Assembly (NCBI GenBank): GCA_002898575.1
Contig: BEHT01000006.1
Span: forward strand, 1 to 64,000
Reading direction: 5' to 3'
Origin: a bacterium HR17
GTDB lineage: Bacteria > Armatimonadota > Fervidibacteria > Fervidibacterales > Fervidibacteraceae
Length of the DNA: 64,000 nt
Shown in pieces: positions 1 to 64,000 of this stretch. A program made the position numbers and the translations under genes. Each line of letters opens with the position of its first letter. Position 1 is the first letter of the stretch. The notes beneath the pieces were generated by a model. The model made no database searches and was not told the DNA's origin. It saw only the letters and a program-made list of their open reading frames with translations.

Positions 1-1
1 C

Positions 2-112
2 TTGCAGCGGCGGCAACCGCCGACAGTGCCAGAAGAGCAAATCAAGAACCCTCCTAACCCTGCGTTCACGGCGCGTCCAAACATGCCGCCGATGCAACCG
101 CCAGGGCGTTGA
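2..112 (+). CDS. C-terminal end of a proline-rich protein (partial)
   Basis: An open frame enters from the left edge and stops with TGA at 110-112. The 36 visible residues are rich in Pro, Asn and Gln and end in MPPMQPPGR. No domain can be recognised. The composition resembles the Pro-rich tail of the small single-helix membrane protein at 51972-52154, which follows a prepilin gene, so this may be the end of a similar protein; that is inference only. A strong hairpin terminator follows 19 bases after the stop, which supports a real gene end here. Confidence 0.45.
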   Translation: MQRRQPPTVPEEQIKNPPNPAFTARPNMPPMQPPGR

Positions 113-131
113 CCTACACCTTCCGACTTGC

Positions 132-176
132 AAATGAGGTGAGCCATTTGTGGGTATCAGATGGCTCACCTCATTT
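132..176 (+). terminator. Rho-independent terminator-like hairpin
   Basis: A perfect 16-bp inverted repeat (arms 132-147 and 161-176) with a 13-base loop. The right arm runs into a T-rich stretch. The AAAT/ATTT ends make it usable on both strands. It closes the upstream gene and separates it from the glycosidase gene at 244. Confidence 0.75.
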
Positions 177-243
177 ATTTGCGTAACAATCTTGAAGAAC
201 TTGCCGTTGCCATAAACCACAGATAATGGAGGACAGTGCCTAA

Positions 244-3200
244 ATGCAGACGAAGATGAGACTCGCAATTGCTATTGGCGCTATCTGTTTGGTCTTAGGG
301 TTCTGGAATATCGCCGTTGCATCGCCTGCTGTCTGGGTTGAAATTGAAAACGGTCATGGGCATACAGCGTTCGTGACAAGCCCTAATGCATCGGGTGGAA
401 AACGCATTGGTTGGTTCGGCACGAGAGGGCAATGGGTTGCTGTGGATGTAGCACTTTCCCAAACCTACCACAACGCTGTGTTGCACTTGCGCTATTCACG
501 AGGGCATAGCGATGCTGGACCTTTGGAAGTGCTTGTCGCTTCTCCCTCAGCGACGCAACCCGAACATCCTGAGGTCAAGCGTTTAGGGCAAATGTTGCTA
601 CGCCCGACGGGCAGTTGGGACCACTACCGATGGGCATCGTTGCCTCTCGGCGAACTACCTACGGGACGCTACCGTCTCTTTTTTGTTTGCCCCAAGGACG
701 GTGGTGCAGGTGATTTGGATGTCGCTTGCATCGTAGACGACGCGACCGGTGGACTATGGGAACCGCCTAACAAGGTCATAGAAGGCAAACTCATCGGCGA
801 AGGGCGGTTGAAACCGCCTGTTGAAATCCTGCAAGTGATTTGCCCTGAGCCTGGCAACTTGTTCCTATCTAATGAAGTGCTGGGCAAAGGAGCACGCCCC
901 GTGCAGTTTACTCTGCAATTGCGCAACAACTTGATAAAAGTGCCAGTGCAAGTTACCATTAGCGCCTCAGTGTCCAATGACCATGGACTTATCGCTCGCC
1001 CGCAACCGCACACAGTTCAGTTGCCACCGCGTGCCGAAAGGGCAATTGACTACTGCTTTAAAGCTCCAGGGTTTGGTTGGTTTGAAGTTGTCTTTGTTGC
1101 ACAATCTGGAGGCAAGGCGGACAAAGTCTCTACTGCTTTTTGTATCCTTCATCCGCCTGCGAAGGGTGTTCGCCCAAATAGTTTCTTTGGCATGGGCATT
1201 GGTGACAGCGACGACGATTTGCTCATTGCTGAACGCATCGGTGTTAAATGGCGGCGTGGCATCCCTGAAACGGACACCGAAATCGTTGCGCCAGAGCCTA
1301 ACAAACGGTGGGGTGAAAAGGAAATCCAACGTGCCCGCGATATTGTGCAGCGCTGGGCAAAGCATGGAGTTTTGTGCTTGGGCTATGTCAACTACAACCC
1401 CAGTTGGAATGTGATGCCTGACCCGCTTGGGCGTCCTATTTCGCGTCACCAGAACCGACCTAAAGATTTGGCAGCCCATGCTGATGTCGTTTACCACCTT
1501 ATCAAGCCCCTTGCTGATTTGGTCAAACATTGGGAGTTGTGGAACGAGCCTTGGATTCATGGCTGGACTTGGCGCACAGGTGACGCACAGGATTACCGGG
1601 ATATGACGCGACTGATTTGGGACCGCATTAAGTCCGAAATGCCTGATGTGATGCTGATTGGTGGCGGTTCAACACCCTACTTGCGCGACATTGTTTACGC
1701 TAAAGGCAGTGAAAATGCCGGCTACATTGACGGTTCGGCGACACACCCTTATGGCGTGCCCGACCGATCCTTGCCATCAGTGACCGCACTGGAAGCGGTG
1801 ATGAACCGCTTGTGGTCAAAAGGAAAAGGCAAAGGGGGCATTTGGGCGACGGAAGTTGGAACAGCGGAATTTTTCTTCAACGAACTACCTGAACGAGAAC
1901 GCCCCTTCATGGTCGCCCGCACTGTCGCTCCAATTTACTTGCTGTTGCGACTTGGAGCAGGGGACACACCCATCAAGGTGTTTTGGTTTGCCAGCCAATA
2001 CAACCGCGCCTTTGCGGGTGGAGAGCACAATATTTGGGATGGGACGAACCCCAAGCCTGCTGTCGCCGCCTTCAGCGCTATGACCCACTTTCTTGAAGAT
2101 GCGCACTTGCTCGGTGACATCTACCAATCAGCAAAAATCGGTTGGGCATTGCATTTTGTCAAGCCTGATGGGACAAGTGTTGTGGCGTTTTGGCTGGAAA
2201 CAGGCACAGCAGGTGAACATTTGCAAGGTAGCATGCATTTGCCTCTCACAGACGCTGCTATTTACGACTATCTTGGTCGCCCTATTGGCAAACGAACGGC
2301 AAATGGCTGGCTCATTCCCATCCGCACATGGGAAGTGCGTTATGTCGTCACAAAAGCCCCTGCGACAAAAGTGCGAGTGGCGTTTTTGCAGGCAAAGTTT
2401 TCGGGTGTGCCTATCGTCTTCGTTAACCCGCGAAGTTTTCCCGCACCTTTGTCCCTTAAGCCACCACTGCGCGTCAAGGTGGAGAATTTACTGCCCCGCC
2501 ATGTGCAAGTGAATTTGACCGTGCAACCGCCGACGGGATGGCGGTTAGCACAAACGCAATTTACGCTGCGATTACAGGCTGGCGACATCCGCTTTGTCAC
2601 AGTCCCACTTCTCGCCGTTCAGCCAAATACCGTCAACCGCTATCCCCTTCGTTACCGAGCAACGGCAGAAGGTATCAAGCACGAAGGCGTTCAAGTTGTC
2701 CAAGTCGCCTGTGCCAACTACGGGACACCAAAAGTGGATGGGGACTTGAGTGATTGGCAAGACGCTATACCTGTCACAATGGTAGCGCGGGGCAGTCGCG
2801 ATTATTTGCGTGCAGTGCTCAATCCGAACTTAGTGACCGAAGCGTTGTCGGGTAAAAGGACAGGCGTGGTCATCTATCGTCTGTGGACTCGTTGGGACGA
2901 GCATCACTTTTACCTTGCCGCCGAAATTCCAGATGACAACTTCGTTTCCAACACGACTTTTGAAGATGACCCCTACGCCTTCCCGTTTTATGCTGACTGT
3001 CTGCAGCTTGCATTTGATTGCGTAGAGCGCAACCCTGATGACTTGCTCTTTGGACATCCGCTCTACGAGAAAGCGATGGCAGCCGATGTAGATTACGAAT
3101 TTTGTGCGACGCTGGCTCGCATGACTGGCGAAGGTCCAAGTTACGACGGTAAACCGCCATTTACGGGTGACCGCACCAAGTGCCCCCATGTCCCCGAACT

Positions 3201-3603
3201 TTATCGGCTCAAAGCGCCCGGCACTAATTTTCAAACCTTCTACCCAACCAACGCACCGTTGAATCCGCCTATCCCGAAAATGCGTGCAAGCGCTGAAGGT
3301 GGTCCTGAAGGGCAGGTCGCTATCGTCTACGACTACACAGCGAAAGTGTTCCGCTACGAAATAGCTTTGCCTTGGTCGTGTTTGCAAGAATTAGCAAAGC
3401 AGGTGCGAAAGTTGAGACAGGGTCAATGGCTCACAACCCATTTTGCATGGGCAGTGCACGATGCAGGCGGATTAGGACGCACTTTTTGGCAGCAGGAAGC
3501 AGGTGATGTGCAGCCGGGCAGTTACGGCTTTTCACCTCACTGGGGTGGTGGACGCCGCGAATATGGCGGACGCATCATCACCGATTGGGGCTTCGCACGA
3601 TAA
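244..3603 (+). CDS. Secreted clan GH-A glycoside hydrolase with C-terminal CBM9-like domain
   Basis: An 1119-residue exported enzyme that should cleave glycosidic bonds in polysaccharides outside the cytoplasm. A signal peptide covers about residues 1-26 (ending AVASPA). Beta-rich N-terminal domains follow, then a (beta/alpha)8 barrel from about residue 314 to 690. The clan GH-A acid/base is in WNEP (Glu435) and the probable nucleophile in WATEVG (Glu537). A domain from about residue 827 to the end starts VDGDLSDW and resembles CBM9/DOMON-type sugar-binding modules. The exact GH family (GH39- or GH5-like) cannot be fixed by eye. GGAGG lies at 228-232, upstream of ATG 244. It is the first of four same-strand genes with visibly lower GC than most of the window. 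The next gene starts 88 bases downstream. Confidence 0.75.
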   Translation: MQTKMRLAIAIGAICLVLGFWNIAVASPAVWVEIENGHGHTAFVTSPNASGGKRIGWFGTRGQWVAVDVALSQTYHNAVLHLRYSRGHSDAGPLEVLVASPSATQPEHPEVKRLGQMLLRPTGSWDHYRWASLPLGELPTGRYRLFFVCPKDGGAGDLDVACIVDDATGGLWEPPNKVIEGKLIGEGRLKPPVEILQVICPEPGNLFLSNEVLGKGARPVQFTLQLRNNLIKVPVQVTISASVSNDHGLIARPQPHTVQLPPRAERAIDYCFKAPGFGWFEVVFVAQSGGKADKVSTAFCILHPPAKGVRPNSFFGMGIGDSDDDLLIAERIGVKWRRGIPETDTEIVAPEPNKRWGEKEIQRARDIVQRWAKHGVLCLGYVNYNPSWNVMPDPLGRPISRHQNRPKDLAAHADVVYHLIKPLADLVKHWELWNEPWIHGWTWRTGDAQDYRDMTRLIWDRIKSEMPDVMLIGGGSTPYLRDIVYAKGSENAGYIDGSATHPYGVPDRSLPSVTALEAVMNRLWSKGKGKGGIWATEVGTAEFFFNELPERERPFMVARTVAPIYLLLRLGAGDTPIKVFWFASQYNRAFAGGEHNIWDGTNPKPAVAAFSAMTHFLEDAHLLGDIYQSAKIGWALHFVKPDGTSVVAFWLETGTAGEHLQGSMHLPLTDAAIYDYLGRPIGKRTANGWLIPIRTWEVRYVVTKAPATKVRVAFLQAKFSGVPIVFVNPRSFPAPLSLKPPLRVKVENLLPRHVQVNLTVQPPTGWRLAQTQFTLRLQAGDIRFVTVPLLAVQPNTVNRYPLRYRATAEGIKHEGVQVVQVACANYGTPKVDGDLSDWQDAIPVTMVARGSRDYLRAVLNPNLVTEALSGKRTGVVIYRLWTRWDEHHFYLAAEIPDDNFVSNTTFEDDPYAFPFYADCLQLAFDCVERNPDDLLFGHPLYEKAMAADVDYEFCATLARMTGEGPSYDGKPPFTGDRTKCPHVPELYRLKAPGTNFQTFYPTNAPLNPPIPKMRASAEGGPEGQVAIVYDYTAKVFRYEIALPWSCLQELAKQVRKLRQGQWLTTHFAWAVHDAGGLGRTFWQQEAGDVQPGSYGFSPHWGGGRREYGGRIITDWGFAR

Positions 3604-3691
3604 GTGGCAAAATGCCAACTCTTCGCGAACACAAGCACAATTGGGCGTTCGTTTGGGACACTTCAACCTTGGCGTTGAAAAGGGGATGGCT

Positions 3692-5812
3692 ATGCGGGCA
3701 TGGTTTATCGTGCTGATTACAAGTTTCCTGTATGCAACCACCATGCAGTCTGGCAAAACTCTCTTGCGCTGGCAACCGCTTTACGAGCCAGGTAGTGGCG
3801 GTTGGATTACCGCTATCGCCGTCAGCCCGCATGAGAACAGGCGGGTGTTGATGGGAGGGGATATGCTCGGCGTGGGCTTGAGTTTGAATCGCGGTGAGCG
3901 TTGGGAATGGGCATTCGGGTTTTTGAGTTGGGAAATCGGTGAGTTCACTTGGCATCCGCAGAACCCAAAAATCGTTTGGGTTGGGACGATGAGTGGTCCG
4001 CACCGCAGCACCGACGGTGGGAAAACTTGGACACCGATGCGCAACGGCATGCCACCCCTCAGCGATTGGCATTACAGCGCGCCGATTGAGAAGGTGCTTT
4101 TTGACCCGAACAACCCTGAACGGCTCATCGCTGTTGGCGGCTCACAACGCCGTTGGCATTCGCCAGGCGAACCGTTGTGGGGCGCAATTTGGGAAAGCAC
4201 TGATGGTGGGCAGAATTGGCACTTGCTTTCTGTCATCCGTGACGAACAAGGGAAAGGGCGCAATATCGTCGCTGCTGCTTTCGCCGCCCGTCTATCAACG
4301 CGCCTTTACGCTGCTGTTGACGGTTTGGGCGTTTTTGTGAGTGAAGATGGCGGAAAGACATGGACACCGCGCAACCAAGGCTTGCCCCACACCAATGTCA
4401 ATGACCTTGCGGTTCACCCGACTGACCCCAACACGCTTTGGGTCGCACTGGGCAATTGGCGTCCCAAAAGCGCAACACAATTTGTGCCCGGCGGCATTTA
4501 CAAAAGCACCGATGGTGGGCTCAGTTGGTATCCAGCGGTTAAAGGCATGGACTTGGTCGCCACTGACGATCCCAACCTAACTTCACGCTTTGACGCTATC
4601 GCTGTCGCTCCGTCCAACCCTAACATTCTCGTTACCTGCGACACAGCTTGGAACCGTTCCATCGCTTACAAGAGCGTTGACGGGGGCGAAAGTTGGTTCA
4701 AAATCGCCGATAGCAATTCCGTTGTGCGCGCCTATCCTGCAGGTCTAAGCATGACAGTCATTGCATTTGACCCACGCGATGCCAATGTCATTTTTATGGC
4801 GGGCAGCGAATATGCCGTGCGCAGCCTTGATGGCGGGAAGACATGGCAAGATGTGACAGCACAGCAGGTTGACAACAGTTGGCGGGGGCGAGGCTTTTCA
4901 GGATTATGCGCTACAAATGTCAAGTTCAATCCTTTCAACCGACGCCACATCATCGTCTTGGCGCTTGATCACGGCTTTTGGCAAAGTAAAGACGGAGGGT
5001 TGAGTTGGACGACAGGCAAAGGCATGCCTCCGTGGGATGGACGCCACGATGTCACTTTTGCTGACCAGCAGGGACAGGTGATGTTTGTCACACGCGGGCA
5101 GTTCGGTAACTTCGGTGGCATCCTCAAATCAACGGACGGTGGAGAAACTTGGACGGTGTTAGCAGGTAAGAGCTACGGGTTGCCTGAACTTGGCGAGCGT
5201 CAGCAACCTTTAAGCATCCACGCAGCAAACCCCAAAACAGTGTGGGCGACGATTGGCGGAAAGTTGTATCGCACCGATGATGGCGGTGAAAGCTGGCGCA
5301 TCGTTCACGACGGACCGAATTTGAATTGGATCGCACCGACCCGACCCCTTTCGCACAGTTTCTACGTTGCAGGCGACGACGGCGTTTACTTTACAGCGGA
5401 CGGCACGAAACTGCAGTTGCTTGAAGGCGGACCCAAGCCCGCCACCTTTGTGACCGTTGACCCGACGAACCCGCATCGCATCTATGCAGCTTCGTGGCGA
5501 CGGGCAGGTGGATTGTGGCGCTGGGAAAACGGCAAATGGACGAAGTTACATGATAACCTGTTCATCCACTGGGTTGCAGTTCATCCTTGCAATCCATTGC
5601 GATTGGTCATCGCAACAAACGACCATCCTTACCACGACCGCAGTTTTGCGACAGGTATTTGTCTGTCAAGCGATGGGGGCAGAACTTGGCAGCAAGCCAA
5701 CGACGGGCTGGCGTGTTTGCGAGTCACTTGTGTCGCTTTCAACCCACATGACCCAACCCAAATCATTTGCGGAACGCTTGGAAGTGGCTTTTTTGTAGCA
5801 CGGTGGAGGTGA
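3692..5812 (+). CDS. Secreted Asp-box (BNR) beta-propeller, GH74/sialidase-like
   Basis: A 706-residue exported protein built from about ten Asp-box repeats of the form S-x-D-G-G-x-(T/S)-W (for example STDGGKTW, SEDGGKTW, STDGGETW, SSDGGRTW). Such repeats fold into one or two seven-bladed propellers, as in GH74 xyloglucanases, sialidases and sortilin-like proteins. The open frame extends upstream to 3503 but overlaps the previous gene. ATG 3692 is preferred because AGGGG lies 6 bases upstream and the product then begins with a signal peptide (MRAWFIVLITSFLYATT). It could be a true GH74-type hydrolase or only a binding scaffold; I cannot place catalytic Asp residues with confidence. The stop codon overlaps the ribosome binding site of the next gene. 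Confidence 0.7.
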   Translation: MRAWFIVLITSFLYATTMQSGKTLLRWQPLYEPGSGGWITAIAVSPHENRRVLMGGDMLGVGLSLNRGERWEWAFGFLSWEIGEFTWHPQNPKIVWVGTMSGPHRSTDGGKTWTPMRNGMPPLSDWHYSAPIEKVLFDPNNPERLIAVGGSQRRWHSPGEPLWGAIWESTDGGQNWHLLSVIRDEQGKGRNIVAAAFAARLSTRLYAAVDGLGVFVSEDGGKTWTPRNQGLPHTNVNDLAVHPTDPNTLWVALGNWRPKSATQFVPGGIYKSTDGGLSWYPAVKGMDLVATDDPNLTSRFDAIAVAPSNPNILVTCDTAWNRSIAYKSVDGGESWFKIADSNSVVRAYPAGLSMTVIAFDPRDANVIFMAGSEYAVRSLDGGKTWQDVTAQQVDNSWRGRGFSGLCATNVKFNPFNRRHIIVLALDHGFWQSKDGGLSWTTGKGMPPWDGRHDVTFADQQGQVMFVTRGQFGNFGGILKSTDGGETWTVLAGKSYGLPELGERQQPLSIHAANPKTVWATIGGKLYRTDDGGESWRIVHDGPNLNWIAPTRPLSHSFYVAGDDGVYFTADGTKLQLLEGGPKPATFVTVDPTNPHRIYAASWRRAGGLWRWENGKWTKLHDNLFIHWVAVHPCNPLRLVIATNDHPYHDRSFATGICLSSDGGRTWQQANDGLACLRVTCVAFNPHDPTQIICGTLGSGFFVARWR

Positions 5813-5822
5813 CTCTTCGTCA

Positions 5823-6878
5823 GTGCGGTTGCGCTCAACGCAGTTCCTTCTCTTCGGTATGGGCAGCAGAAGACGCAAGATAGCCTATGTCTCTGGCGGA
5901 AAGTTGTTGGACGCATGGACATTAGAACCCATTCGCCAGTGGCAAGTGGCAACGGAACGCATTGAGCCATCCGAGTATCGTGTGACCCTTATTGACCTTT
6001 CGGGCAAGGAAATTGTGCTCTTTGAGGACACCGACGGTGTTTGGCTGCGAGAAAACGGACGCCTTGAGCGGTTAACGACTGGCGAACGAGTAAACTTACC
6101 GAGCTTTGAGGGACATCCCTTTGCAGCATGGCTACGGGCTCTGCATGCCGAAATACTGGTCAACATCACGCCCTTTGGTCCTGTCCCCAACCTTTGGGTT
6201 TACCCGCGCCCTTGGTATCGCGACGCGGCAATGGCTCTAATGGTGCTAACCCTAACGGGTAACTTACACCTCATTGAGGGTTGGGTGATGGGTTTGCGCT
6301 CGGTATTTGACCGCAACAACGGCTATGAAGAGCCCGACAACATCGGGCAAGTGCTTTACATGGTCGGGTTGTTTGGTGCAAAGGAACACCCGATCGTTCC
6401 CCAAGCCCTTAACGCCATTGACAAGTTTCGCAGGGGTGAACACATCGTCGGGTTGACAGACTTTGCCGAGCATCCTGTTTACCAAACGAAGTGGCTGAAG
6501 TTCGGCTTGCGGGCGTTAAGTTTGGATGACCCGTTCAAGATTCCGCCAATACCTGACCCTTACAGCGCGCTCTTTTGGATGGACTTTCGCGAGCATCATA
6601 TCCCTTGCGAGCGGTTTTCTGCCCACACCAAAATGCTCTATCCCTACCTTGCTTGGGCGGAAGCGCATTTTTACGACGAACTGCCGCCTGAAGCATTGGA
6701 TGAACTTGTTTCGCCCCTAACTTGGGAAGCACAAGCCAGTCAGGCAGAATACTGGCGGTTGAAAGCATTAGCTGATGCAAGCATTATCGCTGACGACGAT
6801 GTATGCTGCCAAGTTGCTCGTCCTCACAGTTGGCATGCTGCTGAGATGTTTTTGTATCTGCACGAAAGGGACGCATGA
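5823..6878 (+). CDS. Uncharacterised cytoplasmic protein, possibly alpha/alpha-barrel glycosidase-like
   Basis: A 351-residue protein with no signal peptide. GTG 5823 is chosen because GGAGGTGA (5805-5812, overlapping the stop of the propeller gene) sits 10 bases upstream; an in-frame ATG at 5859 is an alternative. The first 110 residues look beta-rich. The rest is helical and rich in Trp, Tyr and His, with PRPWYRDAAMALMVL and NNGYEEPDN segments that recall six-hairpin (alpha/alpha) glycosidases. I do not recognise a family firmly. Its tight spacing after a secreted propeller gene and before another suggests a shared transcript and a role in sugar breakdown, which is inference. Confidence 0.55.
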   Translation: MRLRSTQFLLFGMGSRRRKIAYVSGGKLLDAWTLEPIRQWQVATERIEPSEYRVTLIDLSGKEIVLFEDTDGVWLRENGRLERLTTGERVNLPSFEGHPFAAWLRALHAEILVNITPFGPVPNLWVYPRPWYRDAAMALMVLTLTGNLHLIEGWVMGLRSVFDRNNGYEEPDNIGQVLYMVGLFGAKEHPIVPQALNAIDKFRRGEHIVGLTDFAEHPVYQTKWLKFGLRALSLDDPFKIPPIPDPYSALFWMDFREHHIPCERFSAHTKMLYPYLAWAEAHFYDELPPEALDELVSPLTWEAQASQAEYWRLKALADASIIADDDVCCQVARPHSWHAAEMFLYLHERDA

Positions 6879-6981
6879 AGTGTTGAGAGTGTCTGCCCGA
6901 ACAATTGTGGATGCACCTATCTAATTGAAGCGTGTGTTGGAAAGCGTAACGCAACTTCAAAAGCAAAGAGGGTGAATTGCT

Positions 6982-8940
6982 ATGAAAGTGTTGCTGGCAA
7001 AAGTTTCGGTTTTGGCGGTTGCGTGCGGGTTGTCACTCTTTTGGGCAACAAGGCAAACACCGACGCAAGAGAAAGTCCTAAACTACACGACCCATTGGGT
7101 CGGAAACACTTTTGAGGGTGCTGGTCCGAACGGATATGGGAGATGGGTGCAAAACTTCGTGGACGAAATTGAAGTGACACCCGACGGTGCAGTCATCACA
7201 GCATCCGAATGGGACGAAGCAGGACGATGCACAGGCATTTACAAAGATGGCGATGTCAATAGCGATTTGCTTAAGCAACCACCTGAAGGGGAGGAGAAAG
7301 CGTGGGGATGGGGAACAGGAAGTCAAGCCGTTGCGGTTGAAGAAACAACGATCTTCATCGCCAACACTGGCAACGAATTGGTTCGCTTCCGTTGGAATCC
7401 CAAAAACATCCACGAATGGTCATTTCTTGGAAAAGTTGAAATTGGCGGCAGCGAAAAAGATAACGCCATTGCTATGGCAGCACGCAACGGTTTGCTTTAC
7501 CTCGTCCGTAAAAGCGGTGAAGTGCAAGTCCGTAAAACTTCAGATTTGTCGCTCGTGCGCACTTTCAAAATTGAGGGCGCACAAGATATTGCTATCTCTC
7601 GTGACGGGACTTTGTGGGTCATCGTTGGTAACCGAATTGAACGATACAGCCCTGAAGGTAAAAAGTTGGCTGGCACAGTCGCAAATGTTGAGAAACCAAC
7701 TGCAGTTTCCATTGGCAACGACAAAGGGCAGTTGATTATCTGTGACGATGGTCCGAGACAGCAAGTTTTGTTTTACGACATTACCAACCCGCAAAATCCG
7801 AAGTTGGTGAGGGCGTTTGGTGAAAAAGGCGGGTTGCGTTCAGGCATCCCAGGCGAAGTTAAGCCGCTGAAGTTCTTTGCCTTGAGAGGTGCTGGGACCG
7901 ACGCTCAAGGCAACATCTATGTTGCGATGGGCTTGACAATGGGCGAAACAATCATCCGCAAGTTCATACCTCAAGGCAAACTTGTTTGGGAAGTGATGTG
8001 CCTTGCGTTCGTGGATTGTTTTGATGCTCTTGAAGTTGCACCGGGCAAGTTTGAAATTTACGGGCAAGCGGAAATCATCGGTTTTGACCCAACAAAGCCA
8101 CCAGGCAAAAGTTGGTGGCTGAAAGCCATCACCCGCGATCACATTCGCTATCCTGATGACCCACGCAACAAAGACCTTTGGGGCGGAGCACTCATTCGTG
8201 TGCTGCAAGGACGCCGAGTGTTGTTCACGACACCTCAAATGGGCGGAGGTTTTCGCATCTTCGTTTTTGAACCCGCACCAAGCCAAATTGCCCGCTATGT
8301 CGGCGAAATCACTTTGCCCAACATTGAACTTTGGGCGCGCAATGTGGACAGTAAAGGCGACATCTGGTTAAGCGACGGACGCACAATCTTTCGCTATCGC
8401 TTCAAAGGCTTTGATGCGAAAGGCAATCCTGTTTACGACCTTGACAATCCTGACAAGTGGCAAGCGCCTGCACCGTTCACGGAAATCATGCGGGTCAAAT
8501 ACATTCCCGAAACCGACACGCTTTACCTTGGCGGTTACACGCCTGAAGTGCAACCGCCATCGTGGGGGCTGATGGGCGGAGTTTTGGCTCGTTACGACAA
8601 CTGGGTGAAAGGCAACCGCAAAGCGCGATACACAATTCTGATGCCAAGGGATGACGACAACTTGTTCCCAAAGGAGTTTGATGTCGCTGGCGATTACATT
8701 TTCGCAGTGATGGTCAAGCCGACGAAAGGCATTCCAGCGATGGTTCATGTTTACCGAGCCGAGACGGGCGAAAAGGTAGGTGTGATGTTCCCTGGTCCGG
8801 AAGTTGGCGGCAACAGCGGCTGGATTGACATGGTTCACGGCATCCACGCCCTCAAAACCTCATCTGGCGATTATTTGGTCATCGTTGAAGAAGACTGGCG
8901 GGGCAAAAACTTGGTCTACCACTGGCGACCGACCCAATAG
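6982..8940 (+). CDS. Secreted NHL-like beta-propeller protein
   Basis: A 652-residue protein with an N-terminal signal peptide (hydrophobic residues 8-23). Repeated short beta motifs such as ITASEWDEAGRCTG, DIAISRDGTLWVI and DAQGNIYVAMG are typical of NHL/SMP-30-type propellers that bind ligands or act as scaffolds outside the cell. No catalytic motif is evident. GAGGGTGA at 6968-6975 lies 6 bases before ATG 6982. It follows the preceding gene by 103 bases on the same strand and may belong to the same extracellular sugar-processing set. It ends 52 bases from a convergent transporter gene, with no clear hairpin between them. Confidence 0.6.
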   Translation: MKVLLAKVSVLAVACGLSLFWATRQTPTQEKVLNYTTHWVGNTFEGAGPNGYGRWVQNFVDEIEVTPDGAVITASEWDEAGRCTGIYKDGDVNSDLLKQPPEGEEKAWGWGTGSQAVAVEETTIFIANTGNELVRFRWNPKNIHEWSFLGKVEIGGSEKDNAIAMAARNGLLYLVRKSGEVQVRKTSDLSLVRTFKIEGAQDIAISRDGTLWVIVGNRIERYSPEGKKLAGTVANVEKPTAVSIGNDKGQLIICDDGPRQQVLFYDITNPQNPKLVRAFGEKGGLRSGIPGEVKPLKFFALRGAGTDAQGNIYVAMGLTMGETIIRKFIPQGKLVWEVMCLAFVDCFDALEVAPGKFEIYGQAEIIGFDPTKPPGKSWWLKAITRDHIRYPDDPRNKDLWGGALIRVLQGRRVLFTTPQMGGGFRIFVFEPAPSQIARYVGEITLPNIELWARNVDSKGDIWLSDGRTIFRYRFKGFDAKGNPVYDLDNPDKWQAPAPFTEIMRVKYIPETDTLYLGGYTPEVQPPSWGLMGGVLARYDNWVKGNRKARYTILMPRDDDNLFPKEFDVAGDYIFAVMVKPTKGIPAMVHVYRAETGEKVGVMFPGPEVGGNSGWIDMVHGIHALKTSSGDYLVIVEEDWRGKNLVYHWRPTQ

Positions 8941-8992
8941 AAGTGTTTTCGGCAAAAAGTCACACTGCAACGACTTGGAAACCGCACTCACT

Positions 8993-10438
8993 CTACTGCC
9001 CGTTCATCAGGAGCCAACCGTAAATGACGGCGAGGACGAGGTAAGTGCCCCACGCGATAGCGACCGCCAATGCGCCCCACCGGGTCGGCGCAAGGCAAAG
9101 AGGCATGAACCGAGGCAGCCAGACATAGTTGAGCCACAGCACCGCCCCGCCAAACAGCAACATCCCGAAAAACCCGATCAGGGCGGTGCGTTGGATAAGT
9201 TGCTCAGGGTTGCCCCAATGCATCGTGACGACGCTGACGACGGTTAAGGCGATAGCGATGGTGTAGTACCAAACGCGAGGGTGGTAGCGACGGGCGGCGG
9301 GAAAGAAACTCAACAGAAAATCGGTATGGGTTCGGCTAACGGCGTCCAAACTCGTCAGCCATGTGTCGGACAAAAAGGCGACGGCGATGAGGGCGAAAAG
9401 CACTCGCCCCCATTCGCCTGCGATCGTCTCAAAGAAGCGCATCTGATGGACGACTAACTCCCACCCTTGGGGCACCAACCCCTTAGGGTAAAGGAGGGCG
9501 TAAGCGAGCAGGCAAGTCATCAGTGTCGTCACGATGTTGCCGATGATAGCGATGCCGCTGTCCATCAGCAAGTAACGCCGCCACTGCCGCCACCGATGGG
9601 GCGCTTCCGGCTCGTCGGCTGGCAAGTAGCCGGCGAGAGGGATATGTTCAGGTTTGCCCGTGATGGGGCTGGTGATGTGCCCGAAGTAATGCGCCATGCC
9701 CGCTCCTTTCTCGCGCACCCAGTAGGAGTAAAACAGCATGAAAAAGCCGCCTAAGCCGGCGAAGATAAGAGAAGTTAGCAAACCAGAGGCATCCTTTGGG
9801 TCCCAAGCGCGGGGTAAGGGGGCAAAGGGCGGGAAGTGAGGGACGGTGATGCCCTTTAGGAAAGAGGGCAAATGACGCACCACCGCCGGGTGCAAGCACG
9901 CCATCAACAACCCTGCGAAAGTGACGGCGGAAATGACCCACATCAGCCCTTCCACGAACCGATAGGCACGGGGGCTGAGAAGCAGTGTGGGGAAGAGGAC
10001 GCCGATGGTCAGCCACGACCAAAACAAAACTTTTGCCCGTTGGTCCCATCCTTGCGGGAAATCCAACAAATGCGCCAAGCCGCTGCTACCTGCCGCCACC
10101 CACCCACCGAGCCAGAAAAACTGCACCGTCATCATTGCCCAAAGGACGAGGGCAAACCAGCGGTTGAGGCGGATGAACCCTTGCCAGATGCTTTCGCCTG
10201 TCGCTAAGGTGTAGCGCCCGATGGCGTAAGTGAGCGGCCACTGCAACAAAGTGGCGGGGATGAGCAGGAACAGAAAGCCTTCACCATATTTGGCGACCAA
10301 TCGCGGCCACCAAATCAACTCGCCGCTGCCAGCTGCCAATGCGATCCAGACGACCGCCGGTCCCATCATCGGCAACCAACCGGGAAAGGACGGCAAAGGT
10401 TTACGCCCCCACGACGGTAACTGCCCCCATCGTTGCAT
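8993..10438 (-). CDS. Nramp-family-like multi-spanning membrane transporter
   Basis: A 481-residue integral membrane protein with about eleven hydrophobic segments. The start region GPAVVWIALAAGSGELIWWPRL matches TM1 of the Nramp (SLC11) fold, but in place of the metal-binding D-P-G-N of classical Nramp it has A-x-G-S-G-E. Similar G-S/T-G-E variants occur in Nramp-related proteins whose substrate is uncertain, so metal transport should not be assumed. A long soluble loop sits near residues 250-285 (rich in Pro, Glu and Arg). ATG 10438 starts the frame. It is transcribed convergently to the NHL-like gene and divergently from tRNA-Val. Confidence 0.6.
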   Translation of the reverse strand: MQRWGQLPSWGRKPLPSFPGWLPMMGPAVVWIALAAGSGELIWWPRLVAKYGEGFLFLLIPATLLQWPLTYAIGRYTLATGESIWQGFIRLNRWFALVLWAMMTVQFFWLGGWVAAGSSGLAHLLDFPQGWDQRAKVLFWSWLTIGVLFPTLLLSPRAYRFVEGLMWVISAVTFAGLLMACLHPAVVRHLPSFLKGITVPHFPPFAPLPRAWDPKDASGLLTSLIFAGLGGFFMLFYSYWVREKGAGMAHYFGHITSPITGKPEHIPLAGYLPADEPEAPHRWRQWRRYLLMDSGIAIIGNIVTTLMTCLLAYALLYPKGLVPQGWELVVHQMRFFETIAGEWGRVLFALIAVAFLSDTWLTSLDAVSRTHTDFLLSFFPAARRYHPRVWYYTIAIALTVVSVVTMHWGNPEQLIQRTALIGFFGMLLFGGAVLWLNYVWLPRFMPLCLAPTRWGALAVAIAWGTYLVLAVIYGWLLMNGQ

Positions 10439-10541
10439 GCCTTGCCACTCCCGTCAACTCAACCCTTTGCCTGCAGGCAGCAAATTATCATGCCGCACGA
10501 CATCAGCGCGAGCACCGCAACATACTTTTAACTCAGCATGC

Positions 10542-10616
10542 GGGCGGTTAGCTCAGGGGCAGAGCGCCTGCCTTACAAGCAGGAGGTCGGAGGTTCAATT
10601 CCTCCACCGCCCACCA
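10542..10616 (+). tRNA. tRNA-Val (anticodon TAC)
   Basis: A full cloverleaf can be drawn. The acceptor stem is GGGCGGT/ACCGCCC. The D stem is GCTC/GAGC. The anticodon stem is CCTGC/GCAGG with loop CTTACAA, giving anticodon TAC. The T arm is GGAGG-TTCAATT-CCTCC. The 3' CCA is encoded (10614-10616). The body is nearly the same as tRNA-Val(CAC) at 38066-38140, differing mostly in the anticodon and T stems. Confidence 0.95.
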
Positions 10617-10758
10617 AGTCAGCCCTTCTTTTGCGCTTTCGCCCCCTCAATGACTAGCGGTGGCGGAAGTTCTGGGACCATTGATTTTCTGCGGCGTCAT
10701 AGCGTGGGCGCAAAACAACATAAGTGCTGCGGCACAATTAACAAGGTGGTGTGTAAAA

Positions 10759-12192
10759 ATGCAACGGCGCCAGTTTGTGCGGAGTTTAATAGGCGCGGGG
10801 TTGCTCGCATCCGGTGCATTTTCGGAAAGGAGGTTAGGGCAAGTGAGCGGTGGCAAATTACCCCGCTTGAAAGTTTTCGCCGATGCTGCGCACCCGAACG
10901 ATCACCGTTACATCGTCACGGAAAAAGGTGAGCCGTTTTTCTACCTCGGCGATACGGCGTGGGAACTTTTTCACCGCCTTAATCGCGAAGAGGCGGAGAC
11001 TTATTTGCGCGACCGCGCGCAAAAGGGGTTCACGGTCATTCAGGCTGTCGTGTTGGCGGAATTGGACGGGCTGAACACGCCCAACGCTTACGGGCATAAA
11101 CCCCTACACAACAATGACCCGACGCAACCGAATGAGGCTTACTTTGAGTTCGTGGATTGGGTCGTGGACAAGGCAAACGCGTTGGGCTTGTTCATCGGGA
11201 TGCTGCCGACTTGGGGTGACAAGGTCAACAAAAAGTGGGGTGTCGGTCCCGAGATTTTCACCCCCGAAAATGCCAAAGTTTACGGGAAGTTTTTGGGACG
11301 ACGCTATCGGGGCAAAGGTGTCATCTGGATTTTGGGCGGTGACCGCCCGATTGAAACGGAACGGCACCTACAAATTTGGCGGGCAATGGCGGAAGGATTG
11401 CGCGAAGGCGACGACGGTGAACACCTCATCACCTTTCACCCTGTCGGCGGGCGCTCATCCTCTGAATGGTTGCACGACGAAGCATGGTTAGATTTCAACA
11501 TGCTGCAATCGGGGCACCACGCCCGCCACATCGCCAACTGCGCAATGGTTGAGCGTGATTACAACCGGCGCCCCGTCAAGCCCTGCATGGACGGCGAACC
11601 GCGCTATGAAGACCACCCCATCAATTGGAACCCACAAAACGGTTGGTTCACTGACTACGACGCGCGACAGGCTGCCTATTGGGCGCTGCTGGCGGGAGCG
11701 CATGGGCACACCTACGGTTGCCACGCCATCTGGCAATTTTACGACCCCACCAAACACAAACCCGTCTCCCACGCCCGCACACCGTGGTGGCAAGCGCTGC
11801 AGTTGCCGGGCGCATCGCAAATGCAGTTTGCCAAAGCGCTCATGCTGTCGCGCCCGATGTTGGTGCGTGTGCCTGACCAAACGCTGTTGGCATCGGATGC
11901 GGGCGCAGGTGCTGAACATGTTCGGGCAGCGCGGGCAGTGGACGGCAGTTACGCTTTCGTTTACATCCCCGTGCCTAAGCCTGTGCGGGTGCGTTTGGAC
12001 AAACTGGCAGGGCAGAAAATTCGTGCGTGGTGGTATGACCCGCGCACGGGCGAGACGACGCTTATCGGTGAGTTCCAACGACAGAGCGAACGGGAGTTTA
12101 CCCCCACCGGCAGCGGCGAAACAGATTGGGTGCTTGTGTTGGACGATGCCGACAAAGATTTTCCACCTCCCAATAGCATCAACGCCCGTTGA
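10759..12192 (+). CDS. Tat-exported DUF4038/GH140-like glycoside hydrolase
   Basis: A 477-residue protein with a twin-arginine type N-terminus (RRQFVRSLIGAGLLASGAF) followed by a DUF4038 (apiosidase-like) barrel and a C-terminal collagen-binding-like beta domain (about residues 375-470, ending in TDWVLVLDDA). The probable catalytic pair is Asp195 in WILGGDRP and Glu280 in CMDGEPRYED, which fits the GH140 pattern. An upstream in-frame start at 10660 exists, but AAGGTGGT at 10743-10750 and the Tat signal favour ATG 10759. Family members act on plant pectic side chains and similar glycans; the substrate here is unknown. It lies alone between a tRNA gene and a region with a recombinase remnant. 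Confidence 0.75.
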   Translation: MQRRQFVRSLIGAGLLASGAFSERRLGQVSGGKLPRLKVFADAAHPNDHRYIVTEKGEPFFYLGDTAWELFHRLNREEAETYLRDRAQKGFTVIQAVVLAELDGLNTPNAYGHKPLHNNDPTQPNEAYFEFVDWVVDKANALGLFIGMLPTWGDKVNKKWGVGPEIFTPENAKVYGKFLGRRYRGKGVIWILGGDRPIETERHLQIWRAMAEGLREGDDGEHLITFHPVGGRSSSEWLHDEAWLDFNMLQSGHHARHIANCAMVERDYNRRPVKPCMDGEPRYEDHPINWNPQNGWFTDYDARQAAYWALLAGAHGHTYGCHAIWQFYDPTKHKPVSHARTPWWQALQLPGASQMQFAKALMLSRPMLVRVPDQTLLASDAGAGAEHVRAARAVDGSYAFVYIPVPKPVRVRLDKLAGQKIRAWWYDPRTGETTLIGEFQRQSEREFTPTGSGETDWVLVLDDADKDFPPPNSINAR

Positions 12193-12289
12193 CTTCAGCG
12201 AAGGGCAGGCTCAACAACAGAAAGGGAGCAGGCTGCGCTTTGCTGGATAGACCGCTACCGGCAAAAACGCCTTGTCGCTGATCGCGTAA

Positions 12290-12391
12290 CAGTATGCCCT
12301 TCGGGACAACGCCGCCACCACCCTTTTGTTACGCACGGGGTTACGGGTTTCGGAACTTTGCCGATTGCAAGGGGAGAAGAGGAAACGGTAG
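12290..12391 (+). pseudogene. Tyrosine recombinase (Xer-like) remnant
   Basis: A 33-codon open stretch bounded by stops encodes YALRDNAATTLLLRTGLR followed by VSELCRLQGE. This matches the first catalytic box of tyrosine recombinases: R-D-x-A followed by L-L-x-T-G-L-R-x-S-E-L, whose Arg is the first catalytic residue. The rest of an integrase is not found in any frame nearby, so this is a relic. The surrounding gap (12193-12523) holds no other gene I can support. It borders the AT-rich island that runs to about 15080. Confidence 0.5.
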
Positions 12392-12523
12392 AACGACTGG
12401 TAGAGAGGAAAAGAGCATCGCGAAGTTATGCAAACTGGTTAAGGAGAAAGGGTTTGCCGTGACGCGCAAAGATTTCTTTCTCAGCAGGCGTAGGAACGCT
12501 TTCTTTCCCGTTTTTACCTTCAC

Positions 12524-13057
12524 TTACCAGGGAAAACGCTTCACTATATACCCCTTTGGCACCTGAAAATATGAATCTGGAACTTTTATTTGCCCCTGAA
12601 TGTGTAACCAGTAAACTTCTGGACCCTTTGCCCAGCTTTCCCATATTCTCCCCCAACGCTTAACCCTTTTCACACCCTGCTTAGGCTGTCGGAATAACCT
12701 TTGAACCTCTTGTGGAGTAGATAAACAAAAAGTGGAAATAAGCGCAAACATGCGACTATTTTTAGAGTGCTTTTCACCAACTCTATAAGCAGGGTTTAAA
12801 CGGTATACCCAACCTTCTTTCAAGTCACACAAGTATATGATTTTTCCCTCACTTTCCCAGACCTCCAAGCGATACCGAGTTTCACCGTCACTCCATACCC
12901 TATAAAAACCTCTCCTTTTAAGGGCTGAGTCTTCATAGCGTAACTCCCAATGGAAAGCGTTAATTTGCTTGCTATGCTTAGTAAAAAGCAAGCAAACTGC
13001 CACTACGATAACAATGCTGACAATTGACAAAAATTTTATGTTTCGCCAACCTTTCAT
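12524..13057 (-). CDS. Hypothetical membrane-anchored or secreted protein
   Basis: A 177-residue protein with an N-terminal hydrophobic helix (FLSIVSIVIVVAVCLLF) after a basic start, so it is membrane anchored or exported. The remainder is beta-rich, with many aromatic and basic residues (RYRLEVWESEGKIIYLCDL and similar). This recalls lipoprotein-carrier-like folds, but I do not recognise a family. It lies 21 bases downstream of the PEGA-domain gene on the same strand and is likely co-transcribed with it. Its AT-rich codon use differs from the flanking core genes. Confidence 0.5.
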   Translation of the reverse strand: MKGWRNIKFLSIVSIVIVVAVCLLFTKHSKQINAFHWELRYEDSALKRRGFYRVWSDGETRYRLEVWESEGKIIYLCDLKEGWVYRLNPAYRVGEKHSKNSRMFALISTFCLSTPQEVQRLFRQPKQGVKRVKRWGRIWESWAKGPEVYWLHIQGQIKVPDSYFQVPKGYIVKRFPW

Positions 13058-13078
13058 CTACCTCACCATCCTCACCAA

Positions 13079-13420
13079 CTAATCTCTCCTTTGCTTTGGT
13101 AAGATATCTTTATCTGGTTTTAACGAGATATTATGGTAGTCGTCCCAACCCCGAATACGGATTTTTTGTTTGAGAGGTTTGTAACCCCTTTTAATTACTC
13201 TCAACCCATATTCTCCCGGTTCTACCTTCGCCATTAGTATACCATCTTGTATCACTCCTATAAAGGCATCATTTAAATAAACTCTGGCTCCGTTCGCCTC
13301 ATCTCCTGCATAGAGATAGAAGCTTGGATAGTGCTCCACCCAGCGGTGGGCAAGTAAAAATGCCATCACAACCACTAATACACTCACCGTGACAGTTATA
13401 ATTCTCAATCCCTGCTTCAT
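13079..13420 (-). CDS. PEGA-domain membrane protein
   Basis: A 113-residue protein with one N-terminal transmembrane helix (residues 7-24) and an extracytoplasmic PEGA-type beta domain: ARVYLNDAFIGVI, then VEPGEYGLRVIKRGYKP. PEGA domains are small surface domains, often with a structural or carbohydrate-associated role. GGAGGTGA lies 6 bases before the ATG and contains the stop codon of the decayed reading frame upstream. It is in the AT-rich minus-strand island and followed closely by another anchored protein. Confidence 0.6.
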   Translation of the reverse strand: MKQGLRIITVTVSVLVVVMAFLLAHRWVEHYPSFYLYAGDEANGARVYLNDAFIGVIQDGILMAKVEPGEYGLRVIKRGYKPLKQKIRIRGWDDYHNISLKPDKDILPKQRRD

Positions 13421-13426
13421 AAAAAG

Positions 13427-13752
13427 TCACCTCCATTTTTCAGGTGGAAGAACCACTAATTTCTCGCACGGTCCACTTGCTTGCGGTCCGTATGGCGGCG
13501 GTAAAGCTTGGCGACAACCGCTGTCGCAACTTACACCTGTTATTTCGCACATCCATATACAGGTCGATAAAGCATCTTGCGGCCCACCAATCGCCCAGGT
13601 AAACCAGATTGGGAGACCTTTCTCCAGGCAACTCTAGCTTCCCGGTTACCGCCCCAATAACAATAGACCGACTTCCTCCGAAACCTCAGACCATTAGTCT
13701 TGAAGTTCAAAAAGATGAAAGCGTAGAAGAATAACAAAATTATCTTGTTCAT
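13427..13752 (-). pseudogene. Decayed small secreted-protein gene
   Basis: The stretch starts at ATG 13752 with a signal-like N-terminus (MNKIILLFFYAFIFLNF) and contains KTNGLRFRR, close to KTDGLGFRR of the RHS fragment at 14535-15080. The first frame stops near 13540. A different frame then reads on with a Cys- and Pro-rich tail (SCDSGCRQALPPPYGPQ, then GPCEKLVVLPPEKWR) and ends in a TGA inside the ribosome binding site of the next gene. The composition of both halves looks protein-like, so one or two frameshifts are the simplest explanation. Function is unknown. Confidence 0.35.
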
Positions 13753-13769
13753 CTAATTTCAGCGTTATA

Positions 13770-13859
13770 CTAAAAACAAGTTACTTCTTTACCCTCTATA
13801 ATGTCTCCAAGGCCGACCATGATAAGAATAAGCCAAGATGGTAGCTCAGGCAATCTCAT
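13770..13859 (-). CDS. 29-aa hydrophobic micro-ORF coupled to the upstream gene
   Basis: ATG 13859 overlaps the TGA stop of the preceding membrane-protein gene in an ATGA arrangement, and GGAGG sits about 9 bases upstream inside that gene. The product begins MRLPELPSWLILIMVGLGD and ends in VTCF, with a single short hydrophobic helix. The overlap and binding site suggest translational coupling. No homologue is recognised and the short length makes chance possible. Confidence 0.35.
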   Translation of the reverse strand: MRLPELPSWLILIMVGLGDIIEGKEVTCF

Positions 13860-14497
13860 AGAACACTAACCTCCACCCAGAAAGGAATATTAAGGATAAG
13901 GTTCACCACATCTGGGTATGGGAACTTTAATCCTTTTTCAGGTGATACGTCCATATGGCGAACACGGTCCATAAAAAAAATCCCGAAAATTGTAACAACA
14001 ATGAGAGCAATATACCTTACATTGAGAAGATGCCCCATAAATTCCATAATGCCGTCTTTGAAGCAATTGAAGATCATTGTCAGCTTTGCTCCCAAGGCTG
14101 CGTTTTCTAAACTTAGTTGAGTAAATAACTTACTGTGCCTTATTACAAAAATATCATCAGGGGCGCCAAAAAAGAGTAAAGGCATACTTTGTATCGCAAG
14201 ACCAAGTGCAACGAAGGATAATATTCTAGCCATAAGTTTAAATTTATCAGGACAGAATTTAGAATCCAAAATAGAACTCAAAATAGCTAAGGAGAAAGCT
14301 GTTGAAATTAAAACAAGGGAAAATGAATATTTAGCCGCAACCCAGGATGTATCGGGATGCTTTAAATACTTCATCAGAGAATAAACTTTCGTTATTTCAA
14401 TGCTTAGCAACCAAACAAAAGAGAAATAAATTAAGATCCCCAAGATCCCAAGTAGAAGGACCAATGCTTTCACTACCTTCGGATTTATATTCATCAT
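13856..14497 (-). CDS. Hypothetical multi-spanning membrane protein
   Basis: A 213-residue protein with about five hydrophobic segments (near residues 10-32, 55-75, 83-107, 125-145 and 160-178) and a short C-terminal tail. The open frame can begin six codons earlier at a TTG (14515), but that TTG lies inside GGAGGAGG, so ATG 14497 is preferred. No family is recognised. It follows the RHS fragment by 37 bases on the same strand. In RHS loci such a position can hold an immunity gene, but there is no positive evidence for that role. It is strongly AT-rich: 13921-13980 holds 23 G/C of 60. Confidence 0.5.
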   Translation of the reverse strand: MMNINPKVVKALVLLLGILGILIYFSFVWLLSIEITKVYSLMKYLKHPDTSWVAAKYSFSLVLISTAFSLAILSSILDSKFCPDKFKLMARILSFVALGLAIQSMPLLFFGAPDDIFVIRHSKLFTQLSLENAALGAKLTMIFNCFKDGIMEFMGHLLNVRYIALIVVTIFGIFFMDRVRHMDVSPEKGLKFPYPDVVNLILNIPFWVEVSVL

Positions 14498-14534
14498 AGC
14501 TAACACCTCCTCCAATAAACGGAGTATGCAACAC

Positions 14535-15080
14535 TTAATGGCTTATTAGCATATACACAAATTCACACCATCCATAAGTAAATATCTCAATAGGTAGCCG
14601 TACTTGCCGACATAATCGCTGTGAGTTTGTTGTGCTCCCTTGCGTCGCTAGCTCGTTTCCCCATGCATCATAAGCATAAGCATCGGTCATTTGAGTTTGT
14701 GCGTTCCCCAACTGCCTCACCGTCCCTATCGCTTCAAAAACATGCCAGTAACTTTGATTTCCCCCCGTCATCGCCAATAAGCCCCCACCATCGTGATGAT
14801 ACTTAGCAACTAAGTTCCCATTCGCATCATACTCTGCAACCAAAGACGCTAAACCAGGTGTGTCGCTTGCCGCCAAGTCATAAACAAAGTATGTCACACC
14901 TTGCCCAACGACTTCCTTGTATCTCCTGAAACCTAATCCATCCGTCTTGAAATTCATCACAACGCTGTCTTCCAACCTCACCATCTTGTCCTCATCGTCC
15001 CAGTAGTATCTCACCGTGCTTGTCCCTGTGCTCTTTGCCGTCAAGTTCCCGTTGGCATCGTGAACAGCGTCGTTACCCAT
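14535..15080 (-). pseudogene. RHS/YD-repeat protein fragment, frameshifted
   Basis: About 150 residues carry typical YD-repeat motifs (DANGNLTAK, YDANGNLVAKYHHD, YDAWGNELA) and the core-end block YWHVFEAIGTVRQL. The 5' end is missing: the frame begins abruptly at 15080 beside the promoter region of the DUF1080 gene. Near 14620 the frame is broken, because the conserved RHS motif YVGKYGY is present but in another frame, which stops at 14546. No C-terminal toxin tip is attached. Intact RHS proteins are large surface or secreted proteins used in contact-dependent competition; this one cannot function. Confidence 0.75.
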
Positions 15081-15135
15081 TCGGCGTTGCTAAAATCAGG
15101 GTGCAACTGTGTGACGAAGGATGGAGGGATAGGGT

Positions 15136-15963
15136 ATGCGTCGGCGGTGTTTCGGACTGTTCACGGTGGTCGCTTTAGGCGTCGGTTTTTGGCTGGGTGC
15201 TGCGCAATTAGGTTATGAGGACACGCCTTTTTTGCCTGGATCTCGGTGGCGGGTGCACGATGCCAAGCGCCCGCAACCGCCTGTCGTTACGCCTGGTAAG
15301 GCTTTCGGTGCCCCCCCATCGGACGCAATTGTCCTATTTGACGGCAAAGACTTGTCAAAATGGCGGAGCGTCGCTGGCGGACCTGCACCGTGGCGGGTGG
15401 AAAACGGTTACATGGAAGTCGTGCCGGGAACGGGCGATATCCAAACCGTAGACGAGTTGGGCGATTGTCAGTTGCACCTTGAGTGGAGCGTCCCACCCGA
15501 TGTAAAAGGCAGCGGGCAAGGACGGGGCAACAGCGGTGTCTTTTTGATGGGGCGCTACGAGATTCAAGTGCTGGACAGTTTCAAAAACCTCACCTACGCG
15601 GACGGGATGGCTGGCGCTGTTTACGGTCAATATCCGCCACTGGTCAATCCATGTCGCCCGCCTGGTGAATGGCAAACCTACGATATCATTTGGGTCGCTC
15701 CCCGCTTTGATGAGAAGGGCAACTTGGTGCGTCCCGCCTATTTGACTTTGATTTTCAACGGCGTCGTGGTGCATTACCATACCCCTTTGCTGGGAGCGAC
15801 AGGGCACCGTATCGTTGCCCGTTACCGCCCTCACCCGCCGGTCGGACCGCTGCGGTTGCAAAATCACGGCTATCGGGTGCGCTTTCGCAACATTTGGTAT
15901 CGTCCCCTGAAGGGCTACGACGGGGAAGGCGATTGGACGCCGGCGCCTTACCGAACACAGTGA
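15136..15963 (+). CDS. Secreted DUF1080 (3-keto-disaccharide hydrolase-like) protein
   Basis: A 275-residue protein with a signal peptide (FGLFTVVALGVGFWLGAA). A concanavalin-like domain of the DUF1080/PF06439 type follows: IVLFDGKDLSKW, WRVENGYMEVVPGTGD, LHLEWSVP, GNSGVFLMGRYEIQVLDS, and C-terminal LQNHGYRVRFRNIWYRPL. Members bind or cleave glycans, including 3-keto-sugars, outside the cytoplasm. Start ATG 15136 follows a purine-rich GGAGGGATAGGG. Co-occurrence with Gfo/Idh/MocA dehydrogenases nearby fits oxidative sugar processing, but the genes are on opposite strands. The stop is 3 bases from the convergent nucleoside hydrolase. Confidence 0.75.
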   Translation: MRRRCFGLFTVVALGVGFWLGAAQLGYEDTPFLPGSRWRVHDAKRPQPPVVTPGKAFGAPPSDAIVLFDGKDLSKWRSVAGGPAPWRVENGYMEVVPGTGDIQTVDELGDCQLHLEWSVPPDVKGSGQGRGNSGVFLMGRYEIQVLDSFKNLTYADGMAGAVYGQYPPLVNPCRPPGEWQTYDIIWVAPRFDEKGNLVRPAYLTLIFNGVVVHYHTPLLGATGHRIVARYRPHPPVGPLRLQNHGYRVRFRNIWYRPLKGYDGEGDWTPAPYRTQ

Positions 15964-15966
15964 CGG

Positions 15967-16842
15967 TCAACCGAACAGCGTCCGCTCCACAAGTGCCCAG
16001 AACGAGGGCCAGTGGACGGCACGAACAATTTCGCCGTTGCCAGTAGGGTCAACGGTGATGCAAGTGCAACCACGCGTGTGATCGCCCCGCAACTCTACCG
16101 CGACGCGGCACCGTTCCCGCTGCGCCATATCAGGCAAAACGGCGACAGCAACGGCTAACGGGTCGTTGAGCACGGGCGCCACAGCGTTCGCACTGCGCTG
16201 CCAAATCAGGGTCAGACGCCAAAGCAAAGTGCACCACGGTGCGGTGTGCGTTCGCAAGCGGTCTAGCATGTCGCTCGGCATGGCGGCGTGTTGTGTGATG
16301 TCCTTACTGACCATGACGAACGGGACGGGGCTGTTGACGACGATGTGCAACGCTTCAGGGTCACGGCGGGCGTTCGTTTCAGGGCGCGCAAGGGTGTCTG
16401 CCCCTGCCATCATGACGACTTTGTTGATCAACCGTGCCAACCCTGGTTCAATGCGCAGCGCCAATGCCAAATTTGTCAACGCCCCTAAGGTCACGATCAC
16501 GACCTCGCCGGGGTAACGCCGCACCGTTTCGCGCAGGAAATCCACGCCGTTGGCAGGAGGGACGAAAACGCGGTCTAAGGTCTCCAACACGCTCGCTTGG
16601 TCTGGGAAATGGCGCTGCGGTTCGGCGACAAGGGGTTGAGCGCAACCGGCGGCGACGGGCACGGTGCCGGCCCCGCAAACGCCCAACACTTTGTGCGCCA
16701 ATTGTGCTCGCAAAGTGGTGGCGCTGCCCACCGTCGTCACACCGACCAGTTCCACATCCGTCAACCGGGCAGCGACCACCAACGCAAACGCATCGTCCAC
16801 ATTGTCACCGATGTCTGTGTCAATGAGCAGTTTGAACGCCAT
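15967..16842 (-). CDS. Inosine/uridine-preferring nucleoside hydrolase family
   Basis: A 291-residue cytoplasmic enzyme that should hydrolyse the N-glycosidic bond of ribonucleosides for base and ribose salvage. The N-terminal calcium-binding signature LLIDTDIGDNVDDAFAL matches the D-T-D-x-G-x-x-x-D-D pattern of the family, and VIVTLGALTNLALAL and VVMMAGAD are further family blocks. Length is close to the usual 310. It is 6 bases downstream of a MocA-type dehydrogenase gene on the same strand, so the three genes 15967-18957 probably form an operon. Confidence 0.8.
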   Translation of the reverse strand: MAFKLLIDTDIGDNVDDAFALVVAARLTDVELVGVTTVGSATTLRAQLAHKVLGVCGAGTVPVAAGCAQPLVAEPQRHFPDQASVLETLDRVFVPPANGVDFLRETVRRYPGEVVIVTLGALTNLALALRIEPGLARLINKVVMMAGADTLARPETNARRDPEALHIVVNSPVPFVMVSKDITQHAAMPSDMLDRLRTHTAPWCTLLWRLTLIWQRSANAVAPVLNDPLAVAVAVLPDMAQRERCRVAVELRGDHTRGCTCITVDPTGNGEIVRAVHWPSFWALVERTLFG

Positions 16843-16848
16843 CGCCCC

Positions 16849-17811
16849 TCATCGCCTCAGGTAGCGGCGCAACAGGGCAAACAGCCATTCAGTTTGCCGA
16901 ACTGCGGCTGCACCGTCGCATAGCGGACTGCCCCGCCCCTCCACTGCCGCCAAAAATTGACGCACCGACACCCGCATGAAATCGTCCGCGATGCGCTCTC
17001 CATCGTCCCAACACAGTCGGGTGTGAAAAACGCCTCGCTCATCGCGGTGCGGCTCAAACCGCACGACGAAACCGTTCCACGCGATACTGCGTTCCAATGT
17101 GCCGTCCAACCGAGCGAGGCGCACGCAGATGTCCATTTTCGCTTCGGGCAGACGCACTTGGAAACGGGCAGTCAAGCGACGCGGTGCCTCTTCAAACATC
17201 GCGGTCGCAGCGTCCAGATGCGCCGCAGGGAACAAGGCTATCAATAGGCTCAAAGGGTGGGGCGCTAAGTCCACCCATAGTCCCGTCCCCGCCGTGTCAC
17301 GGTCACGCATGCGAGCTTCCATCGTCAGCGTGATCGCCTGCGGCACTGCCGCTAACGCTTTTTCTGTGACGAGCGCTTGAAGGTGGGGCACTGCCGCTGC
17401 GTATTGCGTGTTGATGGCAAAGCAAAGGCGGTGCCGCTGCGCTTCGGCGACCACTTGGCGGGCTTGCTGCAAAGCATCCTCTATGCGGTCTTCACCCAAC
17501 CACACCAACGGTTTTTCACATAGCACATGCGCCCCGTGTTGTAACGCCAGCAAGGCATGTTCAGCGTGCAAGTGGTGTGGGGAGCAAACGCTGACCGCGT
17601 CGGGTCGTTCTGCGGCGAGCATATCTGCCACATCGGGGTAACCACGCCCTCGGAACTGGGGGACGACTTGCCGCAGAGCGGCTTCGTTGGCGGCGAGGGT
17701 TTCGGGGCGCGACGCCACGAACGCGACGACCTCAGCGCCCTCGTGGGCGAACCATTGGGCGTGGAATTTACCGACACCCCGCACGCCGATAACCGCGACG
17801 CGAACCGCCAT
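16849..17811 (-). CDS. Gfo/Idh/MocA family oxidoreductase
   Basis: A 320-residue NAD(P)-dependent sugar dehydrogenase family protein. The Rossmann start is VAVIGVRGVGKFHAQWF, followed by DAVSVCSPHHLHAEHALLAL and the characteristic VLCEKP. The open frame can begin at 17835, but GGGAGGTG lies 7 bases before ATG 17811, so that start is used. Members oxidise or epimerise sugars and inositols; the substrate is unknown. The glycine motif is G-x-x-G-x-G as expected. It sits between an URO-D-like gene and the nucleoside hydrolase in a probable operon. Confidence 0.8.
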   Translation of the reverse strand: MAVRVAVIGVRGVGKFHAQWFAHEGAEVVAFVASRPETLAANEAALRQVVPQFRGRGYPDVADMLAAERPDAVSVCSPHHLHAEHALLALQHGAHVLCEKPLVWLGEDRIEDALQQARQVVAEAQRHRLCFAINTQYAAAVPHLQALVTEKALAAVPQAITLTMEARMRDRDTAGTGLWVDLAPHPLSLLIALFPAAHLDAATAMFEEAPRRLTARFQVRLPEAKMDICVRLARLDGTLERSIAWNGFVVRFEPHRDERGVFHTRLCWDDGERIADDFMRVSVRQFLAAVEGRGSPLCDGAAAVRQTEWLFALLRRYLRR

Positions 17812-17835
17812 CGGCACACACCTCCCTGCCCGCAT

Positions 17836-18957
17836 TCACTGCCTTGGCACCAACGACCTTGCGATAGCCAGCGCCTTTTGGTAACGCGAGAGCGGCACCA
17901 TCGGAGGCAAAGGGCGGTCTAAGCAAAACAGGTATCCTGTCCACATGTTTCCCATGCCAATCGCCACTTTGGTTCGCACTTCCGCTTCGGTCGCATCTTC
18001 GCTGTCCATCAATCGGTCGGCAGAAATGTTGCCGCCCAGCGCGACCATTGTTCCGAAGGCTTGTTTGTAACGCGCTAAGTCGTTGTGACTGAAAGTTTCT
18101 AACGGCAGAAGGGCATCTATCCCGCTGCGGCGCACCGACCGCAAGAAAGTGTCTACGCACCCTGGCGTGTAAAGCAGGACAGCCAAACCGCGCCGGTGCA
18201 CTTCCTGCGTCAACTGGCGGTGGTAAGGCAAAACGATGCTACGGTAGTGGCGGTCGGTCATGAACGCAGCGTGCGTGTAAGCCAAGTCGGCGTGCAGCCA
18301 CACCCCATCTATGCTGTTAGGTGGTAGGCGTTTAAGCGCCAAGTCCAGCGTCTCCACGATTAACCGCAAACCGGTTTCCAAAATTTCGTCCAGCATCGGC
18401 GGTTGCGTCTCAAAGGCTTCCACCCATTGGCGGCTGCCCAACAACCGTCGCGCTAAGGTGCACGGCTCCACGAAGGCAAGGGCGATGAACCGTTCCCGCT
18501 CGCGAGCGAGGGCAACGCGCGCCTCTAAATCCTCCGGCAACCGTCCGTGATGGGCTTTCAAGACCGAGCGCACTTCCCGCCAGTCGCGGGTAGTCTTGAC
18601 AGGAAAGTCCAACTCCTGCGGTTGGGTGTTGTAAATCTTCCAGTGCTTTCGGGTTACACCGTCCGCGCCCACAACGATTCGGTAATCGTCCGTTTCGTCC
18701 AGCACCGTCTCCCGCCAACCCATCGTGCAATCTACAGGAATATACACCAAATCCAAGTCAAAAAAGTCTGTGGGTGTCGCGTCTGGCGGGTAACCTTCCC
18801 GTTCCCATTGGCGCAGCGTTTCCGGCAGAAAATAACAGTCCACGCAGGGGACGCGGTCTACCGGCTGGTGTTTCAATGCCCGCCAGACGCGCTCCCGCGC
18901 AGTCAAACGGATGGGTCGCTCTACCAACGCTGGTGGCGTGCGTCGCCAAAACGGCAT
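17836..18957 (-). CDS. Uroporphyrinogen decarboxylase-like (URO-D superfamily) protein
   Basis: A 373-residue protein with the start block LTARERVWRALKHQPVDRVPC and C-terminal LGGNISADRLMDS, both typical of the URO-D superfamily. Many members outside heme synthesis act as corrinoid-linked methyltransferases or are uncharacterised and sit in sugar or aromatic catabolic loci. True HemE is shorter and carries different substrate-binding motifs, so a role in heme synthesis is unlikely. It is the first gene of a probable three-gene operon; its stop overlaps the upstream edge of the MocA gene. Confidence 0.7.
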   Translation of the reverse strand: MPFWRRTPPALVERPIRLTARERVWRALKHQPVDRVPCVDCYFLPETLRQWEREGYPPDATPTDFFDLDLVYIPVDCTMGWRETVLDETDDYRIVVGADGVTRKHWKIYNTQPQELDFPVKTTRDWREVRSVLKAHHGRLPEDLEARVALARERERFIALAFVEPCTLARRLLGSRQWVEAFETQPPMLDEILETGLRLIVETLDLALKRLPPNSIDGVWLHADLAYTHAAFMTDRHYRSIVLPYHRQLTQEVHRRGLAVLLYTPGCVDTFLRSVRRSGIDALLPLETFSHNDLARYKQAFGTMVALGGNISADRLMDSEDATEAEVRTKVAIGMGNMWTGYLFCLDRPLPPMVPLSRYQKALAIARSLVPRQ

Positions 18958-19032
18958 GCTTGCAACACCTCGCTGAATGCGGTGGGGTCGGGGGTGCCCG
19001 CCCCGCAGTTTGCGGCGTGACCGGCTGAACGG

Positions 19033-21909
19033 TTATCGGGGCGATGTGGGTTCCGTTACGGTCGCCCCGCTAAGCCGTTGACGCAATTGTTGCACCAAAG
19101 TGCGAAGACGGTTGAAACGCTCGCCGAAACGCGCCCAATCGCCTCGGCGGGCGCTTTCTTCCGCTTCCGTGAGGGTGCGTTCAATCTCTGTTGCCAACGC
19201 CATCAAATCAGGTGCCCGCTGCCCGTCAGGGGCAACCGGCGGAGGCGACGGGGTTTGCCCCAGCAGCCGCGCCAGCGCTTTGGGCAGCGTCTCATCCATA
19301 ACGACCCGTTGCTGGTCAGCGACAATCACCCGTTTGAGTTCGGGCAGCCGGGTTTGGGCGGCAACCAGAAACAAGGGCTCCACATAAAGCAACGCACCGT
19401 CCAGCGGCACGACCAACAGGTTGCCCCGAATGATATCCGAGCCCCGTTGCCGCCACAAAGTCAAGTCTTTAGAAATTTCGGCGTCGTTGTCAATGCGGGC
19501 TTCTATCTGCGCCGGACCGTAAACTTGCTCGCCGGCAGGCATGCGCAAAATGAATAGGTCGCCGATGTTGGGCAGGTCGCATCGCGCCATTAACAGCGCC
19601 ACCAAGTTGTGCCGTTCCTTGCCCGGTTCACCGTAGGGCGTAAAGGGCAAAATGAGGGCGAACTCAATCGGTCTATCGGCGCTGCTCCCCTGTCGGTCAG
19701 GCAACCGCATCATGACATAGTATGGCTCCACAGGTTGTTGGGTTTCGCCGTAAACCTCCTGCGCGATCGCCCATCGGTCCTCCTGCTGATAAAACTGTTC
19801 AGGGTCAGTGACATGGTAAAGCAACAAGCGTTCGGCTTGCAATTGCAACAAGTTGGCAGGGTAGCGCAAATGCGCCTGTAAGTCCTTAGGCATCGCCGAC
19901 AGCGGACGGAACATGCCCGGAAAGATGCGCGCGTAAACGCGGACGATCGGGTCGGTCGGGTCCGCGATGTAAAACTGCACGGTGCCGTGATAGGCGTCAA
20001 TGACGACCTTGACCGCATTGCGGATGTAGTTAAGCCGCACGCGTTCAGTGACTTCGCCCTTTTCAAGAGGCACTGTTTGTTCCCAAGTCGCCGGTTCGGC
20101 GTAAGGGAAGCGGTCACTGTAGGTGTAAGCGTCCATGAGCCAATAGAGGCGCCCGCCTGCGATGACAATGTAAGGGTCACGGTCAAACAGCAGGAAAGGA
20201 GCGATTGCCCGCACCCGCTCGTGGATTTGACGCCGAAACAGCAGCCGACTTTGAGGTAAGATATCGCGATTGAGCGCCAAAGACGGCTCACCGAAGCGCA
20301 GCGCAAATGCCACACGCATAAGCCAGTTGCCGATCGGCACGCCACCCCGACCGCGATAAGTCGTCCGTGCCATCGCCTCGCCCGCACCGCCCGTTGCACT
20401 CTTGGGGTAATCAAATTCGCGCTGGCGCGTCCGCACGACGATGTAGTGATTGGTCAACTCACCGAAATAAATGCGCGGCTCCTTAATTTGCAACTCCCGA
20501 AATCGGCTGCGGGGCGGGATGTCCTGCACCCATAGCACCGGCATACCCTCTTGCTCCACCTCGTTGACCGGCACGACGACGACACCGTAGCCGTGCGTCC
20601 AAAGAAAATGGCGGCTGAACCAACTGGGGCGCAATTGCTCCACATCTAATTCGCGCACCGCCAACATCACTTGCCGATAGGCTCCGCCGACCCAGTAGCG
20701 GTCTATGTCTACATCAACAAAGGTGTAGTAGGTGCGGATGGCTTGACGCTGCCGCAGCGTGTCTTGCAAGGGACGGTAGTCCCACAGCCGCACGCTGTCC
20801 AGCAACTCCTTGTTGCGCGTCACGACTTCCGTCGTGACCGCACCGCGAAACGGGTAGTCTACGATGCGCGTGTTGTGAATGCCGTAGGCGACACGCGTCA
20901 TGCGGATGTTGTAAGTGAGGTAGGTTTTCTCCATCGCCAGTTCGTTGGGCTTAACGACATAATGCTGAAACAGCGTCGGCAAAAAGGTGCCGACCAACCA
21001 CGCGCCGGCGAAAGCAATTGCCAAGCCGATACCGGCGCGCACGGGCGCTCGTGCCCGCACGCTCCACAACACCAACACACCGCCGACCAAAAACACCCCC
21101 ATCAAAACCCACAGCACGGGTAACCGCACATGGGCATCGGTGTAACCGATACCCCAAACGACTTCACCCGGTCCGCGCCGATAAAGCAGTTCAAACATGC
21201 TCAACCGAAAATGCCCAGCCAGAGCGAACAGCACCAACGCCAACAAGGTCAGTAGATGGGCGCGGACAAGCGGCGTCATGTACGCCAGCACCGTCCGCAC
21301 TTGCCCTTGCAAAGTCGTGGGGTAGCGCCCCGCCAGCGCCGTATCGGCGAAGGCATAGAAACCATAAAGTATCGCTGTCGCCAACAATGCGACGATCAAC
21401 GCCGCAAAGAGGTAGTCGTAAAGGAACCGCCAGAACGGTAAGGCAAACAGGTAGAAACTGATGTCTTTGCCGAAAATGGGGTCGGCGACGCCTGCAGGTG
21501 TGCGGAAGCCATACCAAAACTGCAGCACCAATTCCCAATGGCGTGCCGCCGCCACGCCTGTAACGACCCCGAACGCCGCAGCGATCAACAACAGAGCGTT
21601 GCGAAAGCCTGTTTCCAACCAGTTTAACAAGAGCCCGACCCAACCGACGGGATAGGTGCGCCAACGCCGTCGGCTCGCCCACCGCTGCACCAGCAGCAAG
21701 TTGATGCCGATGCCGGCGGCGAACACCAAACCGACCACTAAACCTACGGCGACACGCGCCCAAAACCGCGTCCAAAACACTTGAGGGTAACCGACTTCCC
21801 GAAACCACGCCCACTCGGTCACCAACCACGCCAACTGGCGGGCACATAAAAGCACGACGGCGAATACAACCAGCCCGACAAGCCATCCATAGCGCCGCAT
21901 GAAATTCAC
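19033..21909 (-). CDS. UPF0182 family membrane protein
   Basis: A 958-residue protein with about seven transmembrane helices in the first 310 residues, followed by a large extracytoplasmic region with many family blocks (LWDYRPLQDTLRQRQAIRTYYTF, split here only by the helix boundary; LRFGEPSLALNRDI; YIVIAGGRLYWLMDAYTYSDR). This is the UPF0182/PF03699 family, widespread in Actinobacteria, Cyanobacteria and thermophiles and of unknown function. Residues near 870-950 are a coiled, Glu/Arg-rich tail. It is monocistronic, with an M20 peptidase gene upstream 79 bases away on the same strand. Confidence 0.85.
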   Translation of the reverse strand: MNFMRRYGWLVGLVVFAVVLLCARQLAWLVTEWAWFREVGYPQVFWTRFWARVAVGLVVGLVFAAGIGINLLLVQRWASRRRWRTYPVGWVGLLLNWLETGFRNALLLIAAAFGVVTGVAAARHWELVLQFWYGFRTPAGVADPIFGKDISFYLFALPFWRFLYDYLFAALIVALLATAILYGFYAFADTALAGRYPTTLQGQVRTVLAYMTPLVRAHLLTLLALVLFALAGHFRLSMFELLYRRGPGEVVWGIGYTDAHVRLPVLWVLMGVFLVGGVLVLWSVRARAPVRAGIGLAIAFAGAWLVGTFLPTLFQHYVVKPNELAMEKTYLTYNIRMTRVAYGIHNTRIVDYPFRGAVTTEVVTRNKELLDSVRLWDYRPLQDTLRQRQAIRTYYTFVDVDIDRYWVGGAYRQVMLAVRELDVEQLRPSWFSRHFLWTHGYGVVVVPVNEVEQEGMPVLWVQDIPPRSRFRELQIKEPRIYFGELTNHYIVVRTRQREFDYPKSATGGAGEAMARTTYRGRGGVPIGNWLMRVAFALRFGEPSLALNRDILPQSRLLFRRQIHERVRAIAPFLLFDRDPYIVIAGGRLYWLMDAYTYSDRFPYAEPATWEQTVPLEKGEVTERVRLNYIRNAVKVVIDAYHGTVQFYIADPTDPIVRVYARIFPGMFRPLSAMPKDLQAHLRYPANLLQLQAERLLLYHVTDPEQFYQQEDRWAIAQEVYGETQQPVEPYYVMMRLPDRQGSSADRPIEFALILPFTPYGEPGKERHNLVALLMARCDLPNIGDLFILRMPAGEQVYGPAQIEARIDNDAEISKDLTLWRQRGSDIIRGNLLVVPLDGALLYVEPLFLVAAQTRLPELKRVIVADQQRVVMDETLPKALARLLGQTPSPPPVAPDGQRAPDLMALATEIERTLTEAEESARRGDWARFGERFNRLRTLVQQLRQRLSGATVTEPTSPR

Positions 21910-21988
21910 CCCTGACGCTGAACAAAGCGCCCAACAAGCCTTTCGGATCGGAGGGCGCCGCCCCTGCAGCGCCGCATATCGTTAAGGG

Positions 21989-23122
21989 TCAATCTTCGTC
22001 GCCCAAGAAGTGCTCCAAGACTTTTTGGCACGCGATCACTTGGTCTACGGCGACCCACTCATCTGCTGTGTGGGCTTGCTCTACGCTGCCGGGACCAAAC
22101 ACGCAGCAGGTGATACCCGCCCGCGTCAATTGGCTGGCATCAGTGGTGTAGCGGACGCCGGCAAGGAGGGGAGGCACACCGCTGCGCACACAGGCTGCGG
22201 ACAGGCGTTGCACGGGGCGACTGTCCGCAGGGACTTCCATGCCCCAATGGGCTAAAGACGGGGGCAGGATTTCCAGCGGCAAATCCAGCAATTCCGGTTG
22301 GCTTTGCAGGAACTGTCGCAACTCGTCCCAAGCAGCGATGGGGTCTTCAGCGGGCAAGGTGCGACGGTCAACACCGATTTCGCACCAGTCAGGGACGACA
22401 TTCAACCCCCGTCCACCGTGAATGACAGCGACGGTGACCGTCGGGTGACCGACAAGCGGATGTTGACGGACGCGCAACTCCGCGGCGTAACGCTCCAACG
22501 CCAACACGACTTTCGCCATCGCACCGATGGCGTTGAGCCCGCGCTCGGGGTGGGCGGTGTGGGCACTTACGCCGCGCACGCCGATGCGCCCGCGCACGAC
22601 GCCTTTGTGGGCGTGGACGATGCGCAACTCGGTCGGCTCACCGACGACAGCGTAATCGGCTTTCACACCGGCGGCGACAAGGTGTTGGACGCCGGCGACA
22701 TTGTTTTCTTCATCCACGGTCGCGGCGAGCCATGCTGTGCGGGGCGGTGTGCCCTTACGGGCGATTTCAACCAAGGCTTGCACCATCGCCGCCAAACTGG
22801 CTTTGGTATCGCAGGCGCCCCGTCCAAACACCCGTCCGTCTCGCACCTGCGGGTCAAAAGGTGGGACGGTCATCCCCTCCGCCGTCACGGTGTCCATGTG
22901 GGCTTCCAGCAAGACCGTCTCGCCCTCGCTGCGCCCCACGACACCGACCAGCAAGTTGTCCCGACCGGGGGCAACGGGTTGACGCACAACCTCAAGCCCC
23001 GCGCGCCGAGCGTAGGATTCCAAGTAGTCAGCGAGAGCCCCCTCGCCGACCCCATCCGCAAAGCACGGGTTGACGCTAGGAATAGCGATCAATTCACGCA
23101 ACAACTGGATGACAGGTTCCAT
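21989..23122 (-). CDS. M20 family metallopeptidase (ArgE/DapE type)
   Basis: A 377-residue cytoplasmic zinc amidohydrolase. Metal ligands and catalytic residues appear in LLEAHMDTV, FGRGACDTKASLAAM and TVDEENN, with a dimerisation domain between about residues 170 and 285. Closest by pattern to acetylornithine deacetylase or succinyl-diaminopimelate desuccinylase; which amide it cleaves cannot be told. Start ATG 23122. The ridA gene lies 29 bases upstream on the same strand, so the two may share a transcript. Confidence 0.8.
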   Translation of the reverse strand: MEPVIQLLRELIAIPSVNPCFADGVGEGALADYLESYARRAGLEVVRQPVAPGRDNLLVGVVGRSEGETVLLEAHMDTVTAEGMTVPPFDPQVRDGRVFGRGACDTKASLAAMVQALVEIARKGTPPRTAWLAATVDEENNVAGVQHLVAAGVKADYAVVGEPTELRIVHAHKGVVRGRIGVRGVSAHTAHPERGLNAIGAMAKVVLALERYAAELRVRQHPLVGHPTVTVAVIHGGRGLNVVPDWCEIGVDRRTLPAEDPIAAWDELRQFLQSQPELLDLPLEILPPSLAHWGMEVPADSRPVQRLSAACVRSGVPPLLAGVRYTTDASQLTRAGITCCVFGPGSVEQAHTADEWVAVDQVIACQKVLEHFLGDED

Positions 23123-23151
23123 CGGTCGTCACTCCGTTGAGCCCGCTGCGG

Positions 23152-23529
23152 TTACACCACCGCGATACATTCCACTTCCACTTGGAAGCCGCCTGGCGGT
23201 TGAGCCTGAACGGTCGTGCGGGCGGGATAAGGCGGAGAGAAAAACTCACGGTAGACTTCGTTGAGTTTGGGGAAGTTGCCCATATCTGCCAGAAAGACTG
23301 TGACCTTGACGACTTTGTCCAGCGAACTGCCTGCGGCTTCCAAAATGGCTTGCAGGTTGCGCAGCGCCAGCCGTAGTTCGTCTTCAAACGCCCCGTGTCG
23401 GGGTTCCCCTGTCGCAGGGTCAATCGCCACCTGACCGGAGACGAACACGCAACCGTTGGCGACAATCGCTTGCGAGTAAGGTGCCTTAGGTGTCGGTGCG
23501 TTTGGTGTTTGGACAGGTTGTCGCCCCAT
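23152..23529 (-). CDS. ridA: RidA/YjgF family enamine-imine deaminase
   Basis: A 125-residue protein of the RidA family, which hydrolyses reactive enamine/imine intermediates released by PLP enzymes. Family blocks: APYSQAIVANGCVFVSGQ, the substrate-binding Arg in YPARTTVQA, and the C-terminal VEVECIAVV. ATG 23529 is chosen over ATG 23556 because GGAGGTG lies 9 bases upstream and the product then has normal family length. It precedes the M20 peptidase gene by 29 bases. Confidence 0.9.
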   Translation of the reverse strand: MGRQPVQTPNAPTPKAPYSQAIVANGCVFVSGQVAIDPATGEPRHGAFEDELRLALRNLQAILEAAGSSLDKVVKVTVFLADMGNFPKLNEVYREFFSPPYPARTTVQAQPPGGFQVEVECIAVV

Positions 23530-23733
23530 AAGTCCGAGCACCTCCACAATCGTCATCAGTCGGAGCCTTGCTGGGACATGCGGCGCTGCAAGGGCAGCAC
23601 CCCTTCAATGCAGCCCACCGCAGAGACGCCACCCGAAAGGTTAGCACGCCACAGTTACAGCGGGAAAGTTCAGTTGCTGCAAACTTTTAAGAGGCTTGCC
23701 AATTTGCGCGGGTGCGCACTGGAGGACACAGAC

Positions 23734-25845
23734 ATGGCACGGAAACGCCGTCCACCGATACGCTCTACGGCTACTGCCGCACGCGTTCTGGCAGGGCGCG
23801 ATGTGCGCCAGTGGGTCAAAGAGTTTTTGGAAGGAATGGGGGAACCCGAACCGGCGCCCTTTACCCCGTCGGATTTTCAGCTCGCTGCGTTGCAAGCCGT
23901 TTTGGAACGCGACACCATCGTCGTCGCTCCTACCGGCAGCGGCAAAACTTGGATCGCGGAACAAGCCATCGCCCGTTTTTTAGCCGAAGGGCGCCGCAGT
24001 TGGTATACGACGCCGCTGAAAGCGTTGAGCAATCAGAAATACGACGCCTTCCGCACCTTGTTCGGCGAAGACAAAGTCGGTTTGTTGACGGGCGAACGGC
24101 GGGAAAACTCCCAAGCCCCTGTCATCGTCGCCACGACGGAAGTCTTGCGCAATTTGCTTTACACGACCCCGACCTCAGGAGAAATCGCGGCAGATTTGAT
24201 CGTTCTGGACGAAGCCCATTACCTCGCTGACCCCGAACGCGGCGTCACTTGGGAAGAGGTCATCATTTTGGCGCCAGCGGAAAGTCGTTTGCTGCTTCTG
24301 TCCGCAACGATCGCTAACGCCGATGAACTGGCAGGTTGGATGAAAGAGATACGGGGGCGAGAGCCTGCCCTTATCTGGGTGGACAGCAAGGCGCGCCCGG
24401 TGCCGCTGCGCTACGGCTTTCTGGATCGGTTCGGGCGCCCCATGCCCTTAGAGATCGCCCGTCAATTGCCGCAAAAAGCCCTGCGACGGTTGCTTTGGCA
24501 GCGCGTTCATCCCGTTGAGGTGGTGCAGCGGTTGCGCGAGCGTGCCCTTTTACCTGCTATCATTTTCCTGCCGCGCCGGCGCGATTGTGACGACGCAGTG
24601 CGCGCCTTTCGCCACTTCAAGATGCCCGAAGGGCGCGAAGAGCGTGAAGCGCTGTTCACACAACTGGCGCAGCAATTCCCGCGCCTTTGGGAGCACCCCA
24701 TGGCACGCTACCTGATAGAAGCCGGCGTCGCCCCGCACCACGCCGGGCATGTGACGGCATGGAAAATTGCGGTGGAACGCATGCTCCGTGCTGGCTTAGT
24801 GCGGGCTGTGTTTGCGACCACGACGCTGGCGGCGGGATTGGACGTCCCCGCTCGCACCGTTGTCTTGCCGACGCTGCTCGTCCGCGACGAAAAAGGGGAA
24901 CGCCCCTTGACCGCGCTGGAGTTTCACCAGATGACTGGGCGCGCCGGGCGACGCGGCAAAGACAAGGTGGGGTTCGTGCTCATCATCCCCCGTCACCTCC
25001 GCGATTTTGAAAAGACCTTAGAACTGGTAGCCAGCGAACCCGAGGAGTTGCGGTCGGCGTTCCGCGTTCAGTATTACCAAGTGCTCAACTTGCTAGCCCA
25101 CCACGGACGCGAGGCAGCGCTCACCATCGTGGACAAGAGCTTTGCCGTCTACCAAATGGCGCGGCGCAGCCATCGCAAAGCCCGGGCTGTCCGTCAAGAG
25201 TTGCGGACAGAATTCAAACGCCGCGCGGCGTTGCTGCGGGAGTTGGGCTACCTGACCGACGACGAGCGTCCCACAATGATCGGCGAATGGGCGTTACTGG
25301 TTCGCCATGAGCGATCGCTGTTCATCGTGGAAGCCGTCCGACAAGGCTTAATGGACACCCTATCGCCCGAAGAGGTCGCAGCGTGGGCGGCAGCGTTCAC
25401 GACGGAGCGCTCCCCGCGCTTTCCCATCGCCCGTGTCAATTTGGAACCGCTGTGGTGGCTCGCTTGCGAACTGGAAGAATTGGAAGAGCGGCATAAGTTG
25501 CCGTCATCCAAGTTCACCGACGAGTTGGAAGGCGGGCAGTGGAGCGATGCCCACCGACGCGCTGCCGCCGCTTACCGATGGGCGGAAGGGCAATGGGACT
25601 GGACCGTCATCGCACAACGCAGCGGAAGCGAGGAAGGGGATTTGCAACGGTTAATGTTGCAAACCGCCGAACTGTTGCGGCAGTTGGAAGATTTGCCCTT
25701 GCCGGTCGCCGGCAAAGCCCGTTTAGCGCGCTTAGCCGTTTTGCGCGAGCCCGTCGTGGAAAGTTGGCGCCCGACCAGCGACCCATCGTGGCGCCCCACT
25801 ACACCGCTGCTTGACGACGGTGAACCCCATGACGATGAAGCGTGA
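23734..25845 (+). CDS. Ski2-like DEAH-box helicase
   Basis: A 703-residue superfamily 2 helicase. Walker A is APTGSGKT, the DEAH box follows LIVLDEAH, motif III is LLSATIAN, the region PHHAGHVTAWKIAVERM precedes FATTTLAAGLDVPAR, and motif VI is QMTGRAGRRGKDKVG. The order and the extra C-terminal helical region match the Ski2/Mtr4/HelY group that unwinds RNA (or DNA) with ATP. The frame is open to 23395 but GGAGG at 23721-23725 and a basic N-terminus (MARKRRPP) point to ATG 23734. It is a single gene, divergent from ridA. Confidence 0.85.
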   Translation: MARKRRPPIRSTATAARVLAGRDVRQWVKEFLEGMGEPEPAPFTPSDFQLAALQAVLERDTIVVAPTGSGKTWIAEQAIARFLAEGRRSWYTTPLKALSNQKYDAFRTLFGEDKVGLLTGERRENSQAPVIVATTEVLRNLLYTTPTSGEIAADLIVLDEAHYLADPERGVTWEEVIILAPAESRLLLLSATIANADELAGWMKEIRGREPALIWVDSKARPVPLRYGFLDRFGRPMPLEIARQLPQKALRRLLWQRVHPVEVVQRLRERALLPAIIFLPRRRDCDDAVRAFRHFKMPEGREEREALFTQLAQQFPRLWEHPMARYLIEAGVAPHHAGHVTAWKIAVERMLRAGLVRAVFATTTLAAGLDVPARTVVLPTLLVRDEKGERPLTALEFHQMTGRAGRRGKDKVGFVLIIPRHLRDFEKTLELVASEPEELRSAFRVQYYQVLNLLAHHGREAALTIVDKSFAVYQMARRSHRKARAVRQELRTEFKRRAALLRELGYLTDDERPTMIGEWALLVRHERSLFIVEAVRQGLMDTLSPEEVAAWAAAFTTERSPRFPIARVNLEPLWWLACELEELEERHKLPSSKFTDELEGGQWSDAHRRAAAAYRWAEGQWDWTVIAQRSGSEEGDLQRLMLQTAELLRQLEDLPLPVAGKARLARLAVLREPVVESWRPTSDPSWRPTTPLLDDGEPHDDEA

Positions 25846-25920
25846 ACGCTTCCATATGCGGCGCGCGAGGAAACGCGCTCCCTGAAGACCTTGAAGGCAT
25901 CGCTGCGGCAGCGGAGAGGG

Positions 25921-27897
25921 CTACCGTTCGTCCCACAGTGGTGGTGGCAAACGCCCTTCCACGCGTTCGCACCACGCCCGCAGCACTTCCGCCACGCTCC
26001 ACGCTTGCGCGAAACACCCACGCGGGGTGTGAGGGGCATCGCCGTCAAAAATTTCAGCGATTTGACCGACGCAACCCTCTCGCAAATGCCGTTGCAGAAA
26101 CTCTGCCAACAGCGGGCGCACTTTGTGTTGGACGGCGTCGGCACCTTCCACCATTGCCACGGCGTCGGCGTAAGGACCCCACCACCACGCCCAAACGGTG
26201 CCCTGATGGTACGCAGCGTCCCGTTGCTCGGGGGTGCCGACATAACGCCCGACATATTGCGGCTCGTCGGGCGCCAGCGAGCGCAACCCGCAAGGCGTCA
26301 ACAGTTTCGCCTCGACACACCGCAGCACCGCCCGTTCCTGCTCCGGCGTGACCAAACGGAACGGCAACGCCAGCGCCAGCAACTGATTGCACCGCACCGC
26401 GCTATCAGGATTGCCATCGGGAGCGATGACATCAAACAGGCACCGCTTCTCACCGTTCCAGAAAGTCGCGGCAAAGTGCGCTATCGCTTTCGCCGCCCAC
26501 CGTTCCGCTTGCCGTTCGGTCACTTTGTCGCCCAGTTGCGCAGCCAAACGCGCCAGCACTTTTAACCCGTTGCACCAGAGGGCGTTGATTTCAACCGGCT
26601 TGCCGGCGCGGGGCGTGACAGGCACTCCGTGCACCTTTGCGTCCATCCAAGTCAGCGCTTCACCTGCGGCGTTCCACACCAACAAGCCGTCTTGCGGGTC
26701 GGCGTGAATGCCATAGCGGGTGCCCCGCCAGTGCCATGCCAAGACATCACGCAACGCCGCCCACCACCGCCGCAGGGTCACAGTGTCGCGGGTGTAGCGC
26801 CCATAACGGTAAACTGCCAACACGAACCAAAGCGTTGCGTCCACAGTGTTGTAAGTCGGTGAAGCGCCACCTTCGGGGAAAAAGTTGGGCACCATGCCTT
26901 GGTCAAGGTAGCGAGCGAATGTGTCCAAAACATCGCGGGCAATCGCAAACCGCCGAGGCACGAGGGTCAGTCCGGGCAGCGCAATCAAGGCATCGCGCCC
27001 CCAATCGGTGAACCAAGGGTAACCGGCGATGACGGTCCGCGTGCCCGTTGAAGACCGCAACGCGAGAAAGGCGTCAGCGGCGCGAAAAAGTGGGCGCACC
27101 AAGTCGTTTGCCGCCACCGTCATCAGCCGCTGGCGGCGTCGTCGTTCCGATGCTTCCCACATGACAGCGCTGTCAGTCGAACACGGTTCCGTCGCCGCTA
27201 TTAAGTCCAGATGCCCATCGCTGCCAAACGACTTTACGAGCGTCCCCAAACAGAACAGCGATTCCGTATCGTCCAAGCCGCGTTCCGTTTCATGGGGCAG
27301 CCAAAAGTTGTGCCACCATGTCCCGTCAGACACGAACGCGTCGCCGTTGTGCACCAAGTGGAGCAGCACGCAACCGTTGGCAGCGACGACAATGCGGTGG
27401 TCGCAGGCTTGCCAGCGAAATGGGACGGACGGCTGCATCGTCCAATGATGGTCGCGCCATGCCACAAACAAACGCACGGCGAGGGTAGTGGGACAACGCG
27501 TTTGCACGAAGTAGCGCAAGACCGTTGCGTTGCGCAGATGAGGCATAAAAACTCGTTTGTGCACGGTCACACCTTTTGCGCTGTAGTGCCATTGAGGGCA
27601 CCAATCCAGCACAAATGCGCGCAGCTGCAAACGCCCATCGGGTGCGATCGTTCCATCGCGGAACAAATGCGCGCCTAACGGAACCGTCTGACCGTTTACG
27701 GTTACGGCTTCGTCCGCAGCCGCCAAAAGCAAAACGCGGTCGGTCGGCGGGCGGTTAGCGGCGATCAGCCAACCGTGGTAGCGGCGCGTTCGTAACCCGA
27801 TAACCGTCCCGCAGGCATAGCCGCCCAACCCGTTGGTTTCCAACCATTCCCATTGCCCTATTTGCCCTGAGGCGAGCTCTTGTTGGGTCAGTCGCAT
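25921..27897 (-). CDS. Glycogen debranching enzyme (amylo-alpha-1,6-glucosidase, GH133 type)
   Basis: A 658-residue enzyme that should remove alpha-1,6 branches from glycogen. The N-terminal domain starts WLETNGLGGYACGTV followed by TRRYHGWLIA, the typical bacterial/archaeal debranching signature. The C-terminal (alpha/alpha)6 domain has AGYPWFTDWGRDALIALPGL, FPEGGASPTYNTVDATLWF and the DAAYHQGTVWAWW block. GTG 27909 is an alternative start, but a GAGG is better spaced for ATG 27897. It is divergent from the YprB-like gene with only 46 bases between starts, so promoters overlap. Confidence 0.9.
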   Translation of the reverse strand: MRLTQQELASGQIGQWEWLETNGLGGYACGTVIGLRTRRYHGWLIAANRPPTDRVLLLAAADEAVTVNGQTVPLGAHLFRDGTIAPDGRLQLRAFVLDWCPQWHYSAKGVTVHKRVFMPHLRNATVLRYFVQTRCPTTLAVRLFVAWRDHHWTMQPSVPFRWQACDHRIVVAANGCVLLHLVHNGDAFVSDGTWWHNFWLPHETERGLDDTESLFCLGTLVKSFGSDGHLDLIAATEPCSTDSAVMWEASERRRRQRLMTVAANDLVRPLFRAADAFLALRSSTGTRTVIAGYPWFTDWGRDALIALPGLTLVPRRFAIARDVLDTFARYLDQGMVPNFFPEGGASPTYNTVDATLWFVLAVYRYGRYTRDTVTLRRWWAALRDVLAWHWRGTRYGIHADPQDGLLVWNAAGEALTWMDAKVHGVPVTPRAGKPVEINALWCNGLKVLARLAAQLGDKVTERQAERWAAKAIAHFAATFWNGEKRCLFDVIAPDGNPDSAVRCNQLLALALPFRLVTPEQERAVLRCVEAKLLTPCGLRSLAPDEPQYVGRYVGTPEQRDAAYHQGTVWAWWWGPYADAVAMVEGADAVQHKVRPLLAEFLQRHLREGCVGQIAEIFDGDAPHTPRGCFAQAWSVAEVLRAWCERVEGRLPPPLWDER

Positions 27898-27943
27898 TTT
27901 CGTAACCACGCCTCAAAATTGTGCTTGGACGGTGACTGCTACG

Positions 27944-28681
27944 ATGTTGACGCGCACATTTTTGCATTTCCCACAAGTTGGCGAGCGCCGGGAACGGGCG
28001 CTGTGGCGGTGCGGACTTTACGATTGGCACGCAATTTTGCAGATGCCTGCGTTCGCTGCTTGGCGGCGTTTTTGGGACGCATGGCGTCAAACCGCTGAAG
28101 TTTCGCTGCGCGCTTATGCACGCGGCGATGCCGCTTTTTTCGCCCATCGGTTGCCCCGCACCACATGGTGGCGGGCAATTCCCGATTTTCTTTCGCGGGC
28201 AATTTTTCTGGATGTGGAAACCGACGGGACCGATCGCGTGACAGTCGTCGGTATCGCCGACGCCGACGGTTACCGTGCTTTTGTGCGCGGGCAGTCAGGT
28301 TGGAACGAGTTGCGTGACCGCTTAGCAAGCGCCGCTTTGCTGGTCACTTACGGCGGGCACTTTTTTGATGTGCCTGTGTTGCGCGCCAATTTCCCTGATT
28401 GGCGGCTACCGCCCTTGCAAGTGGATTTGTGCCCGTTGCTGCGGCGGTTGGGCTATCGGGGTGGCTTGAAGGCTATTGAGCGCCGATTGGGGTTGACCCG
28501 TTCCTCGGATATAGACGGTCTGACAGGGTGGGACGCGGTGCGGCTGTGGCGGCGTTACGCGGCTCGCGGTGATGAAACGGCGCTGCACACTCTGCTCGCA
28601 TACAACCGCGCTGATGTCGTTCATTTGCAACCCTTGTTGGCGTTCGCCTACCAACAACTTTGGGAGCAATCGGTGCGGTAA
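27944..28681 (+). CDS. YprB-type RNase H-like 3'-5' exonuclease
   Basis: A 245-residue protein with the DnaQ/RNase H-like exonuclease pattern: FLDVETDG (Asp90, Glu92), LVTYGGHFFDVPVL (motif II region) and YNRADVVHLQPL (motif III Asp). This matches the RNase_H_2/YprB group that often accompanies helicases. The start ATG 27944 is used because the longer frame overlaps the divergent debranching gene. GGTGA 9 bases upstream is a modest binding site. Substrate (DNA or RNA) is unknown. Confidence 0.75.
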   Translation: MLTRTFLHFPQVGERRERALWRCGLYDWHAILQMPAFAAWRRFWDAWRQTAEVSLRAYARGDAAFFAHRLPRTTWWRAIPDFLSRAIFLDVETDGTDRVTVVGIADADGYRAFVRGQSGWNELRDRLASAALLVTYGGHFFDVPVLRANFPDWRLPPLQVDLCPLLRRLGYRGGLKAIERRLGLTRSSDIDGLTGWDAVRLWRRYAARGDETALHTLLAYNRADVVHLQPLLAFAYQQLWEQSVR

Positions 28682-28716
28682 ATGCTGAACCTTCGGAGCA
28701 TCGCATCTTAACACCC

Positions 28717-28848
28717 TCGCTGTGTTGAATAATGGGGTTTGGTCGGAGGGCGGCGCTCCCGAGCCGCCGAAAAAATGACATGAACACCGTAAGGGTGCGT
28801 CAGGCGACGCGCCCTCTAAGGCACTGCTGAAAGGCAACATCAACAAAG
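28717..28848 (-). repeat. Hairpin-rich dispersed repeat, copy A (MITE/REP-like)
   Basis: Read on the minus strand, it aligns with copies at 48894-49039 and 52243-52380: a GCTTTGTTGA start, a GGGCGCGTC...GACGCACCC hairpin, a GGCGGCTC...GCCGCC hairpin, then CCAAACCCCATTATTCAACA. The ends form near inverted repeats around TTGAAT/ATTCAA. It fills the gap between the YprB-like and MFS genes; the rest of that gap (to 28945) holds nothing else visible. Confidence 0.75.
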
Positions 28849-28945
28849 CCAACGCCCTCAAAAAGCGGACGGGGTATGTTCGTTGTTCGGCAGCGCGGGC
28901 ATTTCGGAGCGTCCATGCCTCAGTAGGTAAACAAAGGGAAGGGGT

Positions 28946-30121
28946 GTGCAAAACCCGATGGGACGCTGGGCGGTGTGGCAAATAGCGTGCGGGTTGGCAG
29001 TGCTCATGGACTTCGCGGGTGGTTTGGTGGGGCTGGCGATACCCCTATTGGCGGTGCATTGGCGCGTACCGCCGTCGCTGTTAGGTGCCATCGGCGCTGC
29101 TGGACCGCTGGGTTACACCGTGTGCTGCATCCTGTTTCAACCCCTGACAGACCGATGGGGACGGCAGCGCAGCATGCTGTGGGGCAGCCTTGGGGTCACT
29201 TTGCTTAGCGGAGCGTTAGCGACAGTCGCCCTCGCCGGCTGGGTCAGTGCCCTGGTAGGGCTGAATTTCCTCAACGGTGTGGCGTTGGCGCTCTTTTGGC
29301 CGGCGACGCAAGCGTCGGCAGGCATTGGTGTGCCGCGCCACCGGTTGCTGCATGCCCTGTTGGCTTATAACCTCTCGTGGAGTGGCGGGCGGATGCTGGG
29401 CACAGCGTTAGCGGGATGGTTGTTTGAGCAGCACCCGGCACTGCCTTTTTTGGTGGCTGGGGCGAGCAGCGCGCTGGTTGCCTTCGCGACGGTGCGGGCA
29501 CCGATGGACATCGGACCGCCCCCATCCTTTGACGCACCCCACGAGAACGCTGAACCTTGGTCGCCGACGCAACGCTTGGTCACCAGCGCCCAATTGGCTA
29601 ACTTGGTGCGCTCGTTTGCCTTTTTTGAAGCGGTCGTCTTGTTTCCTGACTTGGGCAAGCGGTGGGGTTGGACGCCGGAAGCGGTCAGTCATATCCTGTC
29701 GTGGCTGTTCGGAGGACAGTTGTCGGCGTTTGTGGTGGCGCCGTGGCTGTTGCGGCAAGTCGGATGGCGGTGGGTGGTCGGCGTCAAAGCCGCCGTCGCG
29801 CTCAGCGCCTTTTTGTTGGGATGGCTGCGCAGTTGGGACGCACTGGCTTTGGCGCTGTTTGTCTTGGGTTTTGCGGCAGGATTGACGACGGTCGTCAGCC
29901 TCTATTTGTCCATCCTGACGCAAGGACGGAGCGTCAAAGGTAGTGCCCGCCACGAAGCCGGTGTCGGTGCGGGTGCAGTGCTGGGTCCTTTGCTCGGCGG
30001 GTTGATGCTGCAATGGGGGACACCGTCGGGGGCTTTTGCGTTACCGGCGCTTTTAGCCATCCTCGTTGTCGTGGCGTGGGATGTGCCCGTTCGGCGCGCC
30101 GTCGCCGCTCGGCAGGGATAA
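28946..30121 (+). CDS. Major facilitator superfamily transporter
   Basis: A 391-residue membrane protein with about twelve hydrophobic segments in two halves. The loop between TM2 and TM3 contains DRWGRQRSMLWGS, matching the MFS D-R-x-G-R-R/K signature. A central soluble stretch near residues 185-205 separates the halves. GTG 28946 follows GGGAAGGGG; ATG 28958 is a possible alternative. Substrate unknown. It ends 43 bases before the bat operon on the same strand. Confidence 0.8.
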   Translation: MQNPMGRWAVWQIACGLAVLMDFAGGLVGLAIPLLAVHWRVPPSLLGAIGAAGPLGYTVCCILFQPLTDRWGRQRSMLWGSLGVTLLSGALATVALAGWVSALVGLNFLNGVALALFWPATQASAGIGVPRHRLLHALLAYNLSWSGGRMLGTALAGWLFEQHPALPFLVAGASSALVAFATVRAPMDIGPPPSFDAPHENAEPWSPTQRLVTSAQLANLVRSFAFFEAVVLFPDLGKRWGWTPEAVSHILSWLFGGQLSAFVVAPWLLRQVGWRWVVGVKAAVALSAFLLGWLRSWDALALALFVLGFAAGLTTVVSLYLSILTQGRSVKGSARHEAGVGAGAVLGPLLGGLMLQWGTPSGAFALPALLAILVVVAWDVPVRRAVAARQG

Positions 30122-30164
30122 GCGCGCCCTCAAAAAGCGTTAATCTTTTGATGGTGTTGCCATC

Positions 30165-31157
30165 ATGGTGCAAGGCATCGTCTTCGCCTCTTGGTGGCTG
30201 GCGCTTCTATTCGCCTTGCTGTGGGTAGGGATAGCGTGGCGCCGGCGCGCTGTCGCCTTCGCTTACCCGACGCTGCAGTTGTTCGGCACCGCTCGCCGCG
30301 ACTGGCGTCAAACCGTCGCGAAATTGTTGCGCACCGGCGCTATCTTGGCGGTGTTGCTGGCGTTGGCACGACCGCAATGGGTGCAATGGGAATCGCAGCG
30401 GCTGCAGGGCGTGGACATCGTGATAGCGCTGGACATTTCGGGCAGCATGTTAGCGTCAGATTTTTACCCCAACCGCATGGAGGCTGCCAAGCAGGTCATC
30501 CGCGACTTCGTCGCCCTGCTGCGCCGGCAGCGCAGCGGCGACCGATTGGGCTTGGTCGTGTTCGCCGCAGAAAGTTACACTCAGTGCCCTTTGACCGACG
30601 ATTACGACTTCTTGCTGGAAACCCTCGCGCAAGTGCAAAACGCGCGGGAAGGCGTCGTCCGCGACGGCACCGCCATCGGGGACGGTTTAACGGTCGCGTT
30701 GCACCGCTTGCGCGACTCGCCCGCTAAAAGTAAAGTCGTCGTCTTGCTGTCCGACGGCGTGAACAACGCCGGACAGATTCAACCCCGCGATGCGGCGTGG
30801 TTGGCGGGGCAGTTGGGCGTGCGGGTTTACACCATCGGCATCGGCAGCGCCAACGGCATGGTCAGTTGGCACGACCCATTGACGGGACGGGTCCGCTACG
30901 GTCAACCTGCTGGGTTTGACGAACAGTTGCTGCGCTCTATCGCTGACCGCACGAACGGGGCGTATTTTTCCGCTCGTGACCCGCAAGCGTTGAAAGCGAT
31001 TTTGCGCTACATCTTGCAATTGGAAACGGCACCGCTGCCGACCGTGCGGCGCCAGCGACAGGTAACCGAACTGGCGCTGTGGTGTGTGGTGATTGCATTG
31101 AGTTGTTTGCTTCTGGAGAACCTTTTGGTGCATGCCGTTTGGCGGCGCGTGCCGTGA
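30165..31157 (+). CDS. batA: BatA-like von Willebrand factor A membrane protein
   Basis: A 330-residue inner-membrane protein: TM helices near residues 8-25 and 55-72, a VWA domain facing the periplasm or cell surface, and a C-terminal TM (about 303-322). The metal-ion adhesion site is intact: DISGS (Asp90, Ser92, Ser94), a Thr in RDGTAIGDG and Asp in LLSDGVNN. This fits BatA of the Bacteroides aerotolerance (Bat) system, which is linked to MoxR ATPases and envelope stress. It is first in a four-gene run with BatB-, TPR- and BatD-like genes. Confidence 0.8.
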   Translation: MVQGIVFASWWLALLFALLWVGIAWRRRAVAFAYPTLQLFGTARRDWRQTVAKLLRTGAILAVLLALARPQWVQWESQRLQGVDIVIALDISGSMLASDFYPNRMEAAKQVIRDFVALLRRQRSGDRLGLVVFAAESYTQCPLTDDYDFLLETLAQVQNAREGVVRDGTAIGDGLTVALHRLRDSPAKSKVVVLLSDGVNNAGQIQPRDAAWLAGQLGVRVYTIGIGSANGMVSWHDPLTGRVRYGQPAGFDEQLLRSIADRTNGAYFSARDPQALKAILRYILQLETAPLPTVRRQRQVTELALWCVVIALSCLLLENLLVHAVWRRVP

Positions 31158-31201
31158 GGACACGCCGTTGAGTTGAGCGGCAACAGGTAGGTGAGCCGTC
31201 C

Positions 31202-32206
31202 TTGGTCGCGTTGGAGTTCGCTAACCCCAAAGCCTTTTGGTCAATTGCTGTGTGGGCGGGAGTGATGCTGCTTGTCGCGTGGGGGTTACGGCGAAAGCGC
31301 CAACGGTTAGTGTTTTGGGTAGCGCCCGACAGCGTGGCGGTTTGGTGGCGCACCGCGCGCCGCCAATGCGCCCTTTTCGGTGCTGCGACGCTGTTGTTCG
31401 CCCTCGCCTTGACACGCCCGCGATGGTTCGCCGGCAATGTGGCGGTGCCAGCGCAAGGTGTGGATGTCGTCCTTTGTTTGGATGTCTCCCACAGCATGTT
31501 GTGCGACGATATCAAACCGTCGCGCTTAGAATTTGCCCAATCGGTGGCGGCGAACCTGTTGGACCGTTTGCAACCGGACGATCGCGCAGGGCTTGTCGTT
31601 TTCGGCGGCAGCGGCTTTCCCCTTTGCCCCTTGACCCACGACCGCAGCATCGTGCGCACCTACCTGAGTTTGTTGGACCCATCCGTCATGGTTTACAACC
31701 CGACGACTTATTTGGCGGAAGGGCTCAAAGCGGCGTTGCGGCTGCTGCGCCGCCAGCCCGATAACGCGCCGCGCGGCGGCGTCATCGTCCTGATGTCGGA
31801 CGGCGAAGATCAAGGCAGCGATTGGCAGGACGCAGCGGCGATGTGTGCCAAAGCCGGCGTGCCAGTGTTTGGAATCGCTATCGGGACACCGCACGGCGCG
31901 CCCGTGCCCAATGTCACCGAGCAGGGCACCGTTGCCGGCTACAAGCGCGACAGCAACGGCAACATTCCCGTCTCGCGGCTGAACCTGACAACCCTGCGGG
32001 ACATCGCCCGACGCACCGGCGGCAAAGTTTACCTGCCCCACGATGGGGTGCGAGAAGCCAACGCGTTGGTGGCGGATTTGGCAGCCTACCGCCAACGGGT
32101 CTGGACGCGCCATGTCGCCCAATGGCGAGAGTTGTTCCCTTGGTTGCTGGCGTTGGGCGCGATGTTGTTGGTCATGGAGACTTGGCTTGCACCACGCTTG
32201 CGATGA
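31202..32206 (+). CDS. batB: BatB-like von Willebrand factor A membrane protein
   Basis: A 334-residue paralogue of the preceding gene with the same layout: two N-terminal TM helices (about 12-29 and 57-73), a VWA domain with DVSHS (Asp94, Ser96, Ser98) and LMSDGEDQGS, and a C-terminal TM near residue 312-330. The start is a TTG at 31202 with AGGTGAG about 7 bases upstream; no nearby ATG or GTG fits better. It follows batA by 44 bases and precedes the TPR gene by 12. Confidence 0.8.
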   Translation: MVALEFANPKAFWSIAVWAGVMLLVAWGLRRKRQRLVFWVAPDSVAVWWRTARRQCALFGAATLLFALALTRPRWFAGNVAVPAQGVDVVLCLDVSHSMLCDDIKPSRLEFAQSVAANLLDRLQPDDRAGLVVFGGSGFPLCPLTHDRSIVRTYLSLLDPSVMVYNPTTYLAEGLKAALRLLRRQPDNAPRGGVIVLMSDGEDQGSDWQDAAAMCAKAGVPVFGIAIGTPHGAPVPNVTEQGTVAGYKRDSNGNIPVSRLNLTTLRDIARRTGGKVYLPHDGVREANALVADLAAYRQRVWTRHVAQWRELFPWLLALGAMLLVMETWLAPRLR

Positions 32207-32218
32207 GGGTGAAAGGCA

Positions 32219-32830
32219 ATGCGGCGACTCATCGCATCATTGATGGCGTCCTGTTGCGCGCTGGCTTTGCTGGGTGCTGACCAAGCGCCGGCGTGGCGCC
32301 ATCCTCTCCGACATTTGAAAGCCTGGTGGGTCAATCAGCAAGGGCAACAAGCGTTCCGTGCGGGCGATTACCGCAAGGCGCTGCAATCGTTTCAGGCGGC
32401 GCGCAAGATCGCCGGTGACGACGGTTTCGTCCGTTTCAACGAAGGCACGGCGCTGTTGCAGTTGCGGCGCTACCGCGATGCGGAAGCAGCGTTGCAGGAT
32501 GCGGTGCGGCGTATTTCGCCAAAGCAACGGCAAGTGCAGGCTGCGGCATACTACAACTTGGGCAATGTGTATTTTGCCCAGCAGCGATGGGAACAAGCAG
32601 CCCAAGCCTACATCGCGGCGTTGAAACGGACGCCTGATGACTTGGCGGCAAAAATCAATTTGGAACTGGTGCTGCGGCACCGGCAGCAAAATCGGCGGTC
32701 GCAGTCGCAGCGGTCGTCCGCACCGCCTCCACCGCCGCCGTTGCCGCCGCCGTCTATGGAGCGTGACCCGCTGAAACGGCAGTTGCAAAGGGGGCTGACC
32801 GCACCATGGCATGGCGAGCGGGATTGGTGA
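32219..32830 (+). CDS. batC: BatC-like TPR protein with proline-rich tail
   Basis: A 203-residue protein with a signal or anchor segment (residues 4-20), then about three TPR units (GQQAFRAGDYRKALQSFQAA, EGTALLQLRRYRDAEAALQ and YYNLGNVYFAQQRWEQAAQA). The C-terminal 45 residues are Arg/Ser-rich then poly-Pro. In Bat operons the TPR subunit is thought to join the VWA proteins into a complex. The last 25 bases overlap the start of the BatD-like gene, implying translational coupling. Confidence 0.7.
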   Translation: MRRLIASLMASCCALALLGADQAPAWRHPLRHLKAWWVNQQGQQAFRAGDYRKALQSFQAARKIAGDDGFVRFNEGTALLQLRRYRDAEAALQDAVRRISPKQRQVQAAAYYNLGNVYFAQQRWEQAAQAYIAALKRTPDDLAAKINLELVLRHRQQNRRSQSQRSSAPPPPPPLPPPSMERDPLKRQLQRGLTAPWHGERDW

Positions 32831-34488
32831 ACCGACGCCACCCTCACCGCCATCGGCCCACATGGGGTCTTATGTGCCTGCTGCCGTGGTTGGTCGCGTT
32901 GAGTGTTGCCCAGCCCCCCAAAGGCAGCGTGACTGTGAGGCGAGATGCGATCACAGTGCGGGTGTTCTTGCAAGAGCCGACGATCCCGTTGGGTGGCATT
33001 TTTATTTTGCGCGTGCAAGTGACAGCGCCAGGCGATTTGACCGGCAACGCCGTTCAGTTCGCCTTGCCTGAGGCATGGTCTGACCGCGTGATCCAACTCA
33101 ATTACACTTCCGACAAGCAAACTTTTGAACGAAACGGACGGCTATGGTCAACACTCACCTACACCTATCGTCTCGCCCCGTTGCGTGTAGGGCGCATTCG
33201 CCTGGACGGATTGCAAATTACGGCGTTGCGCGAACGGTTTTCTATTCCGCCGATAGAAGGTGTCGTGCTGAGCGGGACGCAGCCGGAACCGACAGAACCT
33301 GAGCCGTCGGGACCGCCGGTGCGGGTGAACGCTTCCGTCGCGCCGCGCCAACCCTTTGTGGGCGAGCAAGTCGTCTACACGATGGAATTTGCGGTCGCTG
33401 CTTCCGCCCACTTGGTGCGTAACCCCACTTATGACCCGCCGACCGCAGAGGGTTTTTGGGCTGAAGAGTTTCCCGAAGTGGCACGGGCGTGGCGGAGTGG
33501 CTACGAAATCCAACGCGTGCGCTTGGCGCTGTTTCCCTTGCGTGCGGGGCAATTGACCGTCGGCAGCGCCCGGGTGAATGTGCGGATGGAAGGCGTCGCC
33601 GGCTCCGAGGTGTTGACGACACCCCCGCTGCAAGTCGTCGCCCGTCCGTTGCCGTCGCCGGCACCGGCAGGTTTCCAAAACCTCGTCGGTCAATTAAAGG
33701 TGTCGTTGAGGGTGCAACCGCAGCAGGCTACCGTCGGCGACACTGTGGTGGTGCGGTTGCGCTTGGAAGGCACGGCAAATTTGCGCAACCTTGCCCAACC
33801 GCCCCGCTTGTCGCTGACGGGCGCGCGGGTCGGGTTGCCTCGTGAGCGATGGCAGGTGCGGGAACGCGACGGACGACTGTGGTTTCAACGGGAGTTTGAG
33901 TGGCGCGTTGTGCCGCTGCAAGCCGGCACATTGACCATCCCCCCCTTTGCTTTCCCCTATTTTGACCCTGCCGTCGGTCGTTACCGCACAGCGACGACCA
34001 GCCCTGTCCGCATCGCGGTCTTCGGGGGGCGAGCCGAAGCGGTGTCAACGGCGCAAACGCCGCCGACGCCGTCAACAGCGGAAAGAATTGTCGTTGTCGC
34101 ACCGCTGGTCTTACTGGTCGCTGCCTTGGTTTTGGTCTTGGGGACGACGGGGTGGCGTTACTGGCAGCGGCAACGATGGTTGGCGGCTGTGCCCGTGCCA
34201 GACCCACAACTGCGCCAGACTCTCTGGACATTCCGCCAGGAAGGTGCCAACGCGTTCCACCGCGCCGTGCGGGCATGGCTGCGCGAACAAATTTTTCAAC
34301 GCACGGGCATCCTGTTGGCGCCCAACGACCCTCCTGAACGGGTGCAGCAACTTTTGCAAAGCAAAGGCGTGAGTGAAACCGCCGCACGGTTCGTGCGGGA
34401 TGTGTGGGAACGAACCGCCACTGTTCAATCGCCCGACGAAGCCGTCCACCTGTTGCGTCAAGCCGCAGAAACGCCCAACCGTCTTTAA
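32806..34488 (+). CDS. batD: BatD-like protein
   Basis: A 560-residue exported and C-terminally anchored protein. A signal peptide (about residues 22-36) is followed by tandem Ig-like beta domains with VRVFLQEPTIPLGGIFIL, PFVGEQVVYTME and QATVGDTVVVRLRLEGTANL, the repeated pattern of BatD/oxygen-tolerance proteins. One TM helix lies near residues 428-446, then a cytoplasmic helical tail. ATG 32806 has AAAGGGGG upstream inside batC. It completes batABCD; the usual partner MoxR and DUF58 genes are not beside it. Confidence 0.8.
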   Translation: MAWRAGLVNRRHPHRHRPTWGLMCLLPWLVALSVAQPPKGSVTVRRDAITVRVFLQEPTIPLGGIFILRVQVTAPGDLTGNAVQFALPEAWSDRVIQLNYTSDKQTFERNGRLWSTLTYTYRLAPLRVGRIRLDGLQITALRERFSIPPIEGVVLSGTQPEPTEPEPSGPPVRVNASVAPRQPFVGEQVVYTMEFAVAASAHLVRNPTYDPPTAEGFWAEEFPEVARAWRSGYEIQRVRLALFPLRAGQLTVGSARVNVRMEGVAGSEVLTTPPLQVVARPLPSPAPAGFQNLVGQLKVSLRVQPQQATVGDTVVVRLRLEGTANLRNLAQPPRLSLTGARVGLPRERWQVRERDGRLWFQREFEWRVVPLQAGTLTIPPFAFPYFDPAVGRYRTATTSPVRIAVFGGRAEAVSTAQTPPTPSTAERIVVVAPLVLLVAALVLVLGTTGWRYWQRQRWLAAVPVPDPQLRQTLWTFRQEGANAFHRAVRAWLREQIFQRTGILLAPNDPPERVQQLLQSKGVSETAARFVRDVWERTATVQSPDEAVHLLRQAAETPNRL

Positions 34489-34636
34489 GGGCGGGGCTGC
34501 TCGTGTGCGGGGTTGATAAAGCGATTGAGCGCGCTGGCACGCATCGGCGACAAGTGCGCGGGCGTGTGGCAGAATGAGCGTGGGCACAGCGGCGCGCAGC
34601 GGAGCCGGCAAGTCGTTGCCCAAGGAGGTGGCGGCT

Positions 34637-35743
34637 ATGGCGCTACACCTCAATGACATCCTGACGGAGTTGGTGCAACGGGACGGGAGCGACCTGCATT
34701 TGAAAGTGGGGCAGCCGCCTTTTTTCCGTGTGCATGGACGACTCACCCGCACCGATTACCCGACCCTTACCCCTGACCTCATCCGCGAACTGATCTACGC
34801 CATCTTGACAGACGAGCAAATTCGTCGGCTTGAGGAACGGCGCGAACTGGACATGGCGTATGAGTTGCCAAACATCAGCCGGTTTCGGGTGAACCTCTTT
34901 CACCAACAGGGCTATTTGGGCGGGGTTTTTCGGGTGATCCCCAGCCGCATCCGCACGATAGACGATTTGGGGTTACCGCAGGTGCTCAAGCAAATCGCGT
35001 TGCTGCGACGCGGGTTGGTGCTGGTGACCGGTCCGACAGGGTCAGGTAAGACGACGACTTTAGCCGCTATCGTAGATTACATCAACGAACACCGACGCGC
35101 CCACATCATCACCATTGAAGAGCCGATTGAGTATTGGCACGACGACAAATTGGCGTCCATCACCCAACGCGAGGTGGGAGCGGACACCGAAAGTTTCGCC
35201 GAAGCGCTGCGCCATGTCATGCGTCAAAACCCCGATGTCATCCTCGTCGGCGAAATGCGGGACTTGGAGACCATCGCCCTCGCCATCACCGCCGCCGAAA
35301 CCGGGCACTTGGTCTTCAGCACCGTCCACACCATTGACGCGCCGCAAACGATTGACCGCATCATTGACGCTTTTGACCCTGACCGCCAACCGCAGGTGCG
35401 GGTGCAACTGTCCACGACTTTGCAGGCGGTCATCTCGCAGCAGTTGGTGCCGCGTTGTGACCGCCCTGGACGGGTGGCGGCGATGGAAATCATGATCGTC
35501 ACCCCGGCGGTGCGCTCCCTTATCCGGCAAGGACGCACCGACCAAATTTACAGCCACATCAAAGCCGGGTCCGAGATCGGGTGTCAGATGCTGGACGACC
35601 ACCTGTTCCAATTGGTCAAGGACGGCGTCGTCAGTTTTGAAGACGCCTTTATGAAGTGCAGCAACCCGACGGAGTTCAAGGCACGCATGCTGGACGCCGG
35701 TTTAATTACTGCGGAGCAAGCCGCCGCGTTCGCGACGATGTAA
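34637..35743 (+). CDS. pilT: PilT twitching-motility ATPase
   Basis: A 368-residue cytoplasmic hexameric ATPase that retracts type IV pili. The N-terminal PAS-like part has DGSDLHLKVGQPPFFRVHG. Walker A is GPTGSGKTT (residues 132-140), the Asp box is around ITIEEPIEYWH, Walker B is DVILVGEMRDLET, and the His box region has GHLVFSTVHT. A version of the AIRNLIRE retraction motif is seen as AVRSLIRQ. AAGGAGGTG lies 6 bases before ATG 34637, so a longer frame from 34574 is rejected. It is followed 24 bases later by a paralogue. Confidence 0.9.
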   Translation: MALHLNDILTELVQRDGSDLHLKVGQPPFFRVHGRLTRTDYPTLTPDLIRELIYAILTDEQIRRLEERRELDMAYELPNISRFRVNLFHQQGYLGGVFRVIPSRIRTIDDLGLPQVLKQIALLRRGLVLVTGPTGSGKTTTLAAIVDYINEHRRAHIITIEEPIEYWHDDKLASITQREVGADTESFAEALRHVMRQNPDVILVGEMRDLETIALAITAAETGHLVFSTVHTIDAPQTIDRIIDAFDPDRQPQVRVQLSTTLQAVISQQLVPRCDRPGRVAAMEIMIVTPAVRSLIRQGRTDQIYSHIKAGSEIGCQMLDDHLFQLVKDGVVSFEDAFMKCSNPTEFKARMLDAGLITAEQAAAFATM

Positions 35744-35767
35744 CCCGACCGGTGGAGGTGAACCGGT

Positions 35768-36859
35768 GTGGCAGCGACGATGACGCTGGACGATATCCTC
35801 CGCGTCGCCTTGCAGCGCAACTGCTCCGATGTGCACCTGAAAGCCGGTGCGCCACCGATGTTTCGCCTCTACGGTGAACTTTACAAAGCCAACGCGCCAC
35901 CGCTGACGCCGGACGATGTCCGTCGGTTGGCTTACAGCACCTTGACGCCGGAGCAAATCGCGCAATTTGAGCGACGGCGCGAATTAGATTTCGCGTTCAC
36001 CGCTGCCGATGGGGTACGCGTTCGCGCCAACTTGGCGCTTCAGCGCAACACGCCCGTCGCGTTCTACCGGCTCATTCCGCCACGCATCCCGTCCTTTGAG
36101 GAGTTAGGGTTACCATCCATCGTGCGCTACTTTTGTGAGCGCCCGCGCGGGATCGTCTTGGTGACGGGTCCTGCAGGTGCGGGCAAAACGACGACGCTTG
36201 CGTCAATGATTGACTACATCAATCAACGGTTTCCATTGCACATCATCACGGTAGAAGACCCCATTGAGTTCGTCCATCAAGACAAAATGGCACTGGTCAA
36301 TCAGCGGGAAGTCGGACGCGACACGCACTCGTTCGCCAACGCCCTCAAATACGCCCTGCGGGAAGACCCCGATGTCATCCTCATCGGCGAAATGCGGGAC
36401 TTGGAGACCATCGCCCTCGCCATCACCGCCGCCGAAACCGGGCACTTGGTCTTCGCGACACTGCACACCGTGGACGCGCCGCAAACGATTGACCGCATCA
36501 TTGATGTGTTCCCGACCCATCAACAGCAGCAAATTCGGATGCAATTATCGGTGAGCCTTGTCGGCGTCATTGCCCAACGGTTGCTGCGGCGCGCCGATGG
36601 CAAGGGCATGGTCGCCGCCTTTGAAGTGTTGGTCGGCACCAGCGCGGCACGAGCGCTCATCCGTGAGGGCAAAACCTTTCAACTGCCTTCGGTCATTCAG
36701 ACCGGATTGCGACAAGGGATGATGAGCCTGGAACACAGCCTCGCGCAACTGGTGCTACAAGGGTTAGTGCGCATGGAAGACGCCTTGGCGGAAGCCAACA
36801 ACCCCGACTACTTGCGCGAGTTAGTCCAACAAGGCAAGAAGGGGTCGGCATCGCTATGA
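35768..36859 (+). CDS. Second PilT-type ATPase (PilT/PilU paralogue)
   Basis: A 363-residue paralogue of the preceding gene with the same order of motifs: SDVHLKAGAPPMFRLYGE, Walker A GPAGAGKTT (residues 134-142), DVILIGEMRDLET, GHLVFATLHT. The C-terminal motif is AARALIREGK, nearer the PilT AIRNLIRE consensus than in the first copy. Start GTG 35768 follows GGTGGAGGTGA. Tandem PilT/PilU pairs elsewhere act as primary and accessory retraction motors. A 71-bp block (36384-36454) is identical to 35247-35317 in the first gene. Its TGA overlaps the ATG of the next gene (ATGA). Confidence 0.85.
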   Translation: MAATMTLDDILRVALQRNCSDVHLKAGAPPMFRLYGELYKANAPPLTPDDVRRLAYSTLTPEQIAQFERRRELDFAFTAADGVRVRANLALQRNTPVAFYRLIPPRIPSFEELGLPSIVRYFCERPRGIVLVTGPAGAGKTTTLASMIDYINQRFPLHIITVEDPIEFVHQDKMALVNQREVGRDTHSFANALKYALREDPDVILIGEMRDLETIALAITAAETGHLVFATLHTVDAPQTIDRIIDVFPTHQQQQIRMQLSVSLVGVIAQRLLRRADGKGMVAAFEVLVGTSAARALIREGKTFQLPSVIQTGLRQGMMSLEHSLAQLVLQGLVRMEDALAEANNPDYLRELVQQGKKGSASL

Positions 36860-37917
36860 AGGACGGCTGGGCGTATTGGCGACGGGATGTAAGCCGATGG
36901 TTGCTCCAAATCGGCAGCGCCCTTGCCGCACTCACTTTGGCTTACTTGCTTTGGGGTGGGCTACGCGGGCATTTCACAAACCCTGTAGACCCTTACCGAG
37001 TCAGCATGGTCGCTAACACCTTGGGTTACTTTTTGTATTGCTGCGGTTGGGCAATTGCCCTGGGGTTGCTCGGTTATTTCTGGGACTGGCGCCCGATCGG
37101 TGTCATCATGCTGGTGAGCAGCGCGGTTGCGTGGTTTGTCGTTCCCTTCCTGTTCGCGGCGGTCGCAGGGACCAACACGGGGTTGGTCATGCAAGGCGCT
37201 TATGCGATGCGCAGTTTGCTGACACCCCTGCTTTTGGTCGGGTTGGGACAAGCGGTCTGGGCGTTCGTGGACTATTGGCGCTACGGACCGACGCTGCGAT
37301 GGTATGCCCGCCAAAACGCTCAACTGGTCGTGCAAGTGCGTCAGCCGGAAAAAAAGCGACCGCGACGCCGTCCGTGGCTGACACCGCTATCCCCTTGCTG
37401 GAAAATGCCTGTCGTGGAACGGCTGATGTGCGAACATTGCCCCGTTAAGCACCGCAATCGCCCGTGTTGGAAACTCAAAGGAGGCTGTCAATGCAACCCG
37501 CAAATCGTAGATGCGTTGGTGACGGGGCTATCCGCGCGGGAAGGGTTGAAAGTTGACTCGTTGGCAACGGGCACGCTGTTGGGTTGGCAGAAAGGACAGC
37601 GTCCGCCCTGCCACCGTTGCGCCATCTATTTGTTGCACCAACAAGTCAAATATGATTGGCTGGCACCCATCAGTTTCTTCGCCCCACCCGTTTTGCTGGT
37701 GCTATTCTGGGGACAGTATCAAACCCTTTACAGCGCGGCAGTGGCGTGGCTTAACCGGTTGTGGATGCAAATTGCGTTTACCCCACCGACATCGTTTGAC
37801 CCGTTAGGCTTGAACAACGCGACGATGGCTGTTTATGTGGCGGTTGTGTTGTGCGTCGTCGTCATGGTGTATGCGTTGCGTTGGGTGGAGTTCGCCCTCT
37901 TTCGGCTTTACTGGTGA
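36856..37917 (+). CDS. Cys-rich multi-spanning membrane protein coupled to pilT
   Basis: A 353-residue protein I cannot assign to a family. About four TM helices lie in residues 15-140 and two to three in residues 270-345. Between them is a basic, Cys-rich soluble region (about 165-265) with CEHCPVKHRNRPCWKLKGGC, then C-x-C and later PPCHRC, suitable for binding one or two metal ions or an iron-sulfur cluster. The start ATG overlaps the TGA of the second pilT gene by four bases (ATGA), so translation is coupled. That coupling suggests a membrane partner of the pilus-retraction motors; this is inference. Confidence 0.6.
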   Translation: MKDGWAYWRRDVSRWLLQIGSALAALTLAYLLWGGLRGHFTNPVDPYRVSMVANTLGYFLYCCGWAIALGLLGYFWDWRPIGVIMLVSSAVAWFVVPFLFAAVAGTNTGLVMQGAYAMRSLLTPLLLVGLGQAVWAFVDYWRYGPTLRWYARQNAQLVVQVRQPEKKRPRRRPWLTPLSPCWKMPVVERLMCEHCPVKHRNRPCWKLKGGCQCNPQIVDALVTGLSAREGLKVDSLATGTLLGWQKGQRPPCHRCAIYLLHQQVKYDWLAPISFFAPPVLLVLFWGQYQTLYSAAVAWLNRLWMQIAFTPPTSFDPLGLNNATMAVYVAVVLCVVVMVYALRWVEFALFRLYW

Positions 37918-38036
37918 ACCGCTGCCGTCCGACCCCAGAATTGCGGCGGGTGAGGGCGCGCCCCCTCCAACTGACGGCGCTGCCGAAGGGGCGATCGTCG
38001 CATAGCAGCGCACCGAAGGGCATGCCTACCGGTTGC

Positions 38037-38061
38037 AACGCGCTATAATTGACAGCGCGTT
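38037..38061 (+). promoter_or_regulatory. Probable tRNA promoter -10 box inside an 8-bp inverted repeat
   Basis: A perfect TATAAT (38044-38049) lies 16 bases before the tRNA-Val(CAC) gene. It is flanked by AACGCGCT (38037-38044) and AGCGCGTT (38054-38061), a perfect inverted repeat around the -10 box. No good -35 is seen. The repeat may be an operator or chance. Confidence 0.4.
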
Positions 38062-38065
38062 CAGT

Positions 38066-38140
38066 GGGCGGTTAGCTCAGGGGCAGAGCGCTTGCTTCAC
38101 GAGCAAGAGGTCGCAGGTTCAATTCCTGCACCGCCCACCA
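38066..38140 (+). tRNA. tRNA-Val (anticodon CAC)
   Basis: The acceptor stem is GGGCGGT/ACCGCCC and the D stem is GCTC/GAGC. The anticodon stem is CTTGC/GCAAG with loop TTCACGA, giving CAC. The T arm is GCAGG-TTCAATT-CCTGC. CCA is encoded at 38138-38140, followed directly by a T-rich run (38141-38151) that can act in termination. Confidence 0.95.
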
Positions 38141-38167
38141 TTTTTCTTTTTGCGGGAGGCGGTGCAG

Positions 38168-39292
38168 GTGTCGGAAGAGCAGAAAGGGCAGTTCATCAAT
38201 GCGGTGAAAGCAGGCGAGGCGGACCAAGTTCGGACGCTGCTGCAAAGCAGTTCCTTCTTGCGCGACCACATTGACGCCCCTTGGTTTGACTTTGAGGCTC
38301 CCGCCATCGTTTACGCCGCCAGCCGCAGGAACCGAGCCGTGATTGAGGCGTTGTTAGAGCACGGTGCGGACATCAACGCCAAAAGCCAATGGTGGGCGGG
38401 CGGCTGCTCAGCACTGCACACGGTGTCAAGTCCCTTGTTTAGTTACGACCCTGAACTGGCAGCCTATCTCATACAGCACGGCGCGACGATAGACGCCCAC
38501 GCCGCCGCTGGGTTAGGTATGCTTGACAAATTGGTAGAGTTGATCACTGCCGACCCTCACGCTGTCCACGCCTGCGGACCTGATGGCATGACACCGTTGC
38601 ATTTTGCTGCAACGCCTCAGGTCGCAGAATTGCTGCTGGCGTATGGCGCCGACATCAACGCTCGCGACAACGACCACAACGGCACACCAGCCCAATGGGC
38701 GGTCACTCACCGTCTTGATGTTTGCCGCTACCTGATTGAGCGTGGCGCAGAGGCAGACATTTTTCTCTTCTGCGCTGTGGGTGACAGAGAGCGGGTTCAA
38801 TTGGCGCTGCAAGCCGACCCACACTTGGTCTACGCGCAAACTTCGGGTGACGCTCCTGGCGGTCATGTCTACACCTACACAATAGGCGTTCCGTCCACAC
38901 CGCTCCATGTGGCGGCTGAGTTCAATCGGTGTGAGGTCGCTCGGCTGTTGCTGAAAGCGGGGAGCGATGTCGCTGCACGCGGCCCACACGGCGGGACGCC
39001 GTTGCATTTGGCGGCGTGGCACGGGCATATTGAGATGGTGGACTTGCTGCTGGATTACGACCCGCCGTTGGATTCGCCCTGCGAAGATTTCGGAAGCCCA
39101 CCGTTGGGTTGGGCAGTGCATGGGTCAGCGCATTGTCGTGACCCCCATGCAAATCACACCGCCGTCGTTGAACGGCTGATTGCCGCCGGCGCCTCGGTGC
39201 ACATCCCCGGCAACAAATGGGGTGAACCGTTGACGGCGATGGGCACGGAAACGATCGCCGCCCTTTTACGCCGGCACGGAGCGACGCCTTGA
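38168..39292 (+). CDS. Ankyrin-repeat protein
   Basis: A 374-residue cytoplasmic protein made of about seven ankyrin repeats; examples are EALLEHGADINAKS, TPLHFAATPQVAELLLAYG, TPLHVAAEFNRCEVARLLLK and TPLHLAAWHGHIEMVDLLL. These mediate protein binding. The open frame runs back through the tRNA gene, so the start must be later: GTG 38168 is chosen because GGGAGG at 38154-38159 lies 8 bases upstream (GTG 38162 is too close). Partner unknown; it stands alone between a tRNA and a glycosyltransferase gene. Confidence 0.8.
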   Translation: MSEEQKGQFINAVKAGEADQVRTLLQSSSFLRDHIDAPWFDFEAPAIVYAASRRNRAVIEALLEHGADINAKSQWWAGGCSALHTVSSPLFSYDPELAAYLIQHGATIDAHAAAGLGMLDKLVELITADPHAVHACGPDGMTPLHFAATPQVAELLLAYGADINARDNDHNGTPAQWAVTHRLDVCRYLIERGAEADIFLFCAVGDRERVQLALQADPHLVYAQTSGDAPGGHVYTYTIGVPSTPLHVAAEFNRCEVARLLLKAGSDVAARGPHGGTPLHLAAWHGHIEMVDLLLDYDPPLDSPCEDFGSPPLGWAVHGSAHCRDPHANHTAVVERLIAAGASVHIPGNKWGEPLTAMGTETIAALLRRHGATP

Positions 39293-39438
39293 CCCGTAGG
39301 TCATATAGGTCATAAGCCCAACAGCCGACCCTATTCATCATCGGACGGGAAAGTCTCCTCTGCCCCACCTCCATCGCTTTGCCGCAGAAATCTCCATGCG
39401 GCGAGCGCCCAGTGAGTTGCGATAAACTGGTGAGCGGC

Positions 39439-40182
39439 ATGGGGATGAAATTGACGGTCATTGTGCCTGTTTACAACGAGCGCGTCACGGTGCTCACAGT
39501 GCTGGAAAAGGTCAAAGCGCTGCCTGTCAGCAAGGAGATCATCGTCGTGGACAACGCGTCCACCGACGGAACGCGGGAATTGTTGGCGGCGCTGGACGAC
39601 CCCGAAGTGCGGGTCATTCTACAGGCGAAAAATTTGGGCAAAGGCGCATCAGTGAAGTTGGGCTTTGCGCTGGCAAAGGGCGAATGGGTCATCATCCAAG
39701 ACGCCGACTTGGAATATGACCCGCAAGACATTTTGCGTCTGCTGGAACACGCTGAACGCACAGGCAAGGTCGCCGTGTTCGGGTCGCGATTGCTGACGGG
39801 CAACCCACAAGGTATGTGGGCGTTCTACTGGGGGCGGGTCGTGCTGAACCTGGTTTTTCGCACGCTGTTTGCTGCCCCCACAACTGATGTCGCAACTTGC
39901 TACAAACTCCTTCGCGCCGATATCGCCAAGCAATTGCGGTTGCGGTGCAGCGGGTTTGACCTGGACTTTGAGTTGGCGGCGGCGTTGTGCCGCTTGGGTC
40001 ACGCCATCGCCGAAGTGCCCATCACTTATCGCCCCCGCACCATCGCTGAAGGCAAAAAAATTCGCCCGTTGGACGGGCTGAAAGCCATCGCCACGATGTT
40101 GCGTGTGCGCTCCACGCCGAGGCGGTTGCTTCATCGCCCTATCGCAATACCGACCTCGCCAGAAAAAGGCACACCCGTGTAA
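39439..40182 (+). CDS. GT2 glycosyltransferase (dolichyl/polyprenyl-phosphate mannosyltransferase-like)
   Basis: A 247-residue family 2 glycosyltransferase. LTVIVPVYNE, IIVVDNASTDGT, KNLGKGASVKLGF and the metal-binding DADLEYDPQD are the expected GT-A fold motifs, and EVPITYRPRTIAEGKKIRPLDGLKAI is typical of DPM1-type enzymes that charge a polyprenyl phosphate with a sugar. ATG 39439 and 39445 are both possible starts (GGTGAG at 39429-39434). No TM helix follows, so it is a soluble or peripheral type. It is 46 bases upstream of the methyltransferase/MTHFR gene. Confidence 0.8.
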   Translation: MGMKLTVIVPVYNERVTVLTVLEKVKALPVSKEIIVVDNASTDGTRELLAALDDPEVRVILQAKNLGKGASVKLGFALAKGEWVIIQDADLEYDPQDILRLLEHAERTGKVAVFGSRLLTGNPQGMWAFYWGRVVLNLVFRTLFAAPTTDVATCYKLLRADIAKQLRLRCSGFDLDFELAAALCRLGHAIAEVPITYRPRTIAEGKKIRPLDGLKAIATMLRVRSTPRRLLHRPIAIPTSPEKGTPV

Positions 40183-40228
40183 AGGTCGCACTACATTTGA
40201 TCTGCGCTTCAAAGGGGGATGCATCGCA

Positions 40229-42112
40229 ATGCCAGCCGAGCGCGGGCGCCAACTGCTAGAACGGTTGCGCGAACAAATCGTCATCGGCGACGGCGCAATG
40301 GGCACGGAGTTGTGGCGGCGCGGTCTCCCGCAGGGGTTGTTGCCCGAACAAGCCAACTTGACCGCACCCGAACTTGTCAGGCGCATCCATTACGACTACT
40401 TGGCAGCAGGTGCACAAATCGCCACGACCAACACTTTTGGTGCCAACCCCTTGCGGTTGACGCCCTTGGGGTTGGACAAGAAATTGGACGACATTGTGGC
40501 GACCGCCGTGCGGTTAGCCCGCGAAGCCGTCGCTGAAAGGCACGCTGACGCCTTCATCGCCGGCTCCGTCGGACCTGTCGGGCGGCTGAAGGACCCGTTG
40601 GAATTGACCGATGACGACCTTGACAATGCCTATCGGGCTTTAATTCTTGCCCTCGCCGATGCGGGCGTGGATGTTTTGCTGTTAGAGACTTTCGTGGACC
40701 TGAGCGATTTGCGCCGCGCTGTCAAAATCGCCAAGCAGACAACCGATTTACCCGTCATCGCCCAATTGGCGGCATTGGACGAAGGCGGACGGGGCACCGA
40801 AGGGCGGGCGGCGTTGGCGGTCTTTGAGTTGGAGAAGTTGGGCATTGACGGCATCGGGACAAACTGCGGCGTTTCGCCGACCCGCAACTTGAGCGTCGTC
40901 CAAGCGTTGGCGCGCTTGACCGATTTGCCTATTACAGCGTTCCCTAACCTGGGTTACGCGCAATATGTGGACGGGCGCTTCGTCTATCTCGGTAACCCCG
41001 ACGAATTTGCGGGGCTGGGCGAAGAGTTGTGGCGGTTGGGCGCTAACCTCATCGGGGGTTGTTGCGGGACGACCCCTGAACATATCCGTTTGCTGGCAGA
41101 ACGCCTGAAAAGCAAAACGCCCCAACCCCGCATCACCCGCCGCATTGAAGTTAAGCCCGAAGAGCAGCCGAAACTCAAATCGCCCATGCCCAACTTTTTG
41201 AGCAAGGTCGGCAGTGAACCCGTTGTCATCGTGGAGTTGGACCCGCCACGCGGGTTGGATTACGAGCCGATTGTGGAGGGGGCGAAACTTTTGGCGCGAG
41301 CGGGTGTGGACGCCATCAGCATCGGCGACAACTCCCTTGCCTCCATTCGGCTGAGCAATTTAGTGATGGCGCTTTTGATTCAGCGCGAAACAGGGTTGCC
41401 GACCATCTGCCACTTCGCCGGACGCGACCATAACTTGATCGGAGCGCAATCGTTGCTGATGGGCATGGCGGTGTTGGGCATCCCCGCTGTGCTAGCGGTG
41501 ACGGGTGACCCTGCCCGTTTGGCACCTGATGTCGGTGCCAGCAGCGTCTACGACCTGAACAGCTTTCAAATCATTGAGTTGCTGAGCAAACTCAACCGAG
41601 GGGTCAATTGGGTAGACGCGCCTATCGGCAAGCGGACAGATTTTCTTATCGGTGCGGGGTTCAACCCCAATGTGCCCAACTTGGCGGCGGAAGTCAAGCG
41701 GCTCAAACGCAAAGTAGAAAAAGGTGCGCAATTTGCCTTGACGCAAGCGGTGTTTGACCCCGACCGCATCAAAGCGTGCGGGCAAGTCATGCAAGAAGTC
41801 GGCATCCCCATTTTCGTCGGCATCGGAATCCTCATCAGCGCCCGCAACGCTGCGTTTTGGAAAACCGTGCCCGGCGTGCGGATGCCTGACACCCTCTTGC
41901 AGCGAATGGAAAAGGCTCCGAAGGACAAGCAACTCACGGAAGGCATTGCCATCGCCCAAGAGTTGATTGAAATTGCCTTGCGCCATTGCCCTGGCGTTTT
42001 CCTTGTCCCACCGTTTTCCCGCGCCGAATACGCCTTGCCGTTGGTGGAGTTCGTCCGCAATGGCGGAGAAATTGCTTGGCTTAGCCACCAAGCGGTAAGT
42101 GAGGGGAACTGA
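40229..42112 (+). CDS. Bifunctional homocysteine S-methyltransferase / methylenetetrahydrofolate reductase
   Basis: A 627-residue fusion of two one-carbon enzymes. Residues about 1-295 form a homocysteine S-methyltransferase barrel with zinc ligands in GTNCGVSP (Cys213) and IGGCCGTTPEH (Cys278, Cys279). Residues about 325-610 form a MetF-type flavin-dependent methylenetetrahydrofolate reductase (VVIVELDPPRGLDYEP, then FICHFAG-like TICHFAGRDHN, and GIPAVLAVTGDPARL). The same fusion is known as YitJ-type. It should make and use methyl groups for methionine. AAAGGGGG precedes ATG 40229. No SAM riboswitch or T-box is visible in the 46-base leader. Confidence 0.9.
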   Translation: MPAERGRQLLERLREQIVIGDGAMGTELWRRGLPQGLLPEQANLTAPELVRRIHYDYLAAGAQIATTNTFGANPLRLTPLGLDKKLDDIVATAVRLAREAVAERHADAFIAGSVGPVGRLKDPLELTDDDLDNAYRALILALADAGVDVLLLETFVDLSDLRRAVKIAKQTTDLPVIAQLAALDEGGRGTEGRAALAVFELEKLGIDGIGTNCGVSPTRNLSVVQALARLTDLPITAFPNLGYAQYVDGRFVYLGNPDEFAGLGEELWRLGANLIGGCCGTTPEHIRLLAERLKSKTPQPRITRRIEVKPEEQPKLKSPMPNFLSKVGSEPVVIVELDPPRGLDYEPIVEGAKLLARAGVDAISIGDNSLASIRLSNLVMALLIQRETGLPTICHFAGRDHNLIGAQSLLMGMAVLGIPAVLAVTGDPARLAPDVGASSVYDLNSFQIIELLSKLNRGVNWVDAPIGKRTDFLIGAGFNPNVPNLAAEVKRLKRKVEKGAQFALTQAVFDPDRIKACGQVMQEVGIPIFVGIGILISARNAAFWKTVPGVRMPDTLLQRMEKAPKDKQLTEGIAIAQELIEIALRHCPGVFLVPPFSRAEYALPLVEFVRNGGEIAWLSHQAVSEGN

Positions 42113-42135
42113 GTCTGAAAAATGAGGTGATAGCG

Positions 42136-42648
42136 ATGCGTTTGGCACCGGAGCAATGCAAGCGCGAAGCGTTACGCTACTTGCCACAGCGGTTTGGCGT
42201 CCCAATAGAGGTGCTGGACCGCTTCCACTACTTGTGGAGCGGTGGTGCTATCTGGCTGACGACCGTGCCGTTGGAACTGATTCCGCAGCACCGTGCGGTG
42301 CTACGGGTCGGGTTGCGGGCGTTGCGCAAGGTGCCCAACGGTTGGAAACCGACGACCCCGCTATTGCAACTCCTTGACAGCCACATCGTGCGCCACCGTA
42401 TCGCCTTGACAGAAGAGCAATGGCGCCAACTGCTAGCGGGGCAACCGATAGATTGCGTGCGGGAACAGTTGCCCACTGAGGGCTGGTCACCGGGCTATGT
42501 GGCGTTGGCGCTGGGTGGGATCGTGGTAGGCTGCGGTTACTTCAACGGACGGCTCTTGGCGCATCAACTGTCCAAAGTCCGCGCTACTGAACTGGCGGAA
42601 GCCTTTGGGTTGACATCGGTGGCGGAAGGCGCAGAAGATGACGAGTGA
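42136..42648 (+). CDS. Stand-alone RsmF/NOL1-NOP2 C-terminal (PUA-like) domain protein
   Basis: A 170-residue protein resembling the C-terminal RNA-binding region of RsmF/NOL1-NOP2-sun methyltransferases: QRFGVPIEVLDRFHYLWSGG, AVLRVGLRALRKVPNGWKPT, GWSPGYVALALGGIVVGCGY and FNGRLLAHQLSKVRA. No methyltransferase motif is present, so it would bind rRNA or tRNA without modifying it. ATG 42136 is preferred to GTG 42127, which sits inside the binding site GAGGTGA. The family match is by pattern and moderate. It follows the methionine-cycle gene by 23 bases and ends 3 bases from a convergent gene. Confidence 0.5.
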   Translation: MRLAPEQCKREALRYLPQRFGVPIEVLDRFHYLWSGGAIWLTTVPLELIPQHRAVLRVGLRALRKVPNGWKPTTPLLQLLDSHIVRHRIALTEEQWRQLLAGQPIDCVREQLPTEGWSPGYVALALGGIVVGCGYFNGRLLAHQLSKVRATELAEAFGLTSVAEGAEDDE

Positions 42649-42651
42649 CCG

Positions 42652-43650
42652 TTAGCGCCGGCGCAAGGCGTCGGCGACCGCTGTTTGCACAGCCTCAAAG
42701 TGGTCCGTGCCGTCGGCGATCAATTGCCGGGCGATCCACCGCACTGTCTGCCTCCCTTCGTCGGTCAGATATTCAACGGGCGATTTGCCGTCCACACGGG
42801 CGAGCATCAATGCCGCCAATGTCCGAACGGCATCGCGTTCGCGGTCTGTTCGGTCGGGCAACCCGACCTCGCTCCAGTAAACGCTCCACAACCGCACCGC
42901 TTCGTTCAAATGCTTCAGTGACCGCAGGTGGATGGCTTTGAGGAGCAGGTGGTTGGTGCAAAAGGCGATGTCAAAAGCGGGGTTGCCGTAATGCGCCACC
43001 TCGCAGTCCAACACCCAAAGGCGTCCGTCGGGCAATAGCAGCAAGTTTTTGGGGCTATAGTCGCCGTGAACGAGGCAGCGGCGCACTGTCAACAGTGGCG
43101 CCGTCGCCGCTTCAATGGGCGCTTTCAAGTCAGGGTGGCGTTGAGCGATCGTCACGAAGTAGGGGTCAATCCGCAACTCCACAAAGTTGCTCAAGTCACC
43201 AAAATCGCGCTGCACCTGCGGACGGTCGCAGGTCGCCCAATGCAAGCGGGCTAAGGTGTGAGCGACGCGTTCGGTCACCGTCGGGTCAACGATGCCGCTT
43301 AGCAAGTCCTGCTTCCAGGTTCGGCTACCGTTGGGAGCGCATTCCAAAGCGCAAGCGAAATGGTCGCGGTCTTCCCAAAGTACTTGTGGGGCGACATCGG
43401 TGCCGACAAATTGCCGCAGCGCCCGCAAGCACGCCGCTTCACGGAGAATGCGCGATCGGTCCGCCACCCATTCGTCTTGCACCCGTAGTTGCCCCAACGC
43501 CTGCTTGACGACAAACGCCTCATCGCCTACCTGCACCTTGACGACCAAATTGGAGACACCACCGCCTAAGACGGTCAGACGCACCGCAGCGTCGGTGGGG
43601 GGCAACCGACGCCGCACCAATTGCTCAACGGCTTGCAAGTCCGCGTCCAT
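42652..43650 (-). CDS. Aminoglycoside phosphotransferase (APH)-fold small-molecule kinase
   Basis: A 332-residue kinase-fold protein. The nucleotide loop is LTVLGGGVSNLVVKV, the lysine is in AFVVKQALG, the catalytic loop is LVHGDYSPKNLLL and the metal Asp is in VLDCEVAHYGNPAFD. The pattern is closest to methylthioribose-kinase-like and other APH members that phosphorylate small metabolites or sugars rather than antibiotics. No resistance role should be inferred. It is single, convergent with the RsmF-tail gene, and starts at ATG 43650. Confidence 0.7.
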   Translation of the reverse strand: MDADLQAVEQLVRRRLPPTDAAVRLTVLGGGVSNLVVKVQVGDEAFVVKQALGQLRVQDEWVADRSRILREAACLRALRQFVGTDVAPQVLWEDRDHFACALECAPNGSRTWKQDLLSGIVDPTVTERVAHTLARLHWATCDRPQVQRDFGDLSNFVELRIDPYFVTIAQRHPDLKAPIEAATAPLLTVRRCLVHGDYSPKNLLLLPDGRLWVLDCEVAHYGNPAFDIAFCTNHLLLKAIHLRSLKHLNEAVRLWSVYWSEVGLPDRTDRERDAVRTLAALMLARVDGKSPVEYLTDEGRQTVRWIARQLIADGTDHFEAVQTAVADALRRR

Positions 43651-43671
43651 TTGCGTTCACCCCGCACCCCA

Positions 43672-46575
43672 TCAGTTTGCAGCGCCCCGCACAGCATTCA
43701 ACCGTCGGCGCCCTAAATAGCGCCTGAAGGCTTCCTGAACGAGGCTCTCTTCAAGGCTGCTATCCCTTCGCACCCTGACAATCCCGCGATTGCTGTAGTA
43801 ATGAAAGTGCCAACCGAAGCGGTCAAAAATTCGGAAGTGGTCAAGCAGCATCGTAACGGCGCAACGGTTGGCGTAAATGTCTTCCTTCGTTTGCTCAAAT
43901 CCTCCAAACTCGCCTAAATGGATAGGAGCACGATGGTCAATGCTGAACTTGAAAGCGGGCAGCCAACGCTCCAGCAAGGTGCGAATGTCAACTTTCTCGT
44001 TGGGATAACGAGGCATGAGCCGATACTCGTAATCGTGGAAACTGTAAACTGTCAATGGGTCACCTGTCGGCTCAAGGTTTGCAAACGCCGCTTCAGGGTA
44101 AGGTTGAGCGCTCGGTCCCCAAGGGGCGATGACTTCAGCGTAAATCAAATGGGTTTTGTCAAACTCCCGTATTGCTTGAGTGATGCGTTTGAGCAAGGCG
44201 TTGTAGGCGGCGGGTTCACGAGTCTCAGGTTCGTTGAGCAAATCGTAGGCAACTGTGTCGGGTGGCAGGTCTTTACACATTTTCGCCAGCGTTCGGTAAT
44301 GCTCCACGACATCGGGCAGCCACTTCTCGTCCACATTGAAAACATGCTGCAATCCACGCTCAACACACCAACGAACAAGTTGCATCGCTGCATCGTCCGA
44401 ACGGTTATGTTGCGGTCGGAAACTGTTTGCGCCCGTGCGTTTGATGAGTTCAAGTTCTGTCAAGTTGCCCGGAACGCCGATGTCCGTCGGTCCGAAACAG
44501 AAGGCTGTGAAACCTCCAAAGCGATTGAACAGGTGGATTGGCACTTGGTAGACGATGACATCGCTTCCGACGACAGCGATGTGGTCTCCCCAAATCCCCC
44601 ATGAACCGAGCACTTCCGCGTCGCTCACAACTTGCAATTTGGGGTAACCTCGCAGCAAACCGTAACTCGCTAACGGAGGCAGCGGGGCTAACTTGATCGG
44701 CTCTGTTCCCCAATCGTCATGCAAGTCAAGGTAGTTATAAGCGTTGGCGACGATCAATGTCTCGGCATCGCTCGGATTTCGCACGAAGGCTTCGCTGAAG
44801 GTTACGGGATAGCAAAGCAACGCCCGCGACCACAAACGGCATTGATGGATGTAAGGTGCTGCTTCGTTTTCCTTCAACGGTGTCTGTGTCAAGACTTGAG
44901 CCATGCGCAGAAAGCCACGCCATTCCTTGAAAGGTTTCAGCACAAAAAGTTGAGCGTTCGGTTTTTCAAAGAGGACAGTGATTGCCGTTGTGCCCTTTTC
45001 ACTCTGTCGGAACACAACTTTTGTTGGCGCTTGCAGGAAAATGAGTTGAACAGGTAACCCACCACCGCGAGCCATGTCGCAAACGATCAACATCCAGTTT
45101 TCGCTCATGCGACCGTGTTGAGTTCTGTCGTAAACTGTGCCGTCGTGTTGCGGTCGCAGACTCTGCACTCTGCCATCAAGCACAACCCAGACACCGATGG
45201 GGGTCAGATCAGGCGGTTTTCGGTAAACCCGGATTGGCTTCAAATTTTCCCAACCTTCCAAAGTGAATTCTTTGCCCTTGACAGTTACGAGCGCTGCTGG
45301 TGAGAGGGGGCTGGCGAAAACTGTTGCAGGTGTTGAAATTCGCAATCCCCATCGGTTAATGTCGTTGTCCAACAAAACCGTCGTGTCAAACCACCCGAAT
45401 TTGTTTTCCAAGCCTGTATTGAGGTCGTTGATGATGAGCGCTTTCGCAACATCAGGATGGCGCAAAGCCAAAAGCCTCTGCCTCACCTCTCGCAGCAATT
45501 CAAGTGCAGAAGCCAACTCCTTCCCTGATTTCGGCTCTGGCAGTTGCAAGAGTTTTTCCGCTTTGTGCAGCAAAGGTGCGATGGCGCTAAGTTCGCGCTC
45601 GCATTTTTGTGCTTTTTCGGGTTGGCGCAACGCTCGCCACAACTTGACATGATTGGCGAGGTTGGTCACTTCGTCGCTTGCCCAAACGAAAAGCGAAAGG
45701 GCTTCAGTTGACAGAACGATTTGCTCATTGCCTTCATCCGTTGCCATCATTTGCAGCAACTTTTCAGCGCTTTCCCGCACCCATTCTGGTAGCCGTCCCG
45801 AACCTGCCCAACCGAAGGCTTCGTCGTCCACGATGACGATGCCTTTATCGCGCAATAAAGTTAGTCGCCACCGAGCATCATCCAATTGCCGATGCAGCCG
45901 ATTCTTTCGCTCCTCTGAGACGAACTCACGCAATTCAGCGACAAGTTGTGGTTTGGGTGTTTCCGTTGCGCCATTGACGATGCGGATGGGAAACCATTTG
46001 CTGTCATCAAAATCGGGGAGCATGCAAGGTTCAAACTCAAGAACTGTCAATGGCGGGAACTTTTGGGCGCGCCATCGGTTCGGTTCGCTGCCAAAAGTTT
46101 GGACTGCGCCATCACGATAAACCAAAACGCCTTCCATCCGAAAACCGTCGGCAGGCGCACTGAGCACAAGGGCAACCGGGCGCGATGCAAGTTTATCGGG
46201 CAAGGCAGGGATCAAATGGGGTGTTAAGTCGGTGAGCAATGTCACTTCAGCATCGGGGTGCTCCTTTGGGGCTTCCGCTTTGGCAATCAGTTTGCCGAAA
46301 GGGTCAAGGGCAGAAAAGCGGTCAAACCGTGTCACAAACAGATAAGCGTAGCGGCGGGTTTGAACGCGCACCGCCGCAAAGTCCAACGGCTTGACGGGTC
46401 GTTGAAGGACGGTGCGGTAAAGGACGGGCGCGGTGGGAAACTCGCGGGTGCGCCAAAACAGTGAAGCAGGTTCAAACTGCGGTTCACGCCCCTGCCAATC
46501 GGGCGCGATGAAAGGCGCTGCGATAGCCCGTTGCACCAGTGCGAGGCAGAAGAGTAACGCGTGGCTGTAGCGCAT
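43672..46575 (-). CDS. Large secreted protein with C-terminal GH5-like cellulase domain
   Basis: A 967-residue exported protein. A signal peptide (MRYSHALLFCLALVQRAIA) is followed by about 650 residues of mostly beta and helical regions with no family I recognise. The C-terminal barrel has clan GH-A residues: acid/base in YDLLNEPE (Glu782) and nucleophile in IHLGEFGGFE (Glu889), as in GH5. It should act on beta-glycans. The longer frame from 46638 lacks a binding site; GGGGTGG precedes ATG 46575. It is visibly lower in GC than its neighbours, like the 244-8940 cluster, and divergent from the sugar kinase. Confidence 0.7.
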   Translation of the reverse strand: MRYSHALLFCLALVQRAIAAPFIAPDWQGREPQFEPASLFWRTREFPTAPVLYRTVLQRPVKPLDFAAVRVQTRRYAYLFVTRFDRFSALDPFGKLIAKAEAPKEHPDAEVTLLTDLTPHLIPALPDKLASRPVALVLSAPADGFRMEGVLVYRDGAVQTFGSEPNRWRAQKFPPLTVLEFEPCMLPDFDDSKWFPIRIVNGATETPKPQLVAELREFVSEERKNRLHRQLDDARWRLTLLRDKGIVIVDDEAFGWAGSGRLPEWVRESAEKLLQMMATDEGNEQIVLSTEALSLFVWASDEVTNLANHVKLWRALRQPEKAQKCERELSAIAPLLHKAEKLLQLPEPKSGKELASALELLREVRQRLLALRHPDVAKALIINDLNTGLENKFGWFDTTVLLDNDINRWGLRISTPATVFASPLSPAALVTVKGKEFTLEGWENLKPIRVYRKPPDLTPIGVWVVLDGRVQSLRPQHDGTVYDRTQHGRMSENWMLIVCDMARGGGLPVQLIFLQAPTKVVFRQSEKGTTAITVLFEKPNAQLFVLKPFKEWRGFLRMAQVLTQTPLKENEAAPYIHQCRLWSRALLCYPVTFSEAFVRNPSDAETLIVANAYNYLDLHDDWGTEPIKLAPLPPLASYGLLRGYPKLQVVSDAEVLGSWGIWGDHIAVVGSDVIVYQVPIHLFNRFGGFTAFCFGPTDIGVPGNLTELELIKRTGANSFRPQHNRSDDAAMQLVRWCVERGLQHVFNVDEKWLPDVVEHYRTLAKMCKDLPPDTVAYDLLNEPETREPAAYNALLKRITQAIREFDKTHLIYAEVIAPWGPSAQPYPEAAFANLEPTGDPLTVYSFHDYEYRLMPRYPNEKVDIRTLLERWLPAFKFSIDHRAPIHLGEFGGFEQTKEDIYANRCAVTMLLDHFRIFDRFGWHFHYYSNRGIVRVRRDSSLEESLVQEAFRRYLGRRRLNAVRGAAN

Positions 46576-46680
46576 TGTGATACCACCCCAATAATTTTTC
46601 CGCTGAGTGTCACGGCACTCCGATGGACGGCGATGCATTCATCGTTTTCAGGTGCCACAAATTTTTGCGGTGACGCAAGG

Positions 46681-48294
46681 ATGCGTCAAACGGGCGAATG
46701 GTTGGCGTGGATGGACAGCGGTGATTGGCAGCGTTGGGCACGCCGCGTTTACGGCACGGATGGTGTGGAGCGAGCGGAGTTGTTTCGTGTGGTGCTGGCA
46801 GCGGCGGCGCAACGGGTTGGGCTGACGGCGCCGCTGTTTTTAGTGCGGGCGCCAGGACGGCTCAACCTGATGGGGCGCCACATTGACCACCAAGGCGGCT
46901 TCGTCCATCCGATCGCTGTGCCCCGCGAAATCGTGGTAGCGGTGCGCCCCCGCGATGACGATATGGTCGTCGTCCATCACGCTCAACCTCACACCTTTCC
47001 GCACCACGCGTTCCGCTTTACCGAGGTGGCGCCGTCGCGACCGTTGGATGTGGACGAATGGGAACGGTGGACGCAAGGACAGGCACAGCGGCGCAAGCCC
47101 ATCGCAAGTTGGGCGATTTACGCTGAAGCCGCTGCCGCCACGCTGTTCAACTGGCGCAAAGAGTTGCTCCACGACGCCGGTCAGCGCTCGTTGCGCGGGG
47201 CTGAACTGGTCGTTGCGGGCGACATCCCGTCCGAAGCGGGACTCAGTTCGTCGTCGGCGCTGTTTATTGCGTGCCTGTTGGCACTGATGCACCGAAACGG
47301 CGCGCCTGTCAGCGGCGATTTGGAGCGGTTGTCGGAGATTTGCGGTTACGGTGAATGGTTCGTCGGGACGCGGGGCGGTGCCGGCGACCACGCAGCGATT
47401 TTGATGGCGCAAGCAGCGTGCGTTTTGCGGGTCGGCTTTTTCCCGATGACCGTTGAACGGTTGCCTTTTGATGGCTCCTACAGCGTGCTGGTGATGGACA
47501 GCGGGGAGCGGGCACACAAAGCAGGTGTCGTCCGATGGGAGTTCAACCGGCGCGTGGCGGCTTACGAAGTGGGCAAGGTGCTGTGGTGGGAGCATTTTCC
47601 CCATCTGCGGGGGCGCCTCATCCATTTGCGCGATGCGACACCGTCCCACTTGGGCGACGACCTGCTGCCCTACGGTTTACTGCAAGCGTTGCCGGAGCGG
47701 GTGACGCTCCGCGACCTGCAACTGCAACTGCCCCAACACCGCGAACGGTGGGACCGCCTCGCCGCGACTTTAGAAACGACGCCCGACGGCGGGGAAGTGA
47801 CTTTGGAGCCGCGCGGCGTGTGCTGGTTCGGGCTGGCAGAGTGCGACCGCAGCGAGCGGTTTGGAACAGCGGTGCGACAGGGCGATTGGCACCAAGTGGG
47901 GGCGCTCATGGCTTTCAGCCACGACGGCGACCGCGTGACGCAGTGGCGCGACGGCAACTGCGCTCCGTTTCGCTTCCTGACGAACGATGCCGCGCTGCAG
48001 CGCCACTGGACAGCACGGACGCCGCTATGGCAGACGGCAGGCAGTTACCGCTGCAGCACGCCGGCGCTGGACTTCCTCGTGGACGCGGCACGGCAGGCAG
48101 GTGCCCTCGGCGCCCAACTGTGCGGCGCTGGGATGGGCGGCTGCGCGATGGCGCTGGTGCCCTCCAATGCAGCGGAAATGGTCGCCCAAAAGGTGGCGGC
48201 AGCCTACGCTCAAGTGTTTGAACGGGAGTTGGCGTGGTTTGTCGCCGCGCCGTGTCAAGGGGCAACGGTGCTTTCAGACTTGCCGACCCCATGA
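46681..48294 (+). CDS. GHMP-family sugar kinase (galactokinase-like)
   Basis: A 537-residue kinase. Motif 1 is APGRLNLMGRHIDHQGG (the galactokinase signature region), motif 2 is IPSEAGLSSSSALFIA and motif 3 is CGAGMGGCAMALV. In place of the galactokinase G-x-x-C-G-x-x-D-Q block it has GTRGGAGDHAA, and it is about 150 residues longer than GalK, so the substrate may not be galactose. ATG 46681 has GGTGA 7 bases upstream; an in-frame ATG at 46633 is possible. It could phosphorylate a sugar released by the fucosidase or GH5-like enzymes nearby. Confidence 0.7.
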   Translation: MRQTGEWLAWMDSGDWQRWARRVYGTDGVERAELFRVVLAAAAQRVGLTAPLFLVRAPGRLNLMGRHIDHQGGFVHPIAVPREIVVAVRPRDDDMVVVHHAQPHTFPHHAFRFTEVAPSRPLDVDEWERWTQGQAQRRKPIASWAIYAEAAAATLFNWRKELLHDAGQRSLRGAELVVAGDIPSEAGLSSSSALFIACLLALMHRNGAPVSGDLERLSEICGYGEWFVGTRGGAGDHAAILMAQAACVLRVGFFPMTVERLPFDGSYSVLVMDSGERAHKAGVVRWEFNRRVAAYEVGKVLWWEHFPHLRGRLIHLRDATPSHLGDDLLPYGLLQALPERVTLRDLQLQLPQHRERWDRLAATLETTPDGGEVTLEPRGVCWFGLAECDRSERFGTAVRQGDWHQVGALMAFSHDGDRVTQWRDGNCAPFRFLTNDAALQRHWTARTPLWQTAGSYRCSTPALDFLVDAARQAGALGAQLCGAGMGGCAMALVPSNAAEMVAQKVAAAYAQVFERELAWFVAAPCQGATVLSDLPTP

Positions 48295-48315
48295 CTGCGA
48301 TGGAGGAGATTGGGT

Positions 48316-48753
48316 GTGCCGTCAGGACGGGTGCATGAAGTCGTCAACTTGCTCGTGTTGCCGCCCACGCTTTACGCGTTGCCGGCGGGTTGGTCCAAAC
48401 TTAGTTTTGCCGCCGGCTACTTGGTTGGCACTTTTTGGTTGACGCCCGATTTGGACTTGGCGACAAGCCGACCGGCGCGACGGTGGGGCGTGTTGCGCCT
48501 TTTATGGCTGCCTTACGCATGGCTGTTTCGACACCGAGGGGTATCGCACCGACCGCTGCTGGGTGCCCTCACGCGCCTGCTCTACTTAGCGGCGTTGGGT
48601 GGGCTGGGACTATGGCTGTTGGACCAATGGGGCTACCACTGGCATCCCAGCATCACCCTTAGCCGCAACTGGCTGAGTTTTTTTGCAGGTTTGCTGTTGG
48701 CGGACGGGTTGCACCTGTTGCTGGATGCGACCCTGACGCGACGCCGGCGCTGA
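48316..48753 (+). CDS. DUF2227-like putative metal-binding membrane protein
   Basis: A 145-residue protein with about four hydrophobic stretches. HEVVNLLVLPP near the start, TFWLTPDLDLATS, RHRGVSHRPLLG and ADGLHLLLDA contain conserved His and Asp that match the DUF2227 (predicted metal-binding) family. GGAGGAG lies 7 bases before GTG 48316, so the TTG at 48310 is not used. Function is unknown. It is 21 bases downstream of the sugar kinase and probably co-transcribed. Confidence 0.65.
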   Translation: MPSGRVHEVVNLLVLPPTLYALPAGWSKLSFAAGYLVGTFWLTPDLDLATSRPARRWGVLRLLWLPYAWLFRHRGVSHRPLLGALTRLLYLAALGGLGLWLLDQWGYHWHPSITLSRNWLSFFAGLLLADGLHLLLDATLTRRRR

Positions 48754-48893
48754 AGTGACCTTGTCGCGCTCTCTGACGGCAGCCATCGCAGGGGTTTTGC
48801 TCAGCGACCGTGCAGTGGCGCTATTTGGTAGACCTTTCGCGACCGTTGCCGCAGCAGGGCAAACTGGACGAAGCACGGTGCCTTTACGCTGCG

Positions 48894-49039
48894 TTTGCTT
48901 TATTGAATTGTCTCTTGCGGCAATGCCTCGAAGGGTGCGTCTCCTGACGCGCCGTTATGTTTCGGCGGCTCTGGAGAGCCGCCCTCCGACCAAACCCTGT
49001 TATTCAACGCAGCACGCTGTTATTCAACGCAGCACGCTG
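48894..49039 (+). repeat. Hairpin-rich dispersed repeat, copy B (MITE/REP-like)
   Basis: It begins TTTGCTTTATTGAAT and carries the GGTGCGTC...GACGCGCC and GGCGGCTC...GAGCCGCC hairpins. It ends with TTATTCAACGCAGCACGCTG at 49000-49019, repeated exactly at 49020-49039. It aligns with copies A and C. It occupies most of the 48754-49084 gap; the first 140 bases of that gap hold no supportable gene. Confidence 0.75.
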
Positions 49040-49084
49040 CGCTTGCCCGCGATGATACTTTCTTTTGACCGGTGGGGTAAGACC

Positions 49085-50773
49085 TCATTGCGGCACCAAT
49101 TTCACCCGCTGCAGGTTCATGACCGCCGTCCCCGGTTTCTTCGTCGCTCGGACCGTCAAGGTGTAGCGCCCTGGCGACAGCGTGACTGTGCCCAACGATT
49201 TCGTCACAAAGGTCGTCCACGCCCCAGTCTCTTCCACAATGCTTGACAGTTTTTGTCCCGCCACTTCCACGACGAACTCGCTGCCACCTGTGCCTTTATC
49301 GCAGGCGTAAGCGATGTCCACGCGGAAAGACCCACCCCGCTCCACGACGAACTCCCACGCGACCCAATCGCTTTCGTCCGTCCAATAGCCGATGTTGTCT
49401 TTGCCGTGCCCATACTCGTAGCGAGCGGTTTTGCCATGCACGACGGCGAAACGGGCGTGCAGGTCTATGCTACCGTCTTTCGCTTGGGGCACAGCGTTGT
49501 CCGCTTCTGGTGCTCCTTCAAGGTCTAACGCGACGATTGTGTCGTAAGGGTCGGGGATGATCGGTGGCAAATCCAACACGAGGCGCAATCCCTCTTGTTG
49601 AAAGGCGACAGGCGTTCCGTCCTTCAGGATGAAGGCGCGTCGCACCTTTGTCTTCAAACCCCACAGTTCCAATGGGTCGGCGGGATACTCAAACAGGTGC
49701 ACGAACAACCGATTGCCTTTCACCGTGCAGCCACCGATAGGCGGTTGGTGGGTGAGGAAAGGCGACGGCTCCGTGCCGTAGATGGCTTCACCGTTTTGCC
49801 GCATCCACGCCCCGATTTGCTGGAGCCGCCTAACTTGCTCAGTTGGAATGCGCCCGTTTGCCATCGGACCGACATTGAGCAGAAAGTTGCCGCCTTTGCT
49901 GGCGATGTCTACAAGGGTGTGGATGAGCTGGCGCACCGACTTGTAGTTGAAGTCATCTTTGCGGTAGCCCCAAGTATCGTTCATCGTCATACAAGTTTCC
50001 CACAGCCGTCGCCCTTCCCTTGTTCGCACCCCTGCAGCGGGCACATATTGCTCGGGCGTGTCGTAATCGGCGGGCAAACCCGTGCGGTTGTTGATGACGG
50101 CACTGGGCACGAGGCTCCAAATCATCTTGAGCAGCTCCTCAGCGCGCCACTCCTGCGGGGGATGTTCCCAACCGCCATCAAACCAGATGCCATCGGGGCG
50201 ATACTTCTCGCATAACTCCCGCACCTGTCCGAACAGGTAGTCCAAGTAGCGGTTGAAGTCGCGTTGGTGCCCCGGTGGGTCTTGGACCCACTTGGGGCGG
50301 GGAACATAGTGAGGGTGATGCCAATCCAGAAGCGAGTAGTAAAACTGGATGCGGATGCCGTGCCGCCGACAGGCGTCTACCAACTCGCCGATGATGTCCC
50401 GCTTGAAGGGTGTGCTCATGATATCGTAATCGGTCAGGGCACTGTCAAACAGGCAAAAGCCGTCGTGGTGTTTGGTCGTGATGGTGATGTAGCGCATGCC
50501 CGCTTCCTTCGCCAACTGCACCCACTCATCGGCGTTGAACTCCGTCGGGTTGAACTGAGGCACAAGTTGCTCGTAGTCGGGGATGGGAATTTGGGCGTTG
50601 TGCATGATCCATTCGCCGATGCCTCGGACGCTTTTGCCTTTCCACTCGCCAGCAGGAATAGCGTAAAGTCCCCAATGGATAAACATGCCGAACTTTGCCT
50701 CGCGCCACCACGCCAAACGGTCGGCGTGAGCCGGTTGCGCTGCCGTCACACTCGCCAACAGCGCCCACCACAC
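49085..50773 (-). CDS. Secreted alpha-L-fucosidase (GH29)
   Basis: A 562-residue enzyme that should release alpha-L-fucose from glycans outside the cytoplasm. GTG 50773 preceded by GGAGGTGA (7 bases away) gives a short signal peptide ending PAHA. GH29 blocks: WWREAKFGMFIHWGLYA, YITITTKHHDGFCLFDS and the nucleophile Asp199 in GIWFDGGWEHP. After the barrel, residues about 440-562 form a beta domain (ARYEYGHGKDNIGYW, then GRYTLTVRA) like CBM6/DUF5077 sugar-binding modules. It diverges from the prepilin gene. The longer frame to 50872 has no binding site. Confidence 0.9.
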   Translation of the reverse strand: MWWALLASVTAAQPAHADRLAWWREAKFGMFIHWGLYAIPAGEWKGKSVRGIGEWIMHNAQIPIPDYEQLVPQFNPTEFNADEWVQLAKEAGMRYITITTKHHDGFCLFDSALTDYDIMSTPFKRDIIGELVDACRRHGIRIQFYYSLLDWHHPHYVPRPKWVQDPPGHQRDFNRYLDYLFGQVRELCEKYRPDGIWFDGGWEHPPQEWRAEELLKMIWSLVPSAVINNRTGLPADYDTPEQYVPAAGVRTREGRRLWETCMTMNDTWGYRKDDFNYKSVRQLIHTLVDIASKGGNFLLNVGPMANGRIPTEQVRRLQQIGAWMRQNGEAIYGTEPSPFLTHQPPIGGCTVKGNRLFVHLFEYPADPLELWGLKTKVRRAFILKDGTPVAFQQEGLRLVLDLPPIIPDPYDTIVALDLEGAPEADNAVPQAKDGSIDLHARFAVVHGKTARYEYGHGKDNIGYWTDESDWVAWEFVVERGGSFRVDIAYACDKGTGGSEFVVEVAGQKLSSIVEETGAWTTFVTKSLGTVTLSPGRYTLTVRATKKPGTAVMNLQRVKLVPQ

Positions 50774-50973
50774 TTGTCGGTCACCTCCTTGAGCCAAACA
50801 ACCGTCGCAAATTATGGCGTAGTCAACGCCTCCTTCGTTGCGGCGCATATCGCCTAAGGGGTCAAAATTCACCCTCTTTGAAGGTCAACATTCACCGTTA
50901 ACCGCCATCGCTCACGGTGTTAACTTTGCGCATCGGTGGAATCCGCCAACTTGTCACGAGGAGGGGACTGACG

Positions 50974-51912
50974 ATGCGGCGCTTTACGACAAAGACGCAA
51001 CAAACTGCCCAGCGGTGCGGTTTCACCCTCATTGAGTTACTGGTCGTGATCGCGATCATCGCGATCCTGGCGGCGATCCTGTTCCCCGTCTTCAGCCAAG
51101 CCCGCGAAAAAGCGCGGCAGGCGACCTGTCTCTCCAACTGCAAGCAAATCGGCTTAGCCGCCTTGCAGTATGTGCAGGACTACGACGAACAGTTCCTCGG
51201 CACTTGGACTTGGCGTGACCGACCAGACCTGAGGTCTTACGGACCATGGCAGCATCTCGGTTGGAACGCCTTTTTGCGCTGGCAGGTACAATCGCAACCT
51301 TATTTGCGCAACCGGCAGGTTTATGACTGCCCGTCAGCAAAACTCAAGTGGGCTTTGAACCCCAGCACCTGTTCGCTCCCCAGCGTCCCTGAGTTCTTGC
51401 ATCCCAACCCGTGGGAGCCGCCGTCATTCCGTGCGGGCAATTTCCATTTCACCCCAGATTGGCGCGGCGCATTCGTGTCCATCTCTTTCAACACGGAGCC
51501 GGGTTGGAACTTCAACCCTATCACGGCGAAGGTGGAAGGGACGCTGTTGCGGAGGGATTTAACGGGACGGCACCTGGCGGAAATTGCGGAGCCGGCGATG
51601 TATGTCATGGCAGCGGATGGCGCTCACCCTGACGGCAACTCTATGGTCGGGCGGATCGCCTTTGCCGATGCATGCGCCGCAGACTGCATCCCATCTTACG
51701 CCAACCCTACCGATGCACAACAGACGCGAGCGACCCGCCACCTTCTCGGCTCCAACGTCATTTACACCGACGGGCACGCCAAGTTCTCGCAATCTCGGGT
51801 ATTTATCGGTTGGTGGTTGAACAGCGCACCGGATTTCTTGTCACGCGCACGGCGCACCGGCATTTGGACGGCGCCCCGCAGCGCAGGCGGTTGGATTAGC
51901 CCCGACCCGTAA
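50974..51912 (+). CDS. Prepilin-like protein of the DUF1559/H-X9-DG type
   Basis: A 312-residue exported protein with a type IV pilin N-terminus: basic leader, cleavage site after Gly16, then [20 protein letters not shown] with Glu at +5. [20 protein letters not shown] follows, as in the large family of Planctomycete and Armatimonadota pilin-like proteins. The C-terminal [10 protein letters not shown] is the H-x-x-D-G-like end motif. GAGGAGGGG precedes ATG 50974. The PilT ATPases at 34637-36859 could act on pili containing such proteins. Confidence 0.85.
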
Positions 51913-51971
51913 CGCTTGTGGGCAGAAGGCGTCGTCGCTTGATAGCCGCCCGATCGCGGAGGTGAGCAAGG

Positions 51972-52154
51972 GTGACGCAAGTGCCTCGGTGGGTGATTGC
52001 GGTCGTTATGGTCGGTGTCATTTTTGTCGCTCTCGGTTGGGTGGTGTGGCGATATCGCCAACTGACTGCCCCGTCGCCGTTGCCTCCCCACGATGTCGGT
52101 CCGCCCATGTTCCTCCAGAAACAACTCCAACCCTCTCCGCCATCACCGCGTTAA
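51972..52154 (+). CDS. Small single-helix membrane protein with Pro-rich tail
   Basis: A 60-residue protein starting at GTG 51972 with GGAGGTGA 7 bases upstream. One TM helix (WVIAVVMVGVIFVALGWVVW) is followed by a short basic stretch and a Pro-rich tail (PSPLPPHDVGPP). No family is recognised. It follows the prepilin gene by 59 bases and is likely co-transcribed. Its tail composition resembles the partial protein at the left edge of the window, which suggests a recurring accessory of prepilin genes. Confidence 0.6.
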   Translation: MTQVPRWVIAVVMVGVIFVALGWVVWRYRQLTAPSPLPPHDVGPPMFLQKQLQPSPPSPR

Positions 52155-52242
52155 AGTGTTCGCGACCGAAACAACTACTGTGCTGGATGACGGTGGGACG
52201 GGGCGTTTGGGAATCTGGTGGGATTTTTGCTTGTGTCCCTTT

Positions 52243-52380
52243 GTGCTTTGTTGAATCGTCCTTACGGCGGTGCCTCAGAGGGCGCGTCTCCCGACGCGCC
52301 GTTACGGTCTTCATGCCCGTCCATTTTCAGCGGCTCAGGAGAGCCGCCCTCCGAGCAAACCCCATTATTCAACACAGCAC
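52243..52380 (+). repeat. Hairpin-rich dispersed repeat, copy C (MITE/REP-like)
   Basis: The best-preserved copy, 138 bp. The ends GTGCTTTGTTGAAT and ATTCAACACAGCAC are a 14-bp terminal inverted repeat with one mismatch. Inside are GGCGCGTC-tccc-GACGCGCC and GCGGCTC-agga-GAGCCGC hairpins. No open frame across it looks like a protein. Confidence 0.8.
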
Positions 52381-52722
52381 CCCTTTGTCGGTGCGGCAAA
52401 GCCTTGGCTGAGTTTGCTGCTAATACCGCCCGGCGCTTTGGGCATTATGGTCGCGGAGAGGTTCACTGCCCACATGAGCCCGGTTAACCTGCAAATCAAC
52501 TGGGCTGCCAGTTCCTTCGCCAACGGCTTCTATCGTCCTTTTATGGAGCCTGTCACGACCGAGCACTACTGCGTTAACTGCTGTTTGGGAGAGCGAGTCG
52601 CCCAAACCGTTCATTGTTCGTGATAGCGAGAGGGCAGGCGATTAACACGGCGAAAAGCGCCCTCCATGTGTCATCATTCAAAATCAGTCGCACGAAACTG
52701 CAACGCCGGGAGTGACCGACCG
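52381..52722 (+). other. Non-coding gap upstream of cysK
   Basis: After repeat copy C there is about 340 bases with no gene I can support. Short frames on both strands lack binding sites and recognisable composition. A weak GAGGGC...GCCCTC pairing near 52631-52667 could form a leader hairpin for cysK, but it is not convincing. No known riboswitch pattern is seen. Confidence 0.4.
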
Positions 52723-53706
52723 ATGCGAACGACCGCGAAGGCAGCCCAAAAGCGTCTGCCCAAGCGTGTGAAGCCGGCTTACAAAGTCGCAGACACCATT
52801 TGCGAACTTATCGGAGATACGCCATTGGTGCGTTTGAACCGCGTCGTCGCTGCGTCTGCGGCGACCGTTTACGCCAAGTTGGAAATGTTCAACCCCTGCG
52901 CCAGCGTCAAAGACCGTATCGCGTTGAGCATGATTGAAGCCGCTGAACAAGCGGGGTTGATTGAACCGGGCAAATCGGTCATCGTGGAACCGACCAGCGG
53001 CAACACGGGCATCGGGTTGGCGATGGTGTGCGCTGCTAAAGGTTACCGCTGCATCATCGTCATGCCCGAGACGATGAGTTTGGAACGCCGCTACATCTTG
53101 GAGAGTTTTGGCGCTGAAATCGTCCTGACGCCGGGCATAGAAGGGATGTTGGGCTCCATCCGCAAAGCCGAGGAAATCGTCCGCACGACGCCCGACGCCT
53201 TTATGCCCCAGCAGTTTCTCAACCCTGCGAACCCTGAAATTCATCGGCGCACGACCGCAGAGGAAATCTGGCGGCAAACGGGCGGGGAAGTGGACATCGT
53301 CGTGGCAACCGTCGGGACAGGCGGCACCATCACGGGTGTCGGTGAGGTGCTCAAACAGCGCAAACCGTCTGTGCGGGTCATCGCCGTTGAGCCTGCTGGT
53401 TCCCCAGTTTTGTCAGGCGGTCAACCTGGTCCCCACCGCATCCAAGGCATCGGCGCGGGCTTTGTCCCTGAAGTCCTTAACAGGGCGGTCATTGACGAGG
53501 TGCGGACGGTCACCGATGAGGACGCTTACACAATGATGAAGCGCTTAGCGCGGGAGGAAGGGCTGTTCGTCGGCATTTCGTCGGGCGCTGCTGCCTTTGT
53601 CGCCGCTCAAGTGGCACAGGAAATAGACCCCGACCAACTGATTGTCACGATTTTCCCCGATACGGGCGAACGCTACTTCACCCTTGAACCGTTCTTTCAA
53701 GCGTGA
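52723..53706 (+). CDS. cysK: Cysteine synthase A (O-acetylserine sulfhydrylase)
   Basis: A 327-residue PLP enzyme that makes cysteine from O-acetylserine and sulfide. The PLP lysine is Lys63 in [22 protein letters not shown] binds substrate and phosphate, [11 protein letters not shown] binds the PLP phosphate, and [10 protein letters not shown] is the C-terminal family block. A basic N-terminal extension of about 20 residues precedes the core. GGGAGTGA 7 bases upstream supports ATG 52723. It stands alone, convergent with the Flp pilin gene. Confidence 0.9.
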
Positions 53707-53739
53707 TGCCCTTGGAAGCGCCGACGATACCCTGCGCCG

Positions 53740-53898
53740 CTACGGTAGCGTCGCGTTGATGTTGTTGAAGGTGTTGGCGACCTTTTGTCCCAGCAGCGTT
53801 AAAGCAGCGATGACGACAAGGGCAATCAGCGCCACTAACAGCCCGTATTCCACAAGGGTCTGCCCTTCTTCGTCCCACAGCAATTTGCGCCACAACAT
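53740..53898 (-). CDS. Flp/Fap-type (type IVb) pilin
   Basis: A 52-residue protein: a short leader MLWRKLLWDEEG, then QTLVEYGLLVALIALVVIAA and a short tail ending NTFNNINATLP. The processing pattern G-x-x-x-x-E-Y is exact (Gly12 / Glu17-Tyr18). This is the Flp pilin family used by Tad systems for adhesion fibres. GGAGGTGA lies 5 bases before ATG 53898 and a promoter is visible upstream. No tad genes are adjacent, so it is an orphan pilin locus in this window. Confidence 0.85.
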   Translation of the reverse strand: MLWRKLLWDEEGQTLVEYGLLVALIALVVIAALTLLGQKVANTFNNINATLP

Positions 53899-53922
53899 CA
53901 CCGTCACCTCCCTAAACGCGAC

Positions 53923-53950
53923 ATTGTATGGCTTAATTAAAATTATGCAA
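53923..53950 (-). promoter_or_regulatory. Probable sigma70-type promoter of the Flp pilin gene
   Basis: On the minus strand TTGCAT (53950-53945) and TACAAT (53928-53923) are separated by 16 bases of AT-rich DNA. The start site would fall near 53916, giving a leader of about 20 bases that contains the ribosome binding site. Confidence 0.5.
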
Positions 53951-54010
53951 CAACCGGTGGGTGAATGTAAAGAGCGGTGTCAGGTAGTGCCGTATCGGCG
54001 CAAACTGCCG

Positions 54011-54502
54011 TCAGAGTTCCACCAACTGCACTTGCAGGGTGTCGGTATCCAGCAGGGCAACGGTTGCCTTGCCGGTCAGCCAACCGCAGACTTCGCCGGG
54101 GTTGATGATGAGGCAACCGTTGGCTGTTCGGCGGATGTCCACAGCGTGTGTGTGTCCGTAAATGACGCCGGCGAACTGACCGCTTTGTGCCAGCGCCTCC
54201 ACCAAATCGCCTTCGTGGACGACGACGAAGCGTTTGCCGTCCCACTCCACAAAAGCGGGTTGGACTTTGACCTCGGCGTTAAACGCTTTGAAGCGGGCAA
54301 GCAGTCCCAACCGTTCGCCATCGTTGTTGCCGAAGACGCCCATCAACGGGCAGCGCAATTTTTGCAGTTCGTTGGCGACGAAGGGGGCAACGAAATCGCC
54401 GGCGTGGATGGCGTAACCGACACCTGAGTCGTTCAGGGCTTCTACCGCTTTGCGCAAATTGGTCAAATGGTCGTGGCTATCCGACAGAATGCCGACTTTC
54501 AC
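54011..54502 (-). CDS. YfcE/MJ0936-type metallophosphodiesterase
   Basis: A 163-residue calcineurin-like phosphoesterase. Metal-binding blocks: VGILSDSHDH, IHAGDFVAP, VFGNNDGE, VVHEGD and YGHTHAVDI. Such small enzymes hydrolyse phosphodiesters. GTG 54502 is used because AAGGAGG sits 8 bases upstream and the motif then lies at the N-terminus. The GTG overlaps the TGA of the upstream carboxypeptidase gene (GTGA), so the pair is translationally coupled. Confidence 0.85.
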   Translation of the reverse strand: MKVGILSDSHDHLTNLRKAVEALNDSGVGYAIHAGDFVAPFVANELQKLRCPLMGVFGNNDGERLGLLARFKAFNAEVKVQPAFVEWDGKRFVVVHEGDLVEALAQSGQFAGVIYGHTHAVDIRRTANGCLIINPGEVCGWLTGKATVALLDTDTLQVQLVEL

Positions 54503-55689
54503 GGTCGTCGCCTCCTTTTGTGCCACCATCGTCCGAGGGCGGCTAAGGTTGTCCCGACAAAGAAAGCCAACAGCAAGCGCTCCCCTACCATGTGGACTTT
54601 GGCTTCCAGAGACCAATCCATCGCCCGCAACGCGACGACACGGACACGGTGCTCAGATGCGCCGGGGATGTCCCAGACGACTTCGCCGATAACCTGCCCT
54701 TTCTGAATGGGAGGGCGAGTGACCATTTGCTGCACCCAACAACGCACGCGGTTGATAGCCTGTCGGGGCACGATGACCCGCACTGTTTCCGCTGCGACAC
54801 CCCGCAACCATTCCGGGTCACCGCCGGGCACATGGAACAATGTGATCGGCTCACCAGCCTGGGCGAGGGTCAAACGGACAAAAGAGTGAAAACCGTAATC
54901 CAACAGGGTCGCACAATCGGCGAAATGATTTTGGCTGCCCAAGACGATGGCGATCAACTGCCAACCGTCTCGCGTGGCGCTGGCGACCAAGCATTTGCCC
55001 GCCGGCACAGTGTAGCCTGTCTTGATCCCGTCGCAGCCAGGATAGAGGGTCAGCAGTTTGTTGCGATTGCGGTAGTGCCGCAGCGCCGATTTGTTTGTCG
55101 GGGCAATCGTAACTTCGGGGAGAGCGACCAATCGGCGAAACTGCGGCAGACGCAAGGCGTAACGCGCCAGCGTCAACAAATCCCGCGCTGTCGTGTAGTG
55201 GTTGGGGTGATGCAGCCCGTGGGGGTTGACGAAATGGGTATGGGTCATGCCCAACTCCCGGGCTTTTTCGTTCATCCAACCCACGAACTTATCCACAGAG
55301 CCTGCCAAGTGTATGGCAGCGGCGACGCACGCATCGTTTGCCGACCGCACGACGATCGCTGCCAACAGGTCACGCAACCGAACCCGCTCGCCTTCCTTCA
55401 ACGCCATGGACGACTCGCCCGTAAATGCCGCCTCTTTGGGGATGGTCACCCAATCGTCCAAGTTGCCCCGCTCTAAAATGAGGACGGCGGTCATCATCTT
55501 GGTGACGCTGGCAGGGTAACACGGCAAATCGGGCTGATATGCCCAAAGGATTTTGCCCGTCTCCGCATCCGCCAAGAGAGCGGATTTGGCGCTGACGGGT
55601 AATGGCGGGGAGGGTGAACTGGCGCCTCCTGCGGCGAACGGGCAGATAATCAGGACGACCGCCACGATCCCCATCCATCGCGGCTGCAT
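54499..55689 (-). CDS. D-alanyl-D-alanine carboxypeptidase (peptidase S11, DacF-like)
   Basis: A 396-residue exported penicillin-binding protein that trims the terminal D-Ala of peptidoglycan pentapeptides. The signal peptide is about residues 1-23. The catalytic motifs are S-x-x-K in PASVTKMM (Ser61, Lys64), S-x-N in RSANDACV and K-T-G in DGIKTGYTVP. A PBP5-type C-terminal beta domain follows, then a final hydrophobic helix near residues 370-388. ATG 55689 is preferred over a longer frame because GGTAGGTG lies 4 bases upstream. Confidence 0.85.
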   Translation of the reverse strand: MQPRWMGIVAVVLIICPFAAGGASSPSPPLPVSAKSALLADAETGKILWAYQPDLPCYPASVTKMMTAVLILERGNLDDWVTIPKEAAFTGESSMALKEGERVRLRDLLAAIVVRSANDACVAAAIHLAGSVDKFVGWMNEKARELGMTHTHFVNPHGLHHPNHYTTARDLLTLARYALRLPQFRRLVALPEVTIAPTNKSALRHYRNRNKLLTLYPGCDGIKTGYTVPAGKCLVASATRDGWQLIAIVLGSQNHFADCATLLDYGFHSFVRLTLAQAGEPITLFHVPGGDPEWLRGVAAETVRVIVPRQAINRVRCWVQQMVTRPPIQKGQVIGEVVWDIPGASEHRVRVVALRAMDWSLEAKVHMVGERLLLAFFVGTTLAALGRWWHKRRRRP

Positions 55690-55931
55690 TTGGCACCTAC
55701 CGCACTGCACCGCAGTGTATCGTCCTTTCACCGTCGGGCGGCAACTTAGGATGTCAGTCGCCATTCCGACACGCCCCCTAACGCGAAGGCTATCCTGTTG
55801 GCAACGGTCAAAGCAAGTTTAGGGCAAGTCGGTTTACCCTGCCGCATAGTCTCTCCGTGCCAATCGGGGCATTTTGTGTGTCCAACAGACTGGCGATTGC
55901 TGCAGACACTCCGAGAGGAGGGTTTGTGACG

Positions 55932-56960
55932 ATGGAGGCGCTACGGTTTGGCGTTGTCGGCTGCGGCGGACGCGGCGCCAGCGTCGCGGAACTGATGATG
56001 CGACTTCCGTCCGTCCGTTTGGTCGCTGTGTGCGATACGGACAGCGACCGAGCGCGCCAAGTCGGTGAACGGTTGCAAGTGCCTGCCTTCACGCAGTTGG
56101 ACGAAATGCTGGCGCAAGTGCCGATGGACGCCATCTACATCGCTACGACCGTAGAGCAACACTTCACCGTCGCCCGCCGTGCGATCTTGGACGGCAAGCA
56201 CATTTTGGTGGAGAAGATGATGACCACATCCGCCGCCGAGGCGTGGGAGTTGGTGCGGCTGGCAGAAGTGCAGGGGGTGTGTGGCGCAGTGTCCTACCAA
56301 CTGCGGTTCTACCCGTCCTTTCAACGGTGGTGGGAACTTGCCCAAGATTTGCAACCCCTTGTGATTTTATCCAGCCGCCATCCCGGCATCATGCCTGCCC
56401 CTTACTTGCGCGCCGAACCATGGGCGGGCATCACCGACTTTTTGACCCACGATGTGGACTTAGTGCTGTGGGTCGCAGGGCGTGAGCCGGACACCGTGTT
56501 CGCCACTGACGCCCGCAACGCCGTCACCGACACAGACGCCATTGACACCCTTTGTGTTACCTTGCAATTTGACTCCGTGATGACCGGCATGGTCTACGGC
56601 AGCATGGCAGGTTGGGGAGTGCCCAATGCCCATGTCGTTATCGGACGGAGAGGCAATGTCCGCATCGTCGCTAACGGTGTGGAAGTCAACCGTTTGGCTC
56701 GTTCCCACGACGGCGCTTACGAACGCGTCGCCGAAACGGTGGAGACAGAACCGGTGCGGGGCGACACGACAGATCGGTTACTGGAGCACTTCTCCGCGTG
56801 GGTGCAAGGGGCGCGGGATGCCTTCCCCCTCGCGACGTTGGAAGACGGGCTGAAGGTCATGCTGGTGCACGAAGCCATCTGGGAGAGTTGCCGTACGGGT
56901 CAACCTGTGTCTTTAGCGACGATGCGGCAACGGCTGGACAACAAAGTGGCATCGTCGTGA
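55932..56960 (+). CDS. Gfo/Idh/MocA family oxidoreductase
   Basis: A 342-residue NAD(P)-dependent dehydrogenase family protein. FGVVGCGGRGASVAEL is the nucleotide-binding loop; DAIYIATTVEQHFTVA and HILVEKMMTTS follow, with EKM where EKP is usual. WAGITDFLTHDVDLVLWVAG is the substrate-side block with the conserved His-Asp pair. GAGGAGGG precedes ATG 55932. Substrate unknown. The 242-base gap upstream is a divergent promoter region shared with the carboxypeptidase gene. Confidence 0.8.
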   Translation: MEALRFGVVGCGGRGASVAELMMRLPSVRLVAVCDTDSDRARQVGERLQVPAFTQLDEMLAQVPMDAIYIATTVEQHFTVARRAILDGKHILVEKMMTTSAAEAWELVRLAEVQGVCGAVSYQLRFYPSFQRWWELAQDLQPLVILSSRHPGIMPAPYLRAEPWAGITDFLTHDVDLVLWVAGREPDTVFATDARNAVTDTDAIDTLCVTLQFDSVMTGMVYGSMAGWGVPNAHVVIGRRGNVRIVANGVEVNRLARSHDGAYERVAETVETEPVRGDTTDRLLEHFSAWVQGARDAFPLATLEDGLKVMLVHEAIWESCRTGQPVSLATMRQRLDNKVASS

Positions 56961-56981
56961 GACAGGTGCGTGGCTCCGCCA

Positions 56982-57455
56982 TCAGCGTCCTTCTTCACCG
57001 CCCATTTCGTCTTCCAGTTGTTGCATGAGGCGGCGGAAGCGTTCCATTTCGTCGTCTTCCATGTTCAGGTCCATCAGCGAATCAATGACATTGCCTGTGA
57101 TGAAGATGGGGGCACCGGTGCGCAACGCCAACGCCAAGGCGTCGCTGGGGCGAGAGTCAATGGCAAAGGACCGTCCCATCTGCTCTAAGTAAATGGTCGC
57201 GTAGTAGGTGCTGTCCACGAGGTCGTGGATGATGACGCGAACGACCCGAACGCCCAATTCTTCCAACATGTTCCGCATCAAGTCATGCGTCAACGGGCGC
57301 GGGGGCTTTTCGCCTTGCAGTTCTAAGGCGATGGCGATGGCTTCAGCGCGTCCGATCCAGATCGGCAAAACGCGGTTGCTCGTCGGTTCGCGTAAGATCA
57401 CGACATGGTGATCCCAAAGGTCCTGGGCGACAGTTTCCACTTTGACTTCCAACAT
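56982..57455 (-). CDS. Bifunctional nuclease family (DUF151) protein
   Basis: A 157-residue protein with the DUF151 pattern: DHHVVILREPTSNRVLPIWIG, EAIAIALELQGEKPPRPLTHDL and SRPSDALALALRTGAPIF. Members are small nucleases or regulators found in Thermotoga, actinobacteria and plants. The C-terminal 25 residues are acidic. ATG 57455 has GAGGGTGA 5 bases upstream. A 34-aa microprotein gene lies 43 bases upstream on the same strand. Confidence 0.85.
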   Translation of the reverse strand: MLEVKVETVAQDLWDHHVVILREPTSNRVLPIWIGRAEAIAIALELQGEKPPRPLTHDLMRNMLEELGVRVVRVIIHDLVDSTYYATIYLEQMGRSFAIDSRPSDALALALRTGAPIFITGNVIDSLMDLNMEDDEMERFRRLMQQLEDEMGGEEGR

Positions 57456-57498
57456 GGCGATCACCCTCGCTTTTGACGACGGCGGTTGTCATCGGGCA

Positions 57499-57603
57499 TT
57501 ATGTCAATGCTGTCACGCCGGCGCTATCGGTGCGGCGCCGCCACGCAACCCCCAGCAAAGCCAAAGCGGCGTAGACGATCTCCGACCATTCTGTGCGGGT
57601 CAT
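57499..57603 (-). CDS. 34-aa microprotein upstream of the DUF151 gene
   Basis: ATG 57603 has AAAGGAGG 9 bases upstream, one of the strongest sites in the window, and reads 34 codons to a TAA. The product begins MTRTEWSEIVYAALALLG, followed by VAWRRR and a short tail, so it has one short hydrophobic helix with a basic flank. It may be a small membrane protein or a leader peptide for the DUF151 gene. No family is recognised. Confidence 0.5.
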   Translation of the reverse strand: MTRTEWSEIVYAALALLGVAWRRRTDSAGVTALT

Positions 57604-57665
57604 AGCAGTTACCTCCTTTCGGCGCCTGCCTTATGATGCCATGTCACACCGAGGAGAGACAGGCT

Positions 57666-58013
57666 ATGAGCCAACGCGCGACTTGGCTGGGACTGGCTCC
57701 CGACCGGCACGGCTGCGGTATTGCCCTGCTGCGTCGGGACGGCGCGGAATTGCAAGTTACCCAAACGATGGCGGTGCCTTGGCGGCAATTGGCGCCAGCG
57801 CTGCGGGCGTTGGGACAAGCGCCCGCCGTCATCGTCGTCGCCGACCGTTGGCGCTCCCGATGGGTGCAAGCCTTAGCGCGGACGCTTTTCCCCGCCGCCC
57901 TTTTGGTCTTGGTGCGCCAAGACCAACTGACCACCGACCTCGCCCAAGATGCCGTCGCCGCCGCCATGCATTTCTGGGAACGCGAGCGCCTCGGGCACGG
58001 GCAGGAAGGCTAA
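57666..58013 (+). CDS. Small protein, possibly a degenerate RuvC/RNase H-fold protein
   Basis: A 115-residue protein starting at ATG 57666 with GAGGAGAG about 7 bases upstream. WLGLAPDRHGCGIALLRRDG resembles the first beta-hairpin of RuvC/YqgF folds (G-I-D-P-G-x-x-x-x-G), and DLAQDAVAAAMHFW resembles the C-terminal helix of RuvC (D-A-A-D-A-L-A-x-A). The first catalytic Asp is replaced by Ala, so it may be inactive. The assignment is by pattern and tentative. It overlaps the convergent PhyH gene by four bases. Confidence 0.45.
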   Translation: MSQRATWLGLAPDRHGCGIALLRRDGAELQVTQTMAVPWRQLAPALRALGQAPAVIVVADRWRSRWVQALARTLFPAALLVLVRQDQLTTDLAQDAVAAAMHFWERERLGHGQEG

Positions 58014-58828
58014 TGCGGACCTTTCGGTTCAGGAAACTCCTCGCCGCACGGTCCGCCCCATTCGTTGACGGGCAAGTCTATTGTGCGCCCGTCCCGCAGA
58101 TACAACGGCAGGTAGTAACGGGCGATCTTGGTGCAAGAGGTGCCGACATAGTGGCAGATAAACGCCCGCCGAAACCGATGACGGGAGCGGTTGGGCGGCG
58201 AACCGTGAATAAGGCTGCCGTTGAAAAACAACACATCGCCCGCCTCTAACGGCACCAGGATCGGCTGCGTTCCTGCGGGCGGCGGCACAAAGTGGGTCGT
58301 GAACGATTCGTTGGGGTCAGCCTCTTCGGGGCACACGATGTCCATCCGATGGGTGCCGGGCACGACCATCATACCGCCGTTTTCTTCATCGGCAGGGTCA
58401 ATGGCGACCCATGCCGCCATGCAAGTGCCCGGATGGGCTTTCAGGTAAAAGTTGTCTTGGTGCAAGGCTTGCCCGCGCGCACCTGGCGGTTTGAAGTAGA
58501 ACATGCTTTGCGCTGCCATCGGCTCCTCACCGAACAAGTCCGCCAAAATGTCCAGCAAACGGTCGTCCAACATGTAGCGACGGGCGGTCTCGTCGTAACG
58601 GTGCGGGTGCATGATACGCGGGTAAATCTTCAGCGGGTCATCGGTCTGCGTCGGCGGTGTCGGGCGATACCAATCCAAAGCACCTTGCAAGCCCAGTGCG
58701 TGTAGGCGCATAAAGGTATCGCACAACCCCTTCACTTCGTCGTCCGTAAACACCTTGCGGACGACCAAAAAGCCGTCGCGCTCAAATTGCTCTCGTTGCG
58801 CCGGCGTGAGCCTTTGACGCACCGCCAT
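58010..58828 (-). CDS. Phytanoyl-CoA dioxygenase (PhyH) family protein
   Basis: A 272-residue Fe(II)/2-oxoglutarate-dependent oxygenase family protein. Iron ligands are His123 and Asp125 in ALHQDNFYLK and His208 in LIHGSPPNRS; the 2-oxoglutarate Arg is probably in the following SRHRFRRAF. The start block REQFERDGFLVVRKVFTDDEV is typical. Members hydroxylate small molecules; the substrate is unknown. GGAGGTG lies 10 bases before ATG 58828, so the longer frame to 58903 is not used. Confidence 0.85.
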   Translation of the reverse strand: MAVRQRLTPAQREQFERDGFLVVRKVFTDDEVKGLCDTFMRLHALGLQGALDWYRPTPPTQTDDPLKIYPRIMHPHRYDETARRYMLDDRLLDILADLFGEEPMAAQSMFYFKPPGARGQALHQDNFYLKAHPGTCMAAWVAIDPADEENGGMMVVPGTHRMDIVCPEEADPNESFTTHFVPPPAGTQPILVPLEAGDVLFFNGSLIHGSPPNRSRHRFRRAFICHYVGTSCTKIARYYLPLYLRDGRTIDLPVNEWGGPCGEEFPEPKGPH

Positions 58829-58954
58829 CGTCGGCTGCACCTCCGCTGTCGGTGACATACCATGCCGCGCCAAAGTATGCAGTGCCCCTTGCCTCTTTGC
58901 CATGTCGGCGTTAAATTGTTGTGCCGCGCAAACTTTGCTAACGGAGGTGACACG

Positions 58955-59050
58955 ATGGGTTCAACGAAAAAATGGTGGCGAAAAAAAGCCAAAAAACATT
59001 GGCGGAAAAAACGCCGCCGCATGATGCGTCATCGCAAAAAGAACCGTTAA
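58955..59050 (+). CDS. AURKAIP1/COX24-like 31-aa basic protein
   Basis: A 31-residue protein, MGSTKKWWRKKAKKHW followed by RKKRRRMMRHRKKNR, with no acidic residues. GGAGGTGA lies 5 bases before ATG 58955. It matches the bacterial AURKAIP1/COX24 pattern (K/R-rich, starting M-G-S), a family related to mitochondrial and some bacterial small-subunit ribosomal proteins, so it may bind rRNA. The gene is expressed divergently from the PhyH gene. Confidence 0.6.
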   Translation: MGSTKKWWRKKAKKHWRKKRRRMMRHRKKNR

Positions 59051-59072
59051 AGGCGGCTGAAATGAAAGGGGT

Positions 59073-59798
59073 TTACTCGCTGTAGCCGGGGAAAACACCC
59101 GACCCGCGAGGGCGGCGCCACACCCGCCGCAAAAGGGCTAATCCACCTAGCCCGCACAGCATGAGCATCAAACCGAGAGCCGCCCAACGATCACCCTGCG
59201 GGCGGGCGACAAAGGTGCCGAACAAAATGGCACCCGTTCCACCCAAAGCCATTGCCACCCATTCCGCCATGCGTTGGGCGAACCCAGGCAGCGGGGGTTG
59301 TTCCGGCACCAACGGTTCGCCGCACGCCCAACACTCTGTCGCGTCAGAAAAGTTCTCACGCCCGCAGTGGGCGCAGTAGACCCATGTCGGTGGGGCTGTC
59401 GCGGGGGTTTCGCCTGCCTGCTCGTCCGTTGGCGCTGAAGGGACAGAGCGTTGCAGTGTCTGTCCCAGTTTTGCCAGTTCACCGTCGTCCAACCAGATAA
59501 GTCCGCATTGCGGACACCGCTCAATTTCCATGCTGGGCGCTACGGCGAGAAAAGCCCGCTCCATCAGCGCACCGCACAACGGGCAGGGCATTTCTGAGGC
59601 AAGCAGGGGAATCGGCGTTTGGTCGGCAAAAGCGTCTTCCAGTGCGAAAGCGAGGTGCGGCGCCTGCGCAAGGGTGTAAAGGGTCGTCGGCGCCAACGCG
59701 ACGCCGCCGCACTGTAAGCACCCGTCCGCTGTTACCGTGCCCACCGTATAGCGCCGCAAAGGTAGTTGGCATTTAGGGCACAGAGGTTGCGCCCGCAT
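59073..59798 (-). CDS. Triple zinc-ribbon membrane protein
   Basis: A 241-residue protein with three zinc-ribbon-like units: CPKC...CLQCGG (residues 8-32), CPLC...CPQCGLIWLDDGEL (zf-TFIIB type, about 73-110) and CAHC...CWACG (about 140-158). Two TM helices follow near residues 180-195 and 205-222, then a basic tail. Such combinations are common in uncharacterised regulatory or scaffold proteins. Start ATG 59798. It is convergent with the basic microprotein gene, 22 bases away. Confidence 0.65.
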   Translation of the reverse strand: MRAQPLCPKCQLPLRRYTVGTVTADGCLQCGGVALAPTTLYTLAQAPHLAFALEDAFADQTPIPLLASEMPCPLCGALMERAFLAVAPSMEIERCPQCGLIWLDDGELAKLGQTLQRSVPSAPTDEQAGETPATAPPTWVYCAHCGRENFSDATECWACGEPLVPEQPPLPGFAQRMAEWVAMALGGTGAILFGTFVARPQGDRWAALGLMLMLCGLGGLALLRRVWRRPRGSGVFPGYSE

Positions 59799-59906
59799 GG
59801 CGGGTCACCGTCCAAAACCTTAGCACATCCCATCAACCCGCTACCACTGGTGACGCAAAACTTACGCCACGCAAAATGAACCGACAGTTTGAGGGAGGCG
59901 GTGCGG

Positions 59907-60725
59907 ATGGACGATTGGCGCTATCGCTTGTTGGTGTGTCCGTTAGATCACGCGCCCTTGCACCCTAACCTGTCCGAGTTGGAATGCCCGGCGTGCAAGC
60001 GGGTCTACCCGGTGCACGACGGCATCCCGAGTTTTGTCGTCGCTGATTTGGCGCACCACCACGATACCCATGAGTGGCAATGGAAGCAACGCGAGATGCA
60101 AGCGCGCAACGAGCAGTCAGCGTTTTATGACCGCCTGCTGGGTTTGATGCTTTTGACCCCCTTTGAAGCCGCCATGACCGTGCGGGCGCTGCGCGGGGAT
60201 CGCCCTCGCTTTGGTGTCTTGGCGGAAATCGGGTGCGGAACAGGGCGCATGCTGCAACGCTTCGCCCCTTACGCCGACTATCTCGTCGGCGCCGACCTCT
60301 CGTTAGCGTCCTTGCAGCGGTGTGCGGAGCGGATGCAACGGCTGGGGCTCGCCGAGCGGGTGCTTCTCGTGCACGCCGATGCCGCATTTCTACCTTTTGC
60401 GGATGCCACTTTTGACGCGGTCGCCAGTTGCCAGATGATTGAGCATGTGCCCAGCGACCGCATGCGACACCGCGTCGTCAGCGAAATCGCCCGTGTGCTT
60501 AAACCGGGAGGTCGCTATGCCATCTCCGGCTACCATTACTCGTGGTTGGTGCGGGCGTTCAAAAAGGAAGGTGTGCACAAAGGCGGTATCTACTTTTTCC
60601 GCTTTACCCGCGACGAGTTTTTGGCGCTGATCCGACCGCATTTGCCCGTAGAAAGGCTGCAGTCCATTTGCGGCTACGCGTGGTTAGCCAGCGGCACCAA
60701 ACCCCTTGACAAAAAGCACACCTGA
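59907..60725 (+). CDS. SAM-dependent methyltransferase with N-terminal Trm112-like zinc motif
   Basis: A 272-residue protein. The first 45 residues carry a Trm112-like zinc motif (LLVCPLDHAPL, then ELECPACKRVYPVHDGIP). A class I methyltransferase core follows: motif I VLAEIGCGTGRML, LVGADLSLASL, FDAVASCQMIEHVP and LKPGGRYAISGYH. GGGAGGCGG upstream supports ATG 59907 rather than 59889. The substrate is unknown; similar proteins act on lipids, quinones or glycans. Confidence 0.8.
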   Translation: MDDWRYRLLVCPLDHAPLHPNLSELECPACKRVYPVHDGIPSFVVADLAHHHDTHEWQWKQREMQARNEQSAFYDRLLGLMLLTPFEAAMTVRALRGDRPRFGVLAEIGCGTGRMLQRFAPYADYLVGADLSLASLQRCAERMQRLGLAERVLLVHADAAFLPFADATFDAVASCQMIEHVPSDRMRHRVVSEIARVLKPGGRYAISGYHYSWLVRAFKKEGVHKGGIYFFRFTRDEFLALIRPHLPVERLQSICGYAWLASGTKPLDKKHT

Positions 60726-60784
60726 CGCTATCTTGATAGGCGCCTTTTACCTGCGAAGCCGCGCGTTCTGGGGGTGATTTTCTG

Positions 60785-61240
60785 ATGGCACTGAAGGTGG
60801 AGAAACTGGCACTGTGGAGCGGTGAGATTGAAGACAAACCTGGGTCGTTGTCACGGCTGTTGCAACCGTTGGCAGCGGCTGGCGCTGACTTGACAGTCGT
60901 GCTCGCACAACGCAACCCCGCCAAAATCGGTGTCGGCGATGTCTGGGTTTATCCCATTCGGGGACGCAAAGCAATGGACGCCGCTCGTTCCGTCGGTTTG
61001 AGCGAAGCCAAATCGCCCGTTGTTTTGCGCGTAGAAGGACCCAACAAGCCGGGCTTGGGGCACGCCCTCACCCAAGCGATCGCTGACGCCGGCATTAACC
61101 TCGCCTCCGTTCACGCCGCAGTGTTAGCAAATCGGTTCGTAGCCTTGTTCGCGTTTGACAACGACGCCGATGCCAACAAAGCCCGCCGCATCCTCGCCGG
61201 GTTCAAAGTGCCACGCCAGCGCCGCGCCCGCAAAGGTTAG
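60785..61240 (+). CDS. Tandem ACT-domain protein
   Basis: A 151-residue protein of two ACT-like modules: IEDKPGSLSRLLQPLAAAGAD (first) and GPNKPGLGHALTQAIADAGIN (second), with the usual D/N-K-P-G turn. ACT domains bind amino acids or other small ligands. No catalytic domain is attached, so it is a stand-alone sensor. It lies 59 bases after the methyltransferase gene. The strong terminator at 61247 follows directly. Confidence 0.75.
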   Translation: MALKVEKLALWSGEIEDKPGSLSRLLQPLAAAGADLTVVLAQRNPAKIGVGDVWVYPIRGRKAMDAARSVGLSEAKSPVVLRVEGPNKPGLGHALTQAIADAGINLASVHAAVLANRFVALFAFDNDADANKARRILAGFKVPRQRRARKG

Positions 61241-61246
61241 GAAAAT

Positions 61247-61290
61247 AAACCGGCTGGGGCGCAAAGGGGCGCTTGCGCCCCAGCCGGTTT
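61247..61290. terminator. Bidirectional Rho-independent terminator
   Basis: A perfect 18-bp inverted repeat (61247-61264 and 61273-61290) with an 8-base loop, GC-rich in the centre and ending in AAA/TTT, followed by TT. It lies between the convergent ACT and MocA genes and can stop transcription from both sides. Confidence 0.9.
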
Positions 61291-62292
61291 TTACGCGGGC
61301 AAAGAGGGAACCGCGACGGTTTGCCCCGTCGCCGCTGCTTGATATGCCGCTGTCGTGAGCGTAACGACCTTGAATGCGTCCTCGGGTGGGCTCATGTTTT
61401 CCACGCGCCCCAACACGACATCCACAAAATGGCGGTCAGGCGTAGACGCCGGCGGCAACTCTTTGGCTTCCACGACGCGCTGTTCGCCGCCCATGGGCTG
61501 CCACACGACTTGCCCTCTGTCCAACCACATAGCGCCCTCGGTGCCGACAAAGGTGTAGCGCTCCATAAAATGGGTGAAGTTGCCCATCGCGATGAGCGCC
61601 CCTAACGCCCCACCTGAAAACTGCACACCCACGATGTCGTTGATTTCCACAGGCGCCCCGCACTGGCTGATCGTCGCAGACACTTTGACAGGTGCGTTAG
61701 GCACCGTCCACAGCACAAAATCCACCATGTGGCTGCCTGAGTCCATCAACATTCCGCCGCCGCTGAGTTCCGGCATCTGGCGCCAAGTGCCTTGCGTCAG
61801 TTGCTGCCAATCTTGCCCGATGACCGCTTCCACAAAAGTCAGTTCGCCCAGCGCCCCTTTGTGCACTTGGTCACGGATGAAGCGAAAAACAGGCGTGAAG
61901 CGGCGTTGGTAACTGACGACGACTTGTTTACCGGCTTGGCGCGCGGCGAGGACCACTTTTTGCGCCTGTTCGCTGGTCACCACCATCGGTTTTTCCGCAA
62001 GGACATGTAAGCCCCGTTGCAGTGCCGCCACGATTTGCTCAAAATGGTGGGCGTGGGGGGAAAGAACGAGGACACCGTCCATCTCCACCCGCTCCAACAT
62101 CAGTTGCCAATCGCCAAACACCGTCTCACCTTCCCGAGCCGGCAACCCCACCTGCTCTGCCCGTTGCTTGGCAGCGTCTAAATTGGGGTCTGCAAACGCC
62201 ACGACTTTTGCCTCGGGAACGCGCTGCAAATTTTGCAAATGGAAGCCGGCGATGCCCCCGGCGCCGATAAATCCCAGTCGCACTGTCGGCAA
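61291..62292 (-). CDS. Gfo/Idh/MocA family oxidoreductase
   Basis: A 333-residue NAD(P)-dependent dehydrogenase family protein: LGFIGAGGIAGFHLQNL (nucleotide loop), VLSPHAHHFEQIVAAL, VLAEKPMVVT and GGGMLMDSGSHMVDFVLW (substrate-side His-Asp block). No ATG fits; AAGGAGG lies 9 bases before a TTG at 62292, which starts the product just before the Rossmann motif. The longer frame to 62529 crosses the divergent promoter region. Substrate unknown. Confidence 0.8.
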   Translation of the reverse strand: MPTVRLGFIGAGGIAGFHLQNLQRVPEAKVVAFADPNLDAAKQRAEQVGLPAREGETVFGDWQLMLERVEMDGVLVLSPHAHHFEQIVAALQRGLHVLAEKPMVVTSEQAQKVVLAARQAGKQVVVSYQRRFTPVFRFIRDQVHKGALGELTFVEAVIGQDWQQLTQGTWRQMPELSGGGMLMDSGSHMVDFVLWTVPNAPVKVSATISQCGAPVEINDIVGVQFSGGALGALIAMGNFTHFMERYTFVGTEGAMWLDRGQVVWQPMGGEQRVVEAKELPPASTPDRHFVDVVLGRVENMSPPEDAFKVVTLTTAAYQAAATGQTVAVPSLPA

Positions 62293-62486
62293 CCTGTCTC
62301 GCCTCCTTGCCACAAGTTTTTTACGCCCTTGAATTTTGACGATCGCGTCCGTTAGCGCAAGCGACAACCCGTGGCAAGATTTTCCCACGCCGGATGGGGC
62401 AACTACGCTCCGCCGACTTCTCGGAGGTCGTTGTTCCTGCAGCGCCGCCAAATTGGGTGGCGCACAGAACGAGGAGGTAAGTCCTG

Positions 62487-63428
62487 ATGGGCAACTGGCA
62501 ACCAGCGGATTTGAACCAAGTGCGCACAATTTCCATCACGGTTCGCCCCAGCAAAGTGGAGAAGGACCTCTTGGCGCGCCCTTTGCGCAAAGGGGCAACC
62601 TTTGTTGAGTTTTGGCACTCCTTGCCGTCCATTCTCGCCGCCAAAGAGTTGCGGGAATTGGTGGACGCTGTCGTGCGAGCCCGCCGCGACGGTCGTCCTG
62701 TCATCGCTCTGTTCGGCGCCCATGTCATCAAGGTCGGTTTATCGCCCATCGTTATCCAACTCGTGCGTGAGGGAATTTTGACGGCTCTGGCGGTCAACGG
62801 GGCGACCGCCTACCACGATGTGGAGTTGGCGCTCTTTGGACGCACCAGCGAAGATGTCACCGCTGGCATGCAAGCGGGCGTTTTCGGCATGGCGAAAGAA
62901 CCTTGCGATTTCATCAACGCCGCCGCCCAACGCGCCGCACAAAGGGGAATCGGCTTGGGACAAGCCATCGGTGAAGCCCTGCTGGAAAGCAACGGTCCGT
63001 TCGTGCAACACAGCGTCCTCGCCCAGTCCGTCGCACTGGGCGTGCCCGTCACAGTTCATGTCGCCTTCGGCACCGATGTCAACCACATGCACGGCAGTTT
63101 TGACCCGGCGTCGTGGGGCGTCGCGACGCACCATGACTTCCGCCTGCTGTGTCGGTTGGTGCGCGATTTGACCGACGGCGTGGTGTTGCTGTGGGGTTCG
63201 GCGGTGGTGTTGCCGACCGTGTTGGAAAAGGCTTTGACCGTCGCCCGCAACTTATGGGGCGAACCGCAACGGTTTGTCGGCGCCACTTTTGACTTCATCC
63301 GCCACTATCGGGCTTGGCGCAACCCACCGGAAAAAGCCGACGCCCTCGGCGGTAAAGGCTATTACTTGACAGGGCATCACGAATTGCTTATCCCACTTTT
63401 TGCCCAAGCCGTGTTGGAACAGTGGTAG
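62487..63428 (+). CDS. Deoxyhypusine-synthase-like family protein of unknown function
   Basis: A 313-residue protein with blocks ALFGAHVIKVGLSPIVIQLV, ALAVNGATAYHDVELALFG, TSEDVTAGMQAGVFGMA, VTVHVAFGTDVNHMHG and YYLTGHHELLIPL. These resemble a bacterial family distantly related to deoxyhypusine synthase (NAD-binding Rossmann-like fold), but the lysine-containing active-site block of true deoxyhypusine synthase is not seen and bacteria lack eIF5A. I would not assign an activity. GAGGAGG precedes ATG 62487. It is divergent from the MocA gene. Confidence 0.5.
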   Translation: MGNWQPADLNQVRTISITVRPSKVEKDLLARPLRKGATFVEFWHSLPSILAAKELRELVDAVVRARRDGRPVIALFGAHVIKVGLSPIVIQLVREGILTALAVNGATAYHDVELALFGRTSEDVTAGMQAGVFGMAKEPCDFINAAAQRAAQRGIGLGQAIGEALLESNGPFVQHSVLAQSVALGVPVTVHVAFGTDVNHMHGSFDPASWGVATHHDFRLLCRLVRDLTDGVVLLWGSAVVLPTVLEKALTVARNLWGEPQRFVGATFDFIRHYRAWRNPPEKADALGGKGYYLTGHHELLIPLFAQAVLEQW

Positions 63429-63436
63429 CGAAGCGG

Positions 63437-64000
63437 TCAACGAACCGCGAGGTCCAACGCCGTTGACACAAACAACAATACGCTGACAACGCCGTTGACC
63501 GTGAAAAACGCCGTGTTGACTTTTTGTGGGTTGCCCGGTTCGGCGATGGTGTGTTCGTAAGCGATGAACGCCACGGTGAACAGCCATGCCGTCCAGAAAA
63601 TAGCCCCCAAGCCGACGACTTTGCCGAAGGCTGCCAACGCCGTCAGAAACACCGCGTGCAACAGGCGGGCGCCCCACAAGGCTTTCTGCGCCCCCAACCG
63701 CACGACCAACGAGTGTAACCCCACTTGTCGGTCAAAAGTTTCGTCCAGCGTCGCGTAGATGATGTCAAAGCCGGCGACCCAACAAGTGACCGCCAGCATC
63801 AGCAGTAGCGGGGGCAACTCAATCGCGCCTTTCAAGGCGATCCAAGCGCCGACGGGCGCAATGCCCAACGCTGAGCCTAACCACACATGCGACCAATCGG
63901 TGAACCGTTTGGCGTAAGAGTAGCCGAACAGCCACGCCAGCGTCGGGAACGACAGCCAAAACGCCAACCGGTTGAGTTGATAAGCGGCGAAAATAAACAC
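63437..64000 (-). CDS. ubiA: UbiA-family prenyltransferase (partial, N-terminus outside window)
   Basis: The C-terminal 187 residues of a multi-helix membrane enzyme that joins a prenyl chain to an aromatic acceptor such as 4-hydroxybenzoate. The second Asp-rich motif is intact in FDIIYATLDETFDRQVG, followed by LHSLVVRLG as in UbiA/menaquinone-pathway enzymes. The first Asp-rich motif lies beyond 64000. Hydrophobic segments are at about residues 20-40, 60-85, 110-150 and 165-185 of the visible part. Whether it serves ubiquinone- or menaquinone-type synthesis cannot be told. Confidence 0.8.
   Translation of the reverse strand: MFIFAAYQLNRLAFWLSFPTLAWLFGYSYAKRFTDWSHVWLGSALGIAPVGAWIALKGAIELPPLLLMLAVTCWVAGFDIIYATLDETFDRQVGLHSLVVRLGAQKALWGARLLHAVFLTALAAFGKVVGLGAIFWTAWLFTVAFIAYEHTIAEPGNPQKVNTAFFTVNGVVSVLLFVSTALDLAVR

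Follow-up and report, generated by a model that had tools for sequence, protein, structure and literature searches.

The window, which is the whole 64,000-nucleotide stretch of DNA analysed here, comes from a genome of the Armatimonadota (3.15 Mb in 75 contigs, assembly 96% complete) and carries three copies of a short element, referred to as copies A, B and C, whose coordinates include the terminal base of the inverted repeat. Copy C (52244..52379, + strand) is a complete element of 136 bp without a gene that runs from TGCTTTGTTGAAT to ATTCAACACAGCA, as recognised from its sequence and from matches elsewhere in the genome. Its terminal inverted repeat (TIR; GTGCTTTGTTGAAT/ATTCAACACAGCAC) and its two internal hairpins are as described in a first-pass annotation of this DNA; the TIR was scored here as 13 bp with one mismatch. 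Copy A (28718..28850, - strand) was likewise identified from sequence and genome matches, and copy B (48896..49034, + strand), identified from its sequence, has extra length because its right end is tandemly duplicated by 20 bp, giving two right ends at 49014 and 49034. All three are MITEs with a single REPIN-like pair, can be aligned from end to end with A inverted, as annotated, and are intergenic, none being covered by a called gene. According to the gene calls, which are rough in this genome, the genes on either side are divergent for A, convergent for B and co-directional for C. Elsewhere in the window, two 266-bp stretches with 79% identity (35102-35367 and 36239-36504) lie in neighbouring genes that are tandem paralogues.

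The hairpins of copy C had been annotated as two separate structures; both are present, but they are inverted copies of one REP-like unit and together form a REPIN-like pair. By REP scoring, unit 1 (AGAGGGCGCGTCTCCCGACGCGCC) is located at 52277..52300 (+ strand) and the inverted unit 2 (GGAGGGCGGCTCTCCTGAGCCGCT) at 52329..52352 (- strand). The unit, GGAG-GGCGNNTC-TCCT-GANNCGCC, has a GGAG foot, a stem of the form GGCGSSTC/GASSCGCC and a loop that is mostly TCCT. In the genome, 341 + 352 matches to the REP core with at most 2 mismatches were found, compared with 0 + 0 for a reversed control pattern; this total of about 690 excludes chance. This inverted, roughly 690-fold unit bears out the REP family suggested in the first-pass annotation, where its form was not stated. 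Among 400 units, 277 have fully paired stems. Pairing is seen at stem position 5 in 95% and at position 6 in 93% of the units, compared with 47% and 34% under independence, and position 6 shows four pair types; this excess arises largely from two unit types per element and is therefore not a count of independent events. The features of REPs and REPINs, namely a hairpin with a 5' tetranucleotide foot, inverted doublets, high copy number and intergenic location, are all present. The foot differs from those described for REPs, which are GTAG/GTGG or CGTC in the accounts drawn on here (PMC3733652, PMC6006769).

A BLAST search of the whole genome with the 138-bp copy C resulted in 56 matches at E<=1e-3, about 43 of them covering most of the query, with identities of 75-87%. 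What had been annotated as a three-copy element is a family of dozens of copies with common ends, about 15 times bigger than could be seen from the window. The element ends are TGCTTTGTTGAATTT and ATTCAACACAGCA, with the consensus TGCTTTGTTGAATTTTCC and TGCTGTGTTGAATAATGG. REP clusters were identified by exact scoring and studied in detail in 0.79 Mb of contigs of this genome together with chosen loci, a sample that is enriched for known hits, so that the cluster counts given here do not equal genome-wide rates. None of 52 REP clusters lay within a called gene, even though coding sequence makes up about 80% of the total. The contigs C1, C2, C5, C6, C8 and C48 end within or next to REP arrays, so that the assembly is probably interrupted by such arrays and their number underestimated.

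Outside this genome, copy C gave no match at E<=1e-4 in 200 other genomes, for each of which only a few candidates were scored, and phages, plasmids and viral contigs contained no match. The REP core was absent from two congeneric genomes and one family-level genome (G001-G003), two of which have a completeness of only about 60%. In G001, G002 and G004, TIR-like matches were weak, lay in apparently unrelated, largely coding sequence without the right end, and were rejected. The annotation had considered that each copy might be syntenic in all relatives; no syntenic copy was seen, and the nearest relatives share single genes around C. Also, no empty site was seen in a relative for any copy. The nearest genomes share only the gene adjoining copy C, with about 73% DNA identity, which makes the flanks unsuitable for an empty-site comparison; MITE families of such age leave no empty sites to compare.

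Target-site duplications, which had been proposed as a check on mobility, were found around the copies. The comparison covered 31 elements that have both ends and used the 8 or 9 bases immediately outside them; as control, the left flank of one element was paired with the right flank of another. The flanks were at least 60% identical in 22 of the 31 elements (2.0 expected) and at least 87% identical in 12 (0.00 expected; permutation p<=5e-4). The 8-bp and 9-bp registers are both above the control, and some duplications seem to be 8 bp long instead of 9. The differences between the two sides are strongly biased, with 28 transitions against 6 transversions over the 31 elements. All three window copies have such decayed duplications. 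Copy C is flanked by TCCCTTTG (52236..52243) and CCCCTTTG (52380..52387; 7/8), and copy A by AACACCCTC on the low side (28710..28718, with one base in common with the TIR call) and AACGCCCTC on the high side (28851..28859; 8/9), both pairs being supported by the sequence and the duplication test. For copy B, the sequence shows CGCTGCGTT on the left (48887..48895) and, after the second right end, CGCTGCGCT (49035..49043; 8/9). Since the duplications flank the whole composite, shell and REP pair moved as a unit, and their decay indicates that this movement took place long ago. The element is short, non-coding and bounded by TIRs, and occurs in many dispersed copies with a duplication of constant length; it is a MITE, and the mobile element proposed in the annotation is borne out by the genome-wide copies and the target duplications.

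Many elements contain more than one REP pair: from 4 to 24 REP units, in strictly alternating orientation, lie within one pair of TIRs. Where both flanks of an array can be read, one target duplication surrounds the whole array, as in arrays of 11 REPs (L243; GCCCATTTT, 9/9), 24 REPs (L248; GCCGCATC, 8/8), 12 REPs (C1:164701; TTGTCAGCG) and 6 REPs (L246; 7/8). Repeat units are 92% identical within arrays and 82% between arrays. One TIR pair and one duplication per array, together with the higher identity within arrays, point to expansion in place, which is the simplest reading of array growth. The spacer between REPs is 7-16 bp in arrays and 22-25 bp in single copies: 32 clusters are short and multiple, 2 short and single, 4 long and multiple, and 29 long and single (Fisher p=2e-12). 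If replication slipped on the tighter palindrome, this link between spacer and array would be explained.

The ends of the element resemble those of IS903 (IS5 family, IS903 group) and its non-autonomous derivatives. IS903B has the ends GGCTTTGTTGAATAAATC and a 9-bp target duplication, and GCTTTGTTGAAT agrees over 12 bases with the IS903B end as printed, with a different first base (PMC10569121). The MITE and IS903 resemble each other in the terminal GCTTTGTTGAATWW and in duplication length, 8-9 bp in the MITE, and a MITE derivative needs no coding capacity; on the other hand, the first base is T in the MITE and G in IS903, the interior of the MITE is unrelated, and no such transposase was found in this genome. 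Judged from the ends and the duplication length, an IS903-type mover is suggested. IS903-type (PF13737) transposases were found in four of 201 searched genomes, and this genome was not among them. Two whole PF13737 genes from the same phylum match the NCBIfam IS5-family model NF033579 (E 1e-96 and 2e-89); whole transposases are flanked by the ends GGCGTTGTTGCATAAAT at L262 and GGCTTTGTTGCATAACG at L263, and a PF13737 remnant at L264 lies between GGTTTTGTTGAATAA ends with the flanks TGAGATAC/TGAAATAC. In this genome, a search confined to PF13737, PF01609 and PF13610 gave 0 hits for each; families such as IS256, IS1595 and ISL3, which also duplicate 8-9 bp, lie outside its scope. The IS6 family, suggested by similar ends, was rejected because PF13610 is absent. 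The full-length transposase with the same ends that the annotation envisaged was not seen in the 0.79 Mb of contigs: none of them contains an element of IS length that combines such ends with a transposase, and the listed pairs of ends are loose matches. As no PF13737, PF01609 or IS6-type transposase was found, the MITE family is probably orphaned, and an orphan without a mover in its own genome is the simplest reading.

REP clusters without TIRs are also present. Among 70 clusters off contig ends with a near-perfect unit, 51 have at least one TIR; of the 19 TIR-less clusters, three retain sub-terminal MITE sequence (GTGCCTC or TTTGGTC), and the other 16 do not and become unique near TC|GGAG. 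TC is found at 28 of 38 edges of TIR-less clusters, where similarity stops near TC|GGAG..CTCC|GA. These REPs may have moved alone or may be remnants. Long direct repeats around TIR-less REPs were rejected as a general rule, being found in only 2 of 26 cases. Two single TIR-less REPs, at C1:75506-75529 and C2:40365-40388, have direct repeats of 19 and 25 bp on their flanks, well beyond chance (control maximum 12 bp). A gene matching the NCBIfam REP-associated tyrosine transposase (RAYT) is located on contig C41 (L031, 29343-29672) amid GTAG-footed doublets (GTAGCGTCGTCCCTTGTGGACGACGG ... CCGTCGGGGACAAGCCCCGACGCTAC), which make up another REP family of this genome, one of canonical type. This is the only RAYT found in the genome, and no GGAG REPs flank it. 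A RAYT as mover of the GGAG unit was rejected also in other Armatimonadota, where none of 29 RAYT loci has repeated REPs of this type; two of these loci hold single matches with 3 mismatches.

In our view, the element is quite probably a MITE of the IS5/IS903 type that carries a REPIN-like inverted pair of REP hairpins, which in many copies has since been expanded in place. An IS5-family (IS903-group) DDE transposase acting in trans would have recognised the 13-18-bp ends, and each insertion would have duplicated 8-9 bp of target. The transposase, now absent from the assembly, would since have been lost, leaving the copies as decaying relics or awaiting a helper. Once inserted, the element may have had its long palindromic core, mainly in the short-spacer variant, multiplied by replication slippage or unequal recombination, and this multiplication in place would have resulted in tandem arrays within one TIR pair.

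The REPs without a shell allow other readings. It is doubtful, but conceivable, that the GGAG-footed pair is the true mobile unit of a REP/REPIN system, moved by a RAYT, with the TIR shell as a recurrent target or captured once. The 8-bp stem with GGAG immediately on its 5' side, the doublets in inverted arrangement and the arrays of alternating orientation resemble REPs, REPINs and BIMEs (PMC3116915, PMC2817692), some clusters lack TIRs and lose similarity at the foot, and a RAYT (Y1 transposase) is present in the genome; however, that RAYT lies amid GTAG-footed REPs, GGAG is not among the feet described in the accounts cited above, 51 of 70 clusters keep a TIR, and the target duplications enclose the whole composite. 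A two-level element can be proposed only tentatively, in which a self-spreading REPIN-like unit would have entered an IS903-type MITE, be carried to new sites by a DDE transposase and multiply in short-spacer shells, one sequence family thus being subject to two routes of transposition and to local amplification. That all REPs derive from the MITE core, the TIR-less ones by deletion, recombination or array breakage and without separate mobility, is a serious possibility though short of probable: core sequences are identical in TIR-less and shelled REPs, and the three clusters with sub-terminal sequence fit it. Against it, the other 16 have intact stems and unrelated flanks close to the outermost GGAG, and they hold five of the seven GGCGGTTC variants, a weak association (p=0.02).

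Selection for a structured RNA or a regulatory element, such as a terminator, an mRNA stabiliser or a riboswitch-like element, was the other option of the first-pass annotation, and we regard it as very improbable. The hairpins are strong, with fold z-scores of -5.9 and -6.8 for copy C, and the pairing of stem positions 5 and 6 exceeds independence, mostly through the two unit types, but copies A and B fold more weakly than C and there is no Rfam match, either at the gathering threshold or at E<=1. In addition, all gene orientations are represented without convergent enrichment (3 convergent, 6 divergent and 30 co-directional gaps, compared with 23, 53 and 202 of all gaps), and target duplications and array growth are typical of mobile DNA. 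The MITE presumably has no host function.

As a rule, MITEs and REPINs are regarded as distinct classes, each with its own transposases. In this genome, one kind of mobile DNA sits inside the other, and the target duplications indicate that the REP doublet travelled within a shell of what appears to be the DDE type. Single insertions range, in a natural gradation, from one REP pair up to an array of 24 REPs, and the link between spacer length and array growth makes the origin of bacterial palindromic arrays directly testable. The family is also a concrete case of how REPs that lack a RAYT of their own might spread.

Like REPINs and BIMEs, the family is made up of short hairpins that have a tetranucleotide foot and are arranged as inverted pairs, in hundreds of intergenic copies and tandem clusters; it differs in its GGAG foot, the lack of a cognate RAYT among those found and the location of most units within a TIR shell. 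Tandem REPIN clusters are on record for Pseudomonas fluorescens, with up to four REPINs per ordered cluster in strain SBW25 (PMC3116915), compared with up to 24 REPs per shell here. REP dimers nested in palindromes have been reported for Anabaena variabilis and Halothiobacillus neapolitanus, where palindromes without the dimer were not found; the excerpts of that account drawn on here present the palindromes as targets and mention neither transposon ends nor target duplications, whereas the present shell has IS-like ends, target duplications and arrays grown in place (PMC3733652). Correia elements, RUP, ERIC and other bacterial MITEs are likewise short, gene-less, bounded by TIRs and intergenic, and Correia and RUP are related to IS630, but no expanding REP array is described for them in the excerpts of PMC2817692. 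The nesting of REPs is thus already known from these sources, and the present family adds to them the IS-like ends and duplications, by which the nested pair is marked as travelling with its shell, as well as the link between spacer length and array growth.

Hairpins with a GGAG foot also occur in other genomes. One lies at the RAYT locus L294 and is distinct from the present unit. Arrays of GGGAGGGYGAGGCTCCTGCCGAACC-like hairpins with a GGAG foot and a TCCT loop are found at L176, in a genome of the same order (G004, ~1400-1800), and at L179 (G034); their stem is broken by tandem G.A pairs (GGC-GA-GGC/GCC-GA-GCC), and they possibly belong to a wider GGAG-footed repeat family in the phylum.
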